This document shows positions 1-32,322 of a stretch of DNA of 32,322 nucleotides, piece by piece (the first letter of the stretch is position 1; the number at the start of each line of letters is the position of its first letter). The notes under the pieces are model-generated. The model saw nothing but the letters and a program-made list of their open reading frames with translations. It was not told the origin of the DNA and did not search any database. Source of the DNA: Acidobacteriota bacterium (GTDB lineage Bacteria > Acidobacteriota > Terriglobia > Acidiferrales > UBA7541); NCBI GenBank assembly GCA_003225295.1, contig QHYZ01000039.1:1-32322 (forward strand). The letters are read 5' to 3'. A program made the position numbers and the translations under genes.

Positions 1-632
1 CAGGTGAACGTCATATTGTCATCGTTGTCGTAGAAATCCTGGGCCTCAAGAGTGCAGCTACGGTCCTTGCTTTCATACACAATCTTTTTGTTGATCAGCA
101 CGGGTGGTCCATGCGACAGATCGAGTTCTGCGACGACCAGACGCGAGGATGCGGATGACAAATCTGGGTTTTGCTGTGAAGTCTCCGAGTAGGAAATTTT
201 AAGAGACTTTTTCGAAATGGAGGCTCCTTCGCTCATTTTTTGACCAAGCTTAATGGGTCGCGATCCGCGTTCCTTGCTGAGAAACCACAGTTCGTTGTCG
301 CGGGTGCGGCTTACGCGGATGTTCTCGAAATGATCGGGACCGATCAAGATATAGTCGCCGGTCACCAAGTGCATCACCCGCAAAAACACGGCGGCAGGCA
401 CATTGCAGGTGAGGCAGCGAATTTCGCGCGTCTTTAAGTCGATTACCATGGCATCGCCGAAGCTTTTCGCCATGAAGGCGACGCGCAGGTTATCAGGCGA
501 AATGTCAGCACGTTCGCCGAAGTGAGTGAGGATTTCAAAGTTGGGAGGCAGATGCTCGAGGGGATTTCCCTGCTTCCGTTGGGCCGGTAAGGCTAAAAGC
601 AGTCCAGCGAAAAGGCTCAATAGTACGCGCAT
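1..632 (-). CDS. Exported beta-propeller-like (PD40/TolB-like) protein, partial
   Basis: The minus-strand reading frame is open from the ATG at 632 to the window edge, giving 210 N-terminal residues with no stop; the C-terminus lies outside. It begins with a short signal peptide (MRVLLSLFAGLLLALPA) and an AGGATG sequence lies about 8 nt upstream of the start. The mature part has the look of a WD40/PD40 propeller: a segment like FGERADISPDNLRVAFMAKS followed by strands such as VIDLKTREIRCLTC. This is the pattern of TolB-type periplasmic propellers. Family membership is inferred from these repeats, and the enzyme or binding role cannot be told from the part seen. Confidence 0.7.
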   Translation of the reverse strand, partial: MRVLLSLFAGLLLALPAQRKQGNPLEHLPPNFEILTHFGERADISPDNLRVAFMAKSFGDAMVIDLKTREIRCLTCNVPAAVFLRVMHLVTGDYILIGPDHFENIRVSRTRDNELWFLSKERGSRPIKLGQKMSEGASISKKSLKISYSETSQQNPDLSSASSRLVVAELDLSHGPPVLINKKIVYESKDRSCTLEAQDFYDNDDNMTFT

Positions 633-1142
633 GGCGACATCCTATCAAATGGGGCAGCGGTCCAGAGTCTCGAAAAACCCGGGTTGTATTTCTTGCAAAT
701 AAAGATGACGACCTGATGGGAGATTGAGGTGTGAAGAATGCGCTAGAGAAGCGTTAGTTTGCTCCCGTCGGTCGCCCGAAGCCAGCTGTACACACTCTTC
801 TGGGTACTGCCAACCCTAATCGGCGTGCCTGTCATCTTCATGACGGTCGCCTACTATTATATCAACGCAAATCCAACGAAACCAGCAGCGCATCGGGTGT
901 TTCCTCACTACACGTCCCTAAACTTACGCCCGAACTCTAACTGTGCAGGATTGGAAGCCCGGATGGTCGACAACACGCAAGTGATCCGTTCAGCGGCGGC
1001 GCTTGTGGAATCGCTACTCAATGACGTCGCGCTTTCCTTTGACATACGTTACGTTACGCGTTACGGTTGAAAATGATCCGTTCCTGCCGGTGCTCCTGTG
1101 GATTCACTCGCATTGCCGCAAGCGCAGTCGGAGCCTACCTGA
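633..1142. other. Region without a recognisable intact gene
   Basis: About 500 nt between the divergent exported protein and the PfkB remnant. A plus-strand open frame at 759-1070 starts with TTG, lacks a ribosome binding site and has one hydrophobic stretch (about residues 14-37), but I recognise no family. It is in the same frame as the PfkB remnant but is separated from it by three stop codons (1068, 1074 and 1140), so it may be further decayed sequence. The promoter of the minus-strand gene at 632 should lie here; no convincing box was found. Confidence 0.4.
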
Positions 1143-1455
1143 CTTGGTGCGCACAGCGCGGCTCTAAGCCTTGGTGTCGAGGGACTACTGTTCTGTCCTG
1201 CCGAGGATGCACAGGTATTGTTCGCTGCTCCGCCACGATTGACCCGGCGCTCAACGGTCGGCTCCGGTGATTCTGCGCTTGCAGGAATTGCTCAGGCCAT
1301 TCGCTCTGGTGCCAGTCCGGACGAAGCTTTGCGCCTCGGAGCATCCTGCGCTGCTGCCAATTGTCTTGCCGACTCTCCGGGCAGGTGCCCGCCTCGAGGA
1401 TATCCGTCGCTTTCAAAAGGAGATTCCCGTGCAGACCCTCGAAGCTGGTCTTTGA
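1143..1455 (+). pseudogene. PfkB-family sugar kinase, C-terminal remnant with frameshift
   Basis: Only the C-terminal third of a PfkB/ribokinase-like kinase (1-phosphofructokinase/LacC type) is present. The translation from 1143 gives AALSLGVEGLLFCPAED, then STVGSGDSALAGIAQAIRSG, then EALRLGASCAAANCLADSPG. GSGDS is the family's GAGDS active-site motif with its catalytic Asp. Near 1385 the reading frame changes: the expected C-terminal helix (LEDIRRFQKEIPVQTLEAGL) continues in another frame and stops at 1455. A TGA lies directly upstream (1140) and the N-terminal substrate domain is missing. It ends 54 nt before the isomerase gene, so it was probably once part of the same sugar operon. Confidence 0.75.
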
Positions 1456-1498
1456 AGCTTCGCTATTTTGCCAAGTTCTGTTAAACAGGGGAGCCATG

Positions 1499-1505
1499 AA
1501 GGAGG
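1499..1505 (+). promoter_or_regulatory. Ribosome binding site that fixes the isomerase start
   Basis: AAGGAGG lies just upstream of the GTG at 1510. It supports this GTG rather than the upstream TTG at 1468. An out-of-frame ATG at 1496 would encode only five residues (MKEVP) and end at a TGA overlapping the GTG. Confidence 0.6.
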
Positions 1506-1509
1506 TGCC

Positions 1510-2346
1510 GTGAAAAAATCTATCGGCGACAACATGATTCCGAAGGGTTGGAGCTTCGAGCAGGGACTCGAACTCGTAAAGAAGGCAGGATACGATGGCA
1601 TCGAGCTCTGGCTCGGTCACGTTCCGTGGTTTCAGATGAGCACTACAGACGCGCAGGTAAGCGAGTTGCGCCGCAAAGTGGAAAACGCCGGCTTGGTGGT
1701 CTCAAACGTTTCGACTGGCCTCCATTGGGATACTCCGCTCTCGGCCCGCGACCCTAACGTACGCGCCAAGGCGATTCGCATTGTAGAGCGCCAGCTAGAG
1801 ACGGCTCAGCTCCTCGGTTGTGACGCCATACTTGTGGTAACCGGGCTTGTGACCCAAGAAGTTCCTTACAACGAGGTCTACCAACGCTGCCTGGACGGGA
1901 TGAAACAGCTAGCGCCACTCGCAGCAAAGGCGCAAGTAAGGATCGGTTGTGAAAATTGCAATTCGGAGCAACGCTTCTTGCTGACGCCGCGAGAATTCTG
2001 GACGTTTCTCAACGATGTGAATAGTCCCTTCGTCGGCATTCATCTTGATGTGGGGAACATTCACGACACTGGATTCGCCGAGCAGTGGATTGAGATACAT
2101 GGACCGCGCATCACGCGCATCCATCTAAAGGATGTCCTGAAAAAGCGCGGCCGATGCTGCGACACTGTGTATACGAGCCTTTTCATTGGCGATAACAACT
2201 GGCCCGCCATCAGGGCCGCACTAACCAAAGTCGGCTACGACGGCTGGTTGATCGCGGAAATGGAAGCGCGCTATCGGTACGCGCACGACCAGCAGTTTTA
2301 TGACACCGCCGCTGATATGGACCGCCTCGTTTCGGGCAGGCTATGA
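1510..2346 (+). CDS. Sugar phosphate isomerase/epimerase (AP endonuclease 2-like TIM barrel)
   Basis: A 278-residue cytoplasmic TIM-barrel protein of the xylose isomerase-like/AP endonuclease family 2 group. The start is taken as GTG 1510 because the family's usual N-terminus (KKSIGDNMIPKGWSFEQGL, then KKAGYDGIELWLG) begins there. The metal-binding residues are visible in order: Glu in IGCENCNSEQ, Asp in GIHLDVGNIHD, His in RIHLKDV, and the C-terminal Glu in WLIAEMEARY. Such enzymes isomerise, epimerise or, in 3-keto-sugar pathways, cleave keto-sugars using a divalent metal. The next gene starts 20 nt downstream, consistent with one operon with the GMC dehydrogenase genes. The exact substrate cannot be read from sequence. 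Confidence 0.88.
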   Translation: MKKSIGDNMIPKGWSFEQGLELVKKAGYDGIELWLGHVPWFQMSTTDAQVSELRRKVENAGLVVSNVSTGLHWDTPLSARDPNVRAKAIRIVERQLETAQLLGCDAILVVTGLVTQEVPYNEVYQRCLDGMKQLAPLAAKAQVRIGCENCNSEQRFLLTPREFWTFLNDVNSPFVGIHLDVGNIHDTGFAEQWIEIHGPRITRIHLKDVLKKRGRCCDTVYTSLFIGDNNWPAIRAALTKVGYDGWLIAEMEARYRYAHDQQFYDTAADMDRLVSGRL

Positions 2347-2366
2347 AGTAAACGCTGAGGGCCTGA

Positions 2367-3146
2367 ATGAAAATCTCGCGCCGAAATTTTCTGTCATCTG
2401 TGACCGCCTCGACCGGCACCCTGTTGTCAATCCGGTTAATGGGGTTGGATTGGTTTGATTCTCGACCTGAACCCGAACTCCATTGCCTCGTTCTCGACTT
2501 GCAGTCGCATTGTGTCCTTCGCGAATCGTTGCACGGATATCAAGCGGCACTCGCCGGCGAATGTCATTGTCGCTCGGAAGCTAGGATCGATTCACGGCGG
2601 CGCTGTGCGATGGCACTTGTTCCGGGCCTCGGAACATTGGACCCCGCGATAGCGCAGACACTGTTGGATTTAATGGAGGGTGGGACTCATCTTTTGTTGG
2701 AATCCGGCGCGGGATTTTTAAGCCCGGCGGAATTTTCTGCTCACCAGAGAATGCTACATCGTTATTTCGACCTCGGAGTCGGGCCGCCCATCGATCTTTG
2801 GGCCGGAAACTCTCGCGCCGACTGTCGTTTTGACCATCGTCCCGGGTCTCATCAGAGAAAGGAGTCGGACAGTGGGAAATCCGTTCCTTACGTCAACTAC
2901 CTTTGGCCGCGCGAAACCATAGTCAGGGACTTCAGTCGCGTGGTTCCTGTGTTGTCGAAAGGCGAAGATATAATCGGCCGGATAGGACCATTACCAGTCG
3001 CGTCGAAGAAGCGTCTGGCGAACGGAACACTTATTTTTCTCGGATCTCCGTTGGGACCCGCACTCCGCGCTGGCGACCTTGAAGCTCGGTCCTGGCTCGG
3101 CTCGGTTACGTCGGCCGAAACTGTGGCTGATTTCGCGCGAGGTTAG
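2367..3146 (+). CDS. Tat-exported protein with GAT-like fold, function unknown
   Basis: A 259-residue protein with an N-terminal twin-arginine signal (MKISRRNFLSS followed by a short hydrophobic stretch), so it should be exported folded. The middle (LVPGLGTLDPAIAQTLLDLM, then GGTHLLLESGAGFL) and the end (GTLIFLGSPLGPAL) resemble the alternating strands and glycine turns of class I glutamine-amidotransferase-like or trimerisation-like domains; no Cys nucleophile is obvious. It has a weak GAGGG ribosome site. Its place between a sugar isomerase and a GMC dehydrogenase suggests a part in the same periplasmic sugar conversion, but this is inference. Confidence 0.65.
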   Translation: MKISRRNFLSSVTASTGTLLSIRLMGLDWFDSRPEPELHCLVLDLQSHCVLRESLHGYQAALAGECHCRSEARIDSRRRCAMALVPGLGTLDPAIAQTLLDLMEGGTHLLLESGAGFLSPAEFSAHQRMLHRYFDLGVGPPIDLWAGNSRADCRFDHRPGSHQRKESDSGKSVPYVNYLWPRETIVRDFSRVVPVLSKGEDIIGRIGPLPVASKKRLANGTLIFLGSPLGPALRAGDLEARSWLGSVTSAETVADFARG

Positions 3147-3455
3147 CTCCATTCTCTGCGAAAGTCTCCGCTCGCACTACTTACGTTCCCCACATAGCGA
3201 CTGGCTCCGTTTCCACTGGGGTTTGCCCCACGAACAACCGGCCTCAGCGAAAGACGTGCAACCGTTCATCGAACGTCTGCCGCCACACGACAGTAGTTTG
3301 CTGGCTCTGAGGTTCCACTGGACAAAGTAGGCGCTCGGCTGTTGAATGCGGCCACGTTTTTTAATTTCGGCGTGCAGCTGTCTTTGCTATAGTCGGCGTC
3401 TTGCAACGCGCAATCCGCCAACTTGCTTCTTAGGGATTGCGGGGAGGTTTTCGGG
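3147..3455. other. Intergenic region upstream of GMC dehydrogenase
   Basis: About 310 nt. A plus-strand open frame overlaps the end of the previous gene and runs to 3330, but it has no ribosome site or recognisable domain. A GGGGAGG ribosome site at 3441-3447 precedes the GMC start at 3456. No clear promoter or terminator was recognised. Confidence 0.4.
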
Positions 3456-5213
3456 ATGGCGGAACCACAGTTAGATCTCAGCAAGACTTACGACGCGATA
3501 GTCGTTGGATCAGGGGCCGCTGGCGGGATGGCGGCACATGTCCTCACTAGCCACGGCATGCAGGTGCTTCTGCTCGAGGCAGGAAAGAAACTGCCCATCG
3601 AGCAGGAATTGCGCTCGATGGAGTGGCCCTACGACAACGCCCATAGGGGATACCTTCCGCCGGAGTCGCATTCGCTGACGTTCAACGAGTACACCATTCG
3701 CAATCCGCCCTATGGCGCGGGCTCTGAGAAGGCCAAGCATCTCCACAGCTACGTGGGCAGCAGCGACTACGTCAAGAATATTGTTGTCGACGAGCGTGAG
3801 CATCCTTTCACGGGCACGAACTACGCTTGGGTTCGCGCGCGGTGCCTCGGCGGAAAAACGAATATCTGGGGGCGGCTCGCGCTGCGCCTCTCCGACTACG
3901 ACTTCAAGGCCAAAAGCCGCGACGGCTTTGGCGAGGATTGGCCCATCAGCTACGGCGACATCGCCCCCTATTACGACAAAGTGGATTTGCACCTCGGCAT
4001 CATGGGTGTGAAGGAGAATTTGCCCCATCTTCCCGACGGCATATTTCAGCGACCTCAAAAACTGAACTGTGCCGAAGTCACTCTGAAGCAGAGTCTGCAG
4101 AAAATGGGGCGGGTGCTGACACAGTATCGCGCCGGCGTCACCAGCGAAGGCCTGAAGCACAATAAATATCGCAGCCGTTGCTATGGGCGCGGCGCTTGCG
4201 AGCGCAAGGGCGGCTGCGACATTCACGCGGCGTTCGATTCGCCCACCGGCTTGATCTATCCCGCGATGGACACCGGGAGTTTGACGCTACGCACCAATGC
4301 GGTCGTGCGGGAAGTCACCGTCGATCCGGAAACCGGCAAAGCGAGCGGCGTGCAATTTATCGATTCGCAGACCATGAAGGATTATGCCGTGCACGCCAAG
4401 GTTGTCGTCCTCGCGGCGTCCACTCTTGAATCCGCGCGCCTGCTGTTGCTCTCCAAGTCGCGGCTTTATCCAAAGGGGTTGGCGAATTCCAGCGGCCACG
4501 TCGGCCACAATTTTTGCGAACACCTGATGGGACCCGGAGTCACCGGCCGGGCGAAAGATCTGGTTGCCAAGCCGTCAACCCTGGACGACGGCCGGCCTGG
4601 CGGCTTCTATCTGACCAGGTTTCGCAACCTTTCAGAGAAGCACCCGAAATTCATCCGCGGCTACGGGTTTGAAGGCGGCAGCGGCTGCGGCATGTTTCCA
4701 CACGGGACCGACGTGCACGGTTTCGGCGCATCCTTCAAAGAAGAAGTCCGCAAAAATCAGGGTGCCTACATCAGTATGGGCGCTTTCGGCGAGGTCCTGG
4801 CGCGCTACGAAAATTACGTGGACATTGATCCCGTGGTAAGAGACAAATGGGGCATTCCTGCGTTGCGTTTTCACTACAAGTTCGGCGACAACGAGCACCG
4901 CATGGCCGAGGACATGAAAGAGACCTCGCAAGAGATGTTCGAGGCCGCGGGATTCGAGATCGTGCGCGTCAGCAGCCGCGTGCTTACCGAGGGCTGGTCC
5001 ATTCATGAACTCGGCACGGCGCGCATGGGAACCGATCCCAAGACTTCCGTTCTCAATCAGTTTCAGCAGTCGCATGACGTGAAGAATCTGTTTGTCGTCG
5101 ACGGTAGCGCATTCGTCAATGCCAGTTGCCAGAATCCGACGTGGACCATTATGTCCTTGTGCTGGCGCTCCTGCGACTACCTCGCGGACGAATTTCGCAA
5201 AGGGAACTTGTAG
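3456..5213 (+). CDS. GMC-family flavoprotein dehydrogenase, large subunit
   Basis: A 585-residue FAD-dependent glucose-methanol-choline oxidoreductase. The ADP-binding motif VGSGAAGG is at about residues 17-24, with LLLEAGKKLP after it. The family C-terminus is clear: HELGTARMG at about 517 supplies the active-site His, and SCQNPTW at about 558-564 its Asn partner. A Cys-rich insert (RCYGRGACERKGGCD) is of the kind found in membrane-coupled sugar dehydrogenases and glucoside 3-dehydrogenases. The start is ATG 3456, 8 nt after GGGGAGG, rather than the upstream TTG at 3423. There is no signal peptide; the small subunit 7 nt downstream has the Tat signal, so the pair is probably exported together. 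Likely role: periplasmic oxidation of a sugar or glycoside. Confidence 0.93.
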   Translation: MAEPQLDLSKTYDAIVVGSGAAGGMAAHVLTSHGMQVLLLEAGKKLPIEQELRSMEWPYDNAHRGYLPPESHSLTFNEYTIRNPPYGAGSEKAKHLHSYVGSSDYVKNIVVDEREHPFTGTNYAWVRARCLGGKTNIWGRLALRLSDYDFKAKSRDGFGEDWPISYGDIAPYYDKVDLHLGIMGVKENLPHLPDGIFQRPQKLNCAEVTLKQSLQKMGRVLTQYRAGVTSEGLKHNKYRSRCYGRGACERKGGCDIHAAFDSPTGLIYPAMDTGSLTLRTNAVVREVTVDPETGKASGVQFIDSQTMKDYAVHAKVVVLAASTLESARLLLLSKSRLYPKGLANSSGHVGHNFCEHLMGPGVTGRAKDLVAKPSTLDDGRPGGFYLTRFRNLSEKHPKFIRGYGFEGGSGCGMFPHGTDVHGFGASFKEEVRKNQGAYISMGAFGEVLARYENYVDIDPVVRDKWGIPALRFHYKFGDNEHRMAEDMKETSQEMFEAAGFEIVRVSSRVLTEGWSIHELGTARMGTDPKTSVLNQFQQSHDVKNLFVVDGSAFVNASCQNPTWTIMSLCWRSCDYLADEFRKGNL

Positions 5214-5220
5214 GTGAAGC

Positions 5221-5838
5221 ATGTCTAACAATAATCCTATTGATCTGCGGCAAGATCGCCGGGAATGGCTGAAAACCTCGGCCGCCATAGTCGGCGCCTC
5301 ATTACTACCTCTACCAGCCATAACTCAGGAACAGCCGCATGCGGAGACCGCGTCGGCCAAGCCTGTAGGTAAGTCTTCGGAAAACAATTTCCCCTCTCGC
5401 TTCTTCACTCCCTTGCAACACGCGCTGGTCGAGGAATTGTCAGAAACGATCATTCCCGCCGACGACCATTCTGGCGGGGCTAAAGCTGCGAAAGTTGCTG
5501 ACTTCATCGACCAGTTACTGGGCGAGACCTATGATGACAATCAGAAGGCGCTGTGGCGCGAGGGCTTGCGCCTCGTTGACCTGATGAGCCGGCACTACAG
5601 CGGAAAGCCTTTCCTCGAGGCTCGCCCCGAGGAAAGAGTCGCGGTTCTCAAAGTGCTTTCTGACAACGATCACATGACCGATCTGCCCGAAGTTCGCTTC
5701 TTCATTGAGTTGAAGCGCCTCACGGTGCGTGGCTATTACACCTCCAAAATCGGCATTCACGATGAGCTCGAATACAAAGGTAATCGAATTCTTCAGGAGT
5801 ACGTGGGCTGCGACGACCAGGGGCCGGCGAATTCTTGA
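5221..5838 (+). CDS. Gluconate 2-dehydrogenase subunit 3-like Tat protein (GMC small subunit)
   Basis: A 205-residue protein with a twin-arginine leader (QDRREWLKTSAAIVGASLL) and the body of the gluconate 2-dehydrogenase subunit 3 family: FTPLQHALVEELSETIIPAD near residues 60-80, then a helical core and a C-terminal VRGYYTSKIGIHDELEYKG. In known complexes this small subunit carries the FAD subunit through the Tat system and is needed for its maturation. The gene starts 7 nt after the GMC stop, with AGGTGAAG as ribosome site, so the two are almost certainly translated together. No cytochrome c subunit follows, so the electron acceptor is unknown. Confidence 0.9.
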   Translation: MSNNNPIDLRQDRREWLKTSAAIVGASLLPLPAITQEQPHAETASAKPVGKSSENNFPSRFFTPLQHALVEELSETIIPADDHSGGAKAAKVADFIDQLLGETYDDNQKALWREGLRLVDLMSRHYSGKPFLEARPEERVAVLKVLSDNDHMTDLPEVRFFIELKRLTVRGYYTSKIGIHDELEYKGNRILQEYVGCDDQGPANS

Positions 5839-5850
5839 TTTTGGAGCGCG

Positions 5851-5887
5851 GCGGTCTTGTTTATCCTGAGCGAAGTCGAAGGACCGC
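5851..5887. repeat. REP-like intergenic palindrome
   Basis: GCGGTC (5851-5856) and GACCGC (5882-5887) can pair around a core containing TCCTGAGCGAAGTCGAAGGA, itself largely palindromic. This core is a familiar dispersed intergenic element in many bacterial genomes. It lies between the small-subunit gene and the Gfo/Idh gene, where it could act as an mRNA-stabilising or terminating hairpin. Only one copy is in this window. Confidence 0.55.
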
Positions 5888-5938
5888 ACTTTTAACGGTC
5901 TTTGAAACGACTCGCGTGACCTTTTGATCGGAGTGCCT

Positions 5939-7060
5939 ATGACGAACGGCAGGGTGAAAGTCGGCATCATCGGGTCGCAATTTCAGGCAGGCATTCACGC
6001 CGCGTCCTTGCAAATCATGCCGCATGAGGCGGAAGTCGTCGCGATCGCCTCTCCGACTCCTGGCAACGCCGCTGCGCTCGCAAAGCGATTCAGAATTCCG
6101 CGCGTATTCACCGACTACCGCGAGATGCTGCGAGAGCGGGACATCGAGATGGTCACTATCGCCGCCCCAAACAGCCTGCACGCTAAGATGACCAGGGACA
6201 TTGCCGCGGCTGGCAAGCACATCGTTTGTGAAAAACCTTTGGCCATGACCATTGCCGAAGGGGAGGCGATGATCGCTGCGGCGAAGCGCCACGGCGTCCT
6301 CCTCATGTACGGCGAAGAGCTTTTCTTCACGCCGAAATATTTGAAGGCCAAGGAAATGGCCGATGCCGGCGCTTTCGGCAAAGTTTATCTCATCAAGCAA
6401 AGCGAAAAGCATTTTGGGCCGCACAGCGCATGGTTCTGGGACGTGAACCGATCCGGTGGCGGCGCACTGATGGATCTTGGGTGTCACGGAATCGCTTTCT
6501 GCTACTGGTTTCTTGGACGCTCGCCGATCAAGTCGGTCTATTGTCAAATGGGCACGCACGTTCATGGCGAAAAGACCAAGGCCGAGGACGATTCTCTGTG
6601 CATTCTCGAATTCGCCAATGGTGCGGTCGGACTGGTGGAAAATAGCTGGGCGCGCCGCGGCGGGATGGACGACCGCATCGAAGTTTTCGGCGAAGCCGGC
6701 TGCTCTTACGCCAATCTCCACATGGGCAATTCGCTGCCGACCTACAGTGAAAACGGATACGGCTACGCAGTCGAAAAAGCTCCCACAACGAAAGGTTGGA
6801 CGTATCCCGTTTTCGAGGAACTCTGGAATTACGGCACGCCGCAAGAACTGACCCACTTCGCGCACTGCGTGCGCGGCAAAGAGACTCCGCAAGCTACGGG
6901 CGAAGATGGCTTGGTCGTCCTTCGCGCAATTTATGCCGGCTATGCGTCCGCTGGCGAAGGCCGCAAGATCGCGCTGCCATACCAACCGCCGCCCGAAGTG
7001 AAAAATCCGATCGATCTTTGGCTCAACGGTGCGGCTCGCCAACAGACTGCGCCGCATTGA
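5939..7060 (+). CDS. Gfo/Idh/MocA-family NAD(P)-dependent oxidoreductase
   Basis: A 373-residue protein with an N-terminal Rossmann fold (VKVGIIGSQFQAGIHAASL) and the family's EKP motif in HIVCEKPLAM at about residues 98-100. The second domain carries GGGALMDLGCHGIAF, which supplies the Asp and His of the active site. The family reduces or oxidises sugars and inositols, and several members act on 3-keto-glycosides. The start is ATG 5939 (6 nt after GGAG) and not the in-frame TTG at 5924. It lies about 100 nt after the GMC small subunit with a hairpin between. It probably handles the keto-sugar after uptake; the substrate is inferred only from context. Confidence 0.92.
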   Translation: MTNGRVKVGIIGSQFQAGIHAASLQIMPHEAEVVAIASPTPGNAAALAKRFRIPRVFTDYREMLRERDIEMVTIAAPNSLHAKMTRDIAAAGKHIVCEKPLAMTIAEGEAMIAAAKRHGVLLMYGEELFFTPKYLKAKEMADAGAFGKVYLIKQSEKHFGPHSAWFWDVNRSGGGALMDLGCHGIAFCYWFLGRSPIKSVYCQMGTHVHGEKTKAEDDSLCILEFANGAVGLVENSWARRGGMDDRIEVFGEAGCSYANLHMGNSLPTYSENGYGYAVEKAPTTKGWTYPVFEELWNYGTPQELTHFAHCVRGKETPQATGEDGLVVLRAIYAGYASAGEGRKIALPYQPPPEVKNPIDLWLNGAARQQTAPH

Positions 7061-7063
7061 AGT

Positions 7064-7087
7064 AGGACAGACATTCTTGTCTGTCCT
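7064..7087. terminator. Perfect 10-bp hairpin after the Gfo/Idh gene
   Basis: AGGACAGACA (7064-7073), loop TTCT and TGTCTGTCCT (7078-7087) form a perfect stem, followed by CTTTCCTT. It begins 4 nt after the Gfo/Idh stop. The T tract is imperfect, so it may instead be a dispersed palindrome; it could reduce read-through into the permease gene. Confidence 0.5.
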
Positions 7088-7143
7088 CTTTCCTTCAACT
7101 ATGGCACGCTTGCATCCGCTTCCAGTTTTCACGAGGTGATTCC

Positions 7144-8379
7144 ATGCATTTCTCGATGAGACTGCGTCTCTCCATGATGATGTTCCTGGAGTATTTCATT
7201 TGGGGCGCGTGGTACGTAACCCTAGGGACTTGGCTCGGCCGGCAGTTGCACTTTTCGGGCGAGGAGATTGGTTTGGCCGCTGGCACCACTGCATTGGGCG
7301 CCGTGGTTTCGCCGTTCCTCGTTGGCCTGATGGCCGATGAACTATTCGCCAATCAACGGCTGCTCGCGGCGGTGCACGGCATCGGCGGTATTCTCCTCTG
7401 GTTTGCTTCCACTCAAAAAGCGTTCGGCGCGATGTACGCAGTCTTGCTCATCTATTCGCTTTGCTACATGCCCACGATGGCGCTGACCAATGCGTTGGCG
7501 TTTCGGCAGATGAAGGATCCAAAGCAGGATTTCGGATCGATTCGCGTGCTGGGCACAGCTGGGTGGATTGTTGCAGGGCTGCTCATCGGTTACCTCCGCG
7601 TGGAGGCGACGGCCATTCCTATTCGTGTCGCAGGCGCAGCGTCTATATTGATGGCAGTCTACAGTCTGACGTTGCCGCACACGCCGCCTTTACGCGCTGC
7701 ACACGGATTCAAGCTCAGCAATATTTTTCCTGCTGAAGCCTTCACACTATTCAAAGACAGAAACTTTTCAGTTTTTGCTCTGGCTTCGTTCCTGATTTGC
7801 ATCCCACTGCAGTTCTACTACACCTTTACGAATCCCTTTCTGAACGAAATCGGAGTGCAAAACGCCGCGGGCAAAATGACCATGGGCCAGATGTCGGAGT
7901 TGCTCTTCATGGTAACGCTGCCCTGGTTTTTTCGCCGGATTGGCGTGAAGAATACGCTCGTGCTGGGCATGTTCGCCTGGGTCGTGCGCTACGTTTGCTT
8001 CGGCACCGGGAATAGCGGCAGCCTGGCGTGGCTACTCTATCTGGGGATTGTTCTCCACGGAGTGTGCTATGACTTTTTTTTCGTGAGCGGGCAAGTTTAC
8101 GTGGATCAAAAGGCGCCCGCGGCGTTGCGCGCCGCAGCGCAAGGCCTGATCACATTCATCACCTATGGGATCGGCATGTTCATCGGATCGTGGATTTGTG
8201 GCCGTGTTGTGGACGCCTACGTGAAATCTGCACCGACAGGCAACGTTCTGCATGATTGGCGTTCCATCTGGATGGTGCCAGCCATCGCGTCTGCGGTAGT
8301 CCTGCTGTTCTTCTGGGCTGGATTCCGGCGTGAAGAACGCACGCCCGAGGAACGTGCACCGGTCGCTGAACTACCGTGA
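7144..8379 (+). CDS. MFS permease, nucleoside:H+ symporter (NupG/XapB)-like
   Basis: A 411-residue integral membrane protein with about 12 hydrophobic segments. The N-terminus (MMMFLEYFIWGAWYVTLGTW) is the signature of the NupG/XapB nucleoside symporter family. Later features also fit: GFIRVLGT-like text (FGSIRVLGTAGWIVAGLLIG), a central loop and PAALRAAAQGLITFITYGIG. In Acidobacteriota and Bacteroidota such permeases often sit beside sugar isomerases and Gfo/Idh enzymes, so the substrate here may be a sugar or glycoside rather than a nucleoside. The ribosome site GAGGTGA lies 5 nt before the ATG. It is the last gene of the plus-strand cluster. Confidence 0.88.
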   Translation: MHFSMRLRLSMMMFLEYFIWGAWYVTLGTWLGRQLHFSGEEIGLAAGTTALGAVVSPFLVGLMADELFANQRLLAAVHGIGGILLWFASTQKAFGAMYAVLLIYSLCYMPTMALTNALAFRQMKDPKQDFGSIRVLGTAGWIVAGLLIGYLRVEATAIPIRVAGAASILMAVYSLTLPHTPPLRAAHGFKLSNIFPAEAFTLFKDRNFSVFALASFLICIPLQFYYTFTNPFLNEIGVQNAAGKMTMGQMSELLFMVTLPWFFRRIGVKNTLVLGMFAWVVRYVCFGTGNSGSLAWLLYLGIVLHGVCYDFFFVSGQVYVDQKAPAALRAAAQGLITFITYGIGMFIGSWICGRVVDAYVKSAPTGNVLHDWRSIWMVPAIASAVVLLFFWAGFRREERTPEERAPVAELP

Positions 8380-8565
8380 GCCGTTAGAGACTATCCGCAT
8401 CAGCGAATGAAAGAGGGAGCGCGATTTTCCTTTTCGCGCTTCCGCTCCGTCCCTGCCGAACCTGATGCAACATCGATGGCGCGTTCTTTCACCAGCGATC
8501 TGGCTATTTCAAAAAATTGGGGGTGAGGAGGCAGAAATCGGCCGGGCTGACTTTTAGGTTGGTTC

Positions 8566-8595
8566 GGGGAGCGCCCGATCGTGTGGACGCTCCCC
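8566..8595. terminator. Hairpin between convergent genes
   Basis: GGGGAGCG (8566-8573) pairs perfectly with CGCTCCCC (8588-8595) across a 14-nt loop. It lies between the convergent MFS and secreted-protein genes, so it could end transcription from either side. No clear T tract follows on either strand. The rest of the 8380-8620 gap shows nothing I recognise. Confidence 0.4.
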
Positions 8596-8620
8596 AAACA
8601 GGGTTGGTTTCTAGGCGGGG

Positions 8621-9706
8621 TTAGGATGCAGGACAAACAGGCCTAACGCTGATCGTTCCACTCCACGAAGCGGTGAAGTTTGAACCGCCGCCACCTCGGG
8701 CACCACCGGTGACGAACTTACCCCACGGCTGGCCAGTGGAGTCGGTCCCCTCCGGGGTTGCGGCATGGTCGCCATTGTTAAGTCCACAGGCATGTTGGTG
8801 CCCGGCCTTGACGTTAAGAGCGTTGTAGTTGGTGGTGAAGTTTGTGTAGACGGCTGCGCCCCACTTCCAGTTTATGGAAATACCGGATGCGCTGCTCGAC
8901 AACGTACCGTTCCATACCACTTGTGAGTTGACCCGGCCGCCCGCATTGGCGAAGCTGGCGGGCACCAGCCAGGCCAAGCCGGATAGGAAGATCTCATCGT
9001 CCCCGGAAACTGGGACCGTTGTCATCCACGTATTGGTTATTGTGTCGAAGGTGGTGGAAGTGCAGGTGGCACTGGGGGAAAAGGTAATCTGGGCGTTAGG
9101 GACTGCCAAATTGTAGGTCTGGTCGGCGGTAAAGTGGATAGTGGAGTTCGTCAAAGTTAGTGTCGCGCCCGTACTCGGGACGCCGCTCGCGGTGAAATTA
9201 GCGTTGAACCAGATGTAGTCCCCTCCGCTGATGGGGGTGCCATTGAAGTTCGAGCTGTTCGACGTTTGTGCAGGACAGCCAGGCGGAGTTTGCGACGGAC
9301 AAGTAAAGGTTGGGTTTGCAAAAGAGATCGCTATAGTGTTGAACGTATCTCCGCTGCCGTCGACTAACGTGGCAGAGCCCGACACGGAGTAACCGCCGCT
9401 CAAGGGTCCGACCGGTTTCGTCACCGACGCACTGAAGTTTCCACTGGCATCGGGCGAAACCTGAATCGAATCGCTGATGGTAAACGCTGAGCCAGAAGAC
9501 GGCGTAAGAGTTATGATGTAGTTGACGGAGTAATTGACGCCCACGAAAGTGGCGTTGTCCCCGGCGACGCTGATGGTATAACTACTGCAAGTCCCGCTCA
9601 CGGAAGCTGAGGTTATTTCATGGGCCGAGGCGGGTATCAGCCCTACAGTGAAGAGCGCGAGGAACACCGCACAGACTGCTAGACGCTTGGTCCTCTTATG
9701 ACGCAT
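8621..9706 (-). CDS. Secreted Ser/Thr-rich protein, function unknown
   Basis: A 361-residue protein with a classical Sec signal peptide: KRTK basic region, hydrophobic core, and a cleavage-like ASA before HEIT at about residue 29. The mature protein is rich in Ser, Thr, Gly and Asn, contains Cys pairs (for example TCPSQTPPGCPA) and shows repeated beta-strand-like segments such as SGNFSASVTKPVGPLSGGYS, suggesting Ig-like or all-beta domains. AAAGGGAGG precedes the ATG. Such proteins are common in Acidobacteriota secretomes, but I cannot assign a family. No operon partner is seen. Confidence 0.72.
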   Translation of the reverse strand: MRHKRTKRLAVCAVFLALFTVGLIPASAHEITSASVSGTCSSYTISVAGDNATFVGVNYSVNYIITLTPSSGSAFTISDSIQVSPDASGNFSASVTKPVGPLSGGYSVSGSATLVDGSGDTFNTIAISFANPTFTCPSQTPPGCPAQTSNSSNFNGTPISGGDYIWFNANFTASGVPSTGATLTLTNSTIHFTADQTYNLAVPNAQITFSPSATCTSTTFDTITNTWMTTVPVSGDDEIFLSGLAWLVPASFANAGGRVNSQVVWNGTLSSSASGISINWKWGAAVYTNFTTNYNALNVKAGHQHACGLNNGDHAATPEGTDSTGQPWGKFVTGGARGGGGSNFTASWSGTISVRPVCPAS

Positions 9707-9879
9707 AGTCCTCCCTTTCTATGAGATATGTCCTTGACCGAACTGCTTGAAGTTCCTGGAGTAAGCCGCGCTTTGCGCGCCGGGATAAACCGGCATGTTG
9801 TAGGGGATGCAAGAGCCTACAGGAAAGGAAGTAGCGAATCCATCTTGACCTCGAGTCTTGCAGGGGACATCGTGAGATG

Positions 9880-10300
9880 TTTCTTGAACCAGTCGAACAG
9901 GGGAGGGAGACCTGCTGCGGAGGTTGGAGAGGGAAGGGCATAGGCGAGAGAGAACATCGTTCAGTCGCACATGCACCCGACACTGAGTGGGAAACGCATG
10001 TCCCAGAGGTTGGACGGTGTGCGGAAGGTAGCAAAGGAAAGAAAGTAAGAGCGGTTCACCGCTCCACCATCTCAACGTTGATTTTTTCGGCGACAGCTTC
10101 TACGCGCTTCAGCGTAAGGCTTCGCCCGGAGTGGACGGCGTAACGTGGCAGGTGTATGAATCCGCGCTGAAGGGTCGACTCGTCGATCTGCACAGCCGGG
10201 TGCACCGTGCAGCGTACCGGCCAAAACCGTCAAGACGAGTCTTTATGCCGAAGGCTGACGGGCGGCAACGTCCGTTGGGCGTCGCGGCGCTGCTCTGCTG
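9880..10300 (+). pseudogene. Group II intron reverse transcriptase/maturase, N-terminal remnant
   Basis: Translation from about 10041 gives LHHLNVDFFGDSFYALQRKA, SPGVDGVTWQVYESAL, then VHRAAYRPKPSRRVFMPKAD and GRQRPLGVAAL. These are the conserved N-terminal and RT-0/RT-1 regions of LtrA-like group II intron proteins (compare PGVDGVTW and PKxDGRxRPLG). Upstream, another frame encodes SQRLDGVRKVAKERK before the ERFTA-like segment, so there is at least one frameshift near 10050-10062. Homology stops abruptly after GVAAL (about 10298); the catalytic YADD region, maturase and endonuclease domains are missing. The sequence at 9770-9880 may be decayed intron RNA. It is clearly non-functional. Confidence 0.8.
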
Positions 10301-10309
10301 CATCCAGAT

Positions 10310-10995
10310 TCGCTACGGTGAAGTGAGTCGTAAGCACTCGCGCGTCGCGCCGGTCCACATTGACTTCGATCTTTCGCAATTTGTGCGAGGTCTTCGGCAG
10401 GTAATACGCCAGTGTGTATTCCGATTCCAGCAGATTTGAAACGGCTTTCAGCGCGTCTTGTAATCCGTTTTCCGACTTCGGAATTGAATGTCTCCGCGCC
10501 CGCTTCCTTCGCTAGCCGATAGACACAACATCGGGATTGTCGATGTCATGGCCCGTCACGGGCGCGACTTTCGGTTCGAAGTGATCGAAAAAACGGAACT
10601 CCGGTCGGCTCGGTAACCCGATCAGGAAGAGCTGAGCCCGCTGCGACCGTACAAGATCAATTAGCTGATCGAGCCGGCTGTGCTCGTCAACACCATCCGT
10701 GATCACGATAACAGCTTGTATCCGACTGCTGGAACTCCGAGATGACATATAGCGGTTGCAAATGCGTCGTACACAGTTGACTCGGACCCGCCCGCACTCG
10801 GTACTGTCAGTGGGTCGGGATTCGAAACCTGTTTTTCCGTGATCTGTTCGAAAGGCACCGTCCATTCCGTGAAATCCATTGCCCAGATTTTTCAACTGTC
10901 ATTTCCTTCACCGTCTCATCAGCTGACTTAACTGCTCGAGCGACTTCCCTTGACCCCGCAAGCTGCGGCGCAAACTCAGCCGACGCATTTGGTGT
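10310..10995 (-). pseudogene. VWFA-related (acidobacterial) exported protein, decayed
   Basis: Minus-strand fragments in different frames together rebuild the C-terminal half of an acidobacterial VWFA-related protein: MDFTEWTVPFEQITEKQV, AGGSESTVYDAFATA, IQAVIVITDGVDEHSRLDQL, LAKEAGAETF, and SENGLQDALKAVSNLLESEY followed by TLAYYLPK and KLRKIEVNV. At least three frame changes are needed (near 10730, 10515 and 10480) and the N-terminal export signal and MIDAS DxSxS strand are not found. The intact paralogue at 22833-23837 shows the same order of segments. It abuts the intron remnant tail to tail. Confidence 0.75.
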
Positions 10996-11064
10996 GATTG
11001 TTCCCTCTCTTCCCGGATACGGTTTCTCAGACCGCCCACGGAATCTGGGGTAAACACATTTGGC

Positions 11065-11193
11065 ATCGCCGACATATGGATGGAGCTCATGAAGGAGCTG
11101 GGCTACGAGCGGCTGGCAGCACAAGGAGGAGACTGGGGTGCGGATGTGACCACGCTTCTGGGGTGGAGCAAGCGCCATCGGCCACATGGGTAA
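11065..11193 (+). pseudogene. Epoxide hydrolase (alpha/beta hydrolase) fragment
   Basis: A short plus-strand stretch encodes IADIWMELMKELGYERLAAQ directly followed by GGDWGADVTTLLG. This is the nucleophile-elbow region of EHN-type epoxide hydrolases, whose GGDWG contains the nucleophilic Asp. Neither the upstream HGWPGS part nor the downstream cap domain is seen and the frame closes at 11193, so this is an isolated fragment of about 40 residues. Confidence 0.6.
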
Positions 11194-11317
11194 GTCCGGA
11201 ACTCGGAAAAGTGTCGGGCCAGCTTTTGCGTCGTAATCCACACATGTGCGAGATCGCTGTTAATCAGAAGGCATTAGGTCCAAATAATTTACCTTCGGAC
11301 GGGTAAGCTCGGATTCG

Positions 11318-11707
11318 CTAGATGCGTTTGCCCCTGAGGAATCGGCGGACGCTCCAAGTGCCGTCACCCCGCGAAGCGATGTAGAGAAAGACAAAACAGA
11401 ACAGCACGGCGAGTTCGCCGTGATTGCGGATTGGCCAGAAGCCATGTGGCGCGTGGCCCAGGAAATAGCCGGTGGCCATTTCACCGCTGGCGATAAACGC
11501 AGCAAAGACCGTGAACACCCCGAGGGCAATGAGCAGGCCTCCGAAAAACTCGATGATCCCGGCGGCGAGCATCAGGGGGACGTGCCGCATCGCGGGGCCG
11601 CCGAGAACGCCAAAAAGCTTCTGAGCGCCGTGGCAGGCAAACAAGAAGCCTGCCATCAGGCGCATCAGGCTGTAAAGATGGTCCGAGAATCTGTTCAGGA
11701 ATGGCAT
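11318..11707 (-). CDS. DoxX-family membrane protein
   Basis: A 129-residue membrane protein with four predicted helices. The N-terminal part LYSLMRLMAGFLFACHGAQK and LFGVLGG, then EFFGGLLIALGVFTVFAAF and MATGYFLGHAPHGFWPI, are typical of the DoxX family, including the short acidic/amide loop before helix 4 (NHGELAVLF). The role of DoxX proteins is varied (thiosulfate or quinone-linked redox, membrane stress). The gene stands alone in a region of pseudogenes, with an only weak ribosome site (GAGG) before the ATG. It seems intact in length for the family. Confidence 0.88.
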   Translation of the reverse strand: MPFLNRFSDHLYSLMRLMAGFLFACHGAQKLFGVLGGPAMRHVPLMLAAGIIEFFGGLLIALGVFTVFAAFIASGEMATGYFLGHAPHGFWPIRNHGELAVLFCFVFLYIASRGDGTWSVRRFLRGKRI

Positions 11708-12164
11708 AGTTGAGCCTCGCGATCGCCGGAAGTTTCTCTGAATACGAGGCCAGAAGCCTACATGCCCCCAGTGTGATGCGCAAGGCTCCTCTGGCCCTGG
11801 TCAGATCTGCGAACGGCTGACGTATTGATACCGCTCGCCTAAGTCCCGGTAACCGGAGATCCGATTACCGCAGTGGCGTATCGGTCCACCGTAGCTTGCT
11901 TGACGCCGGGGTGAGCATGAAGAACCAGCCGCATGATTCCGAATGGTCGAACTTCGCTGGTGGGTCGGCCCAGTTTGCTACATTGTCCGGTAATTCCAAG
12001 CGAAGGCGGGACTTGCGTTCATCTCAACCGCATGCGTTATCTCGCCAACCATCTTCGATATTCGCGGAATTGGCGTAGATGTGAAGTGCGGCAAATGGCG
12101 CTGGTTTCTCTTGATTGCACACTGGAGCCACAAGGAAGAACACCAATTGGACCAGCACTCACGG
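11708..12164. other. Intergenic region without recognised gene
   Basis: About 450 nt between the DoxX start and the end of the ADOP permease. Short open frames on both strands overlap each other and lack ribosome sites and known domains. A small inverted repeat, CGGTAA...TTACCG, occurs near 11850-11870. Promoter elements of the DoxX gene should lie at the left end. Confidence 0.35.
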
Positions 12165-14603
12165 TCATTCATACCTCAGCGCTACCAATGGGTCGACACG
12201 CATCGCGCGTCGCGCTGGCACCCAGCAGGCGAGAAAACCGACCAACAGGAGCAGCACAACAACGGAGAAGAGCGTCAGCGGATCGTGCGGCGAAACTCCC
12301 CAGAGTTGATTGGACAGTATTCGGGCGATCGCAAGGCTGGCGGCTAAGCCGATTCCGATGCCCAGAAGGATTAACCGCGCACCGAAGCGGAAGACCAAAA
12401 GGAGGACGTCTGCCGATGCAGCGCCGAGGGCCTTACGCACACCGATTTCGTGGGTTCGTTGCGAGACGGCGTTTGAGACGACGCCGTAAACTCCCACGAC
12501 GGCTAAGGTCAGCCCCAAGGCGGCGAAAACCGCGAATAGGACAACACTGAAGCGAGGGCCAGCGTACTCCCAATCGTTCAGGAGCGAGTTTACGGTGCGC
12601 ACGTCAGTGACGGGCTGGTTGGGGTCGAGCGCGTAGACCTGCTCGGTAACTGCTTTTGCGAGGGAGGTTGGGTCAGTGTTCGTCAAGACCGCGAGGTAAT
12701 TGGCCGTGCCGGTGATTGTGTAGGGGATATACAGCTCGGGTGCAATCTCGCTGGTGAGGCCGCGGTTCACCGCGTCTTTAACGACACCCACAATCTGGAA
12801 AGCGTTATCCGTGATATTGGAGGGAGCGGTGGCGAGACGCGGAATACTGGCAAGGCGGCCGAGCGGGTCGCTATTTGGAAGATACCTGCGAACGAAACTC
12901 TGATTAGCAATGGCCAAGTGGCTACGAGAGGCAAGTTCGTTGTCGGTGAAGAGACGTCCCTCGACGAGGGCAATGCCGAACACTTTGGTGTAGTCGCGGC
13001 TTACTTGATGGATGACGACTGGACTAGTGTCCGTCTGAGTGACGCCTGAAATTTCAACGGAGGTCTCCATGCCTCCGAAGAAAGGGTGCATTCCGGCGTT
13101 GATCCCCGCCGCGTCAACGCCTGGCAAGTGCTCGACCCGCCGAAGCAACTCCTCGAAAAAAGCAGTACGGTGCGCGGCATCGGCGTAACGCTGAGTTGAG
13201 AGGGGCACTCGCAAGGTGAGAAGGCGGTCGGCGCGAATACCGAGATTTACATTTTGGATGGCGAGCACGGTACGAATCATCAGAGTCGCCCCGACGAGCA
13301 GTACGAGCGAAAGGGCGACTTCGGCGACGACCATGGCGTTACTTGCGAATACCTGACGAATTCCGGCGCCGATGCCCCGGCCGCTCTCCTTGAGAGCGGC
13401 GACAAGTTGTCCGCGGCTGACATGCAGCGCGGGCGTCAGACCGAACACGAGTGCAGTGAAGAAGGAGATACCGAGGCTAAACAGGAGGACCGGCCGGTCG
13501 ATGACGATTTGGGACTCGTCCGGAATCGAGCCCGGAGGCACGACGGCAATGATGGCGCGCAAGACGCCGAAAGCCATGACCGCTCCGAGAGCGCCTGCGA
13601 GGGTTGAAAGCAACAGGCTTTCGGTCAGCAACTGACGGACGAGTCGCGCGCGCGTGGCTCCGAGCGAAGCCCGCAACGCGATTTCGCGTTGGCGAGAGAT
13701 TGCGCGAGAGAGCAGGAGGTTCGAGACGTTGGCGCAGGCGATGAGCAACAGCAGGCCGACGGCGCCGAAAAGAATCCATAACACCTCGCGGATGCCGCTC
13801 GGAAAGGTTTCTTTAAAGGAAAGCAGACCAACGCGCCATTTTTCGGGAAAGGCCGTAGGTTCGCGCTGTTTCAGGTCGGCAATGATGGGAAGTAGGTCAG
13901 GTTCGGATTTTGCGGGCGTGACTCCTGGCTTGAGGCGACCGAGCAAATGCACGTAACGTACGCCTTCCGGGAGTTGTCCGCGATGGAAGATTGTGGGCAG
14001 ATAGACATCGGCACCACGGAACATAAAGCGCGGCGGCATCACCCCGATAATTGTTCGAGTGGTTTCGTTGAGAGGCATCTGCCTCCCGAGCACGGTGGGA
14101 TCGGCGCCGAACTGGCGATTCCAGAACTTGTAGCCCAAAACCGCGACGGATGGAGCCCCTGGCACGGCATCCGCTGGCGTAGGAGTGCGGCCGATGAGGG
14201 GGGGCACGCCCATCACCTCAAAGGCGTTCATGGTGCAGACATTGCCGCGAAGGCGCTGTGGCTCGCCTTGACTGCTCCACAAGACGTCACTGATGGTGGA
14301 AGCAATGACACCTTCAAAAATCGTATTGCGCTCAGCGATTTCCAGGAATTGATCGACGGTATAACCGACGCGGTATCCGGACTGGTCGGGGGACCAGATT
14401 TTCACACTCATAAGACTGTCCACGTCGCGGTAAGGAAAGGGATTCAGGACCACACCGTAGATAACGCTGTACATGGCCGTCGCCGCCATGATGCCGAGTG
14501 CCAGCGAGAGTATGGCAATCGCGCTGAAGCCAGGAGATTTGCGGAGTATGCGCACGCCATAACGAAAGTCTTGGAGGAAACTTTGTATGATCGGTTCACT
14601 CAT
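12165..14603 (-). CDS. Orphan ABC transporter permease, ADOP/MacB-FtsX type
   Basis: An 812-residue membrane protein of the acidobacterial duplicated orphan permease type. After QDFRYGVRILRKSPGFSAIA comes helix 1, then a MacB periplasmic core domain (about residues 40-270), FtsX domain 1 (ANVSNLLLSRAISRQREIAL, LRASLGATRARLVRQLLTES), a second periplasmic domain, and FtsX domain 2 ending in ARRAMRVDPLVALRYE. No ATPase gene is adjacent. Relatives move substrates across or out of the inner membrane or transmit mechanical force with a partner ATPase; here the substrate is unknown. The start may be ATG 14603 or the in-frame ATG at 14633; neither has a strong ribosome site. The usual PadR-linked N-terminal extension is absent. 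Confidence 0.9.
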   Translation of the reverse strand: MSEPIIQSFLQDFRYGVRILRKSPGFSAIAILSLALGIMAATAMYSVIYGVVLNPFPYRDVDSLMSVKIWSPDQSGYRVGYTVDQFLEIAERNTIFEGVIASTISDVLWSSQGEPQRLRGNVCTMNAFEVMGVPPLIGRTPTPADAVPGAPSVAVLGYKFWNRQFGADPTVLGRQMPLNETTRTIIGVMPPRFMFRGADVYLPTIFHRGQLPEGVRYVHLLGRLKPGVTPAKSEPDLLPIIADLKQREPTAFPEKWRVGLLSFKETFPSGIREVLWILFGAVGLLLLIACANVSNLLLSRAISRQREIALRASLGATRARLVRQLLTESLLLSTLAGALGAVMAFGVLRAIIAVVPPGSIPDESQIVIDRPVLLFSLGISFFTALVFGLTPALHVSRGQLVAALKESGRGIGAGIRQVFASNAMVVAEVALSLVLLVGATLMIRTVLAIQNVNLGIRADRLLTLRVPLSTQRYADAAHRTAFFEELLRRVEHLPGVDAAGINAGMHPFFGGMETSVEISGVTQTDTSPVVIHQVSRDYTKVFGIALVEGRLFTDNELASRSHLAIANQSFVRRYLPNSDPLGRLASIPRLATAPSNITDNAFQIVGVVKDAVNRGLTSEIAPELYIPYTITGTANYLAVLTNTDPTSLAKAVTEQVYALDPNQPVTDVRTVNSLLNDWEYAGPRFSVVLFAVFAALGLTLAVVGVYGVVSNAVSQRTHEIGVRKALGAASADVLLLVFRFGARLILLGIGIGLAASLAIARILSNQLWGVSPHDPLTLFSVVVLLLLVGFLACWVPARRAMRVDPLVALRYE

Positions 14604-14734
14604 TTCGGTTGCGCCAGTTCTTATGCGGGGCATGCGACCATTTTACTGCGGTCTGCCCAAGCTGTCAGTGCCCGATAAGAGTGCTAAGCGGAAAAGTGTG
14701 TGACGTATATTCCGGTCTGAAGAACTGCGAACAT

Positions 14735-14866
14735 GTTGAACAATCGTTTTCTGCCAAGTTGCAGAAGAGTCATAAGGGCGGATGGACCTATGTGGTCTGG
14801 CAGAATTCGGTCAAGTTTCTCGGCACACGTGGCCTGAAGTTGGCTAAAAATGGCAACGAAAGATTA
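14735..14866 (+). pseudogene. DUF1905-like N-terminal fragment
   Basis: Between two minus-strand ADOP genes the plus strand encodes VEQSFSAKLQKSHKGGWTYV immediately followed by VWQNSVKFLGTRGLKLAKNG. This matches the opening of DUF1905 proteins (consensus like F-x-A-x-L, KGGWTYVVWP, FFGTRGLVKV). The match ends there and the frame runs out at 14905 without the rest of the barrel, so it is a truncated remnant of about 44 residues. Confidence 0.55.
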
Positions 14867-14895
14867 TATGAAAAAGGATGCGTAACGTGTGCGCT

Positions 14896-16861
14896 TTACT
14901 CGTAGCGCAGCGCCACCATGGGATCAACCTTCACCGCGCGCCGAGCCGGGATGTAACTCGCGAGGACGGCAACACTGAGTAAGAGTCCTGGAACGCCAAG
15001 GAAAGCGACCGGATCGACCGGGCTGATGCCATACAAAAAACGCAAGGAGACATCTCCGGGCAAAATCGTTGTTAGCGCCCAAGCGACCGCGGCGCAGCCA
15101 GCGATGCCGATCAGCGCACCGATCACCACAGGTCTCATGGCCTGGCGCAGAACAAGAGCCATGACATCGCGATTGTCTGCTCCAAGCGCCATGCGGATTC
15201 CGATTTCGCGCACACGCCGGCTGACAACGTAGGACACCAAGCCATAGACGCCCATGGCGGCCAGGAGCAAGGCGAGGCCGCTGAGGAAACCAGATAAAGT
15301 CGAGAAGATTCGACCCGGCGTGAGCCAGGGTGTGAGATTTTCTTCGAGATTGACGATTTCCACGGCCAGTTCTGGATCGAGCGCGGCGACGGTTGCCCGG
15401 AGGGTCTGTGTTGTAGGCGAACCAGCTGTGCCAGAAATCAATAAGCGGAGGTCCAACTGTTGCTTGGGACCAGCCGGAAGATAAGCGTAAATGTTATCGG
15501 AGCGGCCCAAAAACGACACGTGCGCATCCTTCGCCACGCCAACAACCTCATAGTCGGCGTCCAGACGAATGGTCTTGCCGATGGGATCCTCGCTCGGCCA
15601 CAGGCGACGTGCGGTTGATTCCACGAGGATCGCCACGGGCGCGCCGGTTTGACCCTCCGCCTCCGTAAAATTGCGGCCGCGCACGATGGAAATTCCCAAT
15701 AATGGGAAGAATGCGGGCGAAACGTAGTTGTACTCGACACCGACGTGGTCTTCGCGGCCAGGGATGGAAAGGTCGGTAGCACGGTGATTGTCGTCCAGCG
15801 GAACCGCGCTGGCTTGGGCTGCGGCGTTCACTCCCGGAAGCGCGGCGATTCGCTGGAGCAATTGCCGCTGCAGCGCTTCGGCGCGCTGATTGTCGTAACC
15901 TGCTCCATTGAGATCCAAGGCGATGGCCGCGACATTCTTCATGCGAAAACCGGGGTCGACGGTCTTTGCCCGGTGAAGCCCACGCAGCAACAGCCCCGCG
16001 GCAAGCAACAAGACCATGCAAGCGGCCACTTGCGCCGCTACGAGCGCGCCGCGCAAGCGATTTCTCGAGCGAGGCTTGGCTTCGGCGTCGGCACTTTCTC
16101 CCTTCATCGCGAAGGTGAGATCCGCTCGCGAAGACTGAAGTGCCGGCACCAAACCAAAAGCAATCCCAGTGAGCAGCGTCAGGCCCAGGGCATAAGCCAG
16201 AACGTGGAGGTCGGCACTGATGTTGAGGGCCACGGGCCAGTAGCCTGCGGAGACGTTGGATTGAAGAAATCGCACCAGGCCCGTTGTAGACCAGAACGAG
16301 ATAAGCGAGCCCAGCAATCCGGCGAGGAGTGCAACCAAAAGATTTTCAGTAAGCAGCTGCTGGATGAGACGTCCTCGGCTGGCGCCCATTGCGAGCCTCC
16401 CGGCAATTTCTTTGCGGCGCCCGGTGGCACGCGCGAGCAGCAGACTAGCGACGTTCGACGACTTCTTCTGCATGAGGAACCGGGAGCAGTCGCAAAGCGG
16501 CGCCATTCAAAATCGTGAAAATACCAGTGTTTAGGCCGATGCCGAGCACCAGAGTAAGCACCGCGACGGCGGTGAACCCCGGATTCTTTCGCAGGGCGCG
16601 TGCACCAAATCGCAGGTCACTCAAGAAATTCTCCAGCAGCGGTAAGCCGCGGCGGGCGCGATAATTCTCTTTGGTTTGCTCCATGCCGCCGAGTTTGATC
16701 CGAGCGTCACGCCGCGCTTCGCCCAAACTCATACCTGCGTGGAGATTTTCCTCAACGTGCATCAGGACATGGGCTTCCATCTCCTCGGCGAGGTCTCGGT
16801 CGCGTCCTTCACTGCCAAATAAGGCGACCAGCCGCAATAGCCAAGCGCGCAGTGACCTCAT
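14896..16861 (-). pseudogene. ADOP ABC permease with internal deletion and frame change
   Basis: The 5' part (16861 to about 16455) encodes the classic ADOP start: MRSLRAWLLRLVALFGSEGR, EEMEAHVLMHVEENL, KLGGMEQTKENYR, then RKNPGFTAVAVLTLVLGIGL and the first helix, ending RLLPVPHAEEVV. At about 16455 the sequence jumps, in another frame, to NVASLLLARATGRRKEIAGR, which belongs after the first periplasmic domain. From there to 14896 the protein is intact: FtsX 1, second periplasmic domain, and FtsX 2 ending PARRAVKVDPMVALRYE. The first periplasmic core and part of the next helix (roughly 200-260 residues) are missing. The 5' start has a GAGGAG site. A 536-residue product from within 16506 is conceivable but unlikely to work. 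Confidence 0.85.
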
Positions 16862-17012
16862 AACTCCTCGCTTATTTCGGGGCTTCTCTGAGAATGCCTA
16901 GGATGCAGCTACGTCCTATGGGGATGCAATAGAAGATACGGTTCAGGGACGCAATTTGTTTCCAGCCTTTTGAGATTTCTATCGGAGGCATAGCCTCGCC
17001 CGCTCCATGCGG

Positions 17013-17108
17013 TCATCCCAAAGTCCGGGCTGAAAATTCCGCCAGCTCTTCGTCCGGCACGGTGAAAATCCCTTCGCCGCAATGCGGACAGGCAAAGGAA
17101 TGTTCCAT
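17013..17108 (-). CDS. Very short CPxCG zinc-ribbon-like ORF (possible remnant)
   Basis: A 31-residue minus-strand frame reads MEHSFACPHCGEGIFTVPDE and then ELAEFSARTLG. The CPHCG knuckle near the N-terminus resembles small Cys-rich CPxCG proteins, but the second Cys pair is missing, and there is no clear ribosome site. It may be the first third of a decayed zinc-ribbon gene or a chance frame. Confidence 0.3.
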   Translation of the reverse strand: MEHSFACPHCGEGIFTVPDEELAEFSARTLG

Positions 17109-17758
17109 AATATGCTGCTTTTAGCGTGCCGTCGGGGACTTCGAGTTCCCCCCGCGCGTCTCCGCCACCGCCCATCGCCTCGCCCACTCCACGCCGTCGT
17201 CTCGTATGTGCTGCCGCTGTCGTAAACCTCTAAGAACTTCGCGGGCCAAGCAATGTCGCCAACAAATCCACATGATGTACGATTAAGGCGTTAGGACTAA
17301 GCCGCTCGCGCGGCCGTCGCTACGCGTGCGATACCCCCATCGTGATGAGTCCTGAACGCGCGATTACCTCGATTCAGTTTCCCTCAGCTTCAATAACTCA
17401 TTTGGAAGAGATAGAAAAACCATAGCGCCCAGCCCTGCCGCATCCGCCGCAAACGCCAGCAGCTTCCTCCTAACGGCTGTATCTAAAGTGCTCCGGAATT
17501 AAATCCGCCGCCCCGATCCAACTCTATCTGCCGGACCACTTCCGATTGAGAACCAGCGTTTATCAGAAGGCATTGACCAACTCGCCTTGAACCTATCGGA
17601 TGAGCCAACGCGATCTTGGAGACTGCAGTTCGGGTTTCCTGACTTACCTGCGACAAATTCCTCTCCCCGTATTTTTTTCGAATCTCTTAGGGTGCCGGAG
17701 GAAGGTCGGCGCATCGAGTGGTTCGTGAGTATTGAGGCCTCTCGGAACGATGTGATCT
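17109..17758. other. Intergenic region, probably decayed coding sequence
   Basis: About 650 nt without a supported gene. On the minus strand near 17380-17480 a frame reads VRRKLLAFAADAAGLGAMVF then LSLPNELLKL, which looks like a membrane-protein piece, but I cannot name its family. Other open frames lack ribosome sites and overlap. Confidence 0.35.
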
Positions 17759-18580
17759 CTAGTGGCCCGCAGAAGCAGAAGTGTCCTTCACGGGTTGGAC
17801 GGCCGTGATTTCATAATCTTGATACATGATTGTCAGGGTAGCGCGGCCGCCGAGACGCAGACTCGAAACGCTCTGGTTTTCCACGGGAAGCCAAAAGTTC
17901 TCGAACTTCTGATAGTTGTGGCGGATCTCAGTCTTTGTGATCCAGATCGATGGGTTCTTAGCTGGTTCGCCTTCGATTCGACACACAGCGAAGTCTTGGT
18001 CATCCACCCAGATACGACCACGGTAAAGGAATTTATTCGGCACTTTAGGCTGGATCCCGAGAACGTAGCCGCAGCCACCAGCGTTCGTTCGCCGTTCGAG
18101 CGACGTGAAATTGTAGTTCTGGGTGTTGAGTTCAACGCTCGCCCGAATCGCTGCTTCCTGGGCCTCTTTCTCCGCATCGATCAACCGCTTGAGAACTCGT
18201 TTGACGATCCATGTGCTCCCGCTTTCGGACAGAACCTTGAAATCTTTCTTGGCCGGAGCCGTATATGTTATCTCCACGATCATTTCTGCACGAAGCGCGG
18301 TGTGAAAGCCCTTAAAGTCGAGTTTGTAGATACGTTTGCCGCGATAGCTTTGAAGGGCCTTGGCCCGCTCGGCATTTTTCTGGACCAGGTTTTCAACCAC
18401 CTCTGACAGAGTGAGCTGGGGTTCGGCCGCGATTGCGGCTGGGCCTTGCGCTGACGTCCCGACCGGAGTCAACGCGGCCGCCGCGATCAGTGAAAAACAT
18501 CTGCGTCGACGAATTGTCCGGTTTGCGCGTTTGAACGTAGCCAACGCTTCGCGTGCCATGCTCATCACGTTATGCCTCAC
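17759..18580 (-). CDS. Exported LolA-fold-like protein (outer membrane lipoprotein-sorting-like)
   Basis: A protein of up to 273 residues with an N-terminal basic stretch and hydrophobic core (RRRCFSLIAAAALTPVGTSA) consistent with a signal peptide near residues 25-45. The mature part has an N-terminal helix followed by many strands; YVLGIQPKVPNKFLYRGRIW, VDDQDFAVCRIEGEP and FENFWLPVENQSVSSLRLGG are typical of acidobacterial proteins annotated as outer-membrane lipoprotein-sorting (LolA/LppX fold). The start is uncertain: GTG 18580, ATG 18565 or ATG 18559, none with a strong ribosome site. It stands alone; a hydrophobic ligand role is inferred from fold only. Confidence 0.75.
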   Translation of the reverse strand: MRHNVMSMAREALATFKRANRTIRRRRCFSLIAAAALTPVGTSAQGPAAIAAEPQLTLSEVVENLVQKNAERAKALQSYRGKRIYKLDFKGFHTALRAEMIVEITYTAPAKKDFKVLSESGSTWIVKRVLKRLIDAEKEAQEAAIRASVELNTQNYNFTSLERRTNAGGCGYVLGIQPKVPNKFLYRGRIWVDDQDFAVCRIEGEPAKNPSIWITKTEIRHNYQKFENFWLPVENQSVSSLRLGGRATLTIMYQDYEITAVQPVKDTSASAGH

Positions 18581-19258
18581 GGTGGCGCTTTGAACTGCGA
18601 TTTTCGTTTTTCTCTGGTTTTCCTAAACCCGGCAAAATCGCCAGGCTCCAGGTGAACAAAGATTCAATTCCCATAGCCATTAGCTCGCATCCACCGCAAC
18701 CCCACCTTCAAACGGTTTTGTCGAACGCGCGCGAGAGCGTCGCGCCGCGCACTTCCTGCTCGAATGCGCTCCTCCGACACTAGCGTTTATCAGATGGATA
18801 TTCTTTTCGATACTCGCATTTACATTCGATTAGAAATCTACGCCCTTTCCCCGCTTAGCGAGGGGTTGTGTGCGGCGGTATCTTTTCGCTTCGATGGCCT
18901 CAGCGGCAGAGAGCTTCGTGTCAATGTGTGACTCCGAGTGAAGCGCACCCGAGTGAGGCCGGCAACGCTTCCCGCCAGCGACACCACGCGTAGGACACGG
19001 GGCAGAAGAAAACCGTTCGAGCGACAGGTCTTTCATCCTCACCGGATCAGAGTGCGATAGGACACGCGGGAAAACTGTTCCATTTGGAACAACTCCCAAT
19101 AGTCGCATTGCGGTCCATCGCCTGGCCAGCCTTCTAGACGGGATTTCACAAGTACGTGTAACGCGCCGTGGTTCAGGAGCTATTCGGCAAAGCAAGCTAG
19201 ACCAACTGTGGATCAATAATCCTTTCGTAAAAACTTTTAATTTTTAGAAACTCTAAGT
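18581..19258. other. Long intergenic region, nothing recognised
   Basis: About 680 nt. A minus-strand frame at 18830-19216 has no ribosome site or known domain. An imperfect hairpin CCCCGCT...AGCGAGGGG lies near 18848-18866. The left end should hold the promoter of the LolA-like gene. Confidence 0.35.
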
Positions 19259-19764
19259 TTATTTCGAGACCACTGTTTCCGCGGCGCGCTTTTGAGCCGT
19301 GGCGAGGGCCTCGGCGGCGGGAACCTTTACGGCGGGCTCGACACCCGTTCCTTCCCAGTTGGTTGTGGAGATGGATTGATGGTGCGTGCGAAGGGTACGC
19401 CAATCATAAAATGGTCGTCAATGCGGTGACCTGAGATCGGATGGGCGCCGCCGCCAGTCGTTTCTCCAATGATGGTGGCACGTTTCAGATTCTTGAGGTT
19501 ATAGCTGAACTCCTCGGCACCGGAGAAAGTTTGCTTGTGGGTCTGCACGTAGGCCGGTTTAGCCAAGGTCCAATACTGGTGGGTAGACTCGCCATTCCGT
19601 TCCCAGAGATCGTTCAGGTGGGGGGCTCTGAAAACAGGTAAGTGGCGATGAAAGCAGTGGTGACCACGCGGTCCTGGAGATCCTCTCCGGAAATGTTGGC
19701 AACCTGAAGTTCGATCCATTGCGGCCCCGGTTTTTCCCTCCTCAAGCGCATTTCGCTTTTCCAA
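19259..19764 (-). pseudogene. S41-family (tail-specific-like) serine peptidase, C-terminal remnant
   Basis: The minus strand encodes, in one frame, HLNDLWERNGESTHQYWTLA, TFSGAEEFSYNLKNLKRATI and IGETTGGGAHPISGHRIDDH. These are the catalytic-serine region (TFSGAEEF) and following strands of S41 peptidases. After FARTINP the match continues in another frame as STTNWEGTGVEPAVKVPAAE and ALATAQKRAAETVVSK to a stop at 19259. Another shift is needed near 19620, where AFIATYLFSEP lies in a different frame. The N-terminal and PDZ-like parts are missing. It is non-functional. Confidence 0.78.
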
Positions 19765-19915
19765 AGTAGATCGCTGCTGGCAGCTGATGATCGGAAGGGT
19801 CTGCGCCCCGCTTCTGGCGTAACCTGGTTCTGGCGGTTAGCGTCTCATGTCTTGGAGGCGATTCCTCCTACTCTCGCCAAATGCCGAAACTGTCGCCTTT
19901 CCGCGGAAGGTCTCC

Positions 19916-20746
19916 ATGAACACACTTGCTCGCAGTTTGGTTCCTTCGTCCTCTTTTTCTCTCGCTGTCCCAAAACGGCAATCGCTTTGGTCGATCTTAG
20001 GGGTCTTTCTGCTCGCCATAACAAGCACGGCGCAGGAAAGGCCGCAAACGGCGATCGGAGCCAGCTCTCGGCGTGGGTGGCAATCGCCCACTCAGGCTCC
20101 GGCGGAAAATCCGGTGCCTGACGAAGCGCGCATCACGCTTCCGGCCGGGACGCGTGTTGCGCTGGTGCTCACGCACCCCATCGACAGCAAGTCCACGCAC
20201 CAGCTCGACGAAGTCTATTGCGAGACCACGGCTCCAGTGACGCTCGAGGACCGTGTAGCCGTGCCCGCAGGAACGTTTGTGCAAGGGAAGGTCGAAAAGC
20301 TCACGCGACACGGGACGCGGGGGGAGATAGTGATGCGCTCTGTCTCCATCGTCTTCGCCGACGGGTTCGTCGCCAACATCGGTGGCCCGATCACCATCGA
20401 AAGCGAGGAAGGCACAGCATGGATCAATCCGGACACAGGAACGAAAGCTGCCATGGTGGCTGCGCCCCTGGTTGGGCTAGGTCTCGGCACGGCGATCGGA
20501 GCCGCCGCACACACCACGCGAACTATCAACTTCGGCGGGACGACGATGACTACCAACACACTCAAGGGCGTGGCCATCGGAAGCACGCTAGGCCTTGCCG
20601 CCGGGAGCGTTGTCTCGCTTGTGCTGCTTGCACGGAGCCACCATTTCTATATGCCAATCGGTTCGGCGCTGGAGATGGTTTTGCCGCAAGCGGCGACCCT
20701 GGCCCAGGGACAAAGAGCTGATGGAGGGCGTCGTCAGGGGAGGTAG
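19916..20746 (+). CDS. Exported/envelope protein with VirB10/TrbI-like strand pattern, unknown function
   Basis: A 276-residue protein. ATG 19916 follows GGAAGG at 5 nt; the upstream in-frame ATG at 19847 would add 23 residues that look uncoded. A hydrophobic segment (SLWSILGVFLLAITSTAQER) serves as signal peptide or anchor. The centre (ITLPAGTRVALVLTHPIDSK, then VAVPAGTFVQGKVEKLTRHG) resembles the IPAGT-type strands of VirB10/TrbI-like beta domains, and a Gly/Ala-rich double-hydrophobic region (AAMVAAPLVGLGLGTAIGAA; GVAIGSTLGLAAGSVVSLVL) could be membrane-inserting. No secretion genes are nearby, so a secretion role is not claimed. Confidence 0.7.
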   Translation: MNTLARSLVPSSSFSLAVPKRQSLWSILGVFLLAITSTAQERPQTAIGASSRRGWQSPTQAPAENPVPDEARITLPAGTRVALVLTHPIDSKSTHQLDEVYCETTAPVTLEDRVAVPAGTFVQGKVEKLTRHGTRGEIVMRSVSIVFADGFVANIGGPITIESEEGTAWINPDTGTKAAMVAAPLVGLGLGTAIGAAAHTTRTINFGGTTMTTNTLKGVAIGSTLGLAAGSVVSLVLLARSHHFYMPIGSALEMVLPQAATLAQGQRADGGRRQGR

Positions 20747-21393
20747 ACGCGGGAAACGGGATCGAGCATAGCTTCGAGCAGACCGACAAGGGCGGAAACT
20801 TGGCCGGGGCCGTGTGCTCGATCAACTCATGGACTTGGGGCTTTTCGTTGCCAGAACCATCCGCCATTGAGAATCCTCTCCGAGCCAGGTTCGGAAATCG
20901 TCCCCTCGAGCGTGCCACGTTTTTGTTCCTTTACTTTCAATCAGATTCGGCGATGCCGTTTCTCTCCTGGTCGCGCGCTCATGGACTCAACTCAGACAAA
21001 GGCCTAGTTGTGCGACACACGGTTGCATATTTCTCAGCACGAAAAAAAACGTGCCACTCCTGTTCCGAAAGGCCGTGCCGCACCCTGAGCAAGCCTCCTC
21101 AATGAGTTCTTCCGCCTTCCAAGCCCAAAGCCGAAATTCCAGCATCTGCCCGCTTGGGTCGAAACTAGCCCAACTTCCACGCAGCGAAGAATATTTCATA
21201 CATAGCCGCAGAATATTTATCTAAACGCAACCGTTCTTGCGACATCTCGCCCTGCTAACAGCCCGATGGACTGCCTCACATAGAGCGATCTCCGAACCAT
21301 CGGTTTCCTATTTATCAGTCAAGGTACGATACTACTGTTTACTAAAAATGAATCGCTTGGGTTAGAGTCGAAGTCATCAAAGGAGACCGAATC
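20747..21393. other. Intergenic region, no supported gene
   Basis: About 650 nt. A minus-strand frame at 20987-21199 includes KAEELIEEACSGCGTAF, which could be a small Cys-containing protein, but no family or ribosome site supports it. No repeats or terminators were recognised. Confidence 0.35.
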
Positions 21394-21651
21394 ATGGGCA
21401 CGGGCCAACGGCTCGTCAGCGATCAAGCACTCGAGGCTTGTGGTGTGCAAGAATTCCACCCAGCACCCATCAAGCAGATATGCTGGCACTTGTTTGTTCT
21501 ACGTTCGTGGCCTGGAAACTCAACAGCCCGGCAGGCAGAATTGCTCTGGCGGTGTCGTGCGATCGACGAAAGTTTTTGCGATCTGCACATGCTCATCGGT
21601 GAGGATGCGGCTCCCGTAGTGACTGAACTGCGCGCCCTCCTGCTGCAATAG
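21394..21651 (+). CDS. Small hypothetical protein
   Basis: An 85-residue frame that starts with ATG 21394 after a good AAGGAG site at about 7 nt. It has no signal peptide or membrane segment; the sequence includes three Cys, and a leucine-rich helix at the C-terminus (APVVTELRALLLQ). I do not recognise a family. It lies 55 nt upstream of the DUF4231 gene on the same strand and could be cotranscribed with it. Confidence 0.5.
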   Translation: MGTGQRLVSDQALEACGVQEFHPAPIKQICWHLFVLRSWPGNSTARQAELLWRCRAIDESFCDLHMLIGEDAAPVVTELRALLLQ

Positions 21652-21706
21652 TCTCAGGCGAAATTCTTCCCACCTTGGTCACAGTAAGAGTTAGAATCGG
21701 CAACCC

Positions 21707-22159
21707 ATGAGCACTGAAGCAATCAAGTCACCAGAAATCGATCCGATTATGGAGCGCCTCGAAGATCAAATAGGTTGGTATGACCGAAAGAGCATGGCCA
21801 ACCAGCGATGCTTTAAGTCGATAAAGATGGTTGAGATTACGGCTGCAGCAATCATCCCGTTCTTGTCGGCGTTTAGTTTTCCGGAAATGATGTGGGCGAC
21901 CGGCGGACTGGGCGTTTTGATTACAGTGCTGGAGGGGATCTTGCACCTCAACCAGTACCAACAGAATTGGATAGCATATCGTTCAACTTGTGAATGTCTT
22001 AAGCATGAGAAGTACGTTTACCTCGGGAAGGCTTCGCCTTACGTGAATGCCGCAGATCCTCATGCTCTGCTGGCGGAGAGGGTCGAGTCGCTGGTTTCTC
22101 AGGAACATGCGAAATGGGCGTCGGTGCAGCAGCAGGAGGCTAAAGCGAAAACCGCGTGA
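21707..22159 (+). CDS. DUF4231 (SLATT-superfamily-like) two-helix membrane protein
   Basis: A 150-residue protein that fits DUF4231 along its length: RLEDQIGWYDRKSMANQR, then two hydrophobic helices (about residues 47-62 and 65-83), then HLNQYQQNWIAYRSTCECLK, HEKYVYLGKASPYV and VESLVSQEHAKWASV. The WYDxKS start and the NWIxYRSTxExLKxEKxxYL stretch are family hallmarks. DUF4231 belongs with the SLATT group of predicted pore-forming effectors often paired with nucleotide-signal enzymes in bacterial defence. No such enzyme is next to it here; the only co-oriented neighbour is an unknown 85-residue protein. The ribosome site is weak. Confidence 0.82.
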   Translation: MSTEAIKSPEIDPIMERLEDQIGWYDRKSMANQRCFKSIKMVEITAAAIIPFLSAFSFPEMMWATGGLGVLITVLEGILHLNQYQQNWIAYRSTCECLKHEKYVYLGKASPYVNAADPHALLAERVESLVSQEHAKWASVQQQEAKAKTA

Positions 22160-22227
22160 AGGAAACCTGTGGTTGCCGAGAATTTCGGTCCAACTAAAGA
22201 GGGAGATAAATGGCGCGTTCCCTTGTA

Positions 22228-22310
22228 AGCGACACCAGAAGTAGCACTTAGAGTTTGCACTGCGTACCTTCTAAGCGGAGGGTCGGGAGTTCGAATCTGC
22301 CCGGGTCGCT
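22228..22310 (+). other. tRNA-Arg(UCU)-like remnant or att-like 3' half
   Basis: CTTCTAA (22268-22274), GGGAGTTCGAATCTGCC (22286-22302) and CGGGTCG after it resemble an anticodon loop with UCU, T-arm and acceptor 3' strand. AGCGACAC (22228-22235) nearly complements GGGTCGCT (22303-22310). However, the anticodon stem does not pair, the T-stem has a mismatch, and the 5' half is too long. It is best read as a decayed tRNA or the tRNA 3' end left by an integrated element. Confidence 0.35.
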
Positions 22311-22457
22311 CATACCTATGTGTTGGGTCGCTCCGTCAGCCAACGCGCAAAATATAAGGAGGATGATTGCGCATCGCAGCATCGTAGCAGGACCGGGAAT
22401 CCTGAGGAATCATGGGCGAAATAACATTCGCCAGAGACACGTCAAATTACCAACGCG

Positions 22458-22650
22458 AGACGATTAGTACCGCCGTCTTCGAAGTTCCTCCCAGGGTGGC
22501 GGTGATCGTCGCATTGGTGTTGCCGGAAACTCGTTTCGCGCTGATGGTAAGTATCGCCGACGTAGTTCAGGCCGCCACCGTGACGCTCGCGGGCACCGTC
22601 GCCACAGACGTGTTGCTGCTGCTCAACGTCACCGTTGACAACTTTTTCCT
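22458..22650 (-). pseudogene. Ig-like repeat fragment of a surface protein
   Basis: The minus strand encodes STVTLSSSNTSVATVPASVT then VAA, a TGA, and in the same frame TTSAILTISAKRVSGNTNAT followed by ITATLGGTSKTAVLIVS. This is one complete bacterial Ig-like repeat as found in tandem in large acidobacterial secreted proteins; the usual VAAG-T junction has become VAA-stop-T. Nothing before or after continues the protein, so it is a single orphan repeat. Confidence 0.65.
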
Positions 22651-22832
22651 CGCTTCTGTCAACCGGGGGTACGGCGTGCGCCGAAATAGTCCCGGCGAGA
22701 GAAAAACGATCACGCCCAGCGAAAAACGGATCAGCTACACACCAGCACCCCGCGAAACGATCTCGCAACTCCCGATTCGAACAAAATTCATTCCTCTTCA
22801 GCCAAGCTGTGAGAAATTGGCGCTAGCCCAAT

Positions 22833-23837
22833 CTAGAGGCTGGGCGCGTAATAGCCAGTTTTTGCGTAGATGCTGAGAGGCGGAAGTCCCTTGGGGGCGC
22901 GCATCTTGACCTTGATCTTTCGCCATCGCGCATCGTGTGATTTATTACTCGGGTGGTATCCCAGAATGTATTGGTTGCGCAACTCCGAGCCAATTTTTGT
23001 GGCGATGTCCGGCAGTTCGTTCACATTCTCTACGGTAAAGGCGCGCCCACCGGTCAGTTCCGTCACTTCAGTAAGCAGCGAGGGGCCGTTGAGCTCCTCC
23101 GCTGTTCGGCTGCGGTACCCAAACGGGTCAAATATGCCGATAGAGTAAAGCTGGGCATCTGCCTCTCGCACCAGCCGCTTGATATCCCTCTCGTTGTACC
23201 GACTATTGTTATCTCCCCCGTCGGAGATGATAAGTAAGGCCCGTTTGGCGTTTCGAGCGGTCCTCATCTCGCTGAGGCCCAGATAGATCGCATCGAAGAG
23301 CGCAGTGCGGCCTTTCGCAGATGCCGAGAGTATGCGGCTTTGCAGATCTTCAACACTGCTGGTGAAGGCGCTCATAACTTCTGCGCGGTCGTTGAAACTG
23401 ACTAGGAAGAATTTGTCCTGCCGATTGGCAGTCTTGAAAAACTGCAAGGCTGCTTCCTTGGCCTTACCCACTTTGTTGGCCATGCTGCCGCTGAGATCGA
23501 AGATGGCGCCAATGGAAATGGGGACGTCTTCGGAAGAGAAGTACTGGATCTCCTGCTCGACGTTGTTTTCGAAGACACGGAAGTTATCGGGCTCAAGCCC
23601 TGTAACCCGGCGGTTATACGGGTCAGTGACAGTAACGTTGACAAGCGCCAGGTCCACATCGACATGGACGGATTGGCCCTGTTTGATGACCTGGCCCGGG
23701 GTGTCATGCTTCACGTCGTCGGGGACGACGGATCGGGCGACCGCGGGCGCGGGGAATTTCCAGATGACGACGGCAAAGAGCAGAAGAGGAATGAACGGAA
23801 CGAAGAAGACACGAGTCACAACCAAACTACTTTTCAC
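22833..23837 (-). CDS. VWFA-related acidobacterial exported protein
   Basis: A 334-residue protein with an N-terminal membrane/signal segment (VVTRVFFVPFIPLLLFAVVI), then a strand domain (VDVDLALVNVTVTDPYNRRV, TGLEPDNFRVFENNVEQEI) and a von Willebrand factor A domain with the MIDAS motif FDLSGSM at about residues 113-119 and ALLIISDGGDNNSRY later. The C-terminus RNQYILGYHPSNKSHDARWR and KIKVKMRAPKG is standard for VWFA-related acidobacterial proteins (TIGR03436-like). Start: GTG 23837 follows GGAGA at about 6 nt and leaves a 22-nt gap to the upstream flavin-reductase gene; the TTG at 23939 would overlap that gene by 80 nt. Likely metal-dependent adhesion or protein binding outside the cytoplasm. 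Confidence 0.88.
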   Translation of the reverse strand: MKSSLVVTRVFFVPFIPLLLFAVVIWKFPAPAVARSVVPDDVKHDTPGQVIKQGQSVHVDVDLALVNVTVTDPYNRRVTGLEPDNFRVFENNVEQEIQYFSSEDVPISIGAIFDLSGSMANKVGKAKEAALQFFKTANRQDKFFLVSFNDRAEVMSAFTSSVEDLQSRILSASAKGRTALFDAIYLGLSEMRTARNAKRALLIISDGGDNNSRYNERDIKRLVREADAQLYSIGIFDPFGYRSRTAEELNGPSLLTEVTELTGGRAFTVENVNELPDIATKIGSELRNQYILGYHPSNKSHDARWRKIKVKMRAPKGLPPLSIYAKTGYYAPSL

Positions 23838-23859
23838 AAGGTCTCCATGGTACCAACTG

Positions 23860-24594
23860 TCATAGCTCTGAATCTGAACGATTGTCGTCCGTTGCTTGAC
23901 CGGTCTGCGCAGAATTTTGATACAGATTGTAGTCGCCAAATTCTTCTGTCCTCATATCGTCCTCGTTGACTCCCGAGGAATTGAGCATGTTGGTGATCGC
24001 ATTGACCATTCGCGACGGGCCTGCAATGTAGTAGATAGGTCCATTGAGCCCGAGTAGATGACGCGTGAGCATCTCGCGATTAACGTGACTTTTTTCGTAA
24101 GGCCGAGCCAGAGCTTTATGCCTAGTGATCGTTGGAACGAAGGTGAAATTAGGATTTTGCACGGTCATGCTTTCAAGGTCTTCGATGAACGCGGCATCGT
24201 CCGTTTCCCTGTTTGAATAAAACAAATACAGCTTGTGTGGCAGACGCTCCTGGGTGGCCCACTGAAGGATGCTGCGAATCGGCGTAATCCCGATGCCACC
24301 CGCGATAAACACCGCAGGTCGGGTGATGTCTGTATGCAGCGTGAATGATCCCCGGGGACGGCTCACGATGAACTTCGTGCCAAGAGCGGCGGCCTTCAAC
24401 GCGTTCTTGAAGGCAGTCTGCCGCATGCGCATCGCAATCATGATTGGCTCTTTGTCATGAGGAGAGCTCGCGAGCGAAAAGGTCCGGGAATTGTCGCTTT
24501 CACTGCCCATGCACGGCCGCGGGAAGACAAAGTCGGCATGTTGCCCAGCCCGGAATTCGTAACGACGACCATTTGTGTCAAACCAGAACGCCAT
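23860..24594 (-). CDS. FNR-like FAD/NAD(P) oxidoreductase, N-terminus affected by a frameshift
   Basis: A ferredoxin-NADP reductase-type flavoprotein of about 244 residues. FAD part: GQHADFVFPRP, SRTFSLASSPHDKEP (RxxS flavin motif). NAD(P) part: VFIAGGIGITPIRSIL, KLYLFYSNRETDDAAF, and IYYIAGPSRMV at the end, with a C-terminal EEFGDY. The family usually starts about 18 residues earlier: an ATG at 24649 encodes MAEYEMALMDRQRIA, which fits, but one extra base near 24607 puts it out of frame. Translation may now begin at ATG 24594 after AGGAG, giving a protein lacking its first strand. It is probably in an operon with the VWFA gene. Confidence 0.82.
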   Translation of the reverse strand: MAFWFDTNGRRYEFRAGQHADFVFPRPCMGSESDNSRTFSLASSPHDKEPIMIAMRMRQTAFKNALKAAALGTKFIVSRPRGSFTLHTDITRPAVFIAGGIGITPIRSILQWATQERLPHKLYLFYSNRETDDAAFIEDLESMTVQNPNFTFVPTITRHKALARPYEKSHVNREMLTRHLLGLNGPIYYIAGPSRMVNAITNMLNSSGVNEDDMRTEEFGDYNLYQNSAQTGQATDDNRSDSEL

Positions 24595-24649
24595 CGTGTC
24601 TCCTAGCAATTCTTTGCCGATCCATCAGTGCCATCTCATATTCAGCCAT

Positions 24650-24997
24650 GAGTCGTCCTCGGTCTGAGTTTTGCCAGGGCCCCTTATGGGCGCCGTCGGC
24701 ATTTCAACTACATAGACCAAATTGATCACGATTTATTCCGCCCTTGTCTTCACGCAGCATTCGCTGAAAGTAACAAACCAGCGATCCACATCCAAAGATG
24801 CAATGCAAAGAAAAGGAGTGGAGAGAACTGAAGGAGACCCAACGTCGGAATCTCGGAAGAACCATCCCAAGGCGATGTGGCGGTCGGTATGTGAATTACA
24901 CGAACGCTTCCCATCGAATGGACCTTAAGGTCAGTCCATGATTGAATCCTGCGTCGACCACTAAATATTGCGAGGTCCACGGGAACCCGGACGGAGA
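24650..24997. other. Region with one doubtful minus-strand ORF
   Basis: A minus-strand frame at 24750-24980 (76 residues) ends in a hydrophobic helix, LLFFALHLWMWIAGLLL, and could be a short membrane protein, but no family or good ribosome site supports it. The rest holds nothing recognised. Confidence 0.3.
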
Positions 24998-25516
24998 CTA
25001 CCTACGGTGTTGCCCTTCGCGAATGGTTGGTGGGAAATCCCATACCTCTCCGGAAATTGTGAACTTCCCCAGAGGATGGGAATAACAGTGTTTGTGCGAA
25101 CTGCGCTCGACGTATATCGCCCCAAACCTGCTGGCACGTATCTCGTTCGTACCGAAGTGCGCAGATCTTAAGAGCACGCCTTGCACACCTGCGAAGACTT
25201 CTCCTTCATGCACCGCAGTCTGGTCTCCTGACAGACTGATTGCGAGCGGCTCACTCTGCAAGAACAGCGCCAGCCGCGAAGTACGGACGTCTAGTGACTT
25301 GGCCGATCCCGACGCGCTTGGAAGACTCTGTCGAGTGTTCTGCGAAGAACGCGACATTCTCGAACTGCCGGTATCTAACCGAATGAGCGTCGTCGGCGTG
25401 GATACCGTGAGTCGTCCCGGATTGGTCTTTGGTACTGATGACGTCCCCGATTGTGCCGGGCAAAGTTGAGCAAAGGCGCTCAACATGCAAAACAAGCAAA
25501 TTGGGACGATCTTCAA
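24998..25516 (-). CDS. Exported protein of unknown function
   Basis: A 172-residue frame starting with TTG and a clear signal peptide (MKIVPICLFCMLSAFAQLCP, cleavage near AQSG). It lies 24 nt after the DUF420-like gene on the same strand, consistent with an operon. The mature sequence (for example ALFLQSEPLAISLSGDQ, FAGVQGVLLRSAHFGTNEIR) is not one I recognise, and its Ser/Arg-rich middle part may reflect a frameshifted stretch. Confidence 0.45.
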   Translation of the reverse strand: MKIVPICLFCMLSAFAQLCPAQSGTSSVPKTNPGRLTVSTPTTLIRLDTGSSRMSRSSQNTRQSLPSASGSAKSLDVRTSRLALFLQSEPLAISLSGDQTAVHEGEVFAGVQGVLLRSAHFGTNEIRASRFGAIYVERSSHKHCYSHPLGKFTISGEVWDFPPTIREGQHRR

Positions 25517-25540
25517 TCTCGCTCCGCTGAACCACGCAAC

Positions 25541-26095
25541 CTATTTCCGAAACAAATGCGGCACGTGCCAGCGCGTGTATGTTGCTACTCCCAGTAACAG
25601 CACGACCCACCAGAGCACGAGGACGCTTCGCATCCACAGCTTGTATTTGGTGATTCGCAATTTTTCTGGCAAAACGCTCGTACCTGCTGACAGCAAGATG
25701 TACAGTCCCGCGATTTCAGTCATGGTTCCGAACGCGGCATGCGTCGTCGCCAGTGCGTAGTAGGCCTTCCCCAGCTTAGCCGGAACCCTGGGAAGCACAT
25801 GAACGCGGAATGAAGGAATCATCATCACTGCGACTACAGCGAGGTTCAGAACCACGATGGTGGATTGGCACCAGGCGTGTTGCCGAAAGCGCCCCTTGCG
25901 AGCAAGCCGAGCACCGACCAACAGACCTATCCCCATGACGATTTCGAGGACGAGAACAAGATCGGCAGTGCACGGAGCCGCGGTTTCAAAGAATGCTTTT
26001 CTCAACAAATTGTCACTACGCAGATTGCCGACTGCGCTCCATTCATGTTTAGGTAAGAATCTCGCGTGGCAGAGGGGCAGGATTAATTCCGGCAA
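25541..26095 (-). CDS. DUF420-like integral membrane protein
   Basis: A frame of up to 184 residues with at least four membrane helices: DLVLVLEIVMGIGLLVGARL, STIVVLNLAVVAVMMIPSFR, AYYALATTHAAFGTMTEIAG plus LYILLSAG, and MRSVLVLWWVVLLLGVATYT. The basic loop after helix 1 (RKGRFRQHAW), the His in helix 3 and the YKLWMR loop before the last helix resemble DUF420/YozB-type proteins, which are often found with respiratory cytochrome genes. The first 40 or so residues look uncoded and the real start may lie inside (for example a TTG before LRKAFFET). It belongs to the minus-strand redox cluster. Confidence 0.7.
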   Translation of the reverse strand: MPELILPLCHARFLPKHEWSAVGNLRSDNLLRKAFFETAAPCTADLVLVLEIVMGIGLLVGARLARKGRFRQHAWCQSTIVVLNLAVVAVMMIPSFRVHVLPRVPAKLGKAYYALATTHAAFGTMTEIAGLYILLSAGTSVLPEKLRITKYKLWMRSVLVLWWVVLLLGVATYTRWHVPHLFRK

Positions 26096-26214
26096 TTAAG
26101 AGGGAAGTGCAAGATCGCACGTCGGTGTCGGCCATTAACACTCCTCTGATCTGTCGCGGCGACAATACCCAAAGCCACAAACGTGATTGGAACACTGTAT
26201 TTCGACGTAACTCC

Positions 26215-26682
26215 TTAATACCCGTAGGAGCTCGTCGTGGAGTCGCTTCCGCCAACCACTGGGCATGCCGTAAATTCTCGCCACGACTCGCGCCCTTTTA
26301 ACAACGTGTTCGAATCCTTCCTCTTCAGCAGGATTACACTTTGCGTCTTTGCCGGGCCGCCGTTTTCTCCGGGCTCCGCAACACACACGTAGATTCCCGA
26401 GGATCTCTCGTCGAGAACCTTGATCGCCAACCTCTTCACCCCACCCGCCGCCTCGACGACGGCTTCGTTTTCGTCCACCGTCTGCGCCGTGAATCTGTAA
26501 TCCGCAAAAGTCTTCTTTCCTTTTTCCTTCTTCGGCCGGAACGTGGACGGCAGCGAAGTCAAGTCCAGCTTCTCGACCACGAAGGCCGCTACTTTTTCTT
26601 TGGGATACGCGGCCTTATTGCCAGCGACCCCCAGCGGCGCATATCACAGCGCCACAACCGCCAAAAAAACTTTAGTTTTCAT
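26215..26682 (-). pseudogene. Exported protein interrupted by UGA in the signal peptide
   Basis: ATG 26682 has an ideal AAGGAG site 7 nt upstream and starts MKTKVFLAVVAL, then a TGA (26646-26644), then in the same frame YAPLGVAGNKAAYPKEKVAA and the rest of the 121-residue frame (VEKLDLTSLPSTFRPKKEKG, KTFADYRFTAQTVDENEAVV, GIYVCVAEPGENGG, to GSDSTTSSYGY). The hydrophobic core and cleavage-like GVAG show that this was one exported protein of 155 residues whose Cys or Trp codon became UGA. Either the gene is inactive, or a short start downstream makes an unexported product, or there is a sequencing error. The family is unknown to me. Confidence 0.7.
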
Positions 26683-26758
26683 TTTGCCGCTCCTTGCCGC
26701 ATTAGATTGTCTTGTTGGAGGATCCACCGAGTCTGGTCCCGCGGGTTTCGGAACACTT

Positions 26759-27208
26759 CTATCCCGGTCCATTCACTCCACTGAGAAAGCCGCCGAGGTG
26801 TGCTGTCAGTGCGACGATAACTACGGCTGCAGCCTCGATCGGCAGGCGGTATCCGGGCATGACTCTTTCGTGGTTCCGTCGGGTTCTCATGTGGATGAAC
26901 CACACCATCCAGATCAGGACGCTTGACACGCATCCCATCACCAGATGCATCAAAAGGATGCCTTTCAGTTTTTGACCCTCGAGTTCCCACTGCCACGCGA
27001 GAATGCCGGTGCCTATCACGGGTATGGTGGCGATCGCCGCGACGAGCAAGTTGTAGTAGGCGGTCGCAGCCAGCAGGCGCTGCTTCTTCCATTGCGCAAG
27101 AAAATCAAAGAGCACGCCGATGATAAACAGCGCGATCGGGAAGTGGATCAGCACGACGTGTTGCGCATGCTTTGCGAAAACCACCGTTTTTATGTCGAAC
27201 GGATGCAA
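26759..27208 (-). CDS. DUF2231-family membrane protein
   Basis: A 149-residue integral membrane protein with four helices. HAQHVVLIHFPIALFIIGVL with its conserved HFPIAL, then AYYNLLVAAIATIPVIGTGI, KLKGILLMHLVMGCVSSVLI and EAAAVVIVALTAHLGGFLSG are diagnostic for DUF2231. The TTG start follows GAGGAG at 5 nt, and the cupredoxin stop is 13 nt upstream, so both are in one operon. Conserved His residues in the first, third and fourth helices could bind haem, as suggested for this family; that is inference. Confidence 0.88.
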   Translation of the reverse strand: MHPFDIKTVVFAKHAQHVVLIHFPIALFIIGVLFDFLAQWKKQRLLAATAYYNLLVAAIATIPVIGTGILAWQWELEGQKLKGILLMHLVMGCVSSVLIWMVWFIHMRTRRNHERVMPGYRLPIEAAAVVIVALTAHLGGFLSGVNGPG

Positions 27209-27221
27209 GGTTGCTCCTCGC

Positions 27222-27584
27222 TCACTGCACGATGACTTTGCCCGTCATCTTCGGATGAATCGAGCAGAAGTACGGATACGTTCCCGCTTTGCTGAAGGTG
27301 AAGGAGAACTTTTCGTCTGTGTCGAGCACTTTGGACTTGAACGTCTTCGAATCATCCGTGCTAACTACCGTGTGAGGGATATCGTCACGGTTGGTCCACG
27401 TAACCGTGGCCCCGACCGGCACCGTTAGTGTTACCGGTCCGAAGCTGAAGTTGTCGATCTTCACTTCCATCGTCGACGTCTTCTCCTGCGCACTTGCTAC
27501 AGAACCCTTCCGACCTGTGCCGAAACCTGCCGTTCCCAGCACCAGTGCTGCTGCTAGACTTGCAATGGACACACTTCTCCTCAT
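27222..27584 (-). CDS. Cupredoxin (plastocyanin/amicyanin-like) periplasmic copper protein
   Basis: A 120-residue secreted protein: signal peptide residues 1-32 (VASAQE cleavage-like), then a single cupredoxin domain. The type 1 copper ligands are all present: His71 in DIPHTVV, and Cys107, His110 and Met113 in YFCSIHPKM. VTLTVPVGATVTWTNRD is the typical strand before the first ligand. Such proteins carry single electrons in the periplasm. The AAGGAG site lies 8 nt before the ATG. Its neighbours (DUF2231, DUF420-like, flavin reductase) suggest a membrane electron-transfer module. Confidence 0.93.
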   Translation of the reverse strand: MRRSVSIASLAAALVLGTAGFGTGRKGSVASAQEKTSTMEVKIDNFSFGPVTLTVPVGATVTWTNRDDIPHTVVSTDDSKTFKSKVLDTDEKFSFTFSKAGTYPYFCSIHPKMTGKVIVQ

Positions 27585-27647
27585 GCTTTTTCTCCTTTTT
27601 TGTCTGTTTCAAGTTCGAATCGTTTTCTGAGTTTGGCTGCGTCTTGC

Positions 27648-28616
27648 TCACGCGAGCGAAGAATCCACCACAGCAAGCGCGTGCTGCCCTCGGATGTAAT
27701 TCACATCGGTGATCCCCAGGACGCTCCGGAGTTGCTCGGCGGGCACCTTCATCGGCCCAGGTGAATCCGCCTTACCCGGCTGCGGTTGCGGAAACGCCGT
27801 GGACGCCGCGGTATGAAAAGTCACATTTCCTTCGACCTTCTGCATGGTCTGGTGGATGTGGCCATTTAGTACCGTCACCGAACCGAATTTCTTCAAATAT
27901 GCCAGTGCCTGGTTGCTATCTTCGGTTCCCCAGCCCCACTCGGGGTACACGGACCACAGTGGGATGTGCGCAAACACAACAATCGGTGTGCTGTGCGTCA
28001 AATGTCTTACATCGTCTTCCAGCCACTCAAGCTGGTCGTGGCCCAGCGTTCCGAGCCCGCCGGCCTTCAAATTCATCACATTGATCAGCCCGATGAAGTG
28101 CACGCCCTTCTTGTCGAAGCTGTACCATCCCGCGCCCTTGCTGCCTTTGCCGTAGCGCTCCAGGAACTGTTTCCCATCGTCATTCAGCACATCGTGTTCA
28201 CCGGGTACGTAGAAGACATCCTTGGGCGTCGCGCTTTTCAAGATTTGGTCCACCGTATCAAACTCTTCGGGCTTCGAGAGGTGGCTGATGTCGCCCGTGT
28301 GCAGCATAAATTCTGGTGCGCCCGACAGGGCGTTGATCTTGTCCACGGCTGCTTTCAGGGTCCCCGCGACGTCCGGATTCGCTGGCTTGTTGAATCCCAT
28401 GTGGCTGTCGCTGATTTGCACGAAGCTAAGTTCGCCCATCATATCCGCCGTGCTAGTCTCCGAAATTCGGCTCAAGCTGTATGAGTTCAAAACCCCGCCT
28501 TTCATCACACAAAGGGCCCCCGTCCCTGCCCAGGCCATACACTTCAGAAATCCCCGCCGGTCGACTCCGTCGTGGTTGTGGTCGTGCAGGAGTTCATCTT
28601 TTTTCTTCTCGAACAT
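27648..28616 (-). CDS. Tat-exported calcineurin-like metallophosphoesterase
   Basis: A 322-residue protein with a twin-arginine signal (DRRGFLKCMAWAGTGALCVM; Arg20-Arg21), so exported folded with its metals. The metallophosphoesterase motifs are complete: QISDSH at about 67-72, HTGDIS at about 106-111, GEHD at about 139-142 (a variant of GNHD with Glu for Asn), FAHIPL, and NGHIHQ near 250. A strong AAGGAGG site precedes the ATG. It is the first gene of the minus-strand series, divergent from the ECF sigma gene. Substrate unknown; the Glu variant could change metal binding or activity. Confidence 0.92.
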   Translation of the reverse strand: MFEKKKDELLHDHNHDGVDRRGFLKCMAWAGTGALCVMKGGVLNSYSLSRISETSTADMMGELSFVQISDSHMGFNKPANPDVAGTLKAAVDKINALSGAPEFMLHTGDISHLSKPEEFDTVDQILKSATPKDVFYVPGEHDVLNDDGKQFLERYGKGSKGAGWYSFDKKGVHFIGLINVMNLKAGGLGTLGHDQLEWLEDDVRHLTHSTPIVVFAHIPLWSVYPEWGWGTEDSNQALAYLKKFGSVTVLNGHIHQTMQKVEGNVTFHTAASTAFPQPQPGKADSPGPMKVPAEQLRSVLGITDVNYIRGQHALAVVDSSLA

Positions 28617-28879
28617 GCTGGTCCTCCTTATTTACTATGGTTTTTGCCCCTTCTCTAAAATCTGCACGTGCGGTTGGGACTGGTGACGCGGGATGGGGGT
28701 GGTCCTCGCCGCCATTGAACGTGCTTGCGTCCATCCAGACTCAGGCAGCACCCGTCTTATTCCAAGTTCATCCGGGTTCATGTCTCTTTTCATGTTCGTC
28801 ACAACAGAGCCACCGTCGAGAATAGAATCGCCCTTCATCCGGTTCTCACCTATGAAGCTTCACTGATCAGGGGAAGTCT
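28617..28879. promoter_or_regulatory. Divergent control region between metallophosphoesterase and ECF sigma
   Basis: A 263-nt gap between two outward-facing starts must hold both promoters. TTCAT occurs three times at 28767, 28777 and 28789, spaced 10 and 12 nt (about one helix turn), which could be an operator or the sigma factor's own recognition region. No standard -35/-10 pair is clear. A small minus-strand frame here is judged spurious. Confidence 0.4.
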
Positions 28880-29419
28880 TTGAACGATTTGGATCACGAA
28901 GACTGGCTGCGCTTCGAACAGCTTGTGCTGCCCCATGTCGACAATGCTTTCAACCTCGCGCGCTGGTTGTTGCGCAGCCGCGCAGATGCCGAAGACGTCG
29001 CTCAGGAAGCCTTACTTCGCGTTTGCCGCTTCTTCCGCGGCTTTCAGGGTGGAGATGCGCGGGCCTGGCTGCTGCAGATCGTGGGCAACACGTGTTACTC
29101 CTGGCTGGAGAAAAATCCCCCGAGGGGACTGATGGTGGAATTCGACGAAGAACTGCACCCGCAACCCGTTGCCACCCCCGAATCCATCGCGATCGCCGAT
29201 GAAGGTCGGGAGCGCCTCAGCCGTGCCCTGGAAACTCTGCCGCCGCGTTTCCGCGAAGTCCTTGTCCTTCGAGAGCTTGAAGGCTGTTCCGACAAGGAGA
29301 TCGCTGCGATCACGTCGATTCCCGTTGGTACCGTCATGTCCTCGCTCTCCCGTGCCCAACGCCAGTTGTATTCCGCGCTGGCAAACTCCCCTCTCAAGGA
29401 GGCTGTCCGTGACGTGTGA
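28880..29419 (+). CDS. ECF-family RNA polymerase sigma factor
   Basis: A 179-residue extracytoplasmic-function sigma factor. Region 2 is at about 15-85 (VDNAFNLARWLLRSRADAED, VAQEALLRVCRFFRGF, ARAWLLQIVGNTCYSWL) and region 4 at about 115-170 (LETLPPRFREVLVLRELEGC, SDKEIAAITSIPVGTVMSSL, SRAQRQLYSAL). The TTG start follows AGGGGAAG closely; no better start is seen. The downstream anti-sigma gene overlaps its stop by 11 nt. By family rule it is held by that anti-sigma and should drive its own operon and probably the divergent redox cluster. Confidence 0.93.
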   Translation: MNDLDHEDWLRFEQLVLPHVDNAFNLARWLLRSRADAEDVAQEALLRVCRFFRGFQGGDARAWLLQIVGNTCYSWLEKNPPRGLMVEFDEELHPQPVATPESIAIADEGRERLSRALETLPPRFREVLVLRELEGCSDKEIAAITSIPVGTVMSSLSRAQRQLYSALANSPLKEAVRDV

Positions 29420-29990
29420 CTTTGCCGATTCCCTTCTTCAGTGCTATTTCGACGGCGAGCTGAGTGCTCTTAGCGCTGCTGAATTCGAGCGCCACCTCCA
29501 ACATTGCGTCGACTGCGCCGTTGAGCTCGTGGACCTGGACTTGCTAAGTGGGCGATTGCAGCTCGCGCAACTCTATGAGGCCGCGCCGGCCTCGCTCAGG
29601 AAAAAGATTCGCGCCGATCTTCGCTCCGTCGCGCCCACGACTGCTATCGCCCAGCCTCTCCTTTGGCACTGGCTGGCTGCGGCGGCCACACTGCTTCTTG
29701 TCGCAATCGCGGGATGGAGAGCGAGTCCCTTGCTTCGCACCGACGACTATCAAGCCGAACTTGCCGAGGAAATTGTCGATGCGCATGTGCACTCGCTGCA
29801 GCCAGGCCACCTGACTGGCATCAGTTCCAACGATGAACAGGCTGTAAAGGGATGGTTCAAGGGCAAACTCACATGTGCGCTCCCGGTGCGTGACTTCGCG
29901 GATAAAGGATTCGCGCTGCAGGGTGGGCGCCTTGACGTTGTGGAAGAACGCTCCGTGGCGGTGCTCGTCTATGCGCGCCCCGGACACTAG
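29409..29990 (+). CDS. Zinc-binding anti-sigma factor, C-terminus probably truncated
   Basis: A 193-residue protein starting at GTG 29409 (AAGGAGG 6 nt upstream), overlapping the sigma gene. The zinc anti-sigma motif H-x3-C-x2-C is at His29, Cys33, Cys36 (FERHLQHCVDCAVEL). One membrane helix follows (LLWHWLAAAATLLLVAIAGW, about residues 87-106), then a periplasmic part (VDAHVHSLQPGHLTGISSND, VKGWFKGKLTCALPVRDF). The family usually continues after the VLVYARR-H segment with a strand such as INLFVWP; here it ends at VYARPGH-stop, just where outer-membrane-protein sequence begins. Function as a membrane sensor is likely, but its sensing end may be damaged. Confidence 0.85.
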   Translation: MTCDFADSLLQCYFDGELSALSAAEFERHLQHCVDCAVELVDLDLLSGRLQLAQLYEAAPASLRKKIRADLRSVAPTTAIAQPLLWHWLAAAATLLLVAIAGWRASPLLRTDDYQAELAEEIVDAHVHSLQPGHLTGISSNDEQAVKGWFKGKLTCALPVRDFADKGFALQGGRLDVVEERSVAVLVYARPGH

Positions 29991-30340
29991 TGGGTCCGAA
30001 TATTCAAGCCTGCTTGAACGGAGCGCCGACTTGCGTTGCTACTCCGGCATCGAGTTTCCACTTCCTAATCCCCGCCAGTGGCCTGGGGAATGTTGGCCGA
30101 AACACCTTTATCTCGCCCGGCTTCCAGACCTACAACCTTACCGTTCAGCGTTCGTTCAAGATATCCGTGCACGACGTGCAGCGACAGCAACTTCTACTAC
30201 GCGGCGAATTCTTGAATGCCTTCAATCACCCGAATCTTGGAATTCCCAGCCTGAATCTTACCGGAGGCAACTTCTTGAACGAAGCGGGCACGATTAACGG
30301 CGGCCGGGAGATCCGCGTTCTGCTGCGCTACAGCTTCTAG
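29990..30340 (+). pseudogene. TonB-dependent receptor/OMP, C-terminal remnant
   Basis: 116 residues that match only the end of large acidobacterial carboxypeptidase-regulatory/TonB-type receptors: GNVGRNTFISPGFQTYNLTV, QLLLRGEFLNAFNHPNLGIP, NLTGGNFLNEAGTINGGREI and a final RYSF with the terminal Phe needed for outer-membrane insertion. There is no signal peptide, plug or barrel body, and the frame opens directly at the anti-sigma stop. It is a 3' fragment joined there by deletion or rearrangement. Confidence 0.8.
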
Positions 30341-30527
30341 CAGAACATGCGCGAGGGCTCGCCGCATAGCGCACCGGCTTTGCCGATCCAACGTTGCAGG
30401 ATGGCGGCATCCACTCTACATATCCATAAAACCATTGACAGCCCGCGAGGATGCTCCTAGAGTCTCGGCTGAGAATCGGGCTCGGGCAGCGACCAGGGCG
30501 AGTTTTTTGACCATAGGGGAGTTTGCA
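30341..30527. other. Gap between OMP remnant and GMC dehydrogenase
   Basis: 187 nt between convergent features. No terminator or gene was recognised. Confidence 0.35.
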
Positions 30528-32225
30528 CTAGATCTCGCCTTTGCGGAAACGGCCAATCAGATGATCGCATGCGCGGACCGTCAACGCCATCATGGTAAGG
30601 GTCGGGTTCTGGCACGCCGACGACACAAAGCTCGCTCCGTCCATCACGAACAAATTTTTCACGTCGTGCGCCTGGTTGAACGCATTGAGCACTGACTTCT
30701 TCGGATCGTTCCCCATGCGGGCTGTTCCCAGTTCGTGTATGGCCATTCCCGGCATTTCGACACCCGCTTGCACGCGGATATCTTTGGCGCCGGCCGCTTC
30801 CAACATTTCCGCCGCCGTGGCGCCGGCATCCTCCATGAGCGCAGCTTCGTTGTCGCCGTGCGTCATGCTAATGCGCAAAGCAGGAATGCCCCAGGCATCT
30901 TTTAGATCGCGGTCGATCTCGATGTAATTGTCCCACCGGGCCAGCGATTCACCGAAAGCTCCGAGGGAAATCCCGTACTCGCCTTCTTTCACAGCCTTCT
31001 TGAGCGACGCTCCGTAGCCTTCGGCACTGAAGTTGAATCCAGCCTCGGCCCCGCCCTGGTAACCATAGCCACGTATGAACCGCGAATGCCTTTTGCTCGA
31101 AGGGGTGTTCCGGAAGCGAGGGACGTAAATCCCGTTGGGACGTTCCGGCTCGTTCGCATTCGGAAGAGTTTTGAATTCTGGCAGACGACCCGACGCTCCC
31201 GCGCCTACGACGTGATCCATCAAATAATGGCCCAGCGCGCCGCTCGAATTCGCCAGTCCATTTGGGTATTCCCGAGTGGACGAGTTCAGCAAGATGCGGG
31301 TGGACTCCAATGCCTGCGCGCAAAGGATCACCGCTTTTCCGCGGACCTCCTTCACTTGCCGCGTCAAGCGATCCACGTAAGTCACACCGCGCGTTTTGTT
31401 TGGCTCCGTGTCCATGTCCACATGGCTTACCACGGCATTGGTAAACAGCGTGCAGTTCCCGGAGGCCAGCGCGTCCTTGACGGTCGTAAACGGGCTGCTG
31501 AAGTAAGAAAACGTGCTGCACCCGCGTTCACAAGGCCCGCAATAATGGCAAGCGAGTCGTCCATTGTGATTTTGCGTCAGGATCGCCGTGCGCCCGATCG
31601 TCACTGTGTGCCCGAACTTCGCTTTGACGCGTGCTCTGAGCTGAACTTCTCCGCAGCTCATTTTCATTGGCGGGAGAAACTGCCCGTCGGGCAGCATCTC
31701 ATTTCCCTCCGTCGCTCCGCTGATACCTACGTACCGCTCCACGATGTCGTAATACGGTGCAAGATCGGCATAGCCAATCGGCCAGTCGTCGCCATACCCG
31801 TCGCGGCCCGCGGCCTTAAAATCGTTATCGCTCAGCCTGTAACTCTGACGGCCCCACACCAGCGATCGCCCACCGAGGATGCGCAGCCGCTGCCATGTAA
31901 ATGGTTTGCCGGGCGGCGTGCTGTACGGATTCTCGAGGTCATTCACAAACCATTCGTAGTTGTATTCCATGCACGCGTAGCACTGCTTTTGCACCGGCCG
32001 CGTGCGCACCACCTCCGGCGAGTGATCGCGGTATTTCAGCTTGTAAGACGGCATGTGCTCAGTAAACTCTTTCGGACTAACCGCGCGCCCGGCTTCGAGC
32101 AACGCAACTTTCAGCCCCGCCTCCCCAAGTTGTTTCGCGGCCCAGCCGCCGGTGGCTCCCGATCCCACAACGACCGCATCGTAAGTTGTCAGCAAAGGGT
32201 CTTGCGCCATGTTGGTCCCGCTCAC
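30528..32225 (-). CDS. GMC-family flavoprotein dehydrogenase, large subunit (second locus)
   Basis: A 565-residue FAD-dependent GMC oxidoreductase, paralogous to the one at 3456-5213. Seen: VGSGATGGWAAKQL near the N-terminus, LLEAGRAV, ILGGRSLVWGRQSYRLSD, a Cys cluster CHYCGPCERGC, HELGTARMGNDP with the catalytic His, and SACQNPTLTMMAL with its Asn partner. The start is placed at GTG 32225: it overlaps the upstream stop as GTGA and follows AAGGGG at about 7 nt; ATG 32210 is the alternative. No signal peptide, so it probably uses the Tat signal of the small subunit encoded just upstream. Likely a periplasmic sugar or polyol dehydrogenase. Confidence 0.93.
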   Translation of the reverse strand: MSGTNMAQDPLLTTYDAVVVGSGATGGWAAKQLGEAGLKVALLEAGRAVSPKEFTEHMPSYKLKYRDHSPEVVRTRPVQKQCYACMEYNYEWFVNDLENPYSTPPGKPFTWQRLRILGGRSLVWGRQSYRLSDNDFKAAGRDGYGDDWPIGYADLAPYYDIVERYVGISGATEGNEMLPDGQFLPPMKMSCGEVQLRARVKAKFGHTVTIGRTAILTQNHNGRLACHYCGPCERGCSTFSYFSSPFTTVKDALASGNCTLFTNAVVSHVDMDTEPNKTRGVTYVDRLTRQVKEVRGKAVILCAQALESTRILLNSSTREYPNGLANSSGALGHYLMDHVVGAGASGRLPEFKTLPNANEPERPNGIYVPRFRNTPSSKRHSRFIRGYGYQGGAEAGFNFSAEGYGASLKKAVKEGEYGISLGAFGESLARWDNYIEIDRDLKDAWGIPALRISMTHGDNEAALMEDAGATAAEMLEAAGAKDIRVQAGVEMPGMAIHELGTARMGNDPKKSVLNAFNQAHDVKNLFVMDGASFVSSACQNPTLTMMALTVRACDHLIGRFRKGEI

Positions 32226-32322
32226 TTGTGATCCCCTTCTGGGTGTTCGCAGCCTTGATAAGGCCCGTGCGCAAACGCTCCGTCCCACCCCAGTTCTTTC
32301 TCGCCGATCTGCGAGCTGTAGT
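32222..32322 (-). CDS. Gluconate 2-dehydrogenase subunit 3-like protein, partial C-terminus
   Basis: The minus strand from the right edge reads YSSQIGEKELGWDGAFAHGP then YQGCEHPEGDHK and stops at 32222. The YYTSxIGxxELGYxG ending is typical of subunit 3 of gluconate 2-dehydrogenase-like complexes, and it matches the equivalent end of the 5221-5838 protein (GYYTSKIGIHDELEYKG). Its stop overlaps the start of the GMC gene by 4 nt (GTGA), so the two are translationally coupled. The Tat signal would lie outside the window. Confidence 0.7.
   Translation of the reverse strand, partial: YSSQIGEKELGWDGAFAHGPYQGCEHPEGDHK

Follow-up and report, generated by a model that had tools for sequence, protein, structure and literature searches.

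The window, the whole 32,322-nt stretch of DNA analysed here, carries six genes on the forward strand between positions 1510 and 8379, separated in order by intergenic gaps of 20, 309, 7, 100 and 83 nt. The positions of the ORFs were confirmed, bearing out the six co-directional genes of an earlier note on this DNA, and Pfam models were matched by all genes except the second. The first gene, iso (1510..2346), encodes a signal-less xylose-isomerase-like TIM-barrel protein (PF01261, 155.9 bits), and the second, tat (2367..3146), a Tat-signal protein with a predicted GAT-like (GH42-domain-like) fold. The widest gap of the run (309 nt; 3147..3455) lies between this pair, designated module A, and module B, which consists of genes for a GMC dehydrogenase catalytic subunit (3456..5213), a small, hitchhiker-type Tat-signal subunit designated sub3 (5221..5838), a Gfo/Idh/MocA oxidoreductase (5939..7060) and a NupG-family MFS permease (7144..8379).

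The GMC subunit matched GMC_oxred_N (56.7 bits) and GMC_oxred_C (74.1 bits) over the Pfam cut-offs, and no signal peptide was seen in it. Its nearest solved chains are an FAD glucose dehydrogenase (6a2u_B) and the large subunit of fructose dehydrogenase. Its partner sub3 (PF13618, 103.8 bits) has a twin-arginine start (...DRREWLKTSAAIVGASLL) and found no match among solved chains. In the Burkholderia cepacia FAD glucose dehydrogenase (BcGDH), the small subunit is a hitchhiker, as given in the part of the source available (PMC6719666). The window GMC belongs to the same fold family and likewise has a Tat-signal partner; C242, C248 and C254 correspond in the alignment to the three residues that ligate the 3Fe-4S cluster of BcGDH, and the His/Asn pair is retained. 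However, the similarity is low (134 bits over 585 aa) and the run has no multihaem subunit. A cytochrome c subunit was not found among the 19 window ORFs scanned with Pfam.

The Gfo/Idh protein matched PF01408, PF02894 and PF22725 with 89-102 bits, and its nearest solved chains are 6jw6 (175 bits) and 6nor (169 bits), which we take to be KanD2 and GenD2, aminoglycoside C3'' dehydrogenases. GenD2 is described as a C3'' dehydrogenase (PMC4340712). The permease matched PF03825 with 391.6 bits and the nucleoside permease model TIGR00889 with 394.7 bits, short of the cut-off of 446.1.

For iso, the best NCBIfam model is L-ribulose-5-P 3-epimerase (74.6 bits against a cut-off of 200) and the nearest solved chain is UlaE (3cqh). 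Residues E148, D180, H205 and E250, invariant in 16 aligned rows and aligned with 8xix, are at positions that presumably hold the metal-site residues in DTE. The TIM barrel and the E/D/H/E positions are thus common to iso, UlaE and the D-tagatose 3-epimerases, but the matches (~20 to 75 bits) are under every family cut-off. An invariant Cys lies two residues past the putative first metal ligand of iso, where AtOGE has its catalytic His, the position being judged by sequence order only.

Module B looks like a variant of the known keto-glycoside systems of the LacA/LacC type, in which LacA is the GMC subunit and LacC the small subunit. Caulobacter LacABC with a transporter, epimerases, a reductase and DUF1080 constitutes a lactose 3-dehydrogenase pathway in the available part of its description (PMC9007349); GMC subunit, small subunit, transporter, epimerases and reductase recur in the window, whereas the window run has no cytochrome gene or DUF1080 and has iso-tat instead. 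In the levoglucosan LgdA/B1/B2/C and Agrobacterium OGE pathways, Gfo/Idh proteins and annotated sugar phosphate isomerases act on 3-keto sugars, and, unlike the window, the parts of these sources available give all-NAD oxidation without GMC or tat (PMC7676230, PMC10628242). The earlier note had listed a periplasmic dehydrogenase pair, an importer and two cytoplasmic sugar enzymes; this list is supported, the GMC/small-subunit pair depending on Tat and the two sugar enzymes looking cytoplasmic, and similar ones occur elsewhere, for example on a Pseudoalteromonas plasmid with genes for Gfo, an isomerase, MFS, DUF1080, GMC, a small subunit and another isomerase. Identity to the window proteins is 38% for GMC, 25% for Gfo and 21% for the isomerase, and tat was not found at the plasmid locus.

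Distribution of the two modules

The run consists of two modules, A (iso-tat) and B (GMC, sub3, Gfo/Idh and the NupG-family permease). Among 23 iso copies, the complete six-gene set is present only in the window and in a congener, G018 (locus L021), which has all six genes in identical order (91, 59, 92, 79, 92 and 88% identity, respectively) and 312 nt in place of the 309-nt gap. As the genes flanking the G018 locus differ from those of the window on either side, the retention of the six-gene order is above chance. A contig of genome G030 (L027), differing from the window at 10 of 3876 bases, was excluded as independent evidence. GMC-sub3-Gfo-NupG is present without iso-tat in two further congeners (G025 and G033), and iso-tat pairs, found in Acidobacteriota and Gemmatimonadota MAGs, have no GMC nearby at most iso loci. 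The earlier note would have given up its cluster if the genes were not kept together in relatives. By the neighbourhood comparison the six do not form a single conserved cluster, and the note's reading is in this respect half refuted: all six genes stay together in G018, but modules A and B occur apart in other genomes.

Associations between the modules extend beyond these two loci. A window-type Gfo (63-70% identity) was found in 13 of 13 Gemmatimonadota with iso-tat, which are related soil MAGs, versus 2 of 20 without iso, drawn as controls from across the phylum, with kinship ignored; when matches were taken by E<=1e-60 instead of identity, 6 of the 20 controls had one. Close GMC orthologues (E<=1e-230) are encoded by 7/22 iso genomes versus 13/377 others (Fisher 2.8e-5, kinship ignored), and at least 5 of 22 non-window iso copies have a GMC gene within 7 kb, versus 0.57 expected, again ignoring kinship. 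PF13618 was rejected as a marker of iso-tat Gemmatimonadota; it carries little information, being matched in 11/11 genomes with iso-tat but also in 34/40 without, and a count of at least three matches (11/11 versus 8/40) is confounded by kinship.

The occurrence of the full set in two species only, with a 309-nt gap separating the modules, could mean that two unrelated modules, with no joint function, came together in the window cluster by chance or only recently. We regard this as quite improbable, as Gfo accompanies iso-tat in a second phylum and GMC lies beside iso in further families.

The neighbours of iso-tat at other loci raise another possibility, namely that the pair serves the use of amino sugars or Amadori compounds in the manner of frl systems (APC permease, SIS, PfkB kinase and PF01261 epimerase), its meeting with GMC being incidental. 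SIS and PfkB genes adjoin iso-tat in L023, L025, L028 and L064, and an APC permease is present in L023 and L025; six Gemmatimonadota loci also have one next to their window-type Gfo. In addition, a PIG-L de-N-acetylase adjoins iso-tat in five Gemmatimonadota loci, L028 includes a GH2 with a glucosaminidase-type Ig domain, and G682 has a NagB-like deaminase and a ROK kinase after GMC-sub3-Gfo. However, the frl-specific models scored below others (FrlA 88 versus 155 bits for a general amino acid transporter; fructoselysine kinase 86 versus 128 bits; frl epimerase 27 versus 75 bits), and the window cluster includes neither APC nor PIG-L, leaving this reading doubtful.

The tat family and its coupling to iso

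Neither Pfam at E 10 nor NCBIfam at E 0.1 yielded a model matching tat, and on these sequence searches tat is an undescribed protein family. A description of iso-tat was likewise not found in the literature searched, in which subscription journals were sparsely represented. A profile search of 297 genomes phylum-wide recovered the window and eight weak matches, one of which (L093) is a 781-aa protein read as GH42-like. In an alignment of 21 rows, from which L090 and L091 were left out, the twin arginine is invariant (21/21), as are E112, Y175, W180, R187 and D237. No cysteine that could correspond to that of class I glutamine amidotransferases occurs in the invariant or near-invariant columns of these rows.

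The AlphaFold2 model of the 259-residue tat (pLDDT 82.2, pTM 0.79) comprises a signal region and one domain, without a catalytic TIM barrel. VIA-align matched the model to 7vl0_B residues 432-650 (Z 18.5) and to GH42 and GH164 structures (Z 16-17), and the predicted model superposes on 7vl0, GH42 and GH164 with rmsd 2.9-3.7 over 178-192 residues. Hence, the predicted tat fold most resembles the amidotransferase-like domain that GH42-type and related glycosidases carry (Z 15-18), and weak profile matches to the GH42-type form of this domain were obtained as well; this bears out the GAT-like identity previously suggested for the exported protein. In GH42-type glycosidases this domain is non-catalytic and lies within one chain with the barrel, whereas tat is a separate Tat-signal protein. 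ThuA also has a GAT-like fold. tat gave no match to the ThuA family (PF06283) at E 10 in Pfam. The 50 structural matches listed for the model included no ThuA structure, which does not speak against a resemblance. The earlier claim that the exported protein has no place in known pathways thus holds for the tat family but not without qualification, as one 3-keto pathway is reported, in the part of the source available, to include a protein named ThuA (PMC7404187).

The absence of DUF1080 (PF06439) from the window contig, together with the invariant E112, Y175, W180, R187 and D237, would be consistent with tat being a periplasmic enzyme acting on a keto-glycoside, where known clusters use a DUF1080 hydrolase, and the Pseudoalteromonas plasmid has DUF1080 by GMC where the window has tat. 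This is nevertheless unlikely, given that tat is linked to iso rather than GMC, most iso-tat loci being without nearby GMC, and that its nearest structural matches are the non-catalytic glycosidase domains. Five DUF1080 genes elsewhere in the window genome could also do the job; their presence rules out that DUF1080 and tat are mutually exclusive.

The iso-tat pair is a tightly coupled, independent two-gene unit. tat directly follows iso at 20 of the 23 tat loci of the scan, including L074, where iso is broken (residues 1-110 only, in two frames) and tat is intact. Of the 23 iso copies in the class sample, 15 have a tat start no more than 33 nt from their stop codon, two of these being assigned from an open frame (G311) and a weak 27-bit match (G383). 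The L024/L087 locus is cut by a contig end, and tat has decayed in genome G024 (L029). No tat was found beside seven of the 23 iso copies, one of them at a contig edge, so iso is able to do without tat.

A signal-less iso followed by a coupled small Tat-signal gene repeats the layout of GMC-sub3 in the same operon, and iso-tat might accordingly be a novel type of Tat hitchhiker pair, in which the GAT-fold tat would bind folded iso, a sugar isomerase or lyase, in the cytoplasm and carry it to the periplasm, as sub3 presumably does with the GMC subunit. There iso would work on the product of the dehydrogenase, with oxidation and rearrangement both occurring outside. HisH-HisF and Pdx, among the structural matches of the tat model at Z 12-13, are examples of a GAT fold paired with a TIM barrel. 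PF01261 proteins with their own twin-arginine start lie beside some close GMC orthologues (L125, L132) and beside iso at L130 and L066, and the BcGDH small subunit, as far as the source was available (PMC6719666), provides a precedent. A joint model of iso and tat gave pLDDT 64 and pTM 0.47, iso itself being poorly predicted from 29 rows in which the iso rows are 70-90% alike; so poor a model speaks neither for nor against a complex. Against export of iso by tat, a signal was not found on iso at the seven tat-less loci either, and five genomes with such loci have no tat at all. Tat-exported PF01261 proteins coexist with iso-tat in L022 and L061 and are therefore not simple replacements, mutual exclusion of the two being ruled out by these loci. 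Tat starts are also found on many cofactor-free proteins of these loci, so the use of Tat is nothing special, and we give this arrangement little credence.

Proposed pathway

The reading preferred here, tentatively and with somewhat less than even confidence, is that the window run is a composite keto-sugar locus joining modules A and B. A keto-sugar pathway is likely because the Gfo/Idh protein is nearest to 6jw6 and 6nor and the GMC subunit keeps the three 3Fe-4S cysteines. In the periplasm, the GMC flavoprotein, taken through Tat by sub3, would convert a sugar or glycoside to a keto-sugar, C3 being the most plausible site of oxidation. The NupG-family permease would import the keto-sugar or a fragment of it, and inside the cell Gfo/Idh would reduce the keto-sugar or oxidise a related sugar. 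The UlaE/tagatose-3-epimerase-like iso would rearrange the keto-sugar, presumably by an epimerase or isomerase reaction. These putative compartments are read from export signals only. We think that tat would handle the same substrate outside, most probably by binding it via the invariant E112, Y175, W180, R187 and D237, a role suggested by these conserved polar residues.

If tat merely binds sugar, it would be an undescribed yet ordinary accessory protein. If the composite locus is as proposed, the periplasmic keto-sugar pathway of these uncultured soil bacteria would have a part missing from known versions, and iso-tat would mark such a pathway in two phyla. The pair would then be a testable target for how non-hydrolytic sugar breakdown is arranged across the membrane.

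Gene set and distribution of the two modules

The six plus-strand genes at the start of the window are present and ordered as the earlier note described, encoding a xylose-isomerase-like protein (iso), a Tat-signal protein (tat), a GMC dehydrogenase with its small subunit (sub3), a Gfo/Idh protein and a NupG-family permease. Five of the six are named by Pfam; for the exception, tat, neither Pfam nor NCBIfam gives a match. The source genome comprises 8.13 Mb in 385 contigs and is 96% complete, with contig C76 being the window itself. Further along lie two ADOP-family MacB/FtsX permeases (12165-16506, minus strand), the second without the N-terminal part of the model, a DUF4231/SLATT-like two-TM protein (21707-22159, plus strand; PF14015, PF18181), the family name of which is linked to SMODS/SLOG effectors, and a second GMC oxidoreductase (30531-32321, minus strand), 47% identical to the first and truncated by the contig end. 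Locus L027 (G030:C187) of a same-genus MAG differs from window positions 3035-6910 at 10 of 3876 bases, a near-identity indicating recent transfer, the same population or shared binning.

The complete set was found only in the window and its congener G018. GMC-sub3-Gfo-NupG occurs in G033 (88, 77, 90 and 72% identical to the window genes) and in G025, where NupG is truncated by a contig end, and neither iso nor tat was found in these two genomes, taking the two 399-genome class samples (iso and GMC searches) to be identical; GMC-sub3 occur by themselves in G016, G031 and G006. Besides the window and G018, GMC lies near iso in G131, G143, G311 and G338. GMC was within 7 kb of iso at at least 5 of 22 non-window copies versus 0.57 expected from the 3-17 GMC copies per genome; counting congeners G131 and G143 once leaves four independent neighbours (P about 0.003). 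Of the iso genomes, 7/22 carry a close GMC orthologue, versus 13/377 of the others.

Coupling of iso and tat

Among 399 evenly drawn genomes of the class, 22 carry 23 iso copies (E<=1e-80), and the surroundings of all 23 were fetched and labelled. At 15, tat is directly downstream, including a weak match in G383 (27 bits), and the gap is -1 to 33 nt at 14 of these; in the fifteenth, G311, an open frame runs from the iso stop and the tat profile match begins further in. In G097, tat is 2.1 kb away. Seven copies have no tat beside them (G226, G202, G205, G253, G338, the second copy in G160, and G105, where iso sits at a contig edge). Genome-wide searches of G202, G205, G253, G338, G226 and G105 found no tat, the single 19.8-bit match in G105 falling inside a long ORF. 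A short twin-Arg stretch follows iso in G226 and is perhaps a tat remnant.

A scan of 84,980 species, one genome each, with a single tat peptide pattern yielded 23 loci, all in Acidobacteriota and Gemmatimonadota MAGs. At 20 of them tat comes immediately after iso, at two it lies 2.1-2.5 kb further downstream, and the remaining locus is at a contig edge. Six of 200 Gemmatimonadota have iso, each accompanied by tat. Window iso is 78-83% identical to the aligned Gemmatimonadota rows, and tat about 36-42%. At L074 (1-7555), iso is broken and the tat behind it looks intact.

Predicted fold and conserved residues

Among solved structures, the AlphaFold2 model of tat (21 rows; pLDDT 82, pTM 0.79) is closest to a single domain of a beta-1,2-glucosyltransferase (Z 18.5), followed by GH164 (Z 16.9) and GH42 (Z 16.5), with HisH, Pdx2 and other amidotransferases ranking lower (Z 12-14). 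When the Protein Data Bank was searched with a profile, 12 weak rows resulted, GH42-type enzymes included (best E 0.064). The twin Arg, G57, P86, G106, E112, P174, Y175, W180, P181, R187, F189 and D237 are invariant in the 21 aligned rows, which include no invariant cysteine.

The residues E148, D180, H205 and E250 are retained in iso and align with tagatose 3-epimerase. GMC retains C242, C248 and C254, which align with Cys212, Cys218 and Cys222 of the Burkholderia cepacia FAD glucose dehydrogenase. The solved chains nearest to Gfo are 6jw6 and 6nor, which we take to be KanD2 and GenD2. GenD2 reportedly oxidises C3'' (PMC4340712).

Gfo association and neighbouring genes

Window-type Gfo (63-70% identity) is present in 13/13 iso-tat Gemmatimonadota, two matches being partial at contig ends, versus 2/20 without iso, where one copy has in-frame stops (Fisher 1.8e-7, kinship uncorrected). 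In G664, Gfo is 0.7 kb from iso and divergent; G669, G671 and G694 have it on the iso contig at a distance of 7-9 kb, and the remainder on a separate contig. Hence, the association that reaches more widely is that of iso, tat and Gfo, and GMC is lineage-bound. At L157, L158, L159 (position taken from the Gemmatimonadota Gfo search) and L164, window-type Gfo adjoins a GH130 protein, and all four include a PQQ dehydrogenase; the L079 copy of the GH130 protein matches a beta-1,2-mannosidase model at 488 bits.

Other neighbours point to amino sugars, a rival reading to the keto-sugar one. Runs of SIS, PfkB, amidohydrolase and presumably YjbQ adjoin iso-tat in L023, L025 and L028, and the order PIG-L de-N-acetylase, iso, tat, fused solute-binding/permease protein recurs in Gemmatimonadota loci L083, L106 and L107/L158, with gene ends overlapping in L106 and L107. 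Separately, GMC-sub3-Gfo is followed by SIS and ROK in L132 and by ROK and a NagB-like deaminase in L165, hinting at amino sugars.

The iso-tat pair is an undescribed, tightly coupled combination of an isomerase and a protein predicted to be exported, and in two species it is joined to a putative keto-glycoside dehydrogenase module.
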